From Succinivibrio dextrinosolvens (GTDB lineage: Bacteria > Pseudomonadota > Gammaproteobacteria > Enterobacterales > Succinivibrionaceae), in assembly GCF_011065405.1 (NCBI RefSeq), contig NZ_CP047056.1, positions 2,440,747 through 2,504,746 of the forward strand: a DNA stretch of 64,000 bases. Reading direction: 5' to 3'. Shown piece after piece: positions 1-64,000 of this stretch. Positions within the stretch are counted from its first letter, which is position 1, and every line of letters starts with the position of its first letter. The translations under genes and the position numbers were made by a program. Below the pieces are notes generated by a model. The model was not told where the DNA came from and searched no databases. It worked only from the letters and a program-made list of their open reading frames with translations.

Positions 1-1
1 C

Positions 2-259
2 CGTCCTCTAATCGATCCTAAGTTGATCTGTCCTGTTGAGGATCTAGAGTTAACTGTTCGTTCAGCTAACTGCTTGAAGACTGAAGGCATCAAATACATT
101 GGTGATCTTGTACAGAAGACTGAAGTTGAGCTTCTTAAGACTCCAAATCTTGGTAAAAAATCACTTACTGAGATCAAGGACGTTCTTGCAGAGAGAGGAT
201 TATCTCTTGGTATGCGCCTAGAGAACTGGCCTCCAGCAGAGCTTGATTCAATAATGTAA
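2..259 (+). CDS. rpoA: RNA polymerase alpha subunit, C-terminal part (partial)
   Basis: This is the 3' end of rpoA, cut by the window edge; the reading frame is open from base 2. The visible 85 or so residues form the alpha C-terminal domain, which binds UP elements and activators. The conserved core [13 protein letters not shown] is followed by [19 protein letters not shown] and the C-terminal RLENWPP motif. The protein ends nine residues after NWPP, close to the usual family length. A hairpin terminator follows directly. In E. coli rplQ comes next; here it does not. Confidence 0.97.
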
Positions 260-269
260 TTTTCAAATG

Positions 270-293
270 GCCGCATTTTTATGCGGCTGTTTC
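270..293 (+). terminator. Intrinsic terminator after rpoA
   Basis: A perfect 7-bp stem (gccgcat/atgcggc) with a four-T loop is followed by a T-rich stretch. It lies 10 bases after the rpoA stop and would end the ribosomal-protein operon here. Confidence 0.75.
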
Positions 294-441
294 ATTTCTA
301 TAGTTTCGCTTTTCTCATTTTTACTAATTATTTTTAGTTCTTAAGCATTCTGATCAATAACCACTATTCTAAAAATTTCGATTCATGTTATTCTTTTCTT
401 ATCGTATGATTTTATGCGCAAGTATAACTAAGGAAAGATGA

Positions 442-996
442 ATGTATAAGAATATTGAATTAAACCTTGCATACAGAGCTTTTACCGGTGGGCCTATGAT
501 TTGTATTTTCACAAAATCTAAGGATGGTGTGCCAAACGGTATGAGTGCAGCATGGAATTGTCCTTTTGATACAGATGAACTTATTCTAGTTCTAGATAAG
601 GGACATACAACTGCAGAAAACATCAGAAACGGCAGCAAGATTGTTGTAGCTATACCAAGTTCAAATCAGATCCCTGAAATCCTTAAGCTAGGTTCCGTAC
701 ATGGCAGAGACTGTTCTGTGAACAAGTTTGTAAAGCAGCAGGTTGAAACCGAAGATTCTGAGCTCTTTAAGATGCCTGTAATCAAAGGTGCTTTAGCATA
801 CTTTGAGTGTGAGCTTAATGATAAGGCTCTGTTCGAGGATAAAGGTATCTGTCTTGTAAAGGTTAAGAACTGCTATGTTCAGGAGAATATGTGGGATGAG
901 GCTTCTAACAGCTTCAAAAAAGGCTGTCTGAACAGCCTCCACCATGTATCAGAGGCAGTATTCTGTACCGGCGGAGAACTAGTTTCAAATGATTGA
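442..996 (+). CDS. Flavin reductase-like FMN-binding domain protein
   Basis: A 184-residue protein resembling the flavin reductase-like/flavoredoxin domain family, which binds FMN and transfers electrons or reduces free flavin. The N-terminal half has the family pattern: a short strand with G-G-P-M, then NGMSAAWNCPF, then a strand and the H-T-x-x-N-I-R-x-G segment seen in FMN-binding split-barrel proteins. Length fits the family. An AAGGA ribosome site lies 6 bases before the ATG. The next gene overlaps its end by 8 bases, so the two are probably translationally coupled. The substrate cannot be told. Confidence 0.75.
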   Translation: MYKNIELNLAYRAFTGGPMICIFTKSKDGVPNGMSAAWNCPFDTDELILVLDKGHTTAENIRNGSKIVVAIPSSNQIPEILKLGSVHGRDCSVNKFVKQQVETEDSELFKMPVIKGALAYFECELNDKALFEDKGICLVKVKNCYVQENMWDEASNSFKKGCLNSLHHVSEAVFCTGGELVSND

Positions 997-1348
997 TATT
1001 AATGCTTTAACAGAAGACGAGTTCAACGATTACGTTGATTATGCACTTGATCTTTTTCATATCCTAGCTTCAGATGCTCTTCCTATCAATGACGAAGATG
1101 CCTATGACAGGCTGTACAGACTAGATACAGATGAAGACTACTCCATGGAAATTTCGCTGAGGAATGCTGATGAAAAGGATGAGTTTGACCCTGATATCGG
1201 AGAGCCTGATCAGGTCTTATGTGCTACGGTTCAGTTTGTAGCTGCTGAAGGTTCCTTAAAGAATGATATTAAAGCTGTTGAAATCTTCTTTAACGAGCAC
1301 CGAGATGATGAGGCTAATCTTTCTGCAATCTGGTTTCCAGAGGACTAA
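989..1348 (+). CDS. Acidic hypothetical protein
   Basis: I do not recognise this 119-residue protein. It is strongly acidic (many Asp/Glu, few Lys/Arg), with no signal peptide or membrane segment. Its ATG overlaps the end of the flavin reductase-like gene by 8 bases, and its codon use matches its neighbours, so it is probably real and co-expressed. It could be a small accessory or folding partner, but nothing in the sequence proves that. Confidence 0.65.
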   Translation: MIDINALTEDEFNDYVDYALDLFHILASDALPINDEDAYDRLYRLDTDEDYSMEISLRNADEKDEFDPDIGEPDQVLCATVQFVAAEGSLKNDIKAVEIFFNEHRDDEANLSAIWFPED

Positions 1349-1393
1349 AGGTGCTCATCTATTGATATAGCAAGTTGTAAAAGTGTCGTGTAT

Positions 1394-2176
1394 ATGACTG
1401 AAACAGTTGCCACTAAACCAAGAACACGAGATCTGTTTCTCTTAAAGGCTTTAAATGCAACCTTCAAACTTCCATTTGTTAAGGTCGATCGCGAACGCTT
1501 TTTACGAAAAGCTTTATTATCTGCAGGATGCACTTCAGATCAGATAGATCAGGCCATTAAAACATCACCTTTGGAAGTCCTGTCATCCGAAGAGCTGAAG
1601 GCTCTTGCCATGAAGATTAGACGCCACCACAGGACTGGATTATCGGCATTATCTGCTGCCTGTGGTGTCCCAGGCGGTATCTTTATTTTTGTTGCTGTTC
1701 CTGTGGATACTGTTCAATTCTTTTATCATACTTTTGTTCTTTCTCAGAAAATTGCCTATATTTACGGCTTTCCTCCTTGTATGACTGAAGAGGAATTTCG
1801 TGACATGATGATTATTGCTCTTGGTGTAGGTGCAGGCGTGAGCAAGGCGAACAAGGCTTTTAAGTTTGTTGCCAAACAGGCTAAGAAGCAGCTTATATCT
1901 CAGCTGCAGAAACATCAGGAACTGCTACTGCCTCAGCTTATAAGAGAAGTCTGCAAAGCCCTTGGAGTAAAGCTTACTAACAATACTTTAACTCAGATAA
2001 TAAGAAAGGGAATCCCTCTGATTTCAGCAATAATATCTGCCATATTTGCCTATACCATTTTCACTATAGAAAGTAACAGAATTCTCTCTGCTTTTGAGAA
2101 GGCTGCCATAGGAAAGAATGACGAGGATTTGAGGAATAGTAATTCCTCTGATGAACATATTCACCTAGAATCATGA
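1394..2176 (+). CDS. EcsC-like protein
   Basis: A 260-residue protein that resembles the EcsC family. The middle holds a Gly/Pro/Ala hydrophobic segment (GVPGGIFIFVAVPVDTVQFF) followed by QKIAYIYGFPP, the pattern of EcsC proteins in which a Pro-x-Asp turn precedes I-A-x-x-Y-G. A second hydrophobic segment lies near residue 210 (IPLISAIISAIFAYTIF), so membrane association is likely. The function of the family is poorly known. I prefer the ATG at 1394 over the in-frame GTG at 1388; neither has a strong ribosome site. The IS66 element begins 26 bases after the stop without disrupting the gene. Confidence 0.6.
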   Translation: MTETVATKPRTRDLFLLKALNATFKLPFVKVDRERFLRKALLSAGCTSDQIDQAIKTSPLEVLSSEELKALAMKIRRHHRTGLSALSAACGVPGGIFIFVAVPVDTVQFFYHTFVLSQKIAYIYGFPPCMTEEEFRDMMIIALGVGAGVSKANKAFKFVAKQAKKQLISQLQKHQELLLPQLIREVCKALGVKLTNNTLTQIIRKGIPLISAIISAIFAYTIFTIESNRILSAFEKAAIGKNDEDLRNSNSSDEHIHLES

Positions 2177-2194
2177 ACAAAAAATGACCAGACA

Positions 2195-2222
2195 AAAAAA
2201 ATGTAAATGGTCAGAAATAAAT
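2195..2222 (+). repeat. Left end of the IS66 element with target duplication
   Basis: Bases 2195-2202 (aaaaaaat) are the left target-site duplication. Bases 2203-2222 are the 20-bp left inverted repeat, gtaaatggtcagaaataaat. Confidence 0.9.
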
Positions 2223-2231
2223 CTCTGACCT

Positions 2232-3242
2232 TTATTTTGCCTGATCCATATTCCAAGGCATCAGTGCATCTAGAATCTCACTTGGAATGCTGTGAGATTT
2301 ATAACCTGTAATTGTTCCTCTGGCATCTTTCTCAAATACAATCTGATGCATATGTTCTGTCATAGCTGAAATAACCTTTCTCAGATATGTTTCAAATTCA
2401 ATGTGATTCAGCTGAGCAGTCTTGTACAGAGTGTAAATAAGAGCCAGATGTTCTGCGCCCTGGATAGTATCAGATGCCATCATACTGTTCCTGAGAATAT
2501 CCAGTTCTCTAAAACTTTCCTCAATCCTTGTACTGTGCATTAGTCCGTATGGAGAATCCAGAAAGGATTTGAGCCTATCTTCATTGTTCACGATATACAC
2601 AATAGCTGAATAAAACTTTTCAGAACAGCTTCTTATGGCTTCTTTATTTTTGGTTGACTTAATGTCAGGATAAATTCTTTTTGCTTCAGCACAGATTTCC
2701 TCAATTATTGGTCTAAGCTCTTTATTTTTAAGCTCTACAATATCCAGGCTGCTATCTTTCTTACATTTATCTGTAAGCTGATGCAGTATATGGAATGCAT
2801 TGGAAATCTCATCGCAGAACCAGCGACCTTCTTTAATGTCTTTCTCCCAGTGACATTTGATAAAGGAATCAATAGGTGTGTCATCTACCTTAGTGCCATA
2901 GTTCCTCAGTACACAGAAGTTTCTTTTACAATGAATCCAGCACCAGCCATGCTGAAACAGGATTTCATCATTCTCATCTCGATTGAAGCCGCCTCTGTAG
3001 AAGCCATCAGTTTCTACATAGGTATTTATGTCTATGCCGTTTTCCAGAAGTATTTTCTTTGGAATATCATAGTCTCTGCAAATATCATGGTTGAAGATGC
3101 AGACACGCTCTCCTGCAATGCCATAGATATAGCTTCGCATACTTTTTGACAGTGATTTCTGGGCCTTACTTTTGCTTTGCCCAGGGGGGCGGCTCCTCAA
3201 TTTTGGATTTAAGCTTCTCTCTGCATTGGAAGTATGTTTCAT
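2232..3242 (-). pseudogene. tnpC: IS66 transposase, C-terminal part after frameshift
   Basis: The 3' part of the transposase. It is homologous only from about base 3190 down; the first residues of the open frame are a read-through of the other frame. It carries the second catalytic Asp in YVETDGF, the IS66 hallmark GCWIHCKRNF (compare GCWAHARRKF in typical TnpC), and a Glu in IEESFRELDILRN that fits the third acidic residue. It ends 29 bases inside the left inverted repeat boundary. Either a frameshift mutation, a sequencing indel in the homopolymer, or recoding could explain the split. Confidence 0.8.
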
Positions 3243-4188
3243 CTATACAGAGGTTTTTCTCTTCCTTAATGTATGTCTTTATATGCTCATACACAGGCTG
3301 AAGCATAAACGAGGTAATTCCTACATCCTTATACAGCTGCTGCCTTGATAGCTTTATTCCGTACTCTGCAAGTGAAACTGCCACTCTGTTGAGGGGACTT
3401 TTCAGTCTAATCCACAGATAAATGATATATGCCATCAGGTTTACACTGACTGAGGTTTTCTTGAGAAAATCTGTTTTGGAACTTAGTGCTGTTTGCCTTA
3501 AAGTGCTGATTTTCTCATTTCCGTCCTCATCTACTTCAATATATTCAAGCTTGTAGTACTGAGTCTGTATCAGCCTGATTTCAATTTCCTGCTTTACTGA
3601 GGAATTCAGTCTTCTGGTGTAACGGTATCTTTTACCGTCATCTCCTGTGAAGGTGGTACCAATGAGTTTATCTGCTTCTTCTGTAGATAGCTCTTTTCCC
3701 TTATAGCCAATAACTCTTTCACGGTGTTCTATTTTGAGCTCTTTCTGATTGGTCTTTTTCTTAGAGGATAGATTGTCTGCTCGATTCTTATCAGAGGAAT
3801 CTACTCCTTTCTTCTTTTCTGAACGTTTTCCGTTAATATTTTCATCTGCGACTCTTTTATTTGAGAGAGTCTTATTTGCCAGCTGTTGCTGCAGAGATTC
3901 TACAAGTCCAAATAAGAGCTGCATTATTCCCAGCAATGCAACGAACAGAGCTGCCTGTGCAGGATTTGATTTAGTCTCCTCCTGTAACTGTTTGGCAATC
4001 TTTTCAAAGTTCGCTTTCAGCTCTTGTAAATCCACTTTAATGTCCTTATTACATCTATCTACCGATATTATAACAAACTCATTTTTAAGGATTTTTATGT
4101 GCTGAATCTGCAATCCCTGAAGTGCTTCAGAAGATCTCAGAACGATCTGTACAGATCCACAGAGATCGATTCCATGAAAAAATGACAA
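3166..4188 (-). pseudogene. tnpC: IS66 transposase, N-terminal part before frameshift
   Basis: The 5' part of the transposase. The N-terminus is followed by a coiled-coil and leucine-rich stretch (residues about 50-115) and a Lys/Ser-rich linker, the usual IS66 TnpC layout. The first catalytic Asp is in NLCIDETYF near the end of this frame. Reading then runs into EEPPPWAKQK and stops, because a run of six C on the coding strand (bases 3184-3189) puts the rest of the gene in the +1 frame. Removing one C restores a single protein of roughly 650 residues. The start at 4188 is uncertain. Confidence 0.8.
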
Positions 4189-4357
4189 AAACCTTCATCA
4201 GAAAAAAGAATTCCATATGACGCGTCTACGTTGCAATAATGAGGCTAAATTTCTGTCTTCAAGAAAAAACAAATATTGAAGATACTGTGAAATCAATCAC
4301 ATTGAATTTTTAAAGAACAAATCAACCGTGAAGATTGATTGGATTATGCCTGCCAGA

Positions 4358-4385
4358 ATTTATTTCTGACCATTTACAAAAAAAT
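4358..4385 (+). repeat. Right end of the IS66 element with target duplication
   Basis: Bases 4358-4377 are the exact reverse complement of the left inverted repeat. Bases 4378-4385 repeat the 8-bp target (aaaaaaat). Confidence 0.9.
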
Positions 4386-4440
4386 AGAAATAACTATGTT
4401 TGGATTTTGTGTTTCGTAATTTATATAGCGAAATTGATTT

Positions 4441-5337
4441 TTAATAATTTTTTGTATTTGCATTTTCAAAAGATGCTAGAAGTTGTTTGAAAAAAAGATC
4501 AACAATTGGTGTAAATACCTGATATTTTCTCCAAATAACATATAGTGGAGTGGTTAGTTTAGGATATAGTGGGATCCATCGAAGGTTATTTTCTTCAGAG
4601 GTATTTGCAAGCCCTTTATATGAAAGCAGCACTGCCACATTCTCTTTTACAAATACAGATCCGTTGTAGGCTAGATTTACCGTATCACTTACGTTCAGTA
4701 AATCTGCGTATTGTCCACACCATCTGAGTATCTCCTCTGACAACCCCTGTGTTGACATCATAAGATTATAGTCTTTTAGTTCATTTATAGTGAGACGCTC
4801 TGCTGAGGCTAGCGGATGATTCATTGCTACAACTGCACCCCACTGATCTTCTGCCGGATAACGTATATGATTGTATTTATCAATATTTGGCTGACCAGAA
4901 ATTATAGCTATATCTAAAAGTCCTCTGTCTAGCATTTGTGTAACCTGTTCAGTCATTCCACTGATAATATGACAGCGCAGATTTGGATAATCTTTTCTGA
5001 AGGTTAATAGTTCTCTGGCAAATATATCCATATGGCAGGTTTCAGCTGCTCCTACATGAATATCTCCGCCTGTGATTTTCTCTAAATCCTCAAAATCCTG
5101 TTTAGTTTTTTCAAATAGGGAAACAATGTCTTCGGCTCTTTTTCGAAGAATATATCCTTCCTCAGTCAAAACCATTCCTTCTTTCTGACGTATAAAAAGG
5201 TTACAGCCAAACTCCTCTTCAAGCTCTTTCATCTGTTTTGAGAGTGCCGACTGTGAAATATAAAGCATTTGCGAGGCTTTTGTCATATTCCCAAGTCGAG
5301 CGATCTGTAAAAAATTTTTTAAGAGTTTTATATCCAT
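4441..5337 (-). CDS. LysR-family transcriptional regulator
   Basis: A 298-residue LysR-type regulator. The N-terminal winged helix-turn-helix (residues 1-60) is clear: FLQIARLGNMTKASQMLYISQSALSKQMKELEEEFG, with LFIRQKEGMVLTEEG after it. Residues 90-290 fit the periplasmic-binding-like effector domain. It is divergent from the small Cys-rich gene and the secreted hydrolase at 5462-6857, and a palindrome with LysR T-N11-A spacing lies between them, so it probably controls that pair and itself. The effector is unknown. Confidence 0.92.
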   Translation of the reverse strand: MDIKLLKNFLQIARLGNMTKASQMLYISQSALSKQMKELEEEFGCNLFIRQKEGMVLTEEGYILRKRAEDIVSLFEKTKQDFEDLEKITGGDIHVGAAETCHMDIFARELLTFRKDYPNLRCHIISGMTEQVTQMLDRGLLDIAIISGQPNIDKYNHIRYPAEDQWGAVVAMNHPLASAERLTINELKDYNLMMSTQGLSEEILRWCGQYADLLNVSDTVNLAYNGSVFVKENVAVLLSYKGLANTSEENNLRWIPLYPKLTTPLYVIWRKYQVFTPIVDLFFKQLLASFENANTKNY

Positions 5338-5366
5338 TTTTCTGTTTAACCTTTTTAATTTATTAA

Positions 5367-5387
5367 ATTATTCTATTTCGGAATAAT
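5367..5387. promoter_or_regulatory. Candidate LysR operator
   Basis: The 21-bp imperfect palindrome attattctatttcggaataat, written here in two parts: attattc, tattt, then cggaataat. It contains ATTC-N7-GAAT, which fits T-N11-A. It lies between the divergent LysR gene and its likely target genes, 30 bases from the LysR start. Confidence 0.45.
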
Positions 5388-5461
5388 TGATAATGAAATA
5401 TTACCATTTGTCATTATTATTTATCAATGTATATTTAACTGTGCAGGCAGGGAGAAAAACG

Positions 5462-5695
5462 ATGGAAGCAAAAACAACATTTAAACAGCGGATTATAGAC
5501 TGTTTATCTGATGCCGGCTGCTCCAGAGAAGTCTGTAAATCCTGTGCTGAATGTTATGAAAAAGAAGAACTTGGAAAAATGCTTTCCCAGATTAAATGTG
5601 AAAGAAAAAACTTAAGAGAAAAATTAGCAAAGGTTCAATTCGAATTAGATACGCTTGATTTTCTGATTAGGAAAGTCGAGCAGAGAAATAAGTAA
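5462..5695 (+). CDS. Small Cys-containing coiled-coil protein
   Basis: A 77-residue cytoplasmic protein. The N-terminal half has four spaced cysteines, C-x5-C (CLSDAGC), then C-x2-C (CKSC) and AECY; the C-terminal half is a Lys/Glu/Leu helix likely to be a coiled coil. I have seen similar unnamed small proteins beside regulators and oxidoreductases in anaerobes, but know no function. I choose the ATG at 5462 because GGGAG lies 6-10 bases upstream; the longer frame from 5387 would overlap the operator. It lies 19 bases before the hydrolase gene and is likely in one operon with it. Confidence 0.6.
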   Translation: MEAKTTFKQRIIDCLSDAGCSREVCKSCAECYEKEELGKMLSQIKCERKNLREKLAKVQFELDTLDFLIRKVEQRNK

Positions 5696-5714
5696 AACTA
5701 ACTTGGAGACTTAT

Positions 5715-6857
5715 ATGAAACTTAATAAATTTGTTACTTCAATGATAGCAGGAGCAATGCTTATGAGTTCAGTAAATGTAATGGCTAAGGAGGTTCCTGT
5801 TTCAGTTGTAGCACAGGCTTCACAGATGAAGAAAGCCTCCGTTGAAGCTCTGAAGGACGATACTCGTGTATTCAATGTGGACAAGAGTATTGAGGTTTTA
5901 AAAGTTGTATTCCAGAACCGCTATGGTTTTGATGTTGCAGGTCACTTATATTTACCTAAGGATTTTGATATCAACAGAAAATACAGCGCTCTTGTAATTA
6001 CTGGTCCATTTGGTGCGGTAAAGGAACAGTCATCTGGACTCTACGCTCAGGAAATGGCAAAACGCGGTTATGTTACAGTAGCTTTTGATCCTTCAACTAC
6101 TGGTGAATCCTCTGGTGTCCGCCGCAACATGGGATCTCCTGAAATTTTTACAGAGGATTACAGTGCTGCAGTTGATTTTATCAGTAACCTCAGCTTCGTT
6201 GATAAAGAGAAAATTGGTGCTATAGGTATCTGTGGCCTTTCAGGGATGGCTATTACCGCAGCTTCAAATGATGTACGTATCAAAGCTGTTGTAACCTCAG
6301 CCATGTATGATATGTCAGAGAGCATTTCAGATCACTATAATGGTGCCTACTACACAGATGAGCAGCGAAATATTGTAAAGCAGCATCTGGCAAAAATGAG
6401 AGATGCTGAGGCTAAGAGCGGAGAGTCAATTCGCGGTGCTCATGAGTTAGGTGTAGATGCCAGTGGCAACATTCAGACCTTTGACAAGATGTTCCCAGAT
6501 TCTCTGCCAGCTGATGCAGATCCTGTATCTAAAGACTTCTTTGGCTACTATATTGGCAGAGCCTATCACCCAAGAGCTATCAACTCAAATACTTCTGCAT
6601 GGGATTCTACAACTCCTTACGGATTCTTCAACTTCCGTTTAATGGACAATATCAAGGAGCTGTCTCCACGTCCTCTGATGCTGATTACTGGAGACAAAGC
6701 CCATTCCAAGTATTTCTCTGATAATGTCTACAAGGCAGCCTCTTCACCTAAGGAGCTGATTGTAGTGAAGGGCGCTACTCATGCTGATTTGTATGATCAG
6801 ATGGATAAGATCCCATTTAATCAGATTGAAAATTTCTTCAATCAGAATCTTAAATAA
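5715..6857 (+). CDS. Secreted alpha/beta hydrolase (dienelactone hydrolase/YcjY-like)
   Basis: A 380-residue alpha/beta hydrolase with an N-terminal signal peptide (MKLNKFVTSMIAGAMLMSS, cleavage probably after VMA). The core includes the GPFGAVKEQSSGLYAQEMAKRGY strand-helix region, DPSTTGES, the nucleophile elbow IGICGLSGMA, a late acidic residue in LMLITGDKAHS, and a His in GATHADLYDQ, which is the usual end of YcjY-like enzymes. The elbow is odd: the family's GICxSGG is here GICGLSG, so the Cys or the shifted Ser may be the nucleophile. I choose the ATG at 5715 because TTGGAG precedes it by 7 bases. The substrate is unknown. Confidence 0.8.
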   Translation: MKLNKFVTSMIAGAMLMSSVNVMAKEVPVSVVAQASQMKKASVEALKDDTRVFNVDKSIEVLKVVFQNRYGFDVAGHLYLPKDFDINRKYSALVITGPFGAVKEQSSGLYAQEMAKRGYVTVAFDPSTTGESSGVRRNMGSPEIFTEDYSAAVDFISNLSFVDKEKIGAIGICGLSGMAITAASNDVRIKAVVTSAMYDMSESISDHYNGAYYTDEQRNIVKQHLAKMRDAEAKSGESIRGAHELGVDASGNIQTFDKMFPDSLPADADPVSKDFFGYYIGRAYHPRAINSNTSAWDSTTPYGFFNFRLMDNIKELSPRPLMLITGDKAHSKYFSDNVYKAASSPKELIVVKGATHADLYDQMDKIPFNQIENFFNQNLK

Positions 6858-6884
6858 GAATTAAAACTCCTTATGTTTGTTTCG

Positions 6885-6909
6885 CCGGATGCTAACCATC
6901 CGGTTTTTT
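6885..6909 (+). terminator. Intrinsic terminator after the hydrolase
   Basis: A perfect 7-bp GC-rich stem (ccggatg/catccgg), a 5-base loop and six T residues. Confidence 0.85.
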
Positions 6910-6951
6910 CTTATTGTTAAGTGCGTTCTATATAAACACAACAGGTACAAA

Positions 6952-7542
6952 ATGGATTTAAATTCTTTTCTTAAAAAAATGAATAATCAGGAAATGGTGG
7001 AAGTAACCTCTGATGCCTTTCCTTTCTGTCATGAAATGACACAGCGAGCTTTAAGAATAACCTCAAAAATCAATAACTCCTACCATACTCCTGAGGAAAT
7101 CGAAGAACTGTTCTCGGAACTTACAGGTGAAGATGTAAAAGGCCGACTGGTACTATTTCCTCCTTTTCATACTGATTTTGGTATGAATACACACCTTGAA
7201 GGCAAAGTAACCATAAACTGTGGCGTTTGTTTTCAGGATCAGGGAGGTATAACTATTGGCGATGGAACCCTAATCGGTCATAATGTGGTTCTGGCAACCT
7301 TAAATCACGATTTAAATCCACAGAAAAGAGGCTGTCTGCTACCTAAACCAATAACTATAGGCAAAAATGTGTGGATAGGAGCTAATGCAACCGTGCTGCA
7401 GGGGGTAAGTATCGGAGACGGAGCTGTTGTAGCGGCAGGAGCTGTGGTTACAAAAGATGTTCCTGCCAATACCATTGTAGGCGGAGTTCCTGCTAAAGTT
7501 ATCAAGGCAATTCCGACTGGAGACAATAACGTTTCTAAATAA
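6952..7542 (+). CDS. Sugar/maltose O-acetyltransferase-like (LbH hexapeptide) protein
   Basis: A 196-residue acetyltransferase of the LacA/Maa/NodL group. Residues 1-60 are the helical N-terminal region; the rest is a left-handed beta helix of hexapeptide repeats ([52 protein letters not shown]), ending [10 protein letters not shown]. The catalytic His is in LATLNHDL. These enzymes move acetyl from acetyl-CoA to a sugar hydroxyl in the cytoplasm. The longer open frame from 6877 would run through the upstream terminator, so the ATG at 6952 with ACAGG upstream is chosen. Confidence 0.9.
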
Positions 7543-7566
7543 AGAGAGTTTATGTCTTTATATAAC

Positions 7567-7590
7567 AGAGCCTGCTTAAAAGCAGGCTCT
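7567..7590. terminator. Bidirectional terminator
   Basis: An 11-bp perfect stem (agagcctgctt/aagcaggctct) with a 2-base loop lies between the convergent acetyltransferase and L,D-transpeptidase genes. A short T-rich tail follows on the plus strand. Confidence 0.65.
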
Positions 7591-7614
7591 TTAAGTGATA
7601 GTGCTATATCCTTA

Positions 7615-8337
7615 TTAAGGATTGATGGTAATTGGAGTTCCTTCATCCACCATTGACATGAAGATATCCATATCAGGATTTAAAAGAGCAATACATCCAT
7701 TGGTCCAGTTGGTTCTCTGAATGGAGTCATGATATTCTCTCTTTGAATTAGGCTGACCGTGAACCATGATCATGCCACCTGGTCTTCTGTCGTATTTACG
7801 GGCATTCTCGATATCCTGAGCATTTGGATAGGAGATATGGAAAGCTTTATAGAAGCTTGAACGTCTTTTTACATAATCAAGAATATAGGTTCCTTCAGGA
7901 GTTCTTCTGTCACCTTCGAACATCTTTTTACCTTCAGGTCGGTCTGACAGGGCAATCCAGAATTTTCTGACTTCCTGTCCGTCCTTCATCAGAATCATCT
8001 GATGGGCTCTCTTGTTAACAATTACTCTATCAACTATTTTATTGGTGAAAGAAGATGAATGAGTAACAGCCTCAGTATTGGTAGAGTTTGATCCAAGATT
8101 AGTTGTTCCTGTAGGCTTACTGGTTAATGAAGCTGATGACTGATAATCAGGATAGATTGAATTGATAAAATCTGCTGATTTTCCCTGTTTGCCGTAATCG
8201 AACTGAGCATCATAAGGAATAGAAGAGCTTACGGCTCTAGCTAAAAGAGAATCTGGAATATCGTGAACATTCTTTGCAGATGCAGAAAAAATACAGCCAA
8301 CAAGTGCTAAAGCTGATAAAAAACGTACATATCTCAT
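7615..8337 (-). CDS. L,D-transpeptidase (YkuD domain), exported
   Basis: A 240-residue exported protein with a C-terminal YkuD catalytic domain that makes or exchanges 3-3 peptidoglycan cross-links or attaches proteins to the wall. The domain starts near residue 105 (VDRVIVNKRAHQMILMKDGQEVRKF). The active site is clear: MVHGQPN followed by TNWTNGCIALLN, giving the H-x16-S/T-H/N-G-C motif with catalytic Cys. The signal sequence MRYVRFLSALALVGCIFSASA could be cleaved after ASA; an embedded LVGC makes a lipoprotein possible. The ATG at 8337 is preferred over 8349 since it gives a compact signal peptide. Confidence 0.9.
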   Translation of the reverse strand: MRYVRFLSALALVGCIFSASAKNVHDIPDSLLARAVSSSIPYDAQFDYGKQGKSADFINSIYPDYQSSASLTSKPTGTTNLGSNSTNTEAVTHSSSFTNKIVDRVIVNKRAHQMILMKDGQEVRKFWIALSDRPEGKKMFEGDRRTPEGTYILDYVKRRSSFYKAFHISYPNAQDIENARKYDRRPGGMIMVHGQPNSKREYHDSIQRTNWTNGCIALLNPDMDIFMSMVDEGTPITINP

Positions 8338-8460
8338 AACGTATACCATGAATCGAAGTACACAAAAAAAATTAAATTATTTGCTGTATTGTTTTAAAAT
8401 ATAATTGTTATATATATAAATTATAAACGCAACGCCCGTTGTTGTGTGAGAAAAATTTAG

Positions 8461-10776
8461 ATGTCAGAAGAAAAAAATCGAAATTTAAGCCTTGAGGGCA
8501 TCGAACTGATGCCTTTACAGCAGTTTGCTGAAAATGCCTATCTGAATTACTCCATGAGTGTGATCAGAGATCGTGCACTGCCATCTGTTGCTGACGGTAT
8601 GAAACCTGTACAGCGACGAATTGTGTATGCCATGGCAAAGCTCGGCATCAACTTTAAAGCAAAGCATGTAAAGTCAGCAAGAACTGTTGGTGAAGTTCTG
8701 GGTAAGTATCATCCTCACGGCGACAGTGCCTGTTATGAGGCCATGGTGCTGATGGCTCAGCCATTCTCCTACAGATATCCTCTGGTCGACGGCCAGGGAA
8801 ACTGGGGTGATGTGGAAGATCCTAAGTCATTTGCTGCTATGCGTTATACAGAATCCAGACTTGCTCCTTATTCAGAGGTTCTGTTGCAGGATCTGAATAC
8901 CGGCTGTGTCGAGTGGATTCCAAATTTTGACGGTACTGTGGATGAGCCTAAATATCTTCCTGCACGTCTGCCAAATATTCTTCTAAACGGTACAACCGGT
9001 ATTGCGGTAGGCATGGCTACCGATATCCCACCTCATAATCTGAATGAGATTGCCAACGCAGTGGTTCATCTGATTGATAAGCCGGATGCTTCTGTAGATG
9101 ATCTGATGCAGTTTGTTCCAGCTCCAGATTACCCATGTGCTGCTGAGATTACCAATTCCCCTGAGGAATTAAGAAAGATTTATGAGACCGGCAGAGGTAC
9201 CATCAGACAGCGTGCTGTCTATACTGTCGAGAAGAACGAGATTATTATTACCTCTCTTCCTTATCAGATTTCAGTAGGAACCATAGAAAAGCAGATTGCC
9301 GATCTGATGAGCAAGAAGAAACTGCCTCTGGTTTCTGATATTACCAATGCCTCAGACAGAAACAATCCAATCCGTATTGTAATCACACCTCGCTCTAACC
9401 GTGTGAACATAGATGAGCTGATGGAGCATCTGTATGCTGTAACCTCTCTTGAGAATACCTACAGAGTTAATATCAATATTCTGGGACTTGATGGTAAACC
9501 TGCAGTTAAGGATCTAAAGACAATCCTAAAAGAGTGGCTAGTATTCAGAACCGAGACTGTTAAGAAGAGATTGTCTCACCGCCTTGAAGCTGTAAACAAG
9601 AGACTGCATCTCTTAGAAGGTTTCATGATGGTTATTCTCAATATCGATGAGGTAATTGAGATTATCCGCCATGAAGATGATCCTAAGAGTAAGCTGATTG
9701 AGAGATTCGGCCTGTCAGAAGCTCAGGTTGAATATATTCTTGAGACCAAACTGCGTCAGCTGGCCCGACTTGAAGAACTCAAGATTAAAGCTGAGATGGA
9801 TAAGCTTAACGACGAAAAGAAACATCTTGAGACACTGTTAGGCTCAGAGGCTCGTTTTAAGACTTTCCTTAAAAAAGAAATTCTTGCAGATGCAAAACTA
9901 TACGGTGATGAGAGGCGCTGTCCTGTAGTTCAGAGAGAGGCTGCTGTAGCTATTAAGGAAGAGGAGCTTATTCCAAGTACTCCTGTTACAGTTGTTCTCT
10001 CAAAGATGGGCTGGGTTCGTGCCGCATCCGGTCATGATGTGGATGCATCTTCTCTGAATTACCGTTCTGGAGATAAGTTCCTATCCAAGGCTTCAGGAAA
10101 GACCAACGATCAGGCTTGTTTTATATCCACACTTGGTCGTGTATACAGTGTTGATATTAAAGATCTCCCCTCTGCTAGAGGCCAGGGGGAGCCTTTATCT
10201 GCCAAGGTAAATTTTCAGCCAGGTGAAAAGGCCTGTCACGTAGTGATCCCTCACAAGGACAGGTATCTGGTGGTAGCCTCAGACAAGGGTAAAGGTTTTA
10301 TTACCTTATCAACCGACATGCAGTCCAGAGCTAAGGCAGGAAAAGCCTTAATTAATCTGGATGAGGATGCGGTAATTCTGCCTCCGGTTGAGGTGGTTGA
10401 CAGAAAAACCGACCTTCTGGCAGTGGCAAGTATGGCAGGACGACTGCTGATTTACAAACTAGATGAGGTGCCTGAACTTTCCTCTGGTAAAGGTAATAAA
10501 CTCATGGGACTGAATACCGCCACTGTAACTATTGGTGGCGATGGACTGGTTACTATGGCTATTATTCCTGAGGGTGCTTCTCTAACCATTCATTCAGGAA
10601 AGAAAGTTCTTAAACTCAACTACAGAGAAATTCTGGACAGACTTGGTAACAGAACCAATGTTGGAGATAAGCTTCCACGCGGATATCAGAAGATTACTTC
10701 ATTAGAAGTTGAACTTCCTAAGACTGATGCTGATGAGAATATTGAGGAAGAGATTCCTGAGTTTACGCTTGAGTAA
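8461..10776 (+). CDS. parC: DNA topoisomerase IV subunit A
   Basis: A 771-residue ParC, the cleavage subunit of topoisomerase IV that decatenates daughter chromosomes. The winged-helix region, quinolone-determining region ([15 protein letters not shown]) and RYTESRL site match E. coli ParC closely. Catalytic Tyr129 corresponds to E. coli Tyr120, and Ser89 and Glu93 to Ser80 and Glu84, so the quinolone target is wild type. The C-terminal half has degenerate beta-pinwheel blades and an acidic tail. Length (E. coli 752) and the missing full GyrA box argue for ParC over GyrA. parE is not adjacent. An AT-rich 110-base region separates it from the divergent transpeptidase. Confidence 0.97.
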
Positions 10777-10799
10777 CGGTTAAAGAAGTTTGAAGAAGA

Positions 10800-10833
10800 T
10801 CTCCAGCCATCAAAAATGACTGGAGATTTTTTT
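10800..10833 (+). terminator. parC terminator, copy 1 of a 34-bp direct repeat
   Basis: A stem (atctccag/ctggagat, extended by 3 bp past one mismatch) is followed by seven T. It lies 23 bases after the parC stop. The 34 bases 10800-10833 are repeated without a change at 11607-11640, on the other side of the toxin-antitoxin genes. Confidence 0.85.
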
Positions 10834-10870
10834 GTCCTATAGTTAGAGGTTCATTCGTTTAAAAATAAAG

Positions 10871-10913
10871 AAATTATTGCAAATTGTAATAATTTCTTAT
10901 TGTATTCTATAAT
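10871..10913 (+). promoter_or_regulatory. Promoter and possible operator of brnTA
   Basis: A -35-like TTGTAA (10884-10889), 18-bp spacer and perfect TATAAT (10908-10913). An inverted repeat aaattatt-N9-aataattt (10871-10878/10888-10895) overlaps the -35 box and could be the operator, because BrnA-type antitoxins repress their own promoter. Confidence 0.55.
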
Positions 10914-10931
10914 ATATATAAGGAATGTTTA

Positions 10932-11201
10932 ATGTTATTTGAATGGGACGTTGACAAAGAGCAAAAGAATATCAAGAAACATGGTATTTCATTCTCAATT
11001 GCTGCAAGAGTATTTCTTGACCCAAATAGAGTAGAACTGTTCGATGCCAAACATAGTGAGTCTGAAGAGCGTTTTCACGCAATAGGTCTGGTAAACAATG
11101 TTCTAACTGTTGTTTTTACACAGAGAGGCAAAAAAACAAGAATAATTTCAGCACGTTGCGCAACACCAAAAGAAAAGGAGCTTTATTATGGGCAATATTG
11201 A
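10932..11201 (+). CDS. brnT: BrnT-family ribonuclease toxin
   Basis: An 89-residue type II toxin of the BrnT (DUF497) family, a small RNase E-like-fold ribonuclease that stops translation. It shows the family core: FEWDVDKEQKNIKKHGISF, DPNRVEL, EERFHAIG, a central VVFTQRG strand and RIISARCATPKEKELY at the C-terminus. Length is typical. A good AAGGA site lies 7 bases upstream. The antitoxin gene overlaps its end by 14 bases. Toxin first, antitoxin second is the standard BrnTA order. Confidence 0.93.
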   Translation: MLFEWDVDKEQKNIKKHGISFSIAARVFLDPNRVELFDAKHSESEERFHAIGLVNNVLTVVFTQRGKKTRIISARCATPKEKELYYGQY

Positions 11202-11502
11202 TTTCAAATTAGATCCAAACAAAAAACTTACCAAAGATGAAATCGAAATGCTGAAAAATGCTCAGAATCTTCCCTTTGAACCTGATGAAGATGCTCCTGA
11301 ACTGTCTCCAGAGCAAATTGAGGAATTCAAAAGAATAATTGCAGAGAGAAGAGAGTTAAGCAGGAAGAAAACTGTATCTCTTAGGATTTCGCAGAGCACC
11401 TTAAATATTGCTAAATCCTTTGGCTCCAGTTATACAAGTGTCTTAGCTAATATTCTAGAAAACGTTTTTAGAGATCCTAAAGCCCTAAAAAAATATTTAT
11501 AA
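11188..11502 (+). CDS. brnA: BrnA-family antitoxin
   Basis: A 104-residue antitoxin. The C-terminal third (KKTVSLRISQSTLNIAKSFGSSYTSVLANILENVF) is a ribbon-helix-helix-like DNA-binding domain of the BrnA type; the acidic N-terminal part should wrap the toxin. AAGGAG lies 7 bases before the ATG inside the end of brnT, so the pair is translationally coupled. The whole cassette lies between two copies of the parC terminator. Confidence 0.9.
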   Translation: MGNIDFKLDPNKKLTKDEIEMLKNAQNLPFEPDEDAPELSPEQIEEFKRIIAERRELSRKKTVSLRISQSTLNIAKSFGSSYTSVLANILENVFRDPKALKKYL

Positions 11503-11606
11503 AACAAGAAATTTTCTATGAGAGATGAATGTTTCGGACGTGAATGCTCTAGGTATAGTTTTCGTTGTTATCTCGTAAATAAGAGCTAGATTCGTATTTG
11601 GAAAAG

Positions 11607-11640
11607 TCTCCAGCCATCAAAAATGACTGGAGATTTTTTT
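11607..11640 (+). repeat. Copy 2 of the 34-bp parC terminator
   Basis: Identical over 34 bases to 10800-10833. It retains the hairpin and T run, so it should terminate brnTA transcription. Its last base is the first base of the yggT stop codon on the other strand. The distance between copies is 807 bp. Confidence 0.9.
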
Positions 11641-12182
11641 TATAGGATTGCCCAGTTCATGCCAAATATTGAATATGCCAGTCTGTTTAGGGCAAAGATT
11701 GCAATCATTACAATCATCAGAGAGATATCAATCATTCCTATTGGTGGAATAATCTTCTGTACTGGGGCTACGATAGGGTAGGTCAGCTGTCCGAACATGA
11801 AGCTGTATTCTCTAGTTGCAGGAAGCCATGAGCATAGAGCCTGAGCTAAAAGCAGAAATAGCAACAGATATCCGAAACTCTTAATAGTCATTAGCGCACC
11901 ATACATAATAATTGCGGTAATATTTACTGAACCGCCGAATATAGTAATCAGTCCGAACCAGAACATTAGAGCTAGTACAAAGGCAACAATAAATCCTGCA
12001 TAGTAAAAGCCTTTAATGTTCCTGTTTCTGAATGGTAAAAGCTTCATAACCGGTTCGGTCAGCTTTACAACCAGCTGAGTTGCCGGATGGTAGTAGTCAA
12101 TACCGGAACTCTGCATTAAAGAACGCAGCTCGAACAGTATGATTACCGCTTCAGCAAGCATAATGTAGAAATTTAATTGCAT
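11640..12182 (-). CDS. yggT: YggT-family integral membrane protein
   Basis: A 180-residue membrane protein with two YGGT repeats, each a pair of hydrophobic helices followed by a P-x-L/I-x-P-[IF]-R or PVQKIIPP-like segment (EPVMKLLPFRNRN near residue 50; PIVAPVQKIIPPIGMIDIS near residue 140). E. coli YggT has the same double-domain build and is linked to osmotic/K+ tolerance. It lies 12 bases downstream of the yggS-proC gene and is clearly in the same transcript, as in many gammaproteobacteria. Confidence 0.9.
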   Translation of the reverse strand: MQLNFYIMLAEAVIILFELRSLMQSSGIDYYHPATQLVVKLTEPVMKLLPFRNRNIKGFYYAGFIVAFVLALMFWFGLITIFGGSVNITAIIMYGALMTIKSFGYLLLFLLLAQALCSWLPATREYSFMFGQLTYPIVAPVQKIIPPIGMIDISLMIVMIAIFALNRLAYSIFGMNWAIL

Positions 12183-12194
12183 GTTATTTTCCGT

Positions 12195-13715
12195 TTAAAA
12201 CATCTTTTCAAATTCATATGTTCTATCAAGACTGGCCTGAACAGTATTCTTTATAATCTGTTCAAAATTGCCCTCTGTCATCTTGCACAGACCGGCGTAA
12301 GTGGTACCTCCCTTTGAGGTTACTGCTTCACGTAGTGAGGCTAAAGTACAGTCCTGATTCTTAAGTGACATATTAGCTGATCCGAGAACAGTTTGCTCGA
12401 CAATTTTTCTTGCATTGTCTGCTGAAAGACCGTGAGCTACAGCTTCAGCGATTAAAGCTTCCATGAATCTGTAAACAAAAGCTGGTCCGCAGCCGGCAAC
12501 CGCTCCGATAACATTTAGGTTATCCTCATCCCCAACAATGCAGGTTCCCATTTTAGCCAGCATCTTCTCACTCAGCTGTTTTTCATTGTCGCTGACTTCT
12601 GAGTCGTAAACTACAGCAATCACACCTAAGCCAAGTTTTGCCGGAGTATTAGGCATGATACGGATGATCTTTTTGGTATTAAGCTTTTTCTCAATTGAGC
12701 TCAGTTTGTAGCCTGCAGCCATAGACACAAACAGCTTGTGGTTTAAGGCAACACCCGATGCTGCCAGTTCATCCAGAACAGAGGTCAGAATCTGAGGCTT
12801 TACACCTAGGAACACTGTGTCTGCATTCTTCAGAGCTTCAATATTGTCAGTGGTGATAACAGAGCCTTTTGTCTTGAATTTTTCTAGTTTCTCAAGATGA
12901 GGTCCTGATACGGTGATATTCTGTGGATTAAAGCCTGAGGCTATAATGCTTTCATAAATGCAGGTTGACATATTGCCACCTCCGATGAAAGCGATTTTCT
13001 GATTGTCTGTATTCATTGTCTTGTATTCTCTTGCGCCAAAAATTGCTGTACCGATTCTAACCTCGGTGGTCTGATTTTTTACTGCAATATCCAGATCATG
13101 GGTCATGCCGATGGAAAGAATATTAAAGTCCTTAATTTTCTTTGAGTATTCATTAAACAGGGATTTTAATTTGGAAAATTCACTGTCGATTACATCAAAA
13201 TCAGGCGTATCCATACCTACGCCCATAAATCCTCTAAGTTTTAGTTTTGGACATTTCTGTATGGTTTCAATCAATGCATCAATTTCACTGATTTCACAGC
13301 CAGATTTCTGCTCCTCATCGGAGATGTTAACCTGAATGAGAACCTCAAGAGGTGGAAGTTCTTCTGGTCTCTGATCGTTTAAACGGGTAGCGACGATAGC
13401 TCGATCCAGACTTTCAACCATATCAAAATGTTCTGCGATAAGACGGGTTTTGTTTTTCTGGATAGGACCGATGAAATGCCAGATTATATCCTTATAGCCC
13501 ATCTCTTTAAGATGGGCGATTTTTTCGCTGGCCTCAACTGCATAGGATTCACCGAAATGACGTTCACCGCAGTTATAGGCGGCAATGATTTTCTCTTCAG
13601 GTTTGGTCTTGGATACGCACAGAAGTTGGACTTTTTTCTCAGATCTGCCGTATTTACTGCACGAAGTTATTATTTCCTGGTGGACTTTTGATAAATTCTC
13701 TCTAATCTCGTCCAT
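12195..13715 (-). CDS. Fusion of PLP homeostasis protein YggS and pyrroline-5-carboxylate reductase ProC
   Basis: One 506-residue reading frame contains two complete proteins. Residues 1-233 are YggS/PLPBP: LLCVSKTKPEEKI with PLP Lys36, FGESY, WHFIGPIQKNK, GFMGVGMD, SIGMTHDLDIAV, and the typical YggS end VRIGTAIFGAREY. Residues 234-506 are ProC, the last step of proline synthesis: a Rossmann start IAFIGGGNMS, VFLGVKPQ, IIRIMPNTPA, GCGPAFVYRFMEALIAEAV and the C-terminal SKGGTT. Met234 begins the ProC part with no linker. Usually yggS and proC are separate neighbours; I see no stop, start overlap or strong ribosome site at the joint. Confidence 0.93.
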   Translation of the reverse strand: MDEIRENLSKVHQEIITSCSKYGRSEKKVQLLCVSKTKPEEKIIAAYNCGERHFGESYAVEASEKIAHLKEMGYKDIIWHFIGPIQKNKTRLIAEHFDMVESLDRAIVATRLNDQRPEELPPLEVLIQVNISDEEQKSGCEISEIDALIETIQKCPKLKLRGFMGVGMDTPDFDVIDSEFSKLKSLFNEYSKKIKDFNILSIGMTHDLDIAVKNQTTEVRIGTAIFGAREYKTMNTDNQKIAFIGGGNMSTCIYESIIASGFNPQNITVSGPHLEKLEKFKTKGSVITTDNIEALKNADTVFLGVKPQILTSVLDELAASGVALNHKLFVSMAAGYKLSSIEKKLNTKKIIRIMPNTPAKLGLGVIAVVYDSEVSDNEKQLSEKMLAKMGTCIVGDEDNLNVIGAVAGCGPAFVYRFMEALIAEAVAHGLSADNARKIVEQTVLGSANMSLKNQDCTLASLREAVTSKGGTTYAGLCKMTEGNFEQIIKNTVQASLDRTYEFEKMF

Positions 13716-13795
13716 ATATAAGCCTTTTTTAAATCAAAAATATAGAGTATTATATGCCTCCACAAGAATTATTCATACAAATATGGTGGAACCAG

Positions 13796-13981
13796 ATGTT
13801 TGTAATTAACAAAGACGTTTGTTCAGAATGCGGCGAATGCCAGGATATATGCCCTTGCGGAGCTATTGAACAGCAGGATGACGGCTCTTTCCAGATTGAA
13901 GCCTCTGTGTGCGCTGATTGTGCAGCCTGTCAGTCAGTTTGTCCTTTTGAGGCTATTGAAGAAGTCGAAAACGACGAATAA
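13796..13981 (+). CDS. 2[4Fe-4S] ferredoxin
   Basis: A 61-residue clostridial-type ferredoxin with two cluster motifs, CSECGECQDICPCGAI and CADCAACQSVCPFEAI, each C-x2-C-x2-C-x3-C-P/C. It would carry electrons for anaerobic oxidoreductases. I choose the ATG at 13796, preceded by GGTGGA; the upstream in-frame ATG at 13754 adds residues without family support. A decayed copy of this gene and its terminator lies at 15806-16025. No oxidoreductase partner is adjacent. Confidence 0.92.
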   Translation: MFVINKDVCSECGECQDICPCGAIEQQDDGSFQIEASVCADCAACQSVCPFEAIEEVENDE

Positions 13982-13984
13982 ACA

Positions 13985-14069
13985 AAAAAAAGCCAGATTG
14001 CTAAATAGTATGACCCCAGAAATTGATCACTTAAGCTTCTAGGTCATACTAAACAGTCTGGCTTTTTTT
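13985..14069. terminator. Ferredoxin terminator with a 46-bp palindromic insert
   Basis: The outer stem is gccagattg/cagtctggc flanked by A7 and T7, so it can terminate from both sides. The loop contains a 46-bp segment (14006-14051) with perfect 10-bp inverted ends, tagtatgacc/ggtcatacta. The paralogous terminator at 16000-16028 has only a 6-base loop, so the inner palindrome looks like an insertion into the loop. Confidence 0.8.
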
Positions 14070-14098
14070 GAGACGTTGCGCTTTTATCATTTGTAAAT

Positions 14099-15451
14099 TT
14101 AGATATGTCTGCGCTCGATACCTTTTCGCTTGTAATATTCTGCTTTGGATGTGTACATATTCTGATCTGCAATCTTTGCAAGCTCATCAATGTTTAGATC
14201 CGGATAATCTGATCTGCAGGCTGTTCCGCTTGCAATAGCAATTCTCTTTACCAGCTTGCCCCTCCATTTACTAACATGATTAAAGAATTCTTTTTCTCCA
14301 ATAGCATATTGTTCAGGGGTTAAGCAAAATATACCTACAAATTCATCTCCTCCGGTTCGAAAAACTTTACCATTTTTCCCTTGCAGCATTTTCAGTTTGT
14401 TTGCAATACTAGCAAATCCGCAAATCAGTTCATCTCCAGCCGCATGACCAAGAGTATCATTAACATGCTTAAGCTGATTTATATCGAAAACCGTGAATAC
14501 CAGATTTTCAGGAATTGGATTTCTGCGATAATATTCAAGTTGAGCTTCGTATGCTCTTCGATTCAGGAATCCTGTCATATCATCTGTAACTGAACGCAGG
14601 AATAGAACGTGTTCCTGCTGCTTGCGTTCATCAATTACCTGTGTTGAGAACAGTACGACAGTAGGACATCCTTCATTATCCGTTTCTACAGCAATAAAGT
14701 TAGCTAGAAACCAGCCGGTATATATTCCCACAAACTCAGAGGATAGTGTCTTAAGCCCTCTCATACGTTCACTAAGTGTGGTCAGATCTGTAAACTTTAA
14801 GGCACTTTCACGAAATTGAGGAACAACAACATTCTCCATAATAAGTCGCATTTTTTCTGCCGCTGAAATTTTTTTATCCAAAAATTCCCTTAGCTCGGTA
14901 CCAGAAGAATATTCTGTGATATTCCCTGTCCTAAGGTTAATCAGATGCATGGAATAATACATATCAGCAAGGGACTTTAGAATTCTTAGCTGTTCTGTCT
15001 TTTCTTCATCGGCTGCTTTTAGACTTTCCTCGAGTTTTTTCTTGTCATCAATATCAATAAAGAAACCGACAATAGAGATTGGAGAACCATTTTCTCTTCT
15101 TGCAATTCTACCAGCGGCATGAAACCAGCGATAACCTCGATTATTGGTTAGAAATTTGTATTCGGTGTCATAAACAGTTCTATCGGTATAATCTTTTACT
15201 GCATTCCAGTACAAGTTAACAACTCTTTCTCGGTCATCATCATGAAGTCTGTCAATGAACGAGCTTAACTTGTTAGGAAAGTCTGATTCATCCTTATAAC
15301 CAATCATGCGTCGGAATACCTGGCTCCAATTTACAGAAGTCAGCTCACCATTCTGGTCGAAAGTCATATTCCAGGCACCAGAGCCAAGAGCTTCCTGAAG
15401 AAGTTCTACCTCATTAACCATGTCTGCTTCGTCATAATTATTAGATTCCAT
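14099..15451 (-). CDS. PAS-GGDEF diguanylate cyclase
   Basis: A 450-residue cytoplasmic signalling protein. Residues about 18-145 are a PAS domain of the PAS_3 type (WNMTFDQNGELTSVNWSQVFRRMIGY, HDDDRERV, YRWFHAAGRI, GFFIDIDDKKKLEESL). A second, diverged sensor region spans about 165-275. The C-terminal GGDEF domain (about 285-445) has an intact FRTGGDEFVGI active site, so it should make cyclic di-GMP from two GTP. No EAL domain or RxxD inhibitory site is obvious near the GGDEF. The ATG at 15451 is used; a GTG at 15457 is closer to the AGGAAGG ribosome site and is possible. Confidence 0.92.
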   Translation of the reverse strand: MESNNYDEADMVNEVELLQEALGSGAWNMTFDQNGELTSVNWSQVFRRMIGYKDESDFPNKLSSFIDRLHDDDRERVVNLYWNAVKDYTDRTVYDTEYKFLTNNRGYRWFHAAGRIARRENGSPISIVGFFIDIDDKKKLEESLKAADEEKTEQLRILKSLADMYYSMHLINLRTGNITEYSSGTELREFLDKKISAAEKMRLIMENVVVPQFRESALKFTDLTTLSERMRGLKTLSSEFVGIYTGWFLANFIAVETDNEGCPTVVLFSTQVIDERKQQEHVLFLRSVTDDMTGFLNRRAYEAQLEYYRRNPIPENLVFTVFDINQLKHVNDTLGHAAGDELICGFASIANKLKMLQGKNGKVFRTGGDEFVGIFCLTPEQYAIGEKEFFNHVSKWRGKLVKRIAIASGTACRSDYPDLNIDELAKIADQNMYTSKAEYYKRKGIERRHI

Positions 15452-15665
15452 AATCACAGATACCTTCCTGCAGCTGATTCTTTATGTATACAAACAGAAA
15501 TTCATTACTACATTCTAAAGAAAACACTGATTAAAATTTCAGATAACGTTCGCATCTCAGTACATTATTATTCCTGTATCAGTTGTTCTTGTTATAAAAA
15601 AACACAGTCAAAAAAATATCTATATACACATCATTGACAGTTTTGTAAAAAACTTCCAATGACAA

Positions 15666-15805
15666 GAATGGTGGAATCTCTCTGAAGAAACGCATCAGGA
15701 AAGACCAGGTCAAGGTTTTAGAATACGATTCAGCTTTTGATTTTAAAGACAAAAATATTAAATCCTTTGCTATGGACTTCGCTAGACCTGAGTATGATGG
15801 AACCA
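15666..15805 (+). other. Unidentified coding-like remnant
   Basis: An open stretch with protein-like composition reads KNGGISLKKRIRKDQ and then VKVLEYDSAFDFKDKNIKS. It has no start codon and runs into the decayed ferredoxin copy. I do not recognise it. It may be the 3' end of a deleted gene, or chance. Confidence 0.25.
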
Positions 15806-15991
15806 GTTGTTTGTATTTAAGAAAGACGTTTGTTCAGAATGTGACGAATGCTTGGATATATGCCCTTGCAGAGCTATTGAACAGCAGTCTGACGTCTTTT
15901 TTTAGATTGAAGCTTCTGTGAACTCTGATCGTGTAGTCTGCGGTAAATTTGTACTTTTGTGGCTATTGAAGAACTCGAAAACAATGAATAA
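15806..15991 (+). pseudogene. Decayed copy of the ferredoxin gene
   Basis: This stretch matches the ferredoxin gene at 13796-13981 closely (for example gaaagacgtttgttcagaat and ttggatatatgcccttgc) through to the stop. The ATG is now TTG, several cluster cysteine codons are changed, and small indels break the frame in the middle. The terminator was copied with it. Confidence 0.85.
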
Positions 15992-15999
15992 ATAGCCAA

Positions 16000-16028
16000 A
16001 AGCCAGATTGAATATACAGTCTGGCTTT
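16000..16028. terminator. Terminator of the ferredoxin pseudogene
   Basis: Stem gccagattg/cagtctggc with a 6-base loop (aatata) and flanking A/T runs. It is the ancestral-looking form of the ferredoxin terminator, without the palindromic insert. Confidence 0.7.
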
Positions 16029-16046
16029 TACATTTCCATTGATAGT

Positions 16047-16330
16047 CTAGAACAGATATTTCATCTCTGCATTTGCCCAGGCACCTCTGAATCCATCTCC
16101 TAACAGACCTTTAATACCAAAATCAAAAATAAGTCCCTTATTTGACGCTGGGTTAATGGTAACTCCCAGTTCTCCGAAACCTCTGATACCTTCCATCTTG
16201 GATGGCTCTGCCCAGAATCCATCAACCTTTAATTCAGACTTGCCGTCAAACTCGTATTCAGCACCAAGACCTGTGTATAGAACTGTAGTTGGGGGTATGT
16301 TATGACTGTATCTGCCCCGCAGGTCTTAAA
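16047..16330 (-). pseudogene. Autotransporter-like outer membrane barrel, C-terminal remnant
   Basis: On the minus strand this reads as the last strands of an outer-membrane beta barrel: YTGLGAEYEFDGKSELKVDGF, then GIRGFGELGVTINPAS, then FRGAWANAEMKYLF and stop. Alternating hydrophobic residues, a final aromatic Phe and the LGAEY pattern match autotransporter C-termini. Upstream the frame is broken by stops and shifts (a piece reading AGGKHELSSVNSHRLR can be followed to about 16370). No start or passenger domain remains. Confidence 0.65.
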
Positions 16331-16545
16331 CGGTGACTGTTTACTGATGAAAGCTCGTGTTTACCGCCAGCGTTATAAGGTGTTTCCATCCCGATGCAGG
16401 AAGAAATATTTTCCGTACAAATCCAGAGAGTTAAGCTCATCAAGTTTGATAATCTTACCTCCTGCTAAATAGATAGTGGCACAGCAGATGTAGAGTTTTA
16501 GTTTTCTTTTTTCTGCTGGATTTTAGGGTGATCAGGTGAATTTTC

Positions 16546-16582
16546 AAAAAAAATCCTCAGCAGTTTTAGTTTGCCGAGGATT
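16546..16582 (-). terminator. Intrinsic terminator of speAB
   Basis: On the minus strand an 11-bp stem (aatcctcggca/tgctgaggatt, one G-T pair) is followed by a run of T. It lies 44 bases after the speB stop. Confidence 0.85.
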
Positions 16583-16626
16583 GGTTGTTTTCACATAGTT
16601 ACACCGAAGGTGCCTAGATTGTGAAG

Positions 16627-17544
16627 TTACATTCTCTTGTATCCTTCCATGTACAGCATCTCAAGTGCGATTGAAGCTGCAGCTAAAGAGGTAATATCAC
16701 TATGATCGTAAGCAGGTGAAACCTCAACAATATCCATTCCTACAATATCAAGATCTTTAAGAGCACGCAGGATCTTCATGATCTTGTCGGTGGACATGCC
16801 GCCTACTACAGGAGTACCTGTACCAGGAGCGTATGCAGGATCAAGACAGTCGATATCAAAGCTGATATAACACTTGCTGCCACCGACTCTCTCATGGATT
16901 GCAAGTGAAATATCCTCAACAGACATATCATTTGCAGCAGCACCGTCCAGTACCAGGAAACCGTCCTTCTCATCAAATTCAGTACGGATACCAACCTGAA
17001 CTGACTTCTTAACGTCAATCAGATCCTCATTAGGAGCATGATAGAACATGGTGCCATGATCGAAATCTGAACCGTTTGAATAGGTGTCAGCGTGAGCATC
17101 AAAATGAATCAGAGATAGCTTGCCGTATTTCTTGGCATGAGCGCGTAGAAGAGGCAGGGTGATGAAATGATCACCGCCGAAGGTCAGCATCTTCTTACCT
17201 GATGCAAGCAGCTTGTCTGCATGAGCTATCAGCTTGTTTACCATATCCTGGTTGTCACCGAATGAATAAACCAGATCACCGCAGTCAACAACGTTCAGCT
17301 TATCCAGAACGTTGAACTTCCATGGATAGCGGCAGTGCTCCCATGCCAGCTGGGTTGAAATCTGTCTGATGGCATTTGGTCCAAAGCGGGTACCTGCACG
17401 GCCGGAGGTAGCCATATCAAAAGGAACACCTGTGATTACCACATCAGCATCACTGCTGTAAGGTTCAAAGTTTAAAGGGGTACGTAGAAATCCAAAGGCA
17501 TTAGATACCAGTGAAATATCGTTCTCGTGATTTAATGTCTGCAT
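16627..17544 (-). CDS. speB: Agmatinase
   Basis: A 305-residue ureohydrolase that splits agmatine to putrescine and urea. The binuclear manganese site is complete: GGDH, DAHADTY and [18 protein letters not shown]. The N-terminus ([22 protein letters not shown]) is typical of SpeB and distinguishes it from arginase. The start abuts the speA stop with no gap, and the preceding arginine decarboxylase supplies the substrate, so the assignment is firm. Confidence 0.97.
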
Positions 17545-19431
17545 TTAGTCTTCCTCTAGATAGGTATAACCATATAGACCTGATTTAAATTCCTCGATGA
17601 AAGCGCGCTGTGTCTTTTCATCAAGATTATTCTGATTTCTTAAAACCTCATTGCTGAATTCATTCAGCAGTTTGGATGGATCGAGCAGTACATATCGTAA
17701 CATATCTGCAACAGTACTTCCCTCATCTGACAGAGAAACACTGACTTTCCCATCTCCATAGGCGTATACATCATAAACTTCGGTGTTACCGAACAGGTTA
17801 TGCATGTTACCAAGAATTTCCTGGTAAGCGCCAACCATGAAGAATCCAATCATTGGAGGATTGTCCACATCATACTCTGGGAATGGCATAGTGTTGGAGA
17901 TATCATCACCTTCAACGTACTGAGAGATGGCACCGTCAGAATCGCAGGTGATATCCAGCAGTACAGCGCGTCTGGTAAGTGGCTTATCCAGATTCTCTAA
18001 AGGCAGAACCGGGAAGATCTGATCGATACCCCAGGCATCAGGCAGAGACTGGAACAGGGAGAAATTCAGATACAGCTTGTCTGCCATACGCTCATCAAGC
18101 TCATCAATCAGTACACGGTGAGACTTGTTGGTTGGATCAAGGGCCTGCTGAATCTTCTTGCAGATGCAGATATAAATCTGCTCGGCCTTTGCTCTCTGCT
18201 GCAGGGTAACGTCACCTGACACATAGCCTTCGTGGATTTCCTGCAGATCATACTGAGAGTCATGCAACCACTCACGTAGGGAACGTCTGATTACATCCTT
18301 GTGCATCTCCTCCCAGGTTTTAAACAGGTTGAACAGGGCACGTGGAGATTCTGGAAGAGGTTTTTCCGGAACAGTGAATTCGTTGCGCTCAATACCGATT
18401 ACGTTTGATACCAGAACAGCGTGATAAACGGTCAGAGCACGACCTGATTCAGTAAGGATCTTAGGTTCTGGCAGATTATTCTCGCGGCAGGCATCACCGA
18501 TGGTCCAGACGATGTTGTTCGCATACTCCTTTAAAGAGTAATTTACTGAACAGTCAGTCTGTGAACGGGTGCCTTCATAGTCAACGCCTAAACCACCGCC
18601 TACATCGAAATATTTAATGTTAACGCCAAGCTTTGACAGTTCAACGAAGAACTTGGAGCTTTCTCTTACACCGCGGGTGATATCACGGATGTTTGACATC
18701 TGGGAACCTAAGTGGAAGTGCAGCAGCTGAAGCCATTCAATCTTTCCGTGCTCTTTTAAAGTAGCAACTAGCTTCAGAACCTGAGAGGCAGCCAGTCCGA
18801 ACTTTGAGCTTTCGCCACCTGAGGACTGCCATTTGCCTGAACCCTGTGAAGCCAGTCGGGCACGGACACCTAATCTTGGAATAACATCAAGACGGGCGGA
18901 TTCCTCAAGCACAATCTTGAGCTCGGACATTTTTTCGATAACCAGGAACACACGGTGACCCATTTTTTCACCGTCTAAGGCCAGACGAATGTATTCACGA
19001 TCCTTGTAGCCGTTACATACAATCATGGACTGATTTCTGCCGGCATGTGCAAGCACGGCCATCAGCTCAGCCTTGGAACCGGCTTCAAGACCGATTGGTT
19101 CAAACTCTGTACAACAGCTGGTGATTGATTCTAGAACTCTGCGATGCTGGTTAACCTTGATAGGATAGATTAGGTTGTAACCGCCCTTATATCCGTATTC
19201 TTCCTGGGCTTCCTTGAAAGCGTTGTTTATATCAAACAGTCTGTTCTGTAGAATCTGAGGGAAACAGAATAAGGCTGGCAGTCTCTGGCCTAATTTTGCT
19301 CTTTCTTTTACCAGATCAGCAAGATCTACTTCTGTATCAGTTTCATTAGGGTTTGGGTGTACAACAACGTGACCCTTGCTGTTTACTCCAAAATACTTAT
19401 TTCCCCACCAGTCAATGTTGTATGCGTTCAC
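17545..19431 (-). CDS. speA: Biosynthetic arginine decarboxylase
   Basis: A 628-residue PLP enzyme that makes agmatine from arginine, the first step of the route to putrescine. [16 protein letters not shown] at the N-terminus matches E. coli SpeA (TYNIAWWGNNYYDVN). The PLP Lys is in [24 protein letters not shown] and [14 protein letters not shown] are also conserved. I choose the GTG at 19431, because GGAGG lies 8 bases upstream; the more distal TTG at 19446 is part of that ribosome site. Confidence 0.96.
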
Positions 19432-19646
19432 AAGTAGCACCTCCAAAGGACGCTAAAATATATTCCTGAGTTTTAGATCTTTATTCTTCTTCAGCTGACA
19501 TAAAAACAGTCTGCTGTTTTGTTTATTTAACCTGAAAAAGTCTTTTGAAAAGCTGATAAAAATCGCTGAGTCTCCTAGATTTTTCAAGGCTTTTATAAAT
19601 GCGTTACTATAACATATTTGTTTTTGTATATGCATTTTAAATGTAT

Positions 19647-19679
19647 AAAAAAAGCTCCACTTTTTCAGTGAAGCTTTTT
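19647..19679 (-). terminator. Intrinsic terminator of purM
   Basis: On the minus strand, stem agcttcact/agtggagct (one G-T pair) with a T run. It starts 27 bases after the purM stop. Confidence 0.8.
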
Positions 19680-19705
19680 CTGCGAAAAATATTCTGTAAA
19701 GTAAA

Positions 19706-20758
19706 TTAGAAGTTTTCGTAGTTCTTGATGGTAACCTGCTTGCCGTCTGCACCTGTAGGAGCAATTTCACCAAGTACCCATGCCTTCTCTCCTAAAGAGT
19801 TAAGTACCTCAACAGCCTTGTCGGCCTCGGCAGCTGATACTACAGCAATCATACCTACACCGCAGTTGAAGGTTCTGAACATCTCATAGGCATCAACGTT
19901 GCCATGAGTCTTTAAGAACTTGAATACTTCAGGACGCTGCCATGAATCACCATCACAGGCTGCACAGGTTCCCTCAGGCAGAACTCTAGGAATGTTCTCC
20001 CAGAAACCACCGCCGGTGATGTGAGCTAAAGCGTGAACATCAACTTCCTTAATCAGCTTAAGAATCTGCTTAACATAGATTCTGGTTGGAGCCATAAGAG
20101 CATCTGCAATTAAGGTTCCGTCTGAAAGCTTGTCCTCTAGAGGATTTACTCCGCATTTCTTAAGAATTGCACGAATCAGTGAGTAACCATTTGAGTGTGG
20201 TCCTGATGAAGCAATACCGATCAGCTTGTCGCCAACCTTTACCTTTGAACCGTCGATGATCTTATCCTCATCAACAACACCAACAGCAAAACCGGCCAGG
20301 TCGTAGTCGCCTTCCTCATACATGCCTGGCATTTCAGCGGTTTCACCACCAACCAGCGCACAGCCGCTCAGCTCACAGCCGTGAGCAATTCCGGTAACCA
20401 CTGTGGTAGCTGTATCAACGTCCAGCTTACCTGTTCCATAGTAGTCTAAAAATAAAAAAGGCTCAGCACCCTGAACCACAATATCATTAACGCTCATTGC
20501 AACCAGATCCTGACCTACGGTTGAGTGTCTCTTCAGATCAATTGCAAGACGCAGTTTGGTACCAACGCCGTCTGTACCAGTTACCAATACAGGATTTGTA
20601 TATCCCTTTGGAATTCTGGTTAAAGCTCCAAATCCGCCTAGTCCGCCAATAACCTCTGGTCTTGTGGTCTTTTTAACAGGGGCCTTGATGCGCTGAACCA
20701 GCTCATCTCCAGCATTAATATCAACGCCAGCTTCTTTGTAGGTCAAATTTGATGCCAT
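19706..20758 (-). CDS. purM: Phosphoribosylformylglycinamidine cyclo-ligase
   Basis: A 350-residue AIR synthetase, the fifth step of purine synthesis, closing the imidazole ring with ATP. Conserved blocks are present: [77 protein letters not shown] and FNCGVGM. Length matches E. coli PurM (345). The usual partner purN does not follow; a terminator does. It is divergent from the DUF2066-hda pair, a layout also known from other gammaproteobacteria. Confidence 0.97.
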
Positions 20759-21185
20759 TTTAGTCTCCAGGTAAAACTTTTGGTCAAACGAAAAATTCTG
20801 TGCGCAATTTTACAGAAATTGGAGGGTAATTTCATCTCAAATATGAAATTTCATGTGTCCTAGTATGTGGTAGAATTATGCAGGTGAAATTATGGCAGAT
20901 CAGTAGATTTTTTCTTTTGATACTGACAAAAACTCCTTATCTTATAAAGAGTTATCTGCAGTATTACTGATCGCTATCATAGATATATGCTTTTTGTGTT
21001 CAGATAACTAATCAACAGATGTTTTCTGTGGCTTTTCGGTTTTGCCGAAAACAGAGGTTCTGTTAAAATCTCTCTTGAAAATCTGATAGATATCATATTT
21101 TTCAGAGAGCAGAAAATCATAAAAACACGGGAAATATCTCTTATTTTTAGTGAATAAAATGCAGAAATTAGGCTTGGGGAATTCA
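20759..21185. other. Divergent intergenic region, purM / DUF2066
   Basis: A 427-base AT-rich spacer that must hold both promoters. A hairpin ttttcgg/ccgaaaa (21033-21051) lies about 135 bases before the DUF2066 gene and has no T run. I looked for a PurR box near the purM start and saw only a weak half-match (tttcgtttgacc on the minus strand). Confidence 0.4.
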
Positions 21186-22466
21186 ATGAAAATAATTACA
21201 TTATTATGTGCGGCAATGCTCAGTTGTGGTGCAAGTGCAACCGAGATTTTTGAGACTCCACTGGACAATGGAATGGACAATGCGATTGTAAAGGCATTCT
21301 CCGACGCAACTTCTGCAAATGTTACTGATCCTTCACATTCTCTTTCCCTAGAGGATATCCGTACCACCATTGAAACCATCAGCATCAACGGCAATAATCT
21401 GTGTGTAAGTTTCAATGATGAGAAGGTAAAGAATCTTCTATCATCAAAGGGTATCGGTGTATGGAATGGAGAGACCGGTACTATTGTAGCCTGGATTGCA
21501 GATCTGTCCTCTGCAGACTCTTCTCTGCTTTCAGGTGATGGAGAGGCTGAATTCGTAAAGAAACTGCAGGGTGCAGCAAGCCAGAACAGATTCAATATCA
21601 TGTTCCCTGTAATGGATCTTGATGATGTTCAGCAGGTTAACTCCCAGACTATCGTTTCTCATTCAGATGAACTGATTGCCAAGGCTTCAAAGCGCTATGA
21701 CGCCAAGTATTTTGTAAGCGGTGTTATGGAGCGCGATTCAGCCAATAACGGCTATTCAGTAAAGTGGAACCTCTGTGATGCAGATGGCAAGTCGCTGGGC
21801 AGCGGTGCCAACAGTGGCGATGCTGATACTGCAACTTCTCAGATGTCTGCTCAGATTGCACAGGTTCTGATGAACTCCTCAAATACAGGCAATACTGCAG
21901 CACCTGCAGCTCCTGTTGCCACCTCCGCAAATGAGGCTGATACCATTACTCCTGTGACAGATGACGGATCTATTGCACTTGGTCCAGTAAAGGGTGGAGT
22001 AAGAGTTCTGATTACCGATATTGAGAATGTGGCAGACTACCCAAGAATCAAACGCATTCTGATAACCTACGGTTATGAATCAGATATTCAGGTACTTGGA
22101 TACAACTCAGAGGGCGTTATCTTCCTGATCCCAACCGGCTCATCTCCAGCTATTCTGGATGGTACCTTTACCCATGCTTCAGAGTTTACAAAGGTTGCTC
22201 CATGGACATACAGATTCAATGAGTCAAAGGGTGCTGCAAAGCCAGCCGATAACGTTGGTTCTGTTACCACTACAACCACTCAGAGAGTTACCTCTTCTAT
22301 CAATAACTACGGCAACGAGGCCTATACCAAGGAGACAGTAAAGGAAACCGTTGAGGTTACCACCACTGTTCCTGCTCAGAAAAACGCCGGAGATACCTCC
22401 AATGATGTTCCTGTGATTACCATTACTGATGATTCAGATAATTCATCAGTTGCTTTAGAAAGATAA
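21186..22466 (+). CDS. DUF2066 domain exported protein
   Basis: A 426-residue exported protein with a signal peptide (MKIITLLCAAMLSCGASATE, cleavage near ASA). Residues 20-250 fit DUF2066: VWNGETGTIVAWIADLSS, RFNIMFPVMDLDDVQQV, and a LIAKASKRYDAKYFVSGVM segment. After an Ala/Pro/Thr linker a further domain (about 265-340: VRVLITDIENVADYPRIKRIL) and a Thr-rich tail follow. DUF2066 proteins often sit just before hda, as here (27 bases), but their role is unknown. I choose the ATG at 21186 because TTGGGGAA precedes it and it gives a proper signal peptide. Confidence 0.85.
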   Translation: MKIITLLCAAMLSCGASATEIFETPLDNGMDNAIVKAFSDATSANVTDPSHSLSLEDIRTTIETISINGNNLCVSFNDEKVKNLLSSKGIGVWNGETGTIVAWIADLSSADSSLLSGDGEAEFVKKLQGAASQNRFNIMFPVMDLDDVQQVNSQTIVSHSDELIAKASKRYDAKYFVSGVMERDSANNGYSVKWNLCDADGKSLGSGANSGDADTATSQMSAQIAQVLMNSSNTGNTAAPAAPVATSANEADTITPVTDDGSIALGPVKGGVRVLITDIENVADYPRIKRILITYGYESDIQVLGYNSEGVIFLIPTGSSPAILDGTFTHASEFTKVAPWTYRFNESKGAAKPADNVGSVTTTTTQRVTSSINNYGNEAYTKETVKETVEVTTTVPAQKNAGDTSNDVPVITITDDSDNSSVALER

Positions 22467-22493
22467 TCATAGTAGTGAACATTAAGGATAGAA

Positions 22494-23204
22494 ATGGAAG
22501 AAAAAAACAAGGTTCCATATCAGCAGGCTTTAGATTTCAAGATTTCTGATAAGAGTGACTTTTCAACTTTTGTTGAAGGTTCAAATTCCTTTGCGGTTTC
22601 TTCTCTGAAGCGTGCTGTTGAGAACGAGGTGAATGAGTTTTACTATTATTTCGGCCCAGAGGGCTGTGGTAAGACTCATCTTATGAATGCGCTGTTTCAG
22701 CTGAATTCAGCTCAGATTAACAACTGTTTCTTCTTAGATCTGAATCTGGCTAAGACTTTGGGACCAATGGTTCTGGATGTTGATCTGCCTAAAATCATTA
22801 TGCTTGATAATGTAGATGCCATCGCCGGCAACGAGCAGTTTGAGATTTCTCTGTTTGGTCTGTATAACCGCTGGTATGACCGTCGAGAGGGTACTCTTAT
22901 TATGAGTGGCAGAACCTCATTTGATACCATCCCTTTTTCTAAGAAAGATCTGACCACCAGACTTTCAAGCGGGGTTAAATTCCAGCTTAACTACTTAAAT
23001 GAGAATGAGTGTATTGAGGCTGTTTCCAGAAGAGCTCAGATGCGACACTTCAATCTGCCGGAGAATACTGCTACCTTCCTGGTAAGGCACTGCAACCGCG
23101 ATATGAGATCACTCGTCGAGATTCTGGACCGACTGGAAAAGGCTCAGATTGAACAGTCTCACTATCTGACCATTCCTTTTGTAAAATCCCTTCTGAACCT
23201 ATAA
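22494..23204 (+). CDS. hda: DnaA inactivator Hda
   Basis: A 236-residue DnaA-like AAA+ protein that, with the DNA clamp, stimulates ATP hydrolysis by DnaA after initiation. Walker A is GPEGCGKTH (residues 54-62), Walker B IIMLDNVDAI, and the arginine-finger region is FSKKDLTTRLSSG. No helix-turn-helix DNA-binding domain IV is present, which separates it from DnaA. A Gln-x-Leu-x-Phe element near the N-terminus (QALDF) could be the clamp-binding motif. Confidence 0.95.
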   Translation: MEEKNKVPYQQALDFKISDKSDFSTFVEGSNSFAVSSLKRAVENEVNEFYYYFGPEGCGKTHLMNALFQLNSAQINNCFFLDLNLAKTLGPMVLDVDLPKIIMLDNVDAIAGNEQFEISLFGLYNRWYDRREGTLIMSGRTSFDTIPFSKKDLTTRLSSGVKFQLNYLNENECIEAVSRRAQMRHFNLPENTATFLVRHCNRDMRSLVEILDRLEKAQIEQSHYLTIPFVKSLLNL

Positions 23205-23207
23205 AAA

Positions 23208-23229
23208 ATGCTCCTGTAAAAAGGAGCAT
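23208..23229. terminator. Terminator between hda and panD
   Basis: A perfect 8-bp stem (atgctcct/aggagcat). A run of six T follows on the minus strand, so it best serves panCD; it may act in both directions. Confidence 0.7.
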
Positions 23230-23257
23230 CTTAAAATCCAGATAATTTGGTTTCCTG

Positions 23258-23638
23258 TTAGACAGTAGCGTTTGCCTTTTCAGCAAATTTTCTGACGATG
23301 TGATTATTCTCATCAACTAAAACCACCTTTGGCTTAAGTTCACGAGCTTCCTTTTCATCCATCTGGGCATAGGCAATGATAATGACGATATCGCCTTTCA
23401 TGGCACAGCGGGCTGCGGCTCCGTTCAGACAGATAACGCCAGAACCACGCTCTCCAGGAATGGTGTATGTCTCAAGTCTGGCACCATTGTTGTTATTCAC
23501 AATCTGAACTCTTTCTCCTGGAAGAATGCCTGATGCCTCAAGCAGCTCTTCGTCAATGGTAATAGAGCCGACGTATTCGAGATTTGCCTCTGTAACTGTT
23601 GCACGGTGAATTTTGCCGTGCATCATGGTATAAATCAT
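23258..23638 (-). CDS. panD: Aspartate 1-decarboxylase
   Basis: A 126-residue pyruvoyl enzyme that makes beta-alanine for pantothenate. The N-terminus [25 protein letters not shown] matches E. coli PanD; the self-cleavage pair is Gly24-Ser25 in EYVGSITID, which creates the pyruvoyl group. [20 protein letters not shown] is the conserved core. It lies 3 bases after panC; panB is not adjacent. Confidence 0.97.
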
Positions 23639-23641
23639 CTT

Positions 23642-24493
23642 TTACTCCAGGATGATATTATCAATCAGTCTAGTTGTACCGAATCGTACTGCAACTGCCA
23701 GCAGGGCAGGGGCTGTGATTTCCTCTTTAAGCTCGTAAAGACCGGGAAGACCGTAGCATTCAACATATTCAATGTTGGCTAGTGGCTCTTTTGCAATCTC
23801 AGTCTTTGTAAAGCTGATAATGTCGTTTAAATTTGTGCATCCGGATTTGAATTTCTCTAAAGCGCTCTTAAGTGTCTTTGAAAGAACTACAGCAGCACTC
23901 TTTTCCTCCGCCGACAGATAGGTATTTCTTGAACTTCTTGCAAGGCCTGAATCTTCTCTTACGATAGGAACAATTCTAAGCTCAAGATCAAAGAACATAT
24001 CCTTGACCATACGGCGCAGCACTTCAACCTGCTGTGCATCTTTCTGTCCAAAGTAGGCACGGGTTGGTCCAACGATATTAAAGAGCTTGGAGACAACAGT
24101 GGTTACACCTCTGAAGTGGATTGGTCTGGTTTTTCCACATAAAACCTTGGTGATGTTACCTGTTACCTCAACCCAGGTGTCATCAGCACTTGGATACATC
24201 TCTTTAGGAGAAGGCGCAAATACAACGTCACCGCCTGCCTTTGCTACTACCTCAAGATCAGCATCAAGAGTTCTTGGATAGGCATCAAAGTCTTCGTTTG
24301 GTCCAAACTGAGTTGGATTTACGAAAACACTAACAACAGTGATGTCATTTTCCTTTGCTGAATTTGATATCAGTGTTGCATGTCCCTGATGCAGAGCTCC
24401 CATAGTAGGAACAAGACCTACGGTCTTTCCCTGAGCTTTTAAAGGTTTTAAATAATCTCTTAATTCTTTAACAGTATGAAAACACTGTGTCAT
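23642..24493 (-). CDS. panC: Pantothenate synthetase
   Basis: A 283-residue enzyme that joins pantoate and beta-alanine with ATP. The nucleotidyltransferase motifs are complete: LVPTMGALHQGHATLI, VSVFVNPTQFGPNEDF, the FRGVTTVVSKLFNIV region, YFGQKDAQQ and the KMSKS-like SSRNTYLS. panD follows in the same transcript, so the beta-alanine branch and ligation are co-expressed. panB and panE lie elsewhere. Confidence 0.97.
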   Translation of the reverse strand: MTQCFHTVKELRDYLKPLKAQGKTVGLVPTMGALHQGHATLISNSAKENDITVVSVFVNPTQFGPNEDFDAYPRTLDADLEVVAKAGGDVVFAPSPKEMYPSADDTWVEVTGNITKVLCGKTRPIHFRGVTTVVSKLFNIVGPTRAYFGQKDAQQVEVLRRMVKDMFFDLELRIVPIVREDSGLARSSRNTYLSAEEKSAAVVLSKTLKSALEKFKSGCTNLNDIISFTKTEIAKEPLANIEYVECYGLPGLYELKEEITAPALLAVAVRFGTTRLIDNIILE

Positions 24494-24986
24494 AACGCAA
24501 ACTCACTTAGTTCATTTCACTTAAAAGAAAAAATCTAAACAAGTTTACTACATTATTCGGGAATTGGTGATTTTTCTCAAAAAAAAGGCATTTTTATCAA
24601 GAATCTGAAATGTCACTATAGATTAATCTTCGTTTTAGGTGCCGAATTACCTAAATAAAAAAATCAAGTTTCGCACATAATTTTAGGTAGATAAAATAGT
24701 CTACAACCATTATAGATTAGACTTTACGCTGATCTCAGTTCTTTAAAAATCAGGGCATACGCATGAATTATCAATATAAATTCATGCGTATGCCCTGATC
24801 TTAGCCTGATAAAAGTAGATACTGATTTTGATAAATGTGATAATTATCATATTATTCATTATTAAAAATAACATCTTGATATTAAAAGAATTAATAATTA
24901 AAGTTTAAAGAACTTTATGACGTTAACTGTTAGAAGGGTAAATTTAACCATTTTATTTTCCCGAACGTCTAAAGGAGGGGCCTTAT
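24494..24986. other. panC / flagellin intergenic region
   Basis: A 493-base AT-rich spacer. It contains three TTAGGT/ACCTAA hexamers (24635, 24649, 24683), two of which form a small hairpin, and the long palindrome at 24749-24799. A flagellin promoter should lie in the last 100 bases. TAAA at 24939 and CCGAACG at 24961 resemble a sigma-28 site but are spaced 2 bp too far, so I do not call it. Confidence 0.4.
24749..24799. repeat. 51-bp near-perfect palindrome
   Basis: Two perfect 21-bp arms (24749-24769 and 24779-24799, beginning atcagggcatacgcatg) around a 9-base loop. There is no T run after either arm, so it is not an ordinary terminator. It lies about 190 bases before the flagellin gene. 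Confidence 0.9.
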
Positions 24987-25910
24987 ATGTCAATATCTTC
25001 GGTAACGAATACCTCGGCATTACAAGGTATTAACAATTTAAGTAAAACTCATTCCAAGCTTAATTCCATTATGGAAAAATTAGCTTCAGGAAAGAGAATA
25101 AACTCCGCAAAAGATGACGCTGCTGGGTTACTTATTTCTGACAGATTATCAAGCCAGTTAAATGGACTATATCAGGCAAATCGTAATGCTAATGATGGTA
25201 TTGCCCTTTATCAGGTTGCAGAGGGAGCTCTTGATGAGACGACCTCATCCCTTCAGAGAATGAGAACACTTGCAATACAGGCATCTAACGGAACATTAAG
25301 TAATTCTGATAGACAGGCTCTTCAGACTGAGTTTGATCAGTTGGCTGCGGGTATTGACAGTACAGCGGAAAACACAACCTATAATGGCGAGCAGATTTTA
25401 AACGGCGCAGCAAATGGAGGAAATACTATCACACTGCACGTAGGTCCAAATTCAGGAGATACTGTATCATCTGCATTAGATGACGGTTTCAGAATGCAGG
25501 ATCTAGTTAATGTAGCTCAGAACGGAGATTCTGCAGGCAATACTTACGGAGGACCTTTCACTGCTAATGTCCAAAGTAATTCTGCAGTTTCAGGACCATC
25601 CAGTCAGACCTTGAGCATTTCTTCTCAAGCGGATGCTGAAAGTGCAATAAGTGCTATTGATTCAATGATATCATATGTTGATTCAAGCAGAGCTGGCATG
25701 GGAGCAATGCAGAACAGACTTGAATCTACCATAAACAATCAGAGTAATATTGCAGAGAATATTGCTGACGCCAACTCAAGGATCCGCGATGCTGATTACG
25801 CAGAAGAAGTGTCAAACATGATAACTCAGAGTATTCTTGAAAGAGCTACGGTGTCAATGCAGTCGCAGGCAAATGCTAAACCAAAGATGGCTTTAGCTCT
25901 ACTGCAGTAA
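24987..25910 (+). CDS. Flagellin
   Basis: A 307-residue flagellin. The N-terminal D0/D1 helices (ALQGINNLSKTHSKLNSIMEKLASGKRINSAKDDAAGLLISDRL) and the C-terminal D1/D0 helices (GAMQNRLESTINNQSNIAENIADANSRIRDADYAEEVSNM, ending MALALLQ) are intact; the central surface domain is short. A strong AAAGGAGGGG site precedes the ATG. No other flagellar gene is in the window, so this is a lone filament gene or one of several copies. A terminator follows. Confidence 0.95.
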   Translation: MSISSVTNTSALQGINNLSKTHSKLNSIMEKLASGKRINSAKDDAAGLLISDRLSSQLNGLYQANRNANDGIALYQVAEGALDETTSSLQRMRTLAIQASNGTLSNSDRQALQTEFDQLAAGIDSTAENTTYNGEQILNGAANGGNTITLHVGPNSGDTVSSALDDGFRMQDLVNVAQNGDSAGNTYGGPFTANVQSNSAVSGPSSQTLSISSQADAESAISAIDSMISYVDSSRAGMGAMQNRLESTINNQSNIAENIADANSRIRDADYAEEVSNMITQSILERATVSMQSQANAKPKMALALLQ

Positions 25911-25938
25911 AAGACAATTCTATAATTCGAGCCATATT

Positions 25939-25984
25939 ATGCAGCATTCTAACTATCTTTAGATGCTGCATTTTGTTTATTACC
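25939..25984 (+). terminator. Intrinsic terminator after flagellin
   Basis: A 9-bp perfect stem (atgcagcat/atgctgcat) with a 25-base loop and four T. Confidence 0.6.
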
Positions 25985-26015
25985 GAACTTGCGCCCCATA
26001 ATGTGGGGTACAGAA

Positions 26016-26510
26016 TTATCTGACAGTCCCTTCTAAAACCTTATGCAGAGGGGGTTCAGTGAGTTTAGATTTTCTGCCTTTTCTTTGTTTTGGTTTGAAT
26101 AATGACTCTTTTAATTCTGCATCTTCTCTGAATTTCAAATTAAGCGCCTGTATAATTTCACGCTGAGTTTTTGTGATGGCATCCCTAAGTCTCCATCCGT
26201 CTTTTGCTTTGTAAAATTTGATACCTTCTAGTTCTCTTATGGCATCCTCATCGGAATAGCCATTTTCCTCAAGATAAGCTGACAGTCTTCTGTGGATAGA
26301 ACGTCTTAATATGAGTGCTACAAACATGACAAAGAGTTTTCCGTCTACCTGACGGTCTCCTTTAACATGCAGCCTCTTATCGCTTAAACCATTTTTAGTG
26401 GTGTCAAAACAGTCCTCTAGACTTTCTTTTGAGCGATACTCACATAGAGCAGTACGTTCCGAGAGTTTACCAGAGGTCTGTTTAAAAACTAATAAATTGA
26501 AAATAAAGAA
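26016..26510 (-). pseudogene. Transposase C-terminal remnant (IS1634/IS4-type DDE)
   Basis: The minus strand reads NLLVFKQTSGKL, then ERTALCEYRSKESLEDCFD and DTTKNGLSDKRLHV, then GKLFVMFVALILRRSIHRRL, with a Lys/Arg-rich end. YRSKESLEDCFDTTKN...R matches the Y-x2-K-x2-V/L-E-x2-F-D-x2-K-N-x-L-x3-R region that carries the last catalytic Glu in IS1634-like transposases. About 160 residues remain; the N-terminal two thirds are missing, and the upstream edge is a palindrome. No start codon is credible in the conserved part. Confidence 0.7.
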
Positions 26511-26544
26511 AAATAAAAGGAGAGTTTACCTAAACAGCTGGTTT

Positions 26545-26588
26545 ACCTAATGTAAGTTAGGTATCCGGTTACCTAACTTACATTAGGT
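26545..26588. repeat. Nested palindrome of ACCTAA/TTAGGT hexamers
   Basis: Two perfect 18-bp arms (acctaatgtaagttaggt and its complement) around an 8-base loop. Each arm is itself an inverted repeat of ACCTAA-N6-TTAGGT, so the site can form a cruciform in two ways. A fifth ACCTAA is at 26528. Confidence 0.85.
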
Positions 26589-26605
26589 TAAGTTTTGAGG
26601 GTAAT

Positions 26606-28755
26606 TGGCTGTTCTGGCAGTGTTTTTTTTGCCGGAATTCCGATCAGAAAAATAAAGCTTATTCCTAAAACTGAACTGGTGCTCCTCAGCTTTTGAAATG
26701 CTCTGTCTTACATTCTTGTCAATAATTATGACAGGATTTTTGCTCCCTTCACTATCTGGTTAAATTCCTGTGCTAAAATCCTATATAAAACAGTAAAGAG
26801 GCGCTTATGAAGAAAGATGTTTTACTATATACCGGTGGTGAGGACTTTGCTGAAATTATCAATGATGGTGCTTACTATGTTGATAAGACCCCTTATCTTA
26901 AAGATCTATTAACTACCGGAGCTATTAAAAATTCTCTTTTTATTCGTCCTCGCAGATTTGGCAAAACTCTTAATCTTGATTTGATCAGGCAGTTCTGCAG
27001 ACTCAATTACCAGAATCCCGGGGATAAATCCTATCAGCAGAAACTCTTTGTGGATAACGGCAGAAATTTTGCTGTTGCAGGTGATGATTACAAAGAATTC
27101 CGAGAAAAGGTTATGGGAGAATTCCCTGTTATCAGTATTTCTTTCAGAGCTGTGGAGGGGAATTTTTTCTATCAGGCTGTATCTCAGCTTATCTATAAAG
27201 TTGGACTGCTTTATGACGAGTTTGTTTTTCTGACTGAAAGCTCAAAGCAGGAGTCTGATGATATAGAGAAATTCAAAAAGAATAAATCCTTTTGTAAAGA
27301 CAAACAGGATGAAATGAATGATCCTCAAAATTTAAGCAGAGCAATATCAATTTTAGGTACAGCTATTCCTCAGATTGCCTCCATGCTGTACAAAGAGTAC
27401 GGACGTAAGGTTATTGTGATCATTGATGAATATGACGTTCCTCTGCAGAAAGCTGTTATCGCAAAAGAACCTTACTATGATGACATGCTCAGTATCATCC
27501 GAACCTTAAGCGGTAATATCTTCAAAAAAGACAATGAGCCATGGCTATACAAGGGAATCGTCTCAGGCTGTCTGCGTATTGCACATCAGAGTGAGTTCAC
27601 CGATGCCAATAACTTTACAACTTTTGGAATGAATGATGAACCATATACCGGTTTCTTTGGCTTCACAGAGGAAGAGACTCATAAACTCCTGGCTGACTGT
27701 GGTCTTTCTGAGAAAGAGAATGAGGTTAAAGAATGGTATGATGGCTACAGATTCGGAGATAAACACATCTTTTGTCCATGGAGCTTAATCAGCTACTGCT
27801 ATGCGGCAACTCAGAAAGACATCTATGCTCCTCAGCCATTCTGGGTGAACACCAGTGGTAACGATCTCATCACCATGTTCACAGACAACAGTATGGAAGC
27901 ACACAATGCAGAGAATATCGACAAACTGCAGAAACTTCTTGATGGAGAATCAATAGAAATAAGCCTAAAGGAATTTACCACCTATCCAGACCTTAGAAAC
28001 AGAGTAAGCTTTGATGTCTTTATGACCATGATGCTGCATACAGGCTATGTAACCTTTGCAGAAGATTCTGAGTTCACCGGCAAGGTAACTGTAAGAATTC
28101 CTAATCAGGAAGTGCTGGCATGTTTTAATGAGAAAAGAGAATATCTTTACGGAGAAGATAACCCATACTGGTACAATCAGGCTCTAAAGCTGGTGGATTT
28201 GCTCATGGTAAATAATACTGATGATGCACAGATGCTTATCAGCACCATGCTAAAGGAGTTTTTAAGTATCAGAAACACCGGAAATGAACTCTACTATCAT
28301 GGCTTTATGACCGGTATTCTGGGACTTGCTTCCGCAACAAAGAATTTTAGATATCTCGAGGAAATCGAATCCGGAACCGGTTTCTCTGATATTATCATTG
28401 ACAACTTTGATTCGGAAATAGCTTGTATTTTAGAGCTTAAAAGGACTGAAAAGCTTGAAGACTGCTATGATGCAGCTGATGATGCAACTAAGCAGATAAT
28501 CCAAAAAGATTATGCTGCGAAGTTTATTTCCTTAAGATATAAGAAAGTCTATGGAATAGGTATCGGCTTTGCTCAAAAGAGCTGCAAGATTGTTTCCCTT
28601 GGAAATCTGGTAGAAACTCCTGCTAATAAGTAAAGTTCAATTTTCTGGTTAAACCATCAGTCTCAATGATCATTACCTTATTTGCAACAGCCTCGTCCAT
28701 AACGCTCTAAGAGAAGATTTTGCTGATGATCACATAACTTAGATTATGTTAAATC
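26606..28755 (+). repeat. Tandem duplication, unit A (AAA/nuclease gene with flanks)
   Basis: A unit of about 2.15 kb including the leader, the whole gene and about 120 bases after it. It is repeated at 28767-30915. Leader sequences (from tggctgttctggcagtg to the ATG) match almost throughout. Confidence 0.9.
26807..28633 (+). CDS. AAA-ATPase-like / PD-(D/E)XK nuclease protein, copy A
   Basis: A 608-residue protein of the AAA-ATPase-like plus DUF1703 family, common in gut anaerobes. Residues 1-300 hold the ATPase: YYVDKTPYLKDLL, Walker A FIRPRRFGKTLNLDLI (about 48-63), Walker B VIVIIDEYDVPLQKA (about 203-217). The C-terminus is a PD-(D/E)XK nuclease with FSDIIIDNFDSEIACILELK (about 526-545), giving Asp and E-x-K. 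No function is established for the family; nuclease activity in defence or mobile elements is inferred. Its paralogue copy B follows 336 bases downstream. AAGAGGCG precedes the ATG. Confidence 0.9.
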   Translation: MKKDVLLYTGGEDFAEIINDGAYYVDKTPYLKDLLTTGAIKNSLFIRPRRFGKTLNLDLIRQFCRLNYQNPGDKSYQQKLFVDNGRNFAVAGDDYKEFREKVMGEFPVISISFRAVEGNFFYQAVSQLIYKVGLLYDEFVFLTESSKQESDDIEKFKKNKSFCKDKQDEMNDPQNLSRAISILGTAIPQIASMLYKEYGRKVIVIIDEYDVPLQKAVIAKEPYYDDMLSIIRTLSGNIFKKDNEPWLYKGIVSGCLRIAHQSEFTDANNFTTFGMNDEPYTGFFGFTEEETHKLLADCGLSEKENEVKEWYDGYRFGDKHIFCPWSLISYCYAATQKDIYAPQPFWVNTSGNDLITMFTDNSMEAHNAENIDKLQKLLDGESIEISLKEFTTYPDLRNRVSFDVFMTMMLHTGYVTFAEDSEFTGKVTVRIPNQEVLACFNEKREYLYGEDNPYWYNQALKLVDLLMVNNTDDAQMLISTMLKEFLSIRNTGNELYYHGFMTGILGLASATKNFRYLEEIESGTGFSDIIIDNFDSEIACILELKRTEKLEDCYDAADDATKQIIQKDYAAKFISLRYKKVYGIGIGFAQKSCKIVSLGNLVETPANK

Positions 28756-28969
28756 CTTGGACTAACTGGCTGTTCTGGCAGTGTTTTTTTTTGCCGGAAT
28801 TCCGATCAGAAAAATAAAGCTTATTCCTAAAACTGAACTGGTGCTCCTCAGCTTTTGAAAAGCTCTGTCTTACATTCCTGTCAATAATTATGACAGGATT
28901 TTTGCTCCCTTCACTATCTGGTTAAATTCCTGTGCTAGAATCTTATATAGAAACAGTAAAGAGGCGTTT
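28634..28969 (+). other. Spacer between the two AAA/nuclease copies
   Basis: A 336-base spacer made of the duplicated 3' flank of copy A and the duplicated leader of copy B. The leader has an imperfect hairpin around cctgtcaataattatgacagg (28876-28896) and a promoter-like stretch before the ATG. No gene is seen. Confidence 0.5.
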
Positions 28970-30915
28970 ATGAAGAAAGATGTTTTACTATATACCGGTG
29001 GTGAGGACTTTGCTGAAATTATCAACGGCGGTGGTTACTATGTTGATAAAACAGCTTATTTGAAAGAGCTTCTTATTACCGATGCTATAAAGAATTCACT
29101 CTTTATACGTCCTCGCAGATTTGGCAAAACTCTTAATCTAGATCTGATCAGGCAGTTCTGCAGACTCAATTACCAGAATCCCGGGGATAAATCCTATCAG
29201 CAGAAACTCTTTGTGGATAACGGCAGAAATTTTGCTGTTGCAGGTGATGATTACAAAGAATTCCGAGAAAAGGTTATGGGAGAATTCCCTGTTATCAGTA
29301 TCTCTTTTAGAGGTGTTGAAGGGAATACTTTCCAATCTGCTGTATCAGGCCTATTAGGAATAATAGCAGAACTCTACGAGCGTTTTTTGTTTCTTCGAGA
29401 AAGTGTTAAGCTCTCAGAAGAGAGAATAAAACAGTTCAATGAGATATATTCTTTCTGTACCACCAAATATAAAAAACTTTCAGATCCCGACAACTTGAAT
29501 GAAGCTATTGTTATATGTGGTTCATTCCTTGCAACCTTAGCAGAAATGCTCTACAGAGAATATGGAAGAAAGATCCTTGTCATAATTGATGAATATGACG
29601 TTCCTCTACAGAAGGCTGTAATTGCAAAAGAACCTTATTATGATGACATGCTTGAAATCATCAGAAAAATCAGCGTGACGACTTTCAAGCAAAATCCAGA
29701 TCCATGGCTTTACAAAGGAATCGTCTCAGGTTGTCTGCGTGTAGCTCATCAGAGTGTTTTTACTGATGCCAATAACTTTACAACTTTTGGAATGAATGAT
29801 GAACCATATACCGGTTTCTTTGGCTTCACAGAGGAAGAGACTCATAAACTCCTGGCTGACTGTGGTCTTTCTGAGAAAGAGAATGAGGTTAAAGAATGGT
29901 ATGATGGCTACAGATTCGGAGATAAACACATCTTTTGTCCATGGAGCTTAATCAGCTACTGCTATGCGGCAACTCAGAAAGACATCTATGCTCCTCAGCC
30001 ATTCTGGGTGAACACCAGTGGTAACGATCTCATCACCATGTTCACAGACAACAGTATGGAAGCACACAATGCAGAGAATATCGACAAACTGCAGAAACTT
30101 CTTGATGGAGAATCAATAGAAATAAGCCTAAAGGAATTTACCACCTATCCAGACCTTAGAAACAGAGTAAGCTTTGATGTCTTTATGACCATGATGCTGC
30201 ATACAGGCTATGTAACCTTTGCAGAAGATTCTGAGTTCACCGGCAAGGTAACTGTAAGAATTCCTAATCAGGAAGTGCTGGCATGTTTTAATGAGAAAAG
30301 AGAATATCTTTACGGAGAAGATAACCCATACTGGTACAATCAGGCTCTAAAGCTGGTGGATTTGCTCATGGTAAATAATACTGATGATGCACAGATGCTT
30401 ATCAGCACCATGCTAAAGGAGTTTTTAAGTATCAGAAACACCGGAAATGAACTCTACTATCATGGCTTTATGACCGGTATTCTGGGACTTGCTTCCGCAA
30501 CAAAGAATTTTAGATATCTCGAGGAAATCGAATCCGGAACCGGTTTCTCTGATATTATCATTGATAGCTTTGATAACAAAACATCCTGTATCTTAGAGCT
30601 GAAAAAGACTGAAAATCTTGAAGACTGTTATGATGCAGCTCAGGCTGCAACTAAGCAGATAATTCAAAAGGACTATGCAGCAAAATTTATTTCCAGAAGA
30701 TATAAGAAGGTCTACGGAATAGGTATTGGATTTGCCCAAAAGAGCTGTGAAATTGTTTCCCTTGGAAATCTGGTAGAAACTCCTGCTAATAAGTAAAGTT
30801 CAATTTTCTGGTTAAAACATCAGACTCAATGATCATTACTTTATTTGCAACTGCCTCGTCCATAACGCTCCAAGAGAAGATTCCGCTGATGATCTCATAA
30901 TTTATCTTATGTTAA
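28767..30915 (+). repeat. Tandem duplication, unit B
   Basis: The second unit, offset by about 2,161 bases from unit A. Both leaders contain ttgccggaattccgatcag and the same hairpin; both 3' flanks contain cctcgtccataacgctc. Confidence 0.9.
28970..30796 (+). CDS. AAA-ATPase-like / PD-(D/E)XK nuclease protein, copy B
   Basis: The 608-residue paralogue of copy A, with the same domain order, Walker A (PRRFGKTLNLDLI), Walker B (ILVIIDEYDVPLQKA) and nuclease motif (FSDIIIDSFDNKTSCILELK). Divergence is confined to blocks: residues about 15-45, about 112-265 between the Walker motifs and beyond, and the last 80. Between those, about 150 bp (29150-29301) and about 800 bp (29765-30564) look identical at DNA level to copy A. 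This points to a duplication followed by gene conversion. Confidence 0.9.
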   Translation: MKKDVLLYTGGEDFAEIINGGGYYVDKTAYLKELLITDAIKNSLFIRPRRFGKTLNLDLIRQFCRLNYQNPGDKSYQQKLFVDNGRNFAVAGDDYKEFREKVMGEFPVISISFRGVEGNTFQSAVSGLLGIIAELYERFLFLRESVKLSEERIKQFNEIYSFCTTKYKKLSDPDNLNEAIVICGSFLATLAEMLYREYGRKILVIIDEYDVPLQKAVIAKEPYYDDMLEIIRKISVTTFKQNPDPWLYKGIVSGCLRVAHQSVFTDANNFTTFGMNDEPYTGFFGFTEEETHKLLADCGLSEKENEVKEWYDGYRFGDKHIFCPWSLISYCYAATQKDIYAPQPFWVNTSGNDLITMFTDNSMEAHNAENIDKLQKLLDGESIEISLKEFTTYPDLRNRVSFDVFMTMMLHTGYVTFAEDSEFTGKVTVRIPNQEVLACFNEKREYLYGEDNPYWYNQALKLVDLLMVNNTDDAQMLISTMLKEFLSIRNTGNELYYHGFMTGILGLASATKNFRYLEEIESGTGFSDIIIDSFDNKTSCILELKKTENLEDCYDAAQAATKQIIQKDYAAKFISRRYKKVYGIGIGFAQKSCEIVSLGNLVETPANK

Positions 30916-31065
30916 ATTTTTTTTCTGTATGTTAGAACAGAGGGTCAGCCTGTCCTACTTTTTATCTGTATCGCTTTTAAATTCTCTCTTCACTGTTTGA
31001 TTTGAAAAAAAACTTTGATAGTTATTAAATTGTGGAACGTTTAGGTTCTAAGAGCATTTTTTATG

Positions 31066-32094
31066 TCAAGATTCTTTTACTAATACTTCCGTAATTGCTT
31101 GCGCAATTTCAGATCCTTCTTGATCTTTTTCAAGCCATAACCAGTTTCCAACAACATTTGCCTCAAGAAATACAATCCTTCCATCTGTGTTTTCTACGAG
31201 ATCAACTGCTGCAAAGTTAATCCCCCAGAATTTGAGTAGCGAGGTTAGCTTTTCCCTGATTTCTTCAGGAAGGTTTGATTTTTCTGTTCTAAGCTCGTCA
31301 ACTCGTCTAAAGTCAATTTTTGACTTTTGATTTTCCTGAGAGAAAATTCTATAGGTAAAGCATTTATCACCAATGATTGTCACTCGTAATTCTGATTTCT
31401 TGCATAAAGCTTCCTGAAGCAGCACGGGGGCACTGCCAGGACCAAAATATTCTTCAAGAGAAGCTAAATCAGAGGCGTTTACAGGACTTGTATAAAATCC
31501 TTTAAACTCCACATCGTTGTAACCATTTTCATTTACAAATGGGTTTTCATCAATCAGAGATATATCACTTAACTGCTTGATGATAATCTTACCGTTGTGC
31601 TTCTCGTAAAAAGATTTAACATTATCAGCACAGTTGGTAACGAGTGTGTCAGGGACATCAAGTCCATGAGCAATGGCGCACTGATGCTGATAAATCTTGT
31701 TATCAACCTTATCTTCAGTATAAGGATTGTTAATCCATCTGCAGCATTGTGGAATCAGAGAGAAAAAGCCTCGTACAGTAGAACGGATTTCAGCGGTTGC
31801 AAGCTGGTCTGATGTAGAACTGCTGTCTTTTGCCTTTGGAATATAAAAACTTCTGCAGTAAACCCCTTCAATATCATCCGATGAAACAATGTCCCCATTC
31901 GGGAATATCAGTTTTCCTGATGTACTGGAGATATCTACAAGGATTTTTTCTCTTCTAGCTTCTGTTTCGATTGAACCATACTCATCAAATAAGAAAGCAG
32001 GATCGAAGCGTTTTACCTTCTTTCCATATTTTTCAAGATAATACAGGACAGCATCAGCATGAACATCCTCGTCAATAGCAAGAATTAGATACAT
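31066..32094 (-). CDS. MvdD-like ATP-grasp ligase
   Basis: A 342-residue ATP-grasp enzyme. Residues 1-100 are the N-terminal domain (MYLILAIDEDVHADAVLYYL, GVYCRSFYIP, ATAEIRSTVRGFFSL, WINNPY). The nucleotide site is KIIIKQLSD, LLQEALCKKSELRVTIIGDKCFTYRI, and the metal site is NFAAVDLVENTDGRIVFLEANVVGNWLWLEKD. That last pattern, FLEAN-x-x-G-x-W-x-W-L-E, is characteristic of ligases that modify ribosomal peptides (MvdC/MvdD, graspetide type). It should form an ATP-dependent amide or ester bond on a peptide or protein. It is last in a six-gene operon, 26 bases after the JAMM gene. Confidence 0.85.
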   Translation of the reverse strand: MYLILAIDEDVHADAVLYYLEKYGKKVKRFDPAFLFDEYGSIETEARREKILVDISSTSGKLIFPNGDIVSSDDIEGVYCRSFYIPKAKDSSSTSDQLATAEIRSTVRGFFSLIPQCCRWINNPYTEDKVDNKIYQHQCAIAHGLDVPDTLVTNCADNVKSFYEKHNGKIIIKQLSDISLIDENPFVNENGYNDVEFKGFYTSPVNASDLASLEEYFGPGSAPVLLQEALCKKSELRVTIIGDKCFTYRIFSQENQKSKIDFRRVDELRTEKSNLPEEIREKLTSLLKFWGINFAAVDLVENTDGRIVFLEANVVGNWLWLEKDQEGSEIAQAITEVLVKES

Positions 32095-32120
32095 TTAATA
32101 AACTCCGATGGTTACTGCTT

Positions 32121-32597
32121 TCATTTGTTATCTATAACCTGATACTCAACTCTGAAAAGGTCAGGACTGATTTCATCTTCTTTAAGATTTTCTATTTCTA
32201 CATCGAAATAGTCATCCAAAATGGCTATATAGTTGCGGTATAGGATTGAAGGAAATCCCTTAAATTCAACTGCAGTTCTGTATAGTCTCTCGTGTAGTTC
32301 CAAATGGAAATCTGTCTTTTTTACCACCAGAATCCTGTCATCTGCAAATAAGGCAGCGAAAAGCGCTTTAGAAATAAAAAAACAAATCCAGTCATCAAAT
32401 GACATCATAAGCTTGCCTGACGGATGTGAGTGCCAGATAAAATCACTGCTATCGTCAACTCTTGCGGTATGCTTATCTCCACAAGAGAAAGAAAAAGAGC
32501 CATCATTAAAAATGGCTCCGGAACACTCAGTTTTCTTATCTAAAACTTTTGATTTTATGTTAAATAGTACAGACAGATGTTGCTCTGTTAGCCTCAT
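32121..32597 (-). CDS. JAMM/MPN+ metallopeptidase-like protein
   Basis: A 158-residue protein with a perfect JAMM zinc signature, H-S-H-x7-S-x2-D: His56, His58, Ser66 and Asp69 (IWHSHPSGKLMMSFDDW). Glu24 may be the upstream catalytic acid. JAMM enzymes remove ubiquitin-like or other isopeptide-linked tags; bacterial examples include the Cap3 protein of CBASS and PRTRC protein A. It is flanked by the 86-residue E2-motif protein and the ATP-grasp ligase, which suggests tag removal or maturation in the same pathway. The activity is inferred from motif and context. Confidence 0.75.
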   Translation of the reverse strand: MRLTEQHLSVLFNIKSKVLDKKTECSGAIFNDGSFSFSCGDKHTARVDDSSDFIWHSHPSGKLMMSFDDWICFFISKALFAALFADDRILVVKKTDFHLELHERLYRTAVEFKGFPSILYRNYIAILDDYFDVEIENLKEDEISPDLFRVEYQVIDNK

Positions 32598-32621
32598 CTA
32601 CTTTTCCTTTATAAACTAAAG

Positions 32622-32882
32622 TTAATGACCAACTCTTCTATCGGTCTTGCCTTTTACATTTTTCGCTGGTACCCATTTTCCCGAAGGAGTTCGGTGCGCT
32701 GGGACATTGTGTCCAACAGTGTGAAAATTTGTGTAGGCTTTTCTGGTTACCCCATTCCAGCATAAAGAACCATCCTCAAAAACATTCATCTGTTTGTCTG
32801 AATTAAAATGAATCGTTGGAATATCAACAGGAGCTTCATTAAGCTTCGATGCAAACCTGTATAAAAAAGGAGTTTTACTCAT
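32622..32882 (-). CDS. Small protein with E2-like active-site motif
   Basis: An 86-residue protein I cannot assign with certainty. Residues 33-41 read NVFEDGSLC; in ubiquitin-conjugating enzymes the segment with the catalytic Cys is typically P-N-V/I-Y-x-D/S-G-x-I/V-C, and prokaryotic E2-like proteins of the PRTRC type have N-V-Y-x-S-G-x-V-C. Cys41 would be the thioester Cys. It is shorter than any complete E2, and the basic C-terminus (GKWVPAKNVKGKTDRRVGH) is unusual. It could instead be the substrate peptide of the ATP-grasp enzyme. It starts 2 bases after the TerB-like gene. Confidence 0.6.
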   Translation of the reverse strand: MSKTPFLYRFASKLNEAPVDIPTIHFNSDKQMNVFEDGSLCWNGVTRKAYTNFHTVGHNVPAHRTPSGKWVPAKNVKGKTDRRVGH

Positions 32883-32884
32883 AG

Positions 32885-33322
32885 CTATTCTCCTGTTTCC
32901 AGATTGAACTTTAAATTAGGTTTATTCGCTACTGCTGCTAACAAAGCCAAACTTGCAAAAATTGGATCTAAACCAAAAGCCTCTGTTAATAAATGGATTA
33001 CCTCAACTTCCCCATAAGAGACTTCACCATCACTTACAATGATTGTTGCAAGATCTTTTAGTACCTCAAAGCTGTCGATACCTTCCAACTCAAGATTGCC
33101 AAGAGATATTTCTTGATCAGTAGCGTCTGTATGTTCTTCATCACTGGCATCAATGAAAGAATCTAGGTATTGCTTAATTAAGGTTTCTCCTTCAAACCAG
33201 TCAAGTCCGTATTTTTCAAAAAGGACTTTTGCTGAATCAAGCTCTGAAAACTCAACTTTCCCATCAGCAAAAATCACAAAAGCACACGCTTTTGCAAGAT
33301 TGTTTAATGTTTCTGTAGACAT
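32885..33322 (-). CDS. TerB-like helical protein
   Basis: A 145-residue all-helical acidic protein with two copies of a TerB-type motif: FVIFADGKVEFSELDSA and TIIVSDGEVSYGEVEVI, each D-G-x-V-x-x-x-E, a probable metal-binding turn. TerB domains occur in tellurite/phage-related stress operons alongside ATP-grasp enzymes and NTPases. Here it lies 9 bases after the KAP NTPase and 2 bases before the E2-motif gene. Its role may be to bind metal or act as a membrane-side adaptor; this is inference. Confidence 0.7.
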   Translation of the reverse strand: MSTETLNNLAKACAFVIFADGKVEFSELDSAKVLFEKYGLDWFEGETLIKQYLDSFIDASDEEHTDATDQEISLGNLELEGIDSFEVLKDLATIIVSDGEVSYGEVEVIHLLTEAFGLDPIFASLALLAAVANKPNLKFNLETGE

Positions 33323-33331
33323 ATTGCTTCC

Positions 33332-35323
33332 TTAATTTACTTCGCTAGTCCAGGATAAAGGAACATTTCCTGTCAGACGCTGATACTCATCAGAGACAAA
33401 TTTCATATTCTCATCTGTAATTTTATCTGGGTCTTCAGTCTGAGTAGGAGTACTTCTCTTTACTTCATTCACAACCGAGAAGAACCCGCCTGTTTCATTA
33501 AAGATCATAAATCTGTCTTTGCGATCCTTTGGTCTATCCCTAAAGTCAATCTGGCATAGCATTGCTATTGCCTTACCCTGTGTTGTGCATGAAACAGTGA
33601 TTAGACGGTTCTCGCTGTCATAGTTGATGATCAGATTCTTTGGTGAATAGCTATGGAAGAATCTCTCCATAAATTTGCTTGCATTGTCTCTGATTGTGGA
33701 TCCATAACCAGCGTCTTTTAATGAGCTTAAAAATTCTGGTAGAGAGCCCTGATCACGGCGAAGTTTCTGATCTTCATCCGAGGTTGCAGAAGTAACAGAG
33801 GTAAAATCGGTTATTAAGGAGATATAATCAGCAGTAGTAGACAGATTTGTTTCACCTTTTCTCTTCTTATTATCAACAATCAATTTAACCAGCATGGAGA
33901 GAAATCTACCGATATTGTTAACACGTTTTCTCATCCAGATATCTTTTGAGACAATTGATTCAAGCATAAAATCTGAAGGATCAAGATATATAGGAATCTG
34001 ATTTGAATTTCCTTCTGATTCTTCACCATCATCGGAAGAAACTGCGTTGCTGCCCAGAGAGGTCCATTTAAACAGGTCAGGTTCAGATATTAGGTTTTCA
34101 TAAAGGATTGGATATGAAACCTGAGCACAGACCATAGCAAATAGAAGTTTAAAATAAAGCTTTATATCCTCCTTATCACCTGCAAGGTCAAACTTAATAT
34201 TAGAATTTTCTGAGTAAAGCTTTTTCATCTTAGTAACACTTATCTCTCTAACCAAAGATAATGTGTTAAGCATTCTTTTGATAGCTCTTGGATTGGTCCC
34301 ACATGTTTCTATTGTCATAGAATTCAAATCTGAAATAATTTCGTTTAGCATATTTTCAGACTCGGTCTTTGAACCTGTGTAACAGATATTTTTTAAGCCA
34401 TCCTTTAGATAGTTGTCTATTTTGTACTGACTTACTGGTAATCTGAATGACAATTGGATAATCTTGTCAAAGAAGGAACGGTATTCTCGTTCATTCTCTT
34501 CTGTTTTTTTACCAAACCGCTTTTCAAGACCTTTAATAACTACTTCATAATCGATTGCCAGAATAAATATGCAGTTGTTAACCTCGAACAGATTCTTCAT
34601 CAAGGACAAAATCTGTACTGCAACAGGAGGGTCAAGTCTATCCAGATCATCTACAAAGAATATAAATCCTTTAAAAGGAGATGACTGCTTGAGTGTCTTT
34701 CGATACTCTGTTATTTGACGCTTAAAATCAATAATTGCCTTCTGCAGCTCATTTCTGAAGAAATCAGGATCATGCTGTTCAGGAATATTGTTTCCATTGC
34801 CGCCAAGCATATTGTCAATTGAATTAGGATTAGCCCCCATAAAACCTAAACCAACTTTTGTTGTAGCAACGGCGGCGAATCTTAGGGCACCTAAAAGTCT
34901 TGAGGCTATAACCTTAGAATTAGCATTATCCTTAAGATAGGTTGATACCTGCTGAGTAATCTGAGAGGTGATTCCCTGAACTATTGAAACAAGAGATTCT
35001 CTCTCGTCTTTCATCAAAGAATACTGCCAGGTATTAACCCATACGCCTAAATAAGGAAAATCATCTTCAGAACGTTGATCAACATAATTTTCATCACTGA
35101 ATTTGCAGATGGTTCCATAGTTAAGACATAGCTGGCCTGCAATCTGATTCATAAGAGAGGTTTTTCCACTGCCCCATTCCCCCTGCAGAGCTATGGTGGT
35201 AGGCATCTGGGCATTGTTAATAAACTTAATCAATGCAGAAACATATGAACTCTGTTCAAGTGTATCAACAGCATTAGGTGGTAATGGAATATCGGTTAAA
35301 TTAGAGAATAATTGCTGTTCCAT
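33332..35323 (-). CDS. KAP-family P-loop NTPase
   Basis: A 663-residue NTPase. Walker A is LQGEWGSGKTSLMNQ (residues 46-60); Walker B is FIFFVDDLDRLDPPVAVQIL, typical of KAP NTPases (V-D-D-L-D-R). VWVNTWQYSL and NPRAIKRMLN are further KAP hallmarks. A hydrophobic segment near residue 150 (GALRFAAVATTKVGLGFMG) may be membrane-associated, as in many KAP proteins. KAP NTPases occur in several anti-phage systems. GAGGAATT precedes the ATG, 15 bases after the upstream gene. Confidence 0.92.
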   Translation of the reverse strand: MEQQLFSNLTDIPLPPNAVDTLEQSSYVSALIKFINNAQMPTTIALQGEWGSGKTSLMNQIAGQLCLNYGTICKFSDENYVDQRSEDDFPYLGVWVNTWQYSLMKDERESLVSIVQGITSQITQQVSTYLKDNANSKVIASRLLGALRFAAVATTKVGLGFMGANPNSIDNMLGGNGNNIPEQHDPDFFRNELQKAIIDFKRQITEYRKTLKQSSPFKGFIFFVDDLDRLDPPVAVQILSLMKNLFEVNNCIFILAIDYEVVIKGLEKRFGKKTEENEREYRSFFDKIIQLSFRLPVSQYKIDNYLKDGLKNICYTGSKTESENMLNEIISDLNSMTIETCGTNPRAIKRMLNTLSLVREISVTKMKKLYSENSNIKFDLAGDKEDIKLYFKLLFAMVCAQVSYPILYENLISEPDLFKWTSLGSNAVSSDDGEESEGNSNQIPIYLDPSDFMLESIVSKDIWMRKRVNNIGRFLSMLVKLIVDNKKRKGETNLSTTADYISLITDFTSVTSATSDEDQKLRRDQGSLPEFLSSLKDAGYGSTIRDNASKFMERFFHSYSPKNLIINYDSENRLITVSCTTQGKAIAMLCQIDFRDRPKDRKDRFMIFNETGGFFSVVNEVKRSTPTQTEDPDKITDENMKFVSDEYQRLTGNVPLSWTSEVN

Positions 35324-35338
35324 GATAATTCCTCTTTA

Positions 35339-37996
35339 TTACACAAAATCATCAAATAATAATGAAGTCTGAGCCGGTTCTTTTTTCTTATCAGCAGTTT
35401 CGGCGCTTATATTTCCATTTTGAATTTCGCTCTGGTTAGTTTCAGAAGAAGTTACGGAAGCTTCATCTTTGCTATCAGAAGGAGATGGACTTACTGCAGT
35501 GTTTGACTGTACTGACTGAGTTGACTCTACTGACGGTTCTGACTGTATTGACTCTTTTTTCTTTCTTGGCTTTTTTGGAACAGAGGCACTTTTATTTTCT
35601 GGTTCAAGCTCATCAACCTTCTGTTTGTATAGCTCCATCAGGTGTGCAACAATCTGCTCCTCTGTTGAGTCAGGTGCTAAGCCATAAAGTGATAAAACAG
35701 CCTTATCGTTGGCTTCGTGAGCTTTTAACAGTTCTATTGGCATTGTGAGCGGATCGTAAAGGTCAGCTAAGGAACTGTCAGGGTACAGTGCTCGTGCATC
35801 CAGGATAGCTTGTGCTGTTTTTATTACTTTTTCTTTTTGAGATTCGTTTACTTCTGGCCAGATGAAGTTGTTATAGACAATGTCTTTTGAGTAACGATAA
35901 TCACTCTTTAATCTTCCTGCTACGGTTCGCATCCAGGACATGTGAGTGGAGGAGACAATAACTCCAAATTCATATAGTGTTGCGTTTGGCACAATCAATG
36001 TTCCCATTACAGGAATTGTTTTACTATTTAGAAAACCAATTGGAACATAAACACGGCGTTCTGAAGATACGCAAGGAATAATTAAGTAATTTTCTGGATT
36101 TAACTGTTCTCTGAACAGCCAAGGCGTTTTTGCCAGTTTTAGAGATTCACTTGTTCCTGCTTCAAGTCTAGCTTTTTTACAAGCCTCAACTCTCTCTTTT
36201 ATTGGGGGTATTTCTTTTATTATTTGAGGAGGACAGTTAACAAGCCATAGACAATATCTTAATTTATTTTTAATAAATTCTTGAGCACCAACCATCTTCT
36301 TTATCCAAATTTTTGCTTCTGGATAGCTAGTAATAATAGATTTATACTCGTCAGGTTCTAGTTTTAGGTGGTTGTAATCGCAAGGTTTATTAGGGGCAAC
36401 CATATAAGGAACCTTACATAAAGGTTTACTCCTACTATCGATAAAAACATCAACAGCATCAACTAAATATCCGTTAATATTCTTAGCTTTTATACAATTT
36501 AATTTATTATCTTCTGTAATATAAATGTATTTATCCTTTTTATAATCAAAACAGCAGAAACCAATAATAACGCAGTGCACATGAGCTTCGTCTGTTGCTT
36601 CATTGCTCCATATAAAATCTTTATATCCGAATAAAATTTTTAGGTTATATAAGTTATACAAAGGTCGCCATAATTCACTAACTTGTTCTCCCTGTGTAAT
36701 ACTATTTGTTGAAACAAAAGAACAAATTATTTTTGTATCTTTTATATAATTAGCTGCTTTTACATACCATGCCGTTACATAGTCTAGGAGTCTGTAATTT
36801 GTATTAATCCCATCAAAAACAATATCCAAATCCTTTTTATTTTCCGGACTTGCGTATTTTGATCCAATAAAAGGAGGATTGCCCATTATGTATGTAAGCT
36901 CATAAGCAGGAACAACTTCATTCCAATCAATTCTTAATGCATTAGCGCAGCGAATATGGTTGTATGAAACTAAAGGCAGATAATCGAGATTGCTTTGAAT
37001 AATCAGTTCAGTTTCTTTTTTCATCTGCAAATCTGCAATCCATAGCGCAGTTTGAGCAACAGCAACTGCAAATTCGTTTATTTCTATTCCGTAGAACTGA
37101 TCAAGAGTTACATAGATAGGATGTTTTAATTCCTCGATCTGTAACGAGGTTTGTCCGCCATAGATTTCACGCATAACGTCATTTTCAAGACGACGCAAAC
37201 AGAGAAATGTTTCGGTTAGGAAGTTTCCACTTCCACAGGCAGGATCAAGGAATTTTAGATTTCCAAGTTCCTTTTGGAATTCCTTTAATCTATTGATCCT
37301 ATTTCCGTCTTTCTTAAAATTCTTAATACGATTAAATTCCTCTCGTAAATCTCTTAAAAAGAGAGGATCAATAACCTTATGAATATTATCCTGAGAAGTG
37401 TAGTGCATTCCTCCAGAACGACGTGTTTCAGGATTGATGGTACTCTCGAAAATTGCACCGAAGATTGTAGGACTGATGTCCTTCCAGTCAAATCCGATAC
37501 TGGCTTTGTTCAAAAGAAGATCTTTGAACTTATCATCAAGCTGTGGAATTTCAATTGGATCACTAAAGAGGTTTCCATTTACATAAGGAAATTCATTTAA
37601 TTTGTCACCAAGATTGACACTTCTATCTTCATATTTTGTATCTAGAACCTTGAATAAAAGCTGTAAAACTCCATTCATCTGTTCTGCTGGGGTATTGCTC
37701 AGATATTTATAGAATGCTGAATGTTCGCCAAAAAGGCCCGCATCCTCCGCATAAAGACAGAATGCCAAACGCACACAAAGCTTATTGATATCGCTCGAAA
37801 CTTTTGGATCATCAGGATTTTTGTATAGAGTTAAAAGGTGTCTATAGATATCTCCAATTAGGTTACCGGCATCAACAGAAAGTTTTTCTTCCTTAGTAAG
37901 AACACCTGCATCCTTTTTTACAAGAAAATCCAAACGATAGATTTCGTTCTCTAGATCCTCGAGCTTAATGACCTGCTCAGGAAGTTTGAGGTTCAT
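35339..37996 (-). CDS. Type IIG-like DNA methyltransferase/restriction protein (YeeA/MmeI-like), main frame
   Basis: An 885-residue frame with an N6-adenine DNA methyltransferase core. After a helical region, LKFLDPACGSGNFLTETFLCLRRLE is motif I, YGIEINEFAVAVAQTALWIADLQ follows, and TYIMGNPPFIGSK is the catalytic NPPF motif. The target-recognition region spans the C-terminal half; the last 120 residues are a low-complexity Ser/Lys/Glu tail. The conserved protein starts further upstream: the same frame is open through 38230 without a start codon, and the missing N-terminus is in another frame. As it stands the gene is broken or phase-off; Met at 37996 is internal. First gene of the six-gene operon. 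Confidence 0.88.
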   Translation of the reverse strand: MNLKLPEQVIKLEDLENEIYRLDFLVKKDAGVLTKEEKLSVDAGNLIGDIYRHLLTLYKNPDDPKVSSDINKLCVRLAFCLYAEDAGLFGEHSAFYKYLSNTPAEQMNGVLQLLFKVLDTKYEDRSVNLGDKLNEFPYVNGNLFSDPIEIPQLDDKFKDLLLNKASIGFDWKDISPTIFGAIFESTINPETRRSGGMHYTSQDNIHKVIDPLFLRDLREEFNRIKNFKKDGNRINRLKEFQKELGNLKFLDPACGSGNFLTETFLCLRRLENDVMREIYGGQTSLQIEELKHPIYVTLDQFYGIEINEFAVAVAQTALWIADLQMKKETELIIQSNLDYLPLVSYNHIRCANALRIDWNEVVPAYELTYIMGNPPFIGSKYASPENKKDLDIVFDGINTNYRLLDYVTAWYVKAANYIKDTKIICSFVSTNSITQGEQVSELWRPLYNLYNLKILFGYKDFIWSNEATDEAHVHCVIIGFCCFDYKKDKYIYITEDNKLNCIKAKNINGYLVDAVDVFIDSRSKPLCKVPYMVAPNKPCDYNHLKLEPDEYKSIITSYPEAKIWIKKMVGAQEFIKNKLRYCLWLVNCPPQIIKEIPPIKERVEACKKARLEAGTSESLKLAKTPWLFREQLNPENYLIIPCVSSERRVYVPIGFLNSKTIPVMGTLIVPNATLYEFGVIVSSTHMSWMRTVAGRLKSDYRYSKDIVYNNFIWPEVNESQKEKVIKTAQAILDARALYPDSSLADLYDPLTMPIELLKAHEANDKAVLSLYGLAPDSTEEQIVAHLMELYKQKVDELEPENKSASVPKKPRKKKESIQSEPSVESTQSVQSNTAVSPSPSDSKDEASVTSSETNQSEIQNGNISAETADKKKEPAQTSLLFDDFV

Positions 37997-38438
37997 GTCA
38001 TAGACACGAAATTCCTTGAAATTACAGGTTACAATATATTGTCCTTTCTCAAAAAAAGGAAGATTTTCATAGTACCGTTTTGCCTGTTCAAATGGTGTTA
38101 AGGCTGAACCGTCAGATTGAGGATATGATTTTGTAAGATCTTTTTTGGAGTCTTTTTGTTCAATAAGAACATTAGTGGAAGGTATAAATAGGTCAATAAA
38201 CTTTGTTCTTTCTGAGGAAGAATTAGGCTCTACCCCCAGTGCGCCTAATATTTATACTCTTTTCAAATTCCAGATTGAAATTGAAGGAGGACATTCCAAA
38301 TACGTTTTGAATAAGAGTTAACCAAAACTTTTGAGTATCACTTTTTTCGTATGATCCGTTTCGGTTTTCATTTTCCTTATTTCTGTTAATCCAGTACTGA
38401 CAGAACTCATGCAATGCAGTCTGCTGCTGAACATTCAT
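37997..38438 (-). pseudogene. N-terminal nuclease part of the restriction gene, out of frame
   Basis: The true start is the ATG at 38438 (MNVQQQTALHEFCQYWINR). That frame stops at 38223, just after a run of five G on the coding strand (bases 38233-38237). In the main frame the sequence continues as EPNSSSERTKF, IDLFIPSTNVLIEQK, FEQAKRYYENLPFFEKGQY and IVTCNFKEFRVYDMN into the methyltransferase. IDLFIPSTNVLIEQK is the Asp and E-x-K of a PD-(D/E)XK nuclease. With four G instead of five the whole would be one protein of about 1,030 residues. Confidence 0.85.
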
Positions 38439-38693
38439 ACATAATCTCCAATCGAATCCTTAAAAAAATTCAAGTATATTTCAGAGAATAAGGGCACTAT
38501 TCTATGAATGCTAGTTGGAATTTTTATAAATACAGAGTGCCTCAAATTTTTTTGCGTTATGTTTTTAAGAAACTAACACAATGCACAAATCTTATATTTG
38601 TAGCGAAATACATATCCAAATTTGGAACGATATGAAATTAAAATGGTCTAAGAAGAATTGTTTTTTATTTTAATGACAAGAAGTAAATCTATT

Positions 38694-38918
38694 ATGGAAT
38701 CCTCGAATGGTGAATTAGTGACAGACTATTATGTCAAATTTGGTAAATTCATTTACAAACACGTTCACCCTGTCAAAGATTATTTGAAAGGGAAAAAATA
38801 CAGATGGATTAAACCCAAAAAATGTTGGGTTGAAGACGTATTTGATCGGTATTCTGAAAATATAGATGATATTTCAGAAGAACAAGCTCTAGAGATAGCT
38901 GGTGTAAGTCATTGGTAG
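38694..38918 (+). CDS. Small unknown protein, paralogue 1
   Basis: A 74-residue protein I do not recognise. LVTDYYVKFGKF, YKHVH, W-I-K-P-K-K-C-W-V-E and QALEIAGVSHW at the end are shared with the gene at 39155. It is basic in the middle and acidic near the end, with no export signal. I choose the ATG at 38694, which aligns with the start of the paralogue, rather than the TTG at 38658. Confidence 0.6.
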   Translation: MESSNGELVTDYYVKFGKFIYKHVHPVKDYLKGKKYRWIKPKKCWVEDVFDRYSENIDDISEEQALEIAGVSHW

Positions 38919-38928
38919 ATAGGCTGAA

Positions 38929-39138
38929 ATGAATAAAAACAAAGACTATTTAAATGATACCGCAGATCAATCCGCAATGTACGTGCTATTACCATACAAT
39001 CGAAAACATTGGTTTATAAATCTAGCAAGAGCATGGCAATTGAATAGGAATATTACTTTAAAAGATCTTGAGAACTGGCCTTTATGGACAGCAGTTTCTT
39101 CAGAAGAAAAAGAACGTGTAAAGAAATATTTCAATTAA
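38929..39138 (+). CDS. Small unknown protein between two paralogues
   Basis: A 69-residue protein with no recognised family. It is Trp-rich (HWFINLARAW, LENWPLW) and ends ERVKKYFN. It lies 10 bases after paralogue 1 and 16 before paralogue 2, on the same strand, so the three are probably one transcript. Immunity or small effector proteins look like this in size and context, but there is no direct evidence. Confidence 0.5.
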   Translation: MNKNKDYLNDTADQSAMYVLLPYNRKHWFINLARAWQLNRNITLKDLENWPLWTAVSSEEKERVKKYFN

Positions 39139-39154
39139 AATATAGCGTAAAAAA

Positions 39155-39388
39155 ATGGAACAAATTAATGAAAGCCTTGTGACCGATTATTTCGTAAAGT
39201 TTGGTAAATTTGTCATTAAATGGGTTCATCATCCTAGTTATTCTTTTTGGGGAGTTGGTGGAAAAACATACCTGTGGGCTAATCCTGAAAAAGGATGGGT
39301 TGAAAAGAAAGTTAATTTAGATCATGACGATGTTGAACACATTACAGAAAAGCAAGCCCTAAAGATTGCTAGAGTCTCTCATTGGTAG
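39155..39388 (+). CDS. Small unknown protein, paralogue 2
   Basis: A 77-residue paralogue of the gene at 38694: LVTDYFVKFGKFV, W-A-N-P-E-K-G-W-V-E, EKQALKIARVSHW. The two differ most in the middle (HHPSYSFWGVGGKTYLW here). Duplicated small genes beside a restriction operon suggest an accessory or defence role; nothing proves it. Confidence 0.6.
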   Translation: MEQINESLVTDYFVKFGKFVIKWVHHPSYSFWGVGGKTYLWANPEKGWVEKKVNLDHDDVEHITEKQALKIARVSHW

Positions 39389-39702
39389 TTAGTCCGGTTT
39401 TATCTAATTCTTAAGGACACTTATCAGCAAGAATCCTTTCCTAACAACAAATCTCCAAAAAAAATTGTCAAGATAATTTTCATAATCTGCTGTTTCAAAT
39501 TACACCCAAAGAGTTCATTAAAGTTAAAGTCTGATAGTCCAAGTAAATATAATTAATATCACCTTCTTCTAAAGATAAGTTAAATATTACATAATTTTGT
39601 TTTGGTTAGTACTCATCTAGTAGAGGAGAATATCGCGTGTACTTTTGTCCTCCAAGACTTCGAAATTAACGTCATGCGAAAAATACTAATCTAGAACCGA
39701 AA
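39389..39702. other. Intergenic region without visible genes
   Basis: 314 AT-rich bases between paralogue 2 and bepA. I see no convincing open frame, hairpin with T run, or repeat. It marks the boundary between the accessory region and conserved genes. Confidence 0.4.
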
Positions 39703-41145
39703 TCAGTGTCTTTTTTCGAGTTTTTCGTCAAAATCCTTCTGAGACGAGATTTTTGAGTACTGAGCGCGGGCGATCTGAGAATATGAGCCTTTGCAGGTAT
39801 GCATTGCATCATTGAGACTGTTAAACGCTCTGGTGTAATCTGATTTCAAAGCCATAGTCTGGGCATTGGTAATTAGAGCCTGACATTTGTTTTTCTGCTG
39901 CAGGAAGCTTTCGGTCAGCATTTCTGAGGCAAAGGAATCATTCGGATATTTCTGCAGGAATTTTTCCAGCACCTGCTGTGCCTGTTTTCCTTCTCTTGAC
40001 TTAAGATAAGCATTGGCTAGATTGATGGTAATAGCACTGTCGTAAGGCTTTTTGCTGTAGAGAGGTCTTAGTCTTGATATTGCTGATGAGGTATTGCCGC
40101 TTTCAAGATCAATATCGGTATACAGATCAACAATAAAGTCATTAGAAGTCATAGAGGAGAGATTTTCAAGGTATTCTTTTGCTTTTGAATAGTTTTTCTC
40201 TCCGTAGTAGATAAGAGCTAAGGCATAGTTTTTGTAATACTTGTTAACTTTTTCTGTATTCTGCAGTCTTTCCTTGAATTCATTGAGCTTCAGATTCATA
40301 TATCTGACATCTACACGGGCTTTGGCAAACATGAAGTTTGGATCGGTAGAATTCTTCCTTTTAGGCAGGTTCTTTGCTCGGTTATAAGCCTCTGCAACAC
40401 GGATCTCTGATAAAGGGTGATCGATTAAAAGTGCATAGGCACTGTTGATGTTCCCCTGCATAGAGAAGAGTTTTTTGAACAGAGTACTCATAGCCATAGG
40501 ATTGTAGCCTGCTTTATCTAGAACGGAAATACCGATTCTGTCAGCTTCATATTCATTGTCTCTGGTGAAGTTGATTCCGGTCTGAGCCATAAGACCTGCT
40601 GAAGTAGAGAATGCAGCAGCTCCAACGGTAGGATTTATGATTGCCAGTGCAATTGAGGCTATGATGCTGGCGATTGAAATCGCACCGCGGTCTGACTGTT
40701 CTTCAATAAATCTTGCAATATGTCTTTGAGTGATATGTGAAATTTCGTGGGCGAGAACTGATGCAAATTCATCCTCATTATCCGTGTAATGGAACAGTCC
40801 TGCATTTACCTGAACCTTTCCTCCTAAAAAAGCGGACGCATTTAAAGATGGATCGGCGGAGAGAAAGAATTCAAAGGGAAAATATACATTATTTGCATTG
40901 AGCACAAGTTTCTGTCCAACTGAATTTATAAATTCGGTCATTACCGGATCGTAACTTATGATCCCAGCACCACGAGCCTTTCTCATAAAATACTCTCCGT
41001 ACAGTCTTTCGGTCTGGACGGTCATACCTCTGGCTCCGGCTGTGCCCATTTCCGGGATGAATATATTGTCTGCAGCCTGTGCTGCTGATGTTATAAACAT
41101 TGCACATATCAGAGAATACAGGTTCTTTTTAATTGACCTTTTCAT
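39703..41145 (-). CDS. bepA: Periplasmic M48 metalloprotease / chaperone BepA
   Basis: A 480-residue exported M48 protease that assists or degrades misassembled LptD at the outer membrane. Signal peptide MKRSIKKNLYSLICAMFITSAAQAA is followed by the protease domain with the zinc motif VLAHEISHITQRHIA and the third ligand in NEYEADRIG. The C-terminal half (from about residue 300) is a TPR array, as in E. coli BepA (487 residues). perM lies divergently next to it, the same pairing as in E. coli. Confidence 0.95.
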   Translation of the reverse strand: MKRSIKKNLYSLICAMFITSAAQAADNIFIPEMGTAGARGMTVQTERLYGEYFMRKARGAGIISYDPVMTEFINSVGQKLVLNANNVYFPFEFFLSADPSLNASAFLGGKVQVNAGLFHYTDNEDEFASVLAHEISHITQRHIARFIEEQSDRGAISIASIIASIALAIINPTVGAAAFSTSAGLMAQTGINFTRDNEYEADRIGISVLDKAGYNPMAMSTLFKKLFSMQGNINSAYALLIDHPLSEIRVAEAYNRAKNLPKRKNSTDPNFMFAKARVDVRYMNLKLNEFKERLQNTEKVNKYYKNYALALIYYGEKNYSKAKEYLENLSSMTSNDFIVDLYTDIDLESGNTSSAISRLRPLYSKKPYDSAITINLANAYLKSREGKQAQQVLEKFLQKYPNDSFASEMLTESFLQQKNKCQALITNAQTMALKSDYTRAFNSLNDAMHTCKGSYSQIARAQYSKISSQKDFDEKLEKRH

Positions 41146-41341
41146 ACATACTCCTTCAAAAGACTGTCTGAAATTCTACCACGCCAGACAGAACCGAGAA
41201 TACCTAAAATTGTATAGTTTATGATTATGGTTTAATTCTTAATAATGCGAGCGTTATATAAATACTTTTAAAAAACAGAGGCTTTTCTAATCGTCATGCC
41301 CTGTTTTTGCATATAATGATCCTGAGACAAAAGGATTGATT

Positions 41342-42532
41342 ATGATTAAGTTATTTAAAGGCTGGTATTCCAGACATTTTTCTGAACCTGGTACGATTGA
41401 ATTTGCATTTGTTCTTCTGGCTGCTTTCGTGGTTGTATACTATTTTATGTGGCTGGTGGGACCTCTGGTGGTGGCACTGTGCATTGCCTACTGTCTGGAC
41501 TGGTTAGTCAGACTCCTGATAAATAAGTTTAAGCTCAAAAGAATGCCTGCTTCTATAATAACTATGGTGCTGTTTGTTGGGCTGTCCATCGGTATTATTG
41601 TGTTTATTGTTCCTAAGATTGTCCAGCAGGCAAATCAGTTCTATACCAGTCTGCAGCAGATTTCTCTCTCTGCTCAGGGGGATAGAAAGAATGATTTTGA
41701 CACCATAATTTCAACCAGAACCTATGAGTTTATTGAATCCCTGCCTGATCCGATCCCATCCATGTTTTCTCAGGATGAGGTTGACCAGTATGTGCTTCAG
41801 GCAAGAGCTTCTATTCTTGCCAATACTACAAGTTTCATCAGAAATCAGGTGATGCCATCTGTGGTCAATGCCATGACCTGGCTGATGTATATGATTATCG
41901 TACCGATTTTCACTTTCCTGATGCTGGCAAACAAAGAGACGTTGCAGAAGCGTTTTAAAGACTATATTCTGCCAACTAATCAGGATATTATTGGACAATT
42001 CTGGAAAAGAATAAACGGTCAACTTGAAGCCTATATCAGAGGCAAGGTTCTGCATATCATTATTATCACCATAGTTAACACTCTGGCCTTTATGCTCTTA
42101 GGTGTGAACTATGCCTTCCTGCTTGGTTTCGGTGTCGGTTTATCTGTGATTATTCCATATGTAGGTGCCGCCCTGATTACTATTCCTGTGGTGCTGATTC
42201 CTGTTTTTCAGTTTGGTTTCTGTACCTATGTTATCTGGATTCTTGTGGTTTATCTGATTATTCAGCTTTTAGACGGTAATGTACTGACTCCATTTCTGTT
42301 CTCTAAGGCTATGAACCTTGACGCTTTCTCAATCCTGTCGGCTATCCTGATTTTCGGTGGACTCTGGGGCTTCTGGGGAGTGTTCTTCTCAATTCCTCTG
42401 GCAACCTTTATTGGTTCGATGGTTAAATACTGGCCTATTAAAGATAAAGAGGGAGCAGAAAAGGACAATTCTAATGAGGATAAGGCTGAGGATGTAGCTA
42501 AACAGGAAGCAATTTCGTCTTCGAAGGATTAG
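41342..42532 (+). CDS. perM: AI-2E family transporter / permease PerM
   Basis: A 396-residue membrane protein with about eight hydrophobic segments in the AI-2E/PerM arrangement: two early pairs, a long periplasmic helix region (residues 90-155), then a C-terminal bundle containing LLGVNYAFLLGFGVGLSVIIPYVGAAL and QLLDGNVLTPFLFSKAMNLDAFSILSAILIFGGLWGFWGVFFSIPLA. The transported substrate is not known. The acidic C-terminal tail is cytoplasmic. I choose the ATG at 41342 since AAGGA lies 6 bases before it; the TTG at 41336 is too close. Confidence 0.92.
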   Translation: MIKLFKGWYSRHFSEPGTIEFAFVLLAAFVVVYYFMWLVGPLVVALCIAYCLDWLVRLLINKFKLKRMPASIITMVLFVGLSIGIIVFIVPKIVQQANQFYTSLQQISLSAQGDRKNDFDTIISTRTYEFIESLPDPIPSMFSQDEVDQYVLQARASILANTTSFIRNQVMPSVVNAMTWLMYMIIVPIFTFLMLANKETLQKRFKDYILPTNQDIIGQFWKRINGQLEAYIRGKVLHIIIITIVNTLAFMLLGVNYAFLLGFGVGLSVIIPYVGAALITIPVVLIPVFQFGFCTYVIWILVVYLIIQLLDGNVLTPFLFSKAMNLDAFSILSAILIFGGLWGFWGVFFSIPLATFIGSMVKYWPIKDKEGAEKDNSNEDKAEDVAKQEAISSSKD

Positions 42533-42552
42533 TTTTTACATCTTGATTTAGG

Positions 42553-42576
42553 CGCAGATCTTCGGATCTGCGTTTT
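42553..42576 (+). terminator. Intrinsic terminator after perM
   Basis: A perfect 8-bp stem (cgcagatc/gatctgcg) closed by a TTCG tetraloop and followed by TTTTG TTTT. Confidence 0.85.
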
Positions 42577-42601
42577 GTTTTGTACTAATGTTATGATTTT
42601 T

Positions 42602-42656
42602 CGCGTTATAATACGCGTCATTGTTTTTTTTAGCGTAGCAGAGAGCTGCGTTTTTT
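42602..42656 (+). promoter_or_regulatory. bioB leader: promoter-like palindrome and attenuator-like hairpin
   Basis: TATAAT (42607-42612) lies in the palindrome cgcgttataatacgcg. Downstream a stem cgtagc/gctgcg (42634-42650, one G-T pair) is followed by six T (42651-42656), 18 bases before the bioB start. The hairpin has terminator form and would lie inside the bioB leader if the TATAAT is its -10 box. No BirA operator is visible. Confidence 0.45.
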
Positions 42657-42673
42657 GTTCTGGAGACTAGAAA

Positions 42674-43654
42674 GTGCAACTTAAAGATCTTGCAGATAGC
42701 GTTATTCATGGGTATGAAGTTACTAGAGAGGAGGCTTTAGAGCTATACAATGCTCCTCTTGAACTACTAAAAGAAGGTGCCTCAAAAATAACATCAGCCT
42801 TTTTTAAAGAGGCGCTTGAACTTTGCTGTATTTCCAATGGCAAATGTGGAAAGTGCTCTGAGGACTGTAAATTCTGTTCTCAAAGCCGCCATTACAACAC
42901 AGGAGTAGGGGAGAGTCCTCTTAAGACTGTTGATGAGTTTTTTGCTGAGGCAAAATACAACGCAGACAGAGGTGTCCACCGTTTCTCTATTGTAACCTCA
43001 GGACCTAGGCTTACACACGATGAGGTTAAGGTTATAGCAGAGGCTTACAGAAAGATTTCAACTGAACTTAGGATTTCCTGCTGCGGCTCACTGGGACTTT
43101 TGAATCTTAATGATCTTAAGCTCCTTAAGGAAAACGGACTTTCAAGATATCACTGCAACGTTGAAACCTCTCCAGATTTCTTCAAGGAGATCTGTACCAC
43201 CCACACCCTAAAGCAGAAAGAGAGAACCATTGCCTATGCTAAGGAAGCTGGACTTGAAATCTGCTCAGGCTGCATTATCGGCATGGGAGAGAGTATTGAG
43301 GATAGAGTAGATATTGCTCTGTATCTAAGAAAACTTCAGGTTGACAGTACACCGGTGAATATCCTCAATCCTATAAAGGGAACCCCTCTTGAGAACAGAG
43401 AGATTGTAACTCCTGATGAGGTAAGACGCTGTATTGCTGTGTTCAGATATGTACTGCCAAAGACAGTTCTTCGCCTTGCTGGTGGTAGACTGCTGATTCA
43501 GAAATATTTCTCCGACCTTTACAATTACGGTATTAACGCCGAGATTACCGGAGACATGTTGACAACTGCCGGTATGACAATTGCCAATGATATTGATACA
43601 GCCATTAAATGTGACAGAGTTATTAAAAAAATTGATTCTGTAAAGCCAGTTTAG
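42674..43654 (+). CDS. bioB: Biotin synthase
   Basis: A 326-residue radical SAM enzyme that inserts sulfur into dethiobiotin. The SAM [4Fe-4S] ligands are C61-x3-C65-x2-C68 in CSEDCKFCSQS. YHCNVETSPDFF, ICSGCIIGMGES and PVNILNPIKGTPLE carry further conserved residues. Start is GTG with TGGAG 8 bases before it. No other bio gene is in the window, so biotin genes are dispersed here. Confidence 0.96.
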   Translation: MQLKDLADSVIHGYEVTREEALELYNAPLELLKEGASKITSAFFKEALELCCISNGKCGKCSEDCKFCSQSRHYNTGVGESPLKTVDEFFAEAKYNADRGVHRFSIVTSGPRLTHDEVKVIAEAYRKISTELRISCCGSLGLLNLNDLKLLKENGLSRYHCNVETSPDFFKEICTTHTLKQKERTIAYAKEAGLEICSGCIIGMGESIEDRVDIALYLRKLQVDSTPVNILNPIKGTPLENREIVTPDEVRRCIAVFRYVLPKTVLRLAGGRLLIQKYFSDLYNYGINAEITGDMLTTAGMTIANDIDTAIKCDRVIKKIDSVKPV

Positions 43655-43847
43655 ATATTGTTGTATAGTTAAATAAGCAGACATTCCTTAAAAATTTGAC
43701 TTGCGCTAGAAATATTTCTGTATAAAATGTCAAAATTCCTGATATCTGGAAATCTAATTCTAGTACTATGCTGAGAATTTTCATATTGCATTGCATTGTA
43801 CTGTTCTGGTTGTCATAGAATTGAGTTCAATTTAGCGAATATAGTTT

Positions 43848-44570
43848 ATGATAAAAAAAATATTACTTATCCTTGGGTTAAATTTGCTTGGAGTTCTGCT
43901 TTTTTACAGCTGGTTCCATGCTGATGCAAACAGCTTCTGGCCGGTTGTGGATAAGAACGTCTTTTTCACCTTCAATCATCTGCTTGGAGAGAATGAAGCT
44001 TTCAGATATCTCGTAGCTTTTACCAATCTTCGTTTCTTTGACGTGTTTGGTTTTTTAGCTATGGCACTGGTATTCCTGTTTCATTTTTTAAAGCATGACA
44101 AGGATTACCGTCGCTTTATGATCTGCATGGGTATCACTATGCTTTTAACAGCAGTGATTGCAAAGCAGGTTGCCATGACTCTAGATTTTGACAGACCAAG
44201 TCCAACACTTCATTTTTCAGCCCTAGGTGAGAACGTTTTATATGTCTCGAAGCTCACAGAATGGCCTGCAAAGGACTGGTCCAAATCCTGCTTCCCAGGT
44301 GATCACGGCATGTGCCTGATTATTTTCTGTGTTTACATGCTTCGTTACTTTGGGCTTAAGTCATTTCTAGCAGGACTTCTGATTACTGTTCTGTTCTCAT
44401 TACCTCGCGTAATGTCAGGTGCTCACTGGGTATCAGATATTGCGGTTGGTGCTGTAACTGTAAATCTGGTGGTCCTAAGCTGGATTTTACTTACTCCTGT
44501 CTCTGATTTCATAATTGCATCTCTTATGAAACTTCTACGCTGGAAGATGCCTTCTTCTGTACAGAAATAA
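43848..44570 (+). CDS. PAP2-family membrane phosphatase
   Basis: A 240-residue inner-membrane protein with about six helices and the three PAP2 motifs: K-x5-D-x-DRPSP (KQVAMTLDFDRPSP), SCFPGDHGMC in place of PSGH, and LPRVMSGAHWVSDI (SR-x5-H-x3-D). The SKSCFPGDHG form is like the LpxT/lipid A phosphatase branch, so a role in lipid A or undecaprenyl pyrophosphate chemistry is plausible; I cannot decide. A terminator-like hairpin follows. Confidence 0.85.
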   Translation: MIKKILLILGLNLLGVLLFYSWFHADANSFWPVVDKNVFFTFNHLLGENEAFRYLVAFTNLRFFDVFGFLAMALVFLFHFLKHDKDYRRFMICMGITMLLTAVIAKQVAMTLDFDRPSPTLHFSALGENVLYVSKLTEWPAKDWSKSCFPGDHGMCLIIFCVYMLRYFGLKSFLAGLLITVLFSLPRVMSGAHWVSDIAVGAVTVNLVVLSWILLTPVSDFIIASLMKLLRWKMPSSVQK

Positions 44571-44582
44571 GAGCAACAAAAA

Positions 44583-44604
44583 AGGAGACATTTGAATGTC
44601 TCCT
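44583..44604 (-). terminator. Intrinsic terminator of yejM-cnoX
   Basis: A perfect 8-bp stem (aggagaca/tgtctcct) with a T run on the minus strand. It lies about 50 bases after the cnoX stop. Confidence 0.75.
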
Positions 44605-44654
44605 CTTATATCAAAAGCTCTCAAAAGTGGTTTTAGCGACTGTTTTGTTTTCTA

Positions 44655-45491
44655 CTAGTACATAATGGTGTAAAGCTTTCTTCTGTATTCTTTCTGTAGA
44701 GGATCTCCCTGCATGGTATTCAGAAGATCAAGGAATGTCTTTTTAACTTCAGCATTGGATAAATCCTTCTGCAGCAGATTAAACAAAATCTCCAGTGCTT
44801 TCCCTTTCTTTCCTGCCTCAGCTAAAGCTGCAGCATAGCTGGTGACGATATCAGTATTCTCAGGATCTGCTGCAAACTTAGCCTCAAGCTCCTTTAGAGC
44901 AGGGCTGTCAGCCGCCTGATCTGCAAGTGCTAAAGCGGAGATCAGATCCTTGTATTCCTGCATCTCCTGCTCTTCTCGTCCTGCGTTGTCCAAAAGCTCA
45001 TGAGCTTTCTCTAGCTGTTTGTCCTTGATACAAAGCTGGGCATAGAAATGTTTGTATTCTAGATTCTTAGAATCAATGCTGTATGCTTCTTTTGCCTTGA
45101 CCAGGGCTCCTGAGATATTACCCTTCTCAACTTCAGCCAATGCAGCCTTTAAAAGCATATCTCCTTCAGAAGGCATATATTTCTGAATGGTTTCCTGTAG
45201 CTTTTCAATAATCTCATCCCCCTGCAGTGCATCGACAGGTCGGCCGTTCTTCATAACAACAACAGTTGGTACAGACTGTAGCCCTAACTGTCCTGCGATT
45301 GCCTGTCCTACAGGCTCGGACACATCTGCCTCAACTAAAGAAAGATATGCATTGTTGTCAGATATGGCACTTCTTAATGCTGTTCCTGCTTTCTCACATT
45401 CAGGAGCATTCATATAAAAGAAAATAAATACAGCCTTCTGCATGGAAGCATCAACAATCACTTCCTTTACATTCTGTTCAGTTAAACGCAT
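44655..45491 (-). CDS. cnoX: Thioredoxin-like co-chaperone CnoX (YbbN)
   Basis: A 278-residue protein: thioredoxin fold (residues 1-110) with the active-site position degenerate (YMNAPECEKA instead of WCGPC), LGLQSVPTVVVMKNG as the cis-Pro region, then TPR-like helices to the C-terminus. This is the YbbN/CnoX layout (E. coli 284 residues); CnoX protects chlorine-oxidised proteins and passes them to GroEL. One Cys of the pair is lost. It lies 11 bases after the yejM gene. Confidence 0.88.
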   Translation of the reverse strand: MRLTEQNVKEVIVDASMQKAVFIFFYMNAPECEKAGTALRSAISDNNAYLSLVEADVSEPVGQAIAGQLGLQSVPTVVVMKNGRPVDALQGDEIIEKLQETIQKYMPSEGDMLLKAALAEVEKGNISGALVKAKEAYSIDSKNLEYKHFYAQLCIKDKQLEKAHELLDNAGREEQEMQEYKDLISALALADQAADSPALKELEAKFAADPENTDIVTSYAAALAEAGKKGKALEILFNLLQKDLSNAEVKKTFLDLLNTMQGDPLQKEYRRKLYTIMY

Positions 45492-45502
45492 ATTTAGTCC
45501 TA

Positions 45503-47227
45503 TTATTTCTTAAAGCGGTTGAAATCTCTCATTGCGCGGATCAGATTCTCAAGATTTGCCCTTGCTGGTCTGATTTCTTCTTCCGTGGTGGTAACAACTT
45601 TACCGTTTCTCTTGTAAATGGTAACTGCATCCTGTGAAATCAGCAGCAGGTTATTACCCTGAGTTGTTGGGATGTAATCTCTCTGCTCAAGAGCTAATAC
45701 ATTATCACCAATTCCATAATTTACACATGGGGTCGTTACCCCTAAAATTTCAACTGCAATGGTTGGATTTATGTCAAAAGATGAGGTCAGAATCTTTTTT
45801 GATACCCCTTTGTTCTCAGAATCTGGGTTGATAATGATAAAAGGAACCCTCTGTTTTTTCTTTGAGTAAACTGAAGCTCCGCCGATAAATTTATTTCCAA
45901 GTGAGGATGAAATAATCACCATGGTTCTGTCTGTTATTCCAATCTCTTCAAGTCTTGAGATGAATTTACCTAACTGTGAGTCTAAAAGCTTCAAATGACG
46001 TTTGTGTGACTCGGCAGAATTCATATTAAGCAGTGAATTCAGAGATAGGGTTACAGCCATACGGTGTTCAGCGTTCTTTCCAATAAAATCGGCAGCTTCA
46101 TTCAAAAGCACAGTATCTGAAGACAGATTTTTAAGCTTGTTGTTTTTCATGCCTGTCATCTTGGAGAGTTTTGATCCCTCTGAGCCGTTGATGGCAGAGG
46201 TGAATCCTCTTATCAGATATTCCTCTTTCTGCATTACATCATTGGATATGTTTTCAACGCTATGACTGGTGAAGATCTGTTCATACTGGATAGGCAGTCC
46301 GAACCAGCTTGCAAAAAGATTGTTGTACAGATCGTCATATGGCAGGAAGTGGTTTTCAAAACTCAGATTATCCATTTTCAGTTTAATCAGATTTGGGGTG
46401 GTATCCGCATCAAGGTCTGAGTATGAAAGCCCGTTTACAAAAATCGTAATTACATTTTTCTGAATATCTTTTTCCTCAAACTTAATTTCAGTTAAAGGAT
46501 AGGCGATATTTGAGGTTGAAGTGCCATCTGTTTTGGCTGTAATGTTCTCAATCCATCCGTGAGTAGTCAGGAAAGATTTAGCGGTCATAGGGTAGTGAGC
46601 AGGGAATACCGATCTAAGATTGGTAATCTTCTCGTAGTTTGCTGCATCAGCCCAGATATAGATACCGTGTGAGGTGATGAAACATGCGGTTACCAGTGTC
46701 ATAACGATAGCTGGAAAATAGTTGTTTCTGACCTCACTTTTGTATATTTCTCGGGTTGCAAGTCTGGCAAATATCAGCTCAAGGAAAATTACCAGCGGAA
46801 TTGCGATGTACATAAAATTAAAATTCAGACCTGTATTGAAGGTCAGATCTCTGATCATAAGTGAGACTACAGACCAGCTTAAGTGAACCTTAAGAGACAG
46901 AAAAAGCTTGGCATCCACAAGAAGCAGGCAGTGAAGCAGAACAGCCGCAATGATGCTGATGATTCTGTATACCTTGAAGTTTCCTATAAAGGTAAGCGGA
47001 AAAAAGAAAATCAGGAAAGCCAGAAAGCTCAGAAAACTTATTTGTCCAAGCCAGGTGACAAGCAGATAAGAGAAGGATATGAAGCTTTCTGTTCCAGGAG
47101 AACAGTAGACGTATGTGAAGCCTGTCAGGATCGCCAAAAGACAGTTTAAAAATATGAAATGGTGACCCCAGGTAGTTGATCTTATTGTCTGTTCCTTCAT
47201 AAGGAACTTGTTCTGTAATTTTGTCAT
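45503..47227 (-). CDS. Inner-membrane lipid A regulator YejM/LapC/PbgA
   Basis: A 574-residue protein with five N-terminal membrane helices (about residues 15-185) and a periplasmic sulfatase-like domain. E. coli YejM signatures are present: WGHHFIFLNCLLAI, FPLTFIG, the LLLVDAKLF segment, HGIYIWADAANYEKI, and YPMTAKSFLTTHGW. In E. coli it senses periplasmic LPS and controls LpxC through LapB/FtsH. The ATG at 47227 is chosen; a TTG at 47239 is possible. Confidence 0.92.
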   Translation of the reverse strand: MTKLQNKFLMKEQTIRSTTWGHHFIFLNCLLAILTGFTYVYCSPGTESFISFSYLLVTWLGQISFLSFLAFLIFFFPLTFIGNFKVYRIISIIAAVLLHCLLLVDAKLFLSLKVHLSWSVVSLMIRDLTFNTGLNFNFMYIAIPLVIFLELIFARLATREIYKSEVRNNYFPAIVMTLVTACFITSHGIYIWADAANYEKITNLRSVFPAHYPMTAKSFLTTHGWIENITAKTDGTSTSNIAYPLTEIKFEEKDIQKNVITIFVNGLSYSDLDADTTPNLIKLKMDNLSFENHFLPYDDLYNNLFASWFGLPIQYEQIFTSHSVENISNDVMQKEEYLIRGFTSAINGSEGSKLSKMTGMKNNKLKNLSSDTVLLNEAADFIGKNAEHRMAVTLSLNSLLNMNSAESHKRHLKLLDSQLGKFISRLEEIGITDRTMVIISSSLGNKFIGGASVYSKKKQRVPFIIINPDSENKGVSKKILTSSFDINPTIAVEILGVTTPCVNYGIGDNVLALEQRDYIPTTQGNNLLLISQDAVTIYKRNGKVVTTTEEEIRPARANLENLIRAMRDFNRFKK

Positions 47228-47394
47228 AGTATTGCGCAATTCATCTGGCCTAATCTAAAGATTATTTTACTTGGTTTTTTCAAAAAAATTAAAAAATTAA
47301 CTCTAATTTTGGAAAATTTTGACCCCCTTACGAATTTGCCTAAAAAAATGAGTGTGATAATCATCAGGTTTATTTTGAGGAAAATGAAATTATT

Positions 47395-49053
47395 ATGAAT
47401 AATCTTTCAAATGCGCTGCCTATTATGGTTAATAACTATGCAAAGCTTTTTGGTGTAAGCGTACGTATTCAGGGCTCAACAGCCTATACCAACGGCAAGG
47501 TTATAACTATTCCACGTCTGGATATTAAGAACCCAATTAAGGCCCGCCTTGCCTATGGTTATCTGGCCCATGAATCTGCTCATATCCGTTACACGGACTT
47601 TTCGATTCTGAAAAAAGACAAGATAAAAAACAATCTGTTCCTCTTTTCTTTATTCAATATTCTTGAAGATTCAAGAATTGAAGCTCTTATTTCAAAGGAG
47701 TATATCGGAGTGTATGAGAATCTTGAGCTTTTAAGCGAATACTATAAGGATGAATGGAAGAGTTTCTGCAACACTCTAAATTCTATCAACGTACTTAATG
47801 TTATCTGTGCTTTTATTCAGTGTTATTCCCAGTGTCTGTGCCAGAAATTCCAAGGAGCCAGGTCAAAGAGCGCGATTCTTTATTTTCATTTAAGAAAACG
47901 CATAAACGTTCATCTGCTAAACAAGATAGGATTTTTGGTAAGGGATTCAGCCAAAGCTTTAAATTCTGAGTCGGTATACAAAATATGTCTCAAGATTTTT
48001 CAGCTTTTAAAAAGTGATAGGTTTGAGCTTAAAGGAGAGGACAGATCTAGAAAAAACAGCGAGAACAATGATGAGCGTTTTATAAACATAATGGATGAGA
48101 GCAAGAAAAACTTTAATAAATCAAAGGATAAGGTTTCAGAAGATTTTCTTAGAGAATTTACAAGGTTCAGAATCTATACAGGAGATGATGATTCTAAGGT
48201 TACCCCAAGCAGAAATGGCGCAGAAATTATTCAGGAGAACAGCAATAGCAAGAGTTCATCCTCAAGAGAGGATTTCGGAGTGATTGCCGAGAACATCTGT
48301 AATCCGGGCAGAGACGATTATATTCAGGAAGTCAGCAACACCTACGGAGTGCGCAACGCTCTTCACAACAGAGTCAGAGCCTATGTTGACAGTCTCGGAA
48401 ACTGTACTGCTGCAGGAAACAGGATTAATCCCATGAAAGCTCAGTTTATACCTTTGGGAGAGACCAGAATCTTCAAGGATAAAATCTTCAAAAAGGAATT
48501 TGAAACTGCAGTTCATATTCTGGTAGATGTATCAAGTTCTATGCTGACTTCAGATGGGGGAGAGAACTCTCGCTGTGAGGATGCCTGCAAGGTCGCTCTA
48601 ACTTTGTCTCTTGCACTTGAGGGCATTGACGGCATTAAGACCATGGCTACCTATTTCCCCGGACAGTGTTCTGAATATGATGTGGCACTGAAGGCGGATG
48701 AGCGTGCTTCAATGGTAGCCTCACGCTTTGATCAGAAACCTCGCGGTTCTACCCCGCTGGCTCAGGCTTTATGGTATTCCTTTGATAAATTTCAGGAAAT
48801 AGGTTATAGACGTAATATTGTGCTGGTAATTACCGATGGGATGCCTGATTCTGTAAACAACGTTAAAAACTGTTTTGATTATGCTAAGGAACACAATATC
48901 GAAATATATGGAATTTCCATTCGCTCGGAGATGATATTAAAGCTGTTTGACAATGCCTCTATCATAGAAAGCGCCAATGAGCTTGAACATAAGGCTTTTT
49001 CTCTTTTTTCATCGCTGTTTGATCTCAAAAAGAATCTACAGTTTGCCGTATAG
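47395..49053 (+). CDS. VWA-domain protein, CobT-like
   Basis: A 552-residue protein. The N-terminal 200 residues hold a metallopeptidase-like AHESAHIRYTDF plus FNILEDSRIEAL, as in CobT-type VWA proteins; the middle is a charged linker. The C-terminal VWA domain (about 370-545) has an intact metal-ion site: HILVDVSSSML, a Thr in RGSTPLAQAL and VITDGMPD. Such proteins usually pair with a MoxR AAA+ ATPase, which is not in this window. A four-codon frame (ATG AAA TTA TTA TGA, 47384-47398) overlaps its start and lies nearer to the GAGG site, hinting at translational coupling. Confidence 0.88.
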   Translation: MNNLSNALPIMVNNYAKLFGVSVRIQGSTAYTNGKVITIPRLDIKNPIKARLAYGYLAHESAHIRYTDFSILKKDKIKNNLFLFSLFNILEDSRIEALISKEYIGVYENLELLSEYYKDEWKSFCNTLNSINVLNVICAFIQCYSQCLCQKFQGARSKSAILYFHLRKRINVHLLNKIGFLVRDSAKALNSESVYKICLKIFQLLKSDRFELKGEDRSRKNSENNDERFINIMDESKKNFNKSKDKVSEDFLREFTRFRIYTGDDDSKVTPSRNGAEIIQENSNSKSSSSREDFGVIAENICNPGRDDYIQEVSNTYGVRNALHNRVRAYVDSLGNCTAAGNRINPMKAQFIPLGETRIFKDKIFKKEFETAVHILVDVSSSMLTSDGGENSRCEDACKVALTLSLALEGIDGIKTMATYFPGQCSEYDVALKADERASMVASRFDQKPRGSTPLAQALWYSFDKFQEIGYRRNIVLVITDGMPDSVNNVKNCFDYAKEHNIEIYGISIRSEMILKLFDNASIIESANELEHKAFSLFSSLFDLKKNLQFAV

Positions 49054-49200
49054 CTTCTCAATACTATGTAGTAAGGCGGATGTGAAAGGCGAGGCTGTTG
49101 TTCCGTGCTCCAGAGCTAAAGGTGAATTGCTATCAAAATGTTTAGGAGTTTAACGATGAAATTAGTGCTCGGGGCCGGAAACAACACCTCGGAATAAGGA

Positions 49201-49356
49201 TTAAAGCTTAACTATATTGCCGTTTTTGTGTACGACGACGTAAGACTGCAGCAGCTCTCTGTTCTTCTCTAAGAATGTCTTAACATCATCAATTGAGCCA
49301 AACTCGTAGCTAACTTCTGCAGGATTGGTATAAGTGGTGAATTCAACTAAGTACAT
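49201..49356 (-). CDS. Small hypothetical protein
   Basis: A 51-residue protein with no known family: MYLVEFTTYTNPAEVSYEF, then IDDVKTFLEKNREL and SYVVVHKNGNIVKL. The ATG at 49356 is chosen because GGAGG lies 7 bases upstream; the longer frame to 49470 lacks a good site. Strong ribosome site and even amino acid composition suggest it is real. Confidence 0.55.
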   Translation of the reverse strand: MYLVEFTTYTNPAEVSYEFGSIDDVKTFLEKNRELLQSYVVVHKNGNIVKL

Positions 49357-49470
49357 ATCTATGTCCTCCATAAAATCATCAGATAAATCTCTGATGTAAA
49401 TTACAGTTTGAATTGTGACATAAAACACAAAAAATAAAATCCTCGATATAAATCCACAATATTCAACCAA

Positions 49471-49928
49471 AATGAATAATAAATTATGCGAATTGCTGTG
49501 ATCATGCCGAATATGTGTTTTCCTCTCTTCAAAAAATAAAAAAAAATTTTTCTGATTTCTGACATCTTATTTTTGCTGAGACCATATAGAGGTAAATTTT
49601 TTATTAAGGAATTCAGGAGGAGATTCCTATAAGACTGAATAGGCCTTTTGCATTGTAGCTAACTGTCAGCTTTTTCTTGCTATTCTTTATAAAATATAAC
49701 TACAGTAAATTATTTATTACTGGAGCTGATATCGTCCTTAACTTCTTTGAATAAAAAAATTTGTGAGCCGTGTAAAGATATTTAAAAAGTAGTTACACGT
49801 AGCTCAAAAATCTATTTATACTTAAATCAGAATTAAGTTATTACAGCTTTGTAATAGCACATGAATATCGGTGAATAAGACCTTAAGCAATTTGGCAGAA
49901 GGCCCAAAAAAAGATAAGAGGCAGTATC
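49471..49928. other. Long intergenic region before the effector-like gene
   Basis: 458 AT-rich bases with no supportable open frame. There is a homopurine/AT run near 49536-49556 but no clear terminator, repeat or promoter. It may contain promoter and regulatory sites for the effector-chaperone pair. Confidence 0.35.
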
Positions 49929-51296
49929 ATGGTTGATTTAACTTCACTAAATACCTTCAAGAACGTCAACTTAGGCAACGACAACGCTATTGTTAATCTA
50001 AATCAGGATAACAAGTTAACTTCAAATGCCACTTTCTCCAAGGCAAATATTTTCAGATTTTTGCGCTCATCTTCAACTCAGGCAAATAACAATCTTGTTC
50101 GTACAGAACTTCTGAAATCCCTGGGAAAAGCTTTCGGTCTGGAGCAGGGCATAGGAGCAGGTCCTAAAGGTGAGGTTACCTTCTCAAAAGACTTTATGGA
50201 TAAGCTTGAGAAAATTTTAGGCCCATCTTTCAAGCGCGAGGACTTTGGTGTTCCTGCAGAGGGCGGTGCTGTAAAGTCCGGTAAGCCTTTAACCCAGAGA
50301 AGAATTAACCAAATTATGACTCAGGCCTCAGCCTATGAAACAAAGGATTTCTCTATAGATGCCTATAAGAGCAAGCTTGCAGTTGTAATGAAGGATCTTG
50401 GTATGCCGGATGTGAAGGGCAAGACAAAAGAGCAGCTGGATCAGATGTTTGCCAATAACCGTACAGCAAGAATCTTTGCAGATGTTCAGAAGAGTCTGGA
50501 TTTTCTTGAAAACGAACTTGATGAGCTTTTAAAGAATAATGGAAAATATGAGTATGAGCTTGAACTTACAGAAGGTGCTGAAGATGAGGAAGCTCAGAGA
50601 CAGAAGATTATAGAGGGAACAACGAATAAGTTTGAGATGAAGGATCCTGCTACCGGACAGTATGTAAATTACGAACACTCTGATGAACAGAAGAGCAACT
50701 TAAGAGACAATATACTCTGGCCAAGACTGGGCGGTGAGACAATTCATGTTGAGAGAGTATTTATAAATCCTCAGACAGCAGAGAGTATCAAGCCTTTAAA
50801 GAATTATATTGCCTCAACAATTAAATCTTTTGTAAAAAACAGTATTGATTCTTATTTTGAATCAAAGCGCCAGGGTAAGATTGAAGCATTTAATAACCAT
50901 GTAGTAAACAACGCCGGTGCCTGCATGGAAGATAAGGGTAAGAAATTTATTGAATTCCGTCAGCGGCACCTTGAGGGGCCTGTGGATAGAGCGCTGGAGG
51001 CAAACCTTAACGCTGTTATCAACGGAAATGTAGCAAAAACTCAGAAAGAGCAGATTGAGAGTGAAATCACTCGTCTGGTAGCTTTAAATCCAGAAGGAGA
51101 ATGGGAAGATTATGCTGCTGAGCTTAAGAAGACACTGGTCGGTAAATATGCTACAGTTATCAAGGTAAAAGTAGAAGGCGGCAGAAGAGAGTATGTTGAG
51201 GTTAAACAGGACGGTAAACCTGTTGAAAGAGCCATTACAGCTGAGGATATTGATAGAATTGGTGAAGAACTCTATAACGATATTTTAGGTTTATAA
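49929..51296 (+). CDS. Putative type III secretion effector
   Basis: A 455-residue soluble protein with no signal peptide or membrane helix and no enzyme motif I recognise. Residues 1-50 are Asn/Ser/Thr-rich, as in secretion signals for type III systems. Residues 60-140 contain GPKGEVTFSKDFMDKLEKIL and GKPLTQRRINQIMTQ, a pattern I associate with secreted proteins of Aeromonas-type bacteria but cannot name. The rest is helical and Lys/Glu-rich. The main support is the CesT-like chaperone gene 13 bases downstream in the same transcript. Confidence 0.6.
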   Translation: MVDLTSLNTFKNVNLGNDNAIVNLNQDNKLTSNATFSKANIFRFLRSSSTQANNNLVRTELLKSLGKAFGLEQGIGAGPKGEVTFSKDFMDKLEKILGPSFKREDFGVPAEGGAVKSGKPLTQRRINQIMTQASAYETKDFSIDAYKSKLAVVMKDLGMPDVKGKTKEQLDQMFANNRTARIFADVQKSLDFLENELDELLKNNGKYEYELELTEGAEDEEAQRQKIIEGTTNKFEMKDPATGQYVNYEHSDEQKSNLRDNILWPRLGGETIHVERVFINPQTAESIKPLKNYIASTIKSFVKNSIDSYFESKRQGKIEAFNNHVVNNAGACMEDKGKKFIEFRQRHLEGPVDRALEANLNAVINGNVAKTQKEQIESEITRLVALNPEGEWEDYAAELKKTLVGKYATVIKVKVEGGRREYVEVKQDGKPVERAITAEDIDRIGEELYNDILGL

Positions 51297-51309
51297 CGGA
51301 ATATGTAAC

Positions 51310-51768
51310 ATGGAAAGTGTTGAAATAATCAGGGCTTTCGGTGAAAAACTGGGAATAGAACTGGAGCTAGATAACGCAAATTCCTGCTCCTTCCAGGCCG
51401 ATGATGTTGTTGTGACCATTACTGCTCTGTCAGAAATTGACCAGATCGTCATCTCCGGCGATCTTGGCACTCCTCCTGCTGAACAGCTTGAACATCTCTA
51501 CAAACTGATGCTTGAAGCTAATCATAACTACAGCTCCACATTCGGAGCAACCCTGAGTTTAGATAGTAATAACGGTCATTTTGCTCTGTTCAAGGTGCTG
51601 CCATGCAAAGCTTTGGATGCAGAAATCTTTTATAAGGAAATGGAATCTTTTATCAGTATCTGTGATACATGGTACAAGGTAATCAGAAACTATCGCAGTA
51701 TGGTTTCAGATAATCCTGACAAAAAGATGGAAGAAATTTTTGATCCTTCAAGCTTTATTCCTGTGTAA
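51310..51768 (+). CDS. CesT-family type III secretion chaperone
   Basis: A 152-residue acidic protein with the class I (CesT/Tir chaperone) pattern: an N-terminal helix, LGIELELDNANSCSFQADDVVVTITAL, a YSSTFGATLSLDSNNGHFALFKVLPCKALDAEIF segment matching the typical T-x-S-L-D-x-x-x-G-x-F-A-L strand and L-P-x-x-x-L-D, and a final helix with FISICDTWYKVI. Such chaperones bind one effector encoded next to them, here the upstream 455-residue protein. No secretion apparatus gene is in the window. Confidence 0.75.
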   Translation: MESVEIIRAFGEKLGIELELDNANSCSFQADDVVVTITALSEIDQIVISGDLGTPPAEQLEHLYKLMLEANHNYSSTFGATLSLDSNNGHFALFKVLPCKALDAEIFYKEMESFISICDTWYKVIRNYRSMVSDNPDKKMEEIFDPSSFIPV

Positions 51769-51869
51769 GTCGAAAAAATCGCTTTTTAATGCAAAAGAAG
51801 ACTCTAAAAACTAGTCTTTGTGCTCAAAAATGATACAATACTCACAAGTTTTTTTGAGGACATACGAAG

Positions 51870-52955
51870 TTGTTAAGAAGTGATTTTAATTTTGACCTGC
51901 CTTTAAATCTAATTGCCGATTATCCATCAGAGCAGAGAACCGGATGCAGAATGCTGTGTCTTGACGGTTCTGACGGCAAACTTTCAGATCAGCATTTTTA
52001 TGATTTAAAAAACTTTTTACAACCTGGCGACCTGCTGGTATTTAATGATACCAAGGTTATTCCTGCCAGAATGTACGGCAAAAAAGATACTGGTGGCGCA
52101 ATCGAGTTTCTGATTGAAAGAATCATCTCAGAAACCTGTGCGTTAACCCACATCAAGGCCAGTAAGGCACCAAAGACCGGTTCAGTTCTTCATATTGATG
52201 GAGGCTATGAAGTAAATGTTATTGGCCGTGACGGTGATCTTTTTAAGATTGAAACCGTTGGCGGAAAGTCTCTGTTAGATATCCTCTACGCTGTTGGGCA
52301 TATTCCTCTTCCTCCTTATATTGATCGTCCGGATGAGTCTTTAGACCGCGAACGTTATCAGACTGTTTATTCAAAGAACCCAGGTGCAGTGGCTGCTCCT
52401 ACTGCCGGTCTGCATTTTGACAAGGAGCAGCTGGAGGATCTGAAGGCTTACGGTGTGAATATGGCCTTTGTTACTCTGCATGTTGGCGCAGGTACTTTCC
52501 AGCCTGTAAGAGAGGACGATATTCTAAAGCATCATATGCACAAGGAATTTGTTCATCTGACCTCTGAAGTAGCTGATGCGGTGATTGCAACCCATAAGTC
52601 TGGTCACAGAGTAATCGCGGTTGGTACTACAGCTGTAAGATCACTTGAGTCAGCCGCTTCATTTGCAAAATCACAGAACAGTCTGGATGAGATTGTTCCA
52701 TTCTCAAATGATACATCTATCTTTATCTACCCTGGCTATAAATACCAGGTGGTAGATGCTCTTATAACCAATTTCCACTTGCCTGAGTCAACCCTGATTA
52801 TGCTGGTAAGTGCTTTTGCAGGTTATGAGAAAACCATGAATGCATATAAGCATGCTGTTGAGGATAAATACAAGTTCTTCAGCTATGGTGACTGCATGTT
52901 TATTACCAAGAATCCGAAAGCAGATGAGGATCTTCCTCCTTCAGCAAAAAACTAG
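51870..52955 (+). CDS. queA: tRNA preQ1(34) S-adenosylmethionine ribosyltransferase-isomerase
   Basis: A 361-residue enzyme that builds epoxyqueuosine from preQ1 in tRNA, using the ribosyl part of SAM. Conserved blocks: [91 protein letters not shown] and the [17 protein letters not shown] end. Start is TTG ([11 protein letters not shown], aligned with the E. coli N-terminus). tgt follows after 9 bases. Confidence 0.96.
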
Positions 52956-54080
<1,125 letters not shown>

Positions 54081-54102
54081 ACCAGTAATTCTTTAAATGA
54101 AA

Positions 54103-54127
54103 AGATCTCCCTTGGAGGTCTTTTTTT
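54103..54127 (+). terminator. Intrinsic terminator after tgt
   Basis: Stem agatctcc/ggaggtct (one G-T pair), a 3-base loop and seven T. Confidence 0.85.
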
Positions 54128-54273
54128 ATGCAAATCTTTTCATTAATTAGGCTCATTTATACCATTTTTGCATTTTTATAGAGCTTTTTTCCATATTTCC
54201 TATCTTTCTGTTCAATTTCACTTCCGAACTGTTTAAAATCTCTAAACTAAATTTTCACAAGGAACACCTTTAA

Positions 54274-55707
54274 ATGGAAAGTATCGCAAATTTTCTGTAT
54301 GCCTTAGATGACATTCTCTGGGGAACAGGTATGACCGTTATCCTGATCGGTACCGGTATTATTCTTACCCTTAGATTTCGTTTCAGATATCAGTTAAGAT
54401 TTCTCTTCAACATTAAGAACACCTATGGAAGGATGTTTGAGAAGAAAACCTTAGGACATGGAACAATTACCGGCTTTAAAGCAGCCTGTACTGCTCTAGC
54501 CAACACCATCGGTACAGGAAATATAAGTGGCGTGGCTACAGCGATTGTAAGCGGTGGTCCTGGCGCTCTGTTCTGGATGTGGTTTTCTGCTTTTTTCGGA
54601 ATGTCCACCAAAGCCTGTGAAATTATTATTGGTCAGCGTTACCGTGAGCACTACAAGAATTCTATGGATGAGTATGTCTGCGACCGCTCATTTGCTTTGA
54701 AAAATGCTTTTGGATGGAAGAAAGGAGCGATTGTTTTGGCTCTGTTCTGCTTCATACTTGGTCCATGGACCTGCTGTGTTCAGACTGAGGCGGTAGTTGG
54801 TTCTGTAAAGGAGGCCTTTGGAATTTCCGGTCTTATTACCGTAATTATTATCGGCGTGACCTGTCTGCTTACCATCTGGGGCGGTCTTCGCAGTATTTCT
54901 GCGGTAATGTCCAAAGCCGTTCCTATTATGTCTATGCTGTACATTCTGATGGGGCTAGGCGTAATTATCCTTCACTTTAGGGAAATTCCTTCTGTGATTG
55001 AACTCATTATCGTTAGCGCTTTTTCTCCAACTGCAGCTGTTGGTGGCTTTGCAGGAGCAACTGTAAAGGATGCTATTCAGTATGGTGTTGCGCGCGGTAT
55101 ATATTCAAATGATGCCGGAACTGGCTACGGTATGATTGCTCATGCCAGTGCCATCACCGATCATCCTGTTCGTCAGTCTATCTGGGGCTTTGGCGAGGTA
55201 TTTCTAGATACCATGATCATCTGCTCAATTACCGCCTTTACTATTATTCTTACAGGTTCCTACTATACCTCAGATGCTACCTCAAGTACGCTGACCACTA
55301 TTGCCTTCAGCAGTGTCTATGGTGAAATCGGAGGCAAGCTTACAGCCATTGCGGTTGCGGTTCTGGCCTGGACTACAATTATCGGTATGTACTACACCTG
55401 TGAGAAGTCTGTGAATTATGCTTTTGGTGACAGTGCCACCAATAAAAAGATGATGTCCTTCTACAAGATCTACTATCTCATTCCATGCGTTATTTTCTAC
55501 AATGTTCAGGCAGATATTCTCTGGGCTTTGACAGATATTCTCTCTGCAGTATATGTTGCTATAACTCTGTTCATTATTGCCGCTAAGCACAAGGAAATCT
55601 TCAGAATCTTTGATGATTTCTACAAGCGCTTCCTACCAGCTCAGGAAAGGGGAGAGAATCCTCCTGTGGTATCATTTGACTGCAGAAAAACAGAGGAGAA
55701 GGATTAA
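54274..55707 (+). CDS. Alanine/glycine:cation symporter family (AGCS) protein
   Basis: A 477-residue transporter with about ten or eleven helices. Family signatures: GIILTLRFRFRYQLRF, TALANTIGTGNISGVATAIVSGGPGALFWMW (the N-G-x-I-x-G/G-N-I-x-G cation site region) and GIYSNDAGTGYGMIAHASA. AGCS members import alanine, glycine or related amino acids with Na+. Its stop codon overlaps the start of mmuM by one base, so the cargo may be a methionine-related compound; this is inference from context. Confidence 0.92.
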   Translation: MESIANFLYALDDILWGTGMTVILIGTGIILTLRFRFRYQLRFLFNIKNTYGRMFEKKTLGHGTITGFKAACTALANTIGTGNISGVATAIVSGGPGALFWMWFSAFFGMSTKACEIIIGQRYREHYKNSMDEYVCDRSFALKNAFGWKKGAIVLALFCFILGPWTCCVQTEAVVGSVKEAFGISGLITVIIIGVTCLLTIWGGLRSISAVMSKAVPIMSMLYILMGLGVIILHFREIPSVIELIIVSAFSPTAAVGGFAGATVKDAIQYGVARGIYSNDAGTGYGMIAHASAITDHPVRQSIWGFGEVFLDTMIICSITAFTIILTGSYYTSDATSSTLTTIAFSSVYGEIGGKLTAIAVAVLAWTTIIGMYYTCEKSVNYAFGDSATNKKMMSFYKIYYLIPCVIFYNVQADILWALTDILSAVYVAITLFIIAAKHKEIFRIFDDFYKRFLPAQERGENPPVVSFDCRKTEEKD

Positions 55708-56642
55708 TGATTGATTTTAAAAAGTATTTAGATAAACAGAAGTTTGTAGTTGTTGATGGTGCGTTTGCTACTGAGCTTGAAAGACTTGGTCTTGATATCA
55801 AGGATCCTCTGTGGTCAGCTCTGGCCCTGATCGATCATACTGATATGATTGAGAAGGTTCACTCCATGTATTTAGAAGCTGGTGCAGACATTATTATTTC
55901 CTCAAGCTATCAGGCAACTGTAGACGGATTTGTCAAAAAGGGGATTGATAAGGATAAGGCTCTCTCTCTGATTGTTTTATCAGTTGAGCTTGCAGTTAAG
56001 GCTCGAGATGAGTTTGTAAAATCATCCTCCTTTGACGCATCTAAAAGACAGCATCCTCTTGTTGCCGCATCAGTTGGACCTTATGGAGCTTATCTTGCAG
56101 ACGGCTCTGAATATCGTGGAGATTACAAGATTGGGTTTGATGAGCTCAAAGCCTTCCATAAAGGCCGTTTGGCTGTTCTGGATTCAGCATCTCCTGATCT
56201 TTTCGCCTGTGAGACTATTCCAAATCTTACTGAAGCTCTGGCTATACTAGGAGCTATTGATGATCTGAAACTTGATGTTCCAGTTTATATTTCCTTCTCC
56301 TGTAAGGATGGGGAACATATATCTGATGGAACACCAATTAAGGACTGTGCCAGTGCACTTAACGAGTTTTCAAATGTTGTAGCGGTTGGTCTTAACTGTA
56401 CTGCTCCTAAGTACGTGGAAGCCTTAATTAAGATCCTGACTGAGAATACAGATAAGCCTGTGATTGTCTATCCAAACTCAGGCGAAATCTATAATCCTTT
56501 CACCAAAACCTGGAGCGGTGGAGCGGTAAGTTTCGCTGAGCGCGCTGCAACCTGGTACAAGGCTGGTGCCCGTCTGATAGGCGGATGCTGCAGAACCACT
56601 CCTGAAGATATCAGGGCTATCTCTGATTTTGCAAGAAACTAG
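55707..56642 (+). CDS. mmuM: Homocysteine S-methyltransferase
   Basis: A 311-residue zinc methyltransferase that makes methionine from homocysteine with S-methylmethionine (or SAM) as donor. FVVVDGAFATELERLGLDIKDPLWSA is the typical N-terminus; zinc ligands are Cys in VGLNCTAP and the pair in GGCCRTTPEDI. E. coli MmuM is 310 residues. In E. coli the gene follows the transporter mmuP; here an AGCS transporter takes that place. Confidence 0.93.
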   Translation: MIDFKKYLDKQKFVVVDGAFATELERLGLDIKDPLWSALALIDHTDMIEKVHSMYLEAGADIIISSSYQATVDGFVKKGIDKDKALSLIVLSVELAVKARDEFVKSSSFDASKRQHPLVAASVGPYGAYLADGSEYRGDYKIGFDELKAFHKGRLAVLDSASPDLFACETIPNLTEALAILGAIDDLKLDVPVYISFSCKDGEHISDGTPIKDCASALNEFSNVVAVGLNCTAPKYVEALIKILTENTDKPVIVYPNSGEIYNPFTKTWSGGAVSFAERAATWYKAGARLIGGCCRTTPEDIRAISDFARN

Positions 56643-56671
56643 GTCTTTATAACGCTGGTCCTAAAAAGACA

Positions 56672-56700
56672 AAAGGCACTTATTGATATTAAGTGCCTTT
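56672..56700. terminator. Bidirectional terminator
   Basis: An 11-bp stem (aaaggcactta/taagtgccttt) with a 7-base loop, between the convergent mmuM and lipoprotein genes. T tracts are short on both sides. Confidence 0.6.
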
Positions 56701-56720
56701 GCCTGTATTGGATTTTGTTC

Positions 56721-57359
56721 CTAATGCAGCTTCTTTTTCAAATCCTTTAAGAGCGCATCTCTGGCAAGAGCGATGGCATCGTGATAAGCCTCCTCGGTTC
56801 CAATGTTCTTTTTGGTCTTTCCGCTTCCCTTAATCTGTATTTTATTTTCTGCTGACTGATTTTTGAGGGTAATGACCGCCTCAATTTCTGCATTGATATC
56901 AATGTCCCATACTCCTGGAGTATGCCAGGTCCAGAATTTTACAACCTTAACCTCGGCAATCACTGTATCTGGACTGATGCCCTTTTTATCAACAAACTTA
57001 TAGCCGCTGTTCTTAAATCCTTTTATTAGTGCTTCCTTTGTAATTCCTGTGACACTTTTATTCTCATGAAGATGTATGGTTCCTATTGCCATTCCCAGAG
57101 TGTTTCTTTTAAGTCCGATGACTCTGTCAATGTCCTTTTCGTCATCAGCGATTACCTGAACAGAGCGGTCATCTGCTTTTTTCTGGAATTTTCTGCTGTC
57201 GACTACAGAGCTGATATAGATGGATTTCTCGGAAACCTTTTTTTCTTCCTGGGCGACAGGAGCGTTATCCTTTGTAGCGCTGGGATCAGAGATAGTACAG
57301 CCGGAAAGCAGAATCCAGCTGCTGATAATCAGCATAAAACCTGTGAATAATCTTTTCAT
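56721..57359 (-). CDS. Putative outer-membrane lipoprotein, YajG-like
   Basis: A 212-residue lipoprotein with signal MKRLFTGFMLIISSWILLSGC; Cys21 would be lipidated. After a linker, SIYISSVVDSRKF, IGLKRNTLGMAIGTI and a C-terminal ATP-independent fold with AEIEAVITLKNQ resemble the YajG group (V-x-D-x-R, I-G-x-x-R-N), whose role is unknown. The open frame extends to 57527, but its first 56 residues do not look like a signal. Weak GGGAG lies 11 bases before the chosen ATG. Confidence 0.65.
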   Translation of the reverse strand: MKRLFTGFMLIISSWILLSGCTISDPSATKDNAPVAQEEKKVSEKSIYISSVVDSRKFQKKADDRSVQVIADDEKDIDRVIGLKRNTLGMAIGTIHLHENKSVTGITKEALIKGFKNSGYKFVDKKGISPDTVIAEVKVVKFWTWHTPGVWDIDINAEIEAVITLKNQSAENKIQIKGSGKTKKNIGTEEAYHDAIALARDALLKDLKKKLH

Positions 57360-57570
57360 AAGCCACATACTCCCAAAGAAAGACAACTTTTTAGAAAACA
57401 TTAAATTCAAGCAGAGCTTAATCTGAGTATATGGGACAGGAACTATAAAAGTTGTGAAAAAGACTGCAATTTCATCGCAGATGTTGTTTAACCTGATGTA
57501 TTTCAGCATGATATGACGAAAAAACATGCTGAAAGAAGATGGTCTGAGGATATATTCTCTTTTTTCAGCT

Positions 57571-57713
57571 TAAAAGAAAATCAAGAATCCTCTGATTATA
57601 TTCGGGGGTTTCAAAAGCAGGACTGTGTCCGCATTCTCGAAGAAAAAACTCTTAGAGTGTGATTTCTCAGCAAGTTCCTTTATCTTTGCCGCCGGAAGCC
57701 ACCTTGTTTTAAC
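57571..57713 (-). pseudogene. C-terminal fragment of a split alpha/beta hydrolase
   Basis: The minus strand reads LPAAKIKELAEKSHSKSFFF, then shifts frame to RECGHSPAFETPEYNQRILDF. G-H-S-P-A-F-E-x-P-E is the catalytic His region of alpha/beta hydrolases. The rest of the gene is on the other side of the IS605-type element, at 59144-59794. Confidence 0.75.
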
Positions 57714-57792
57714 AATGGGGATGTAAGGCGGCTAAAAAGTATGCTATAATATATATATTGTTTAATAAAGTTTAAAAATAATAAATATATAT

Positions 57793-59073
57793 ATGACAGA
57801 TACAAATCTAGCAAAACTTGCTTTTAAATTTAAGCTTGAGCCTAATGGAGAACAGCGTCGTTTTTTCAGCAGGACAGCAGGTTGTACCAGATTTGTATAT
57901 AACCATTTACTCTTCAAATGCAGGGAAGACTTCAGAGAATATCTTGAGGAAATAGATTCCAGACAGAGTAATGGTGAAGCCTTAAACAGGGATGAAGCCA
58001 AGAAGCTTAGTTTCAGACCTTTGTGCTATAAATGTATTACAGGATTAAACTATCTGCTTCCTGATTTAAGGAAAGAATATCCTTTTTTACAGGAATGTCC
58101 TGCTCAGGCTTTACAGCAGAAAGCTCAGGATTTGATGAGGGCCTACCATAGATTCTTCGATGGAAAAGGTGGTTTACCAAGATTCAAAAAGAAGGCTCTT
58201 CATAACAGCTTCAGATTTCCTCAGGGCTTTGAACTTGATGAAGACAGAAAGAAGATATGGCTACCCAAGATAGGCTGGGTTAAGTACCGTAAATCCAGAA
58301 ACATCTTTGGTAAACCAAAGAATGTAACAGTTTCACTGAACCATGGAGACTGGTATATCTCTGTTCAGACAGAGTTTGAATTAAATCCTCTGATCCAGGA
58401 GCTTAATTTAAATACAGCTGTAGGTATTGATATGGGAGTGGTCAGATTTGCCACCTTATCAGATGAAAACTACATACCGTCATTAAAAGACAGGCTGAAT
58501 CCTGTTTATGAAAAGATAGAAAAACTGCAGAGGAGATTAAGCAGAAAGAAAAAAGATTCAAAAAGATACATTAAACTCAGAATAAAACTCTCTAAGCTTC
58601 ATAAGAAACTTACTGATGTCAGATATGATTATCTTCAGAAAGAATCTACACGTCTAGTCAAAAACCACGACATTATATGTGTAGAAGACCTGAAGGTTAA
58701 GAATATGACCAAATCAGCTAAGGGAACTATTGAAGAGCCTGGCAGAAACGTAAAACAGAAGTCAGGCTTAAACAGAGAGATTTTAAAAGAGTCATGGTCT
58801 ATGTTCTTTAAACAGCTTGAGTACAAACTTAAGCTTAAGGGAGGAATCTTCGTACAGATTCCTGCTAAGAACACCAGCAGAGCCTGTCATGTATGCGGCT
58901 ATGTTGATAAGGAGAACCGAAAGACTCAGGCTGAGTTTAAATGTATCCACTGCGGTCACACTGAAAACGCAGATGTGAACGCAGCTAAAAATATAAAAAG
59001 GGCAGGTCTTGCCCAGATCGCTCGCCAAGTGAACTGTAATAGCAGTCAGCAACGAGAAGCCATAGAGGCCTAG
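57793..59073 (+). CDS. tnpB: TnpB RNA-guided nuclease
   Basis: A 426-residue TnpB. The N-terminal helix-turn-helix region starts KFKLEPNGEQRRFFSRTAGCTRFVYNHLL. The RuvC site is complete: Asp in AVGIDMGVVRFA, Glu in IICVEDLKVKNM, Asp in NADVNAAKNI. The zinc finger is C-x2-C (CHVCG) and C-x2-C (CIHCG). TnpB proteins cut DNA guided by an RNA from the element's right end next to a target-adjacent motif. There is no clear ribosome site before the ATG; an AT-rich TATAAT-like stretch precedes it. Confidence 0.93.
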   Translation: MTDTNLAKLAFKFKLEPNGEQRRFFSRTAGCTRFVYNHLLFKCREDFREYLEEIDSRQSNGEALNRDEAKKLSFRPLCYKCITGLNYLLPDLRKEYPFLQECPAQALQQKAQDLMRAYHRFFDGKGGLPRFKKKALHNSFRFPQGFELDEDRKKIWLPKIGWVKYRKSRNIFGKPKNVTVSLNHGDWYISVQTEFELNPLIQELNLNTAVGIDMGVVRFATLSDENYIPSLKDRLNPVYEKIEKLQRRLSRKKKDSKRYIKLRIKLSKLHKKLTDVRYDYLQKESTRLVKNHDIICVEDLKVKNMTKSAKGTIEEPGRNVKQKSGLNREILKESWSMFFKQLEYKLKLKGGIFVQIPAKNTSRACHVCGYVDKENRKTQAEFKCIHCGHTENADVNAAKNIKRAGLAQIARQVNCNSSQQREAIEA

Positions 59074-59143
59074 TTAACATTAGCAAAAATAGTTAACGGG
59101 CGGTATTGAATCCCCTGGCTTCAGCCATGGGGAGCAGGTCAAC
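59074..59143 (+). ncRNA. Probable omega RNA 3' part and right-end hairpin
   Basis: The region after the tnpB stop contains the right-end hairpin at 59111-59132. In IS605 elements the omega RNA overlaps the 3' end of tnpB and the right end; the guide is the flanking host DNA, here agctcatagtcgaaaacc from 59144. The start of the RNA cannot be located by eye. Confidence 0.5.
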
Positions 59144-59794
59144 AGCTCATAGTCGAAAACCTTATCTGCCTTTGATCCTATTACAAAGCTTTCTGTTTTA
59201 ATTTTTTCAAGCTTGTCTGTTACATCAAAGGAGAACATATTCTCTGTGTGAAGAATAAAGTTTCTAAGTTCATCCTCTGTTACGGTTTTCGCTTCATCCA
59301 TCATGGCCTGATGAGCAATTCTTGCAAAGCCTTCTGAGAATATGGTTTTCTCAAAATCATCGTATAAGCTCTGAACATCATTGTGTTGGGCGAAATCTAT
59401 CCATTTTGTCAGAACAGACTTTGCATTGCCATTTAGATGAGATAACGTACTGCTGAAAATAACCTTAATTAATACGTTCCTGTTCCTGCAGAACCATGCT
59501 CTGCGTGATCATCACTCCCTGAGAATGACCGTAAAGATATAGATTTTCTAGTGCTAATTCCATTAAAACATAAAGTGTGTCGGAAGCCATCTGCTCAATG
59601 GAGTATGGATAGGATGCATCTTCTCTTCTGTCAAAGACATAGACGCTAAAACCATTTTTGGAAAAAATACTGTTCCCCTGAACAATAACATCTGCCATAG
59701 TCAGGATACTTTTTACATTAAGGCCAGGAATAATGATGAGATTCCTATCTCCTGAGCCAAATTTCAAAAAGTCCATCCTGCACTTGTCAGACAC
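59144..59794 (-). pseudogene. N-terminal and middle part of a split alpha/beta hydrolase
   Basis: The frame from 59794 has FLKFGSGDRNLIIIPGLN, FSVYVFDRRED and the nucleophile elbow LYLYGHSQGVM, then stops at 59465 after ERIN. A +1 shift continues the protein: KVIFSSTLSHLN, LTKWIDFAQHND, FSEGFARIAHQAMMD, NMFSFDVTDKLEKIK, SFVIGSKADKVFDYELL. It then meets the IS605-type right end. The catalytic His lies beyond the element. The gene is thus broken by at least two frameshifts and one insertion. Confidence 0.85.
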
Positions 59795-60197
59795 AAATTT
59801 TTCTGCGCTGTAATCCTTTTTTTTTCTCCTTTATCTTGAAAAGTATAAGCGGAAACTCCATTTTTAAGGTCATGAGAATCTTTTTTGTGAGATTTGTCTA
59901 AATAGAACTTGCAAAAAGAGAAAATGTTAATCTATTAGAGTTGCATAATTAAATGCTATAATGTGCAACTTGTATGGAATTTTTGTTTCTTTGTAGTACT
60001 CAGGTTTGTCAAATCTTCTACGGGAAACAGTAAATGACAATAAGTTTGTTTCCAGAATAGAACTTAAAGTTTTCTCTAAAGAAAGATAGCTTGACTTATT
60101 TTGGAACATAAAATGTTGTCGACTTTGTCTGCAGAGCTTTTGGCTTTACGGAAATAAAAGTTTTTAATATATCTACTTAAACTATAAGGAAAAATAA
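59795..60197. other. Intergenic region upstream of yajC
   Basis: 403 AT-rich bases. An inverted repeat agttgca-N18-tgcaact (59939-59970) encloses TATAAT (59957-59962), a possible promoter for yajC-secDF far from the ATG. No gene is supported. Confidence 0.35.
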
Positions 60198-60548
60198 ATG
60201 GGTATTATCTCTACAGCATATGCTGAGGAAGCAGCTCAGGCTCAGCAGGGCGATTTAAGCATGATTATTGTTCTGACAATCTGTATGATTGCAGTATATT
60301 TCCTGTTCATGCGTCCAAATAACAAGAAGCGTAAGGAACTACAGAAGTTGTTAGATAACCTGACTGTAGGTGATGAAGTGTTAACTAACGGTGGTATCGC
60401 CGGCCGTATCGTAAAGCTTCCTGATAACCGCGAATATGTTCTGCTTTCAATTTCAAGCGGTGAAGTTATGCAGATCAAGCGCAATTATGTTGTAGCTGTT
60501 CTACCTAAGGGAACTCTAGAAGCTGTTTCTGTAGAAAAGTCAAAATAA
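60198..60548 (+). CDS. yajC: Preprotein translocase subunit YajC
   Basis: A 116-residue single-span membrane protein that associates with SecDF. The helix LSMIIVLTICMIAVYFLFMRP is followed by the conserved NNKKRKELQKLLDNLTVGDEVLTNGGIAGRIVKL. AAGGAAAAAT precedes the ATG. secD follows after 66 bases, the standard order. Confidence 0.96.
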   Translation: MGIISTAYAEEAAQAQQGDLSMIIVLTICMIAVYFLFMRPNNKKRKELQKLLDNLTVGDEVLTNGGIAGRIVKLPDNREYVLLSISSGEVMQIKRNYVVAVLPKGTLEAVSVEKSK

Positions 60549-60614
60549 TTTCTTTTATCTTTTCTAGCTGTAATGCGAAAGCCTTACAGCTTTTTGGTTT
60601 ATAGGTATCTATAA

Positions 60615-62489
60615 GTGCAAAATAAATTTCCTCTATGGAAAAACATAATGGTATTTCTGATTATTGCCATTGGTTTTTTCTATGCTTTACCAAATTTCTA
60701 CGGTGAAGATCCTGCCTTACAGATTTCCGGAACACATGGTGTTGAGTTGGATCAGAAAAAAATTGATTCAATCAAATCTGTTCTTGATTCAAAGGAAATC
60801 CAAGGAAATTATGAATTTGAAAACGGATCTTTGCTAGTTCGTTTCAACAACACTGATGAGCAGTTAACTGCACGTGAAATTTTAAGTGCACAGTTAGGTG
60901 AGAATTATATTGTTGCTCTGAATCTGGCTCCTGCAACTCCAGCCTGGATGAGATCCTTAGGTATGCATCCTCTGAAGCTGGGTCTTGACCTTCGTGGCGG
61001 TGTTCATTTCTTAATGGAAGTGGATATGGATGAAGCTATGAAGAAGATGAGAGCTCAGTTAACCAATGATTTCAGAACTGAACTGAGAAACAACAACCTT
61101 CGTTTATCAGGTATTAAGGCTGAAGGCGATTACGTTCTTGTTGAGTTCAAGGACGCTGATGTGAGAGATGAGGCTAAGAAGCTTTTAGAGTCCCGTCATA
61201 AGGATTTCAATATTCTGTCTCAGGATATCGGCGACAAGTTCTGTATTCGTGCTACCATGACTGCTGCTAAACTTTCAGAAGTTCGTACAAATGCTGTTGA
61301 CCAGAACATCAATATTATTCGTAACCGTGTTAACGAGTTAGGTGTTGCAGAACCTTTAGTTCAGAGACAGGGTGCTGACCGTCTTGTTGTAGAACTTCCA
61401 GGTGTTCAGGACACTGCCCGTGCCAAGGAGATTCTGGGGGCAACTGCAACCTTGGAATTTAGAATGGTTGATTCATCTGCTGATATCCAGGCAGCTGCAG
61501 CAGGTCATGTTCCTGCCGGCTCAGAGGTTATCAATGATGCAAACGGCTATCCTGTAGTTGTTCAGAAACAGGTTATCTTAAGCGGTGACCACATTGTTGA
61601 TGCAAGCTCAAGCGCTGATGAAAACGGCAGACCACAGGTTAACATTTCATTAGACTCAAGAGGCGGTAGCATCATGTCCAACTTTACCAAGGACAACATT
61701 GGCAAACCAATGGCTACCAACTTTATTGAGTTCGTGGTTCTTCCATCAGAAGATCCTGACGGTCCAAAACCTGGCGATGCAGACTACAAGCCAAAGTTCA
61801 AGAAAGTTGAGCGAATCATTAACGTTGCCACCATTCAGGCTCGTTTAGGTTCAAGCTTCAGAATCACTGGTCTGGATTCTCCAAAAGAAGCTCACAATCT
61901 TGCACTGTTATTAAGAGCCGGTGCTCTGATTGCTCCTATTCAGATTGTTGAGGAAAGAACCATCGGACCTTCACTTGGTCAGCAGAATATTGAAAACGGT
62001 CTGAATGCAATGCTGTACGGTGTCGTATTCCTGATTGCCTTCATGGTTTTCTATTACAAGGGCTTTGGTTTCATCGCTGATCTTGCTTTGATGTTTAATC
62101 TGGTTCTACTAGTTGGTATTATGAGCCTGATCCCTGGCGCAACCATGACTCTGCCTGGTATTGCAGGTATCGTGCTGACGCTGGGTATGGCGGTTGATGC
62201 CAATGTTCTGATTTTCGAGCGTATCCGTGAAGAACTCAGAGCCGGTCGTCCAGTTCAGACTGCTATTCATGAAGGTTACGCAAGAGCATTCGTAACCATC
62301 GCGGACTCTAACATTACCACCTTCATTACCGCTCTGATTCTGTTCATGGTTGGTACCGGTGCTGTTAAGGGCTTCGCTCTAGTTTTAATGATTGGTCTAG
62401 CAAGCTCCATGTTTACAGCTGTAACCGCATGTCGTGCAGTTGTTAACATCATCTGGGGCGGACGCAATCTTAAGTCCTTAAGTATATAG
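60615..62489 (+). CDS. secD: Protein translocase subunit SecD
   Basis: A 624-residue membrane protein that with SecF uses the proton gradient to complete protein export. One N-terminal helix, the periplasmic P1 domain with [16 protein letters not shown], and five C-terminal helices with [43 protein letters not shown] are all present. Length is close to E. coli SecD (615). The start is GTG. secF starts 7 bases after the stop. Confidence 0.97.
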
Positions 62490-62496
62490 GAGAACT

Positions 62497-63447
62497 GTGG
62501 TGCGTACTTTTATTAAAGAGAATACAGTTATTCCTTTCATGAAAATCAAAGGAATAGTTGAAATCCTTTGTGTTTTACTGGTTGTCGGAAGTATTGTAAG
62601 CATGTGCGTTAAAGGCCTTAACTGGGGTCTTGACTTCACTGGCGGTATCGTTGTTGAGACTGAATATACCGAAGGTGTGGAACTTAATCTGGTTAAAGAG
62701 GCATATGCCAAGGAAGGTATTAATGGAACAACCCAGCATTTCGGTTCTCAGCGTAATGTTGTTGTTAGAGTTGCTCCTAAGGACGGTATCGATCAGCAGA
62801 CTGTTACCAACAAGGTTTTCGCAGCATCAAAGACTATTGATCCTGAAGTAAAGCTTGTCCGTAACGAATATGTTGGTCCTGCTGTTGGTGAGGAGCTTGT
62901 TGAAAGCGGAATTCTGGCAATTGTAGTTTCTCTGATTGCAATTCTGGCTTATATCGCTTTTCGTTTCGAGTGGCGAATGGCTACTGGCGCGGTTATCTCT
63001 CTTACATACGATGTTATTATAGTTATGGGAACTTTCTCTGTACTGCAGATTGAGTATGATCTGACCGTTCTTGCTGCGGTTTTAACTGTGGTAGGTTACT
63101 CTCTGAACGATAAGATTGTTGTGTTCGACCGTATCCGTGAGAATGCAGTTAAGCTGCCTCGTAATACCGAAATGCCAAGACTGTTCGATATTTCTCTGAC
63201 TCAGACTCTGTCAAGAACCATCATTACTTCAGGTACAACCTTGATCACCGTTGTTAGTTTGATGATTTTTGGTGGTGAAATGATTTATGGCTTTTCTTTA
63301 GCACTGTTTGTTGGTATTGTATTTGGTACAATATCATCAATTTATGTTGCCTCTACCTGGGCTCTGATCCTCGGCATTAAGCGCGAGAATCTGATCCCTG
63401 TTAAAGTAGAGAAAAAAGAAACTGATGGTTATGAGACCATGGATTAA
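62497..63447 (+). CDS. secF: Protein translocase subunit SecF
   Basis: A 316-residue partner of SecD with six helices. LNWGLDFTGGIVVETEY is the P1 signature; LAAVLTVVGYSLNDKIVVFDRIRENA and SLTQTLSRTIITSGTTLITVVSL are the conserved membrane segments. nlpI follows 17 bases later. Confidence 0.97.
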   Translation: MVRTFIKENTVIPFMKIKGIVEILCVLLVVGSIVSMCVKGLNWGLDFTGGIVVETEYTEGVELNLVKEAYAKEGINGTTQHFGSQRNVVVRVAPKDGIDQQTVTNKVFAASKTIDPEVKLVRNEYVGPAVGEELVESGILAIVVSLIAILAYIAFRFEWRMATGAVISLTYDVIIVMGTFSVLQIEYDLTVLAAVLTVVGYSLNDKIVVFDRIRENAVKLPRNTEMPRLFDISLTQTLSRTIITSGTTLITVVSLMIFGGEMIYGFSLALFVGIVFGTISSIYVASTWALILGIKRENLIPVKVEKKETDGYETMD

Positions 63448-63464
63448 ATCATTATCTGGTGCAG

Positions 63465-64000
63465 ATGTTTAAGTTCATTAAGCCCCGTGCTCTCATAGAA
63501 GCAGTGGGGCTTCTTTCAATTCTAACTGTTTGTGGATGTTCATCATCATTAACCTCTTCTGATACAAATGTATTGGAAGAACCAATGAGTGTGCCATCCA
63601 AGTACATCTTTTTTCCAAATCCTTCTCAGGAACAGCTGGCAAAAGAGCAGAATGCTATAACCTCCCTAATGGTATCTCTGGATTCTCAGGCTAAATCTTC
63701 CAAGGAAAAGGCTGAACTTTTCTATAATCTTGGTGCGATATACGATGATCTGGGTATGGAGACTCTTGCCCGCTTTATGTATATGAATTCTGTTGTGCAG
63801 AATCCAAACTACTACAGACCTTATGAGGTTTTAGGACCTTATTTCTATAGAGATGGCAAGGTTGGTGATGCGGTAGATTCTCTTGATGCGGCTCTGAACC
63901 TGAACAAAGAGAAGGATGACCCTTATATCTATCTTCACCGCGGTATTATCATGTACTACACTGGACATTATAAGTTTGCCGTTGAGGATATGATGGAATT
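63465..64000 (+). CDS. nlpI: TPR lipoprotein NlpI (partial)
   Basis: The first 178 residues of NlpI, cut by the window end. A lipoprotein signal (MFKFIKPRALIEAVGLLSIL, Cys28 or Cys30 in TVCGCSSS) precedes TPR repeats: AELFYNLGAIYDDLGMETLARFMY, YYRPYEVLGPYFYRDGKVGDAVDSLDAAL, DPYIYLHRGIIMYYTGHYKFAVEDM. NlpI is an adaptor for peptidoglycan hydrolases and Prc. In E. coli it follows pnp, not secF, so this placement is unusual. Confidence 0.85.
   Translation, partial: MFKFIKPRALIEAVGLLSILTVCGCSSSLTSSDTNVLEEPMSVPSKYIFFPNPSQEQLAKEQNAITSLMVSLDSQAKSSKEKAELFYNLGAIYDDLGMETLARFMYMNSVVQNPNYYRPYEVLGPYFYRDGKVGDAVDSLDAALNLNKEKDDPYIYLHRGIIMYYTGHYKFAVEDMME
63480..63513 (+). terminator. Terminator-like hairpin inside the start of nlpI
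   Basis: aagcccc pairs with ggggctt, and tgc with gca, around a short loop; a T-rich stretch (cttctttcaattct) follows. It lies 33 bases after the secF stop but within nlpI codons 6-17. It may limit read-through from secDF into nlpI, or may be chance. Confidence 0.35.

Follow-up and report, generated by a model that had tools for sequence, protein, structure and literature searches.

Among the closest described relatives of the locus are the microviridin clusters (MdnA/MdnB/MdnC, MvdD family). Most known graspetide cores carry several acidic donors. The nucleophiles precede the acidic donors in known graspetides (PMC7823629), and cores with a single bond are reported as rare, having been predicted earlier in two clusters (PMC8939145). 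Few graspetide clusters have had their dedicated protease identified; NosP, the one reported for microviridins, belongs to the M1 metalloprotease family (PMC13039773). Partner-dependent graspetide synthetases are known. The rosaritide (MirA/B/C) and corallotide clusters, as outlined in PMC13097080, are small sets with strictly co-occurring extra proteins, either a PpiC-type isomerase or an oxygenase and a further partner, CorD; clusters of the corallotide type occur in a single genus.

Other groups of systems share single components with the locus. The JAMM isopeptidases AMSH/Sst2, Rpn11 and Pyrococcus JAMM1 have the same motif and fold as the JAMM protein described below. CBASS Cap3 is another JAMM isopeptidase. 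The motif is given in PMC300881, where JAMMs are described as isopeptidases, and cleavage of MoaD-MoaE has been reported for DRJAMM, a JAMM from bacteria (PMC8832034). In Shango, a reported TerB-containing defence system (PMC10250203), and in Ter-type loci a TerB-domain protein lies in a defence-like neighbourhood, as it does here.

The window, a stretch of 64,000 nucleotides of DNA from the gut bacterium Succinivibrio dextrinosolvens, contains a locus combining these components; as the first-pass annotation had supposed, no described system with this gene set was found. With the microviridin clusters it shares the ligase family, a short putative precursor (p86) with a PFFARFL-type N-terminal motif, and one leader-contact Asp. 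It differs in that the C-terminal part of p86 is basic, strongly conserved among four homologues and has a single acid, in having JAMM and TerB as partners, and in having no recognised exporter or transporter. It resembles the rosaritide and corallotide sets in its small size and co-occurring partners, and the corallotide type in its restriction to one genus; its partners are TerB and JAMM instead. The literature search found no graspetide locus with a JAMM or TerB, and one published group has neighbouring proteases that its description leaves unnamed (PMC13097080). The reading considered fairly probable is that TerB-p86-JAMM-ATP-grasp is a genus-restricted graspetide-like (RiPP) maturation cassette, in which the ligase would join a p86 carboxylate, JAMM would trim or reverse the product, and TerB would serve as an acidic partner.

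Gene order and recurrence

Six genes run in series on the minus strand, from the MmeI-like gene to the ATP-grasp gene, with gaps of exactly 15, 9, 2, 24 and 26 bases by ORF coordinates (Table 1), in agreement with the earlier description.

Table 1. Features of the locus, in window coordinates
Feature	Position	Strand	Remarks
ATP-grasp ligase, MvdC/MvdD (graspetide synthetase) kind	31066..32094	-	342 aa; core gene
JAMM (Prok-JAB) metalloprotease	32121..32597	-	158 aa; core gene
p86, likely graspetide-type precursor/substrate	32622..32882	-	86 aa; core gene
TerB-domain acidic protein	32885..33322	-	145 aa, pI 4.1; core gene
KAP P-loop NTPase	33332..35323	-	663 aa; accessory gene of this type of locus
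MmeI-like type IIG methyltransferase and target-recognition part	35339..37996	-	885 aa; neighbour
MmeI-like N-terminal fragment, out of frame with main ORF	38223..38438	-	split gene

TerB-p86-JAMM occurs at four loci in three genomes, with the ATP-grasp gene at three of the four, and this recurrence exceeds chance. This genome carries all four genes a second time (54-65% identical); that copy has no methylase beside it and no KAP, which gave no match there. Thus the recurring unit is TerB-p86-JAMM-ATP-grasp rather than the five- or six-gene set first proposed. The other loci belong to two sister species, so the adjacency is not peculiar to this strain, a possibility the first-pass annotation had raised. 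One of them (G005) is cut off before any ATP-grasp gene: a second KAP follows JAMM, and then the contig ends. No ATP-grasp was found at the locus or elsewhere in that genome, which is 88% complete.

The same three genomes hold TerB (3/56 searched), p86 (3/56) and JAMM (3/97), and the cassette is genus-restricted within the genomes searched. Among 398 genomes of the phylum, p86 found its own sequence and one match with three internal stops (E 0.009), and JAMM its own and one short match with a stop (E 0.008). Among 369 genomes of the class, TerB found only itself and the ATP-grasp seven others. The JAMM search of genome contigs gave one locus (L005), which from its length and position is apparently the same contig as G011:C40. 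Viral contigs gave no match to p86, JAMM or ATP-grasp, plasmids none to JAMM, TerB or p86, and phages none to JAMM. The ligase matched 72 plasmid and 2 phage records, of which 8 plasmid loci and 1 phage locus were examined. Seventeen ligase loci outside the genus had no JAMM motif by the final pattern and no p86, JAMM or TerB profile match at E <0.1; with loci of 4.2 to 16 kb and profiles built from four sequences, a partner lying further off or much diverged would escape this test. With a looser JAMM motif, 15 loci yielded a single match, put down to chance, in an 87-residue frame of L027.

The ligase and its candidate substrate

The MvdD-like assignment first given to the ATP-grasp protein holds in that the NCBIfam MvdD, MvdC and SAV_5884 maturase models all match at 3.2e-48 to 2e-45 (GRASP_SAV_5884 3.2e-48, MvdD 1.4e-47), each below its curated equivalog or subfamily cut-off. 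Its profile matches PDB 5ig9, 5ig8, 7mgv and 7m4s at 7.3e-28 to 1.3e-21, with MdnC (5ig9) at 7.3e-28. Judged by sequence, it is a member of the graspetide synthetase (MvdC/MvdD) family. Asp209 falls opposite MdnC Asp192, which contacts the leader; MdnC Glu191 and Asn195 are not kept in the cassette ligases, which have Ser208 and Ser or Asp212 in their place. The cassette ligases form a clade of their own in the tree (100/100, branch 1.69), without resolved nearest kin.

Alignment of p86 shows a leader motif, PFLYRF or PFLYKF, at residues 5-10 in all four homologues. It agrees with the general graspetide leader rule 'Phhx(1,2)h' stated in PMC8939145, lying within the N-terminal 30 residues of the adjacent putative precursor (4/4 homologues). 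The PFLY[RK]F pattern, drawn up after p86 had been inspected, picks out the four homologues and no further ORF in a scanned set of 506; it arises in 62-113 of 200,000 shuffles per p86; a looser leader pattern matches additional frames, mostly clearly unrelated. Because it carries a graspetide-type leader motif, p86 is likely a substrate of the ligase.

Asp81 is the sole Asp or Glu within the last 44 residues in all four homologues. It comes after the candidate Thr, Ser and Lys nucleophiles, and is one acid as against the several of most known cores. As regards a double-glycine-like cleavage site, p86 lacks a GG; its nearest small doublet is Gly38 followed by Ser or Thr. For four of the six pairs dN/dS could be calculated; the values of 0.065-0.154, with dS close to saturation or beyond it for three of the four, are those of a protein that, as far as the sequences tell, is under purifying selection. 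In the structure model residues 61-80 reach a pLDDT of about 90, with 62.8 for the whole. Profile comparison with the precursor-like proteins L039 and L035 gave a weak similarity (hhalign probability 2.9%, E 0.015). No family library placed p86, the single Pfam row, PRKCSH_1, being under its cut-off.

The label 'E2-motif' given to p86 in the first-pass annotation was not confirmed. Cys41 is present in two homologues, Cys53-54 in one, and one is cysteine-free; since no cysteine is common to the four, p86 is not E2-like. No E2 family was found by Pfam and no solved relative by the searches. What stands of the earlier proposal for the last four genes is that ligase, small protein and JAMM form a unit, with a graspetide-type leader in place of an E2.

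The JAMM protease, TerB and the KAP neighbourhood

The JAMM protein was correctly recognised from its letters. The motif is intact (E24 ... H56-S-H58-x7-S66-x2-D69, invariant in the four homologues) and fits E-Xn-H[ST]H-X7-S-X2-D. The window protein itself has no Pfam match; Prok-JAB matches two of the four homologues (best 7e-5), and the predicted fold is JAMM-like, with weak Foldseek matches (best E 8.5e-3). As distinct from AMSH/Sst2, Rpn11 and JAMM1, no ubiquitin-like protein, E1 or E2 was recognised in the seven locus ORFs scanned, nor was an E1/ThiF gene among their Pfam matches.

The locus may be an ordinary graspetide cluster in which JAMM is merely a dedicated leader peptidase. RiPP leaders are removed by varied protease families and many graspetide clusters have no identified one (PMC13039773, PMC8939145), some graspetide groups adjoin proteases of diverse families (PMC13097080), and DRJAMM cleavage of MoaD-MoaE gives a bacterial precedent. 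Such a cluster is unlikely here: no transporter was recognised, the putative p86 core is not variable, and the literature search found no JAMM reported as a RiPP leader peptidase.

The conserved C-terminal part of p86, more like a functional domain than a variable core, would also suit reversible tagging. The graspetide synthetase, replacing E1 and E2, would link a small folded p86 to lysines of cellular proteins by way of Asp81 or some other carboxylate, and JAMM would remove it, in a Pup- or ubiquitin-like manner. JAMMs are known isopeptidases, the absence of a recognised exporter fits, and ThfB, a graspetide synthetase, is able to crosslink two assembled protein chains, in a case described as engineered (PMC12291112). 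This scheme is quite improbable, since the leader motif speaks for modification in cis, no target protein is known, and a fold search with a weak model of p86 as query showed no ubiquitin-like fold.

The identities given earlier to TerB (Pfam 4.2e-7, over the gathering score) and KAP (KAP_NTPase 3.4e-37) were confirmed. TerB is present at all four loci with a pI of 4.1-4.4, opposite in charge to p86 (pI 9.4-10.1) at each. KAP is 98% identical in G011 and 89% in G005. It matches QatA of QatABCD at 1.5e-22, but scores 80 bits where the cut-off is 600, and the seven ORFs scanned include no QatB, QatC or QatD.

The restriction-methylation gene proposed for the locus does have MmeI methylase (3.9e-86) and TRD (2.9e-66) domains by Pfam, and its frame is broken. 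The main ORF covers positions 127-910 of 912 of the PADLOC REase_MTase_IIG profile (6.5e-302), and the separate fragment positions 7-54 (E 6.6e-4). The N-terminal frame stops at a G run of 5 bases in the window and 6 in L007, after 71 and 69 codons respectively. Fragment and main ORF lie in different reading frames, so the gene is split. No intact single-chain type IIG MmeI with an N-terminal nuclease was found: the gene is split in the window and L007, and in L008 the contig ends inside it. One type of locus has KAP and the type IIG restriction-methylase next to the cassette.

These neighbours would suit a toxin-antitoxin-like or defence unit, in which ligase-modified basic p86 would be harmful, held by acidic TerB and freed by JAMM on infection, with KAP as effector or sensor. 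The opposite charges fit, the methylase and KAP adjoin the cassette at three of the four loci, KAP matches the PADLOC candidate PDC-S20 (2.5e-26) and PifA (7e-24), and Shango gives a TerB precedent. Against this, PADLOC has no family for p86, JAMM or ATP-grasp (E up to 1) and two for TerB at E about 0.03, so that the core genes match no named system; no defence gene was recognised around the second copy (ORF list; six neighbours by Pfam). Compared with Shango and Ter loci, the seven ORFs have no helicase, TerC, TerD or phosphoribosyltransferase by Pfam, apart from the MmeI helicase-spacer domain. Such a unit is very unlikely on this evidence.

A proposed graspetide-like maturation cassette

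In the favoured graspetide-like reading the cytoplasm is the probable place of action. The ATP-grasp ligase would bind p86 at its PFLY[RK]F segment and phosphorylate a side-chain carboxylate, most likely that of Asp81. The activated carboxylate would then form an ester or isopeptide crosslink with a Thr, Ser or Lys of p86. JAMM, a predicted zinc (iso)peptidase, would then remove the leader or undo the crosslink. TerB may act on basic p86 as chaperone, sensor or inhibitor. Counting against this reading are the single acid and strong conservation of the p86 C-terminal part, the weak precursor similarity, the lack of conservation of MdnC Glu191 and Asn195, the failure to find an ATP-grasp in G005, the lack of a recognised exporter and the confinement to one genus.

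A JAMM-class graspetide protease was not found in the literature searched; groups whose accounts mention unnamed proteases, and peptidase-linked ligase branches, could hide one. The cassette connects RiPP chemistry with ubiquitin-removal enzymes. Its compact operon of ligase, conserved putative substrate and JAMM could be expressed as a small set to ask if graspetide crosslinks are reversible or transferable to other proteins. Tagging, if true, would be ubiquitin-like logic built from RiPP enzymes.

Recurrence of the four-gene set

The window corresponds to G000:C1:2440747-2504746 of a 3.47 Mb genome, and its six-gene stretch (31066-38438) has a G+C content of 0.365 vs 0.399 in the remainder of the window. 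A second set of TerB, p86 (the 86-residue protein), JAMM and ATP-grasp genes is present in the same genome (L006), with 65, 64, 54 and 64% identity, respectively, to the window's genes. It is flanked by genes for an apolipoprotein N-acyltransferase and for an Ion_trans protein, and no match to the window's KAP or methylase was found in 18 kb of L006. The Ion_trans gene looks resident, since its closest homologue (59%, genome G016) occurs without the four-gene set beside it.

Features and their coordinates
Feature	Locus	Position
Six-gene stretch (minus strand)	window	31066-38438
ATP-grasp ligase, MvdC/MvdD type	window	31066-32094
JAMM	window	32121-32597
p86	window	32622-32882
TerB	window	32885-33322
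KAP NTPase	window	33332-35323
MmeI-like methylase, main ORF	window	35339-37996 (starts 37996)
MmeI-like methylase, N-terminal ORF	window	ends 38223
Tandem 608-residue genes	window	26807-28633; 28970-30796
Second four-gene set	G000 (L006)	~1267-1269 kb
Second KAP of G005	L008	3-995
ATP-grasp remnants	L025; L065	7671-8462; about 1500-2472
G run, G011	L007	5380-5390
MmeI-like gene, G011	L007	5623-8268
ORF similar to tandem genes, G011	L007	12725-13891
Graspetide-like precursors	L035; L039	6266-7792; 4453-5789

In one sister species (G011) the window-type order, methylase, KAP, TerB, p86, JAMM and ATP-grasp, is kept. In another (G005) it is methylase, KAP, TerB, p86, JAMM and a second KAP, where the contig stops. 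This second KAP is distinct (33% identical) and directly follows JAMM, at the usual place of the ATP-grasp gene. No ATP-grasp was found elsewhere in G005, a genome 88% complete. The set is complete at three of the four loci, and KAP and methylase accompany it at three of four. Because the four genes recur, and do so in the second copy without KAP or methylase, the recurring unit is TerB-p86-JAMM-ATP-grasp. p86 and TerB were found in the identical 3 of 56 family genomes, JAMM in those same three out of 97 relatives, and ATP-grasp in 2 of 56. Both G000 and G011 also contain what is left of an ATP-grasp gene, truncated at its 5' end and adjoining the same gene in each; it is probably an old third copy that has since decayed.

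The p86 leader motif and the ligase

The first-pass annotation saw an E2 motif in p86, a reading that its cysteines contradict: they lie at 41 (window, G011) or 53-54 (G005) and are absent from the second own copy. All four homologues carry PFLY[RK]F at the N-terminus. In microviridin precursors, PFFARFL forms an alpha-helix that activates the ligase, and leader Arg17 touches Glu191, Asp192 and Asn195 of the ligase MdnC (excerpts of PMC7823629). The general graspetide leader mark is a proline plus two hydrophobics, with another hydrophobic later (excerpts of PMC8939145). A leader pattern composed after the p86 sequences were known matched the four p86 genes and no other ORF among 506 scanned, and arose by chance in 62 to 113 per 200,000 shuffles of each p86.

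Comparable leaders occur in precursor-like ORFs adjoining other ligases, at L026 (microviridin type), L039 and L035; with the same pattern, nothing resembling a precursor was found at the remaining loci outside the genus. L035 lies on an unannotated 'Bacteriophage sp.' record of faecal origin and L039 on an Agrobacterium plasmid; both have, beside MvdD-type ligases, graspetide-like precursors in which Thr and acid-rich motifs recur, judged by eye. Direct comparison gave a weak match between the p86 profile and the L039/L035 pair (probability 2.9%, E 0.015). The leader assignment therefore depends on the motif, where it lies and which genes surround it.

Ligase Asp209, invariant in the three full-length copies, aligns with MdnC Asp192; Ser208 occupies the Glu191 position, and Ser or Asp212 that of Asn195. 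The four ligases from this genus group together in a single clade (100/100; branch length 1.69) in a 22-ligase tree, with no definite nearest kin.

The best supported mechanism is leader-guided activation of one carboxylate of p86, the putative substrate, by the ATP-grasp ligase. Asp81 would be the best candidate, since it is the sole acid of the C-terminal part and comes after Thr/Ser/Lys, the usual graspetide order (excerpts of PMC7823629). The activated carboxylate would be crosslinked to Thr, Ser or Lys. JAMM would then cut, either removing the leader or reversing the crosslink, and TerB would act as partner protein; other graspetides are now known to depend on one (excerpts of PMC13097080). 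We infer the p86-ligase substrate relation and every later step. Tagging of other proteins is also possible, because a graspetide synthetase can crosslink two engineered, assembled proteins (excerpts of PMC12291112).

Neighbouring genes

The MmeI-like gene is split into two ORFs in different frames. At the break lies a run of G bases, 5 long in the window and 6 long in G011, where the N-terminal frame ends in either case; the length difference may reflect slipped-strand variation. Between window and G011 the target-recognition part is 42-60% identical (columns 351-700), vs 96-100% before column 351 and 100% at 701-800. This exchanged region between near-identical flanks is, as judged from sequence, specificity switching. 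The tandem 608-residue genes, the second being AAA-ATPase_like/PDDEXK_9, are 87% identical overall and divergent at residues 101-200; a similar ORF also flanks the G011 cassette.

Relation to known graspetides

The terms jab, jamm, terb, m67 and kap each have 0 occurrences in the main text of one graspetide survey (PMC8939145), as do terb, jab and m67 in that of another (PMC13097080). Ligase branches are tied to peptidases of several families in the former, and excerpts of the latter give groups 26, 30, 32 and 40 neighbouring proteases, those of group 32 being of diverse families not named there; an earlier JAMM case may therefore lie in the tables of either. None of the 17 ligase loci scanned from outside the genus carried a JAMM motif. 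Iyer et al. 2009 reportedly predicted peptide tagging involving ATP-grasp and JAB proteins. No paper joining graspetide and JAMM, nor such a system under wider terms, was found in the largely non-subscription literature searched, nor any description of the cassette's partner set. The cassette, seen in one genus, is genuine and recurrent and represents a graspetide variant with a putative function.
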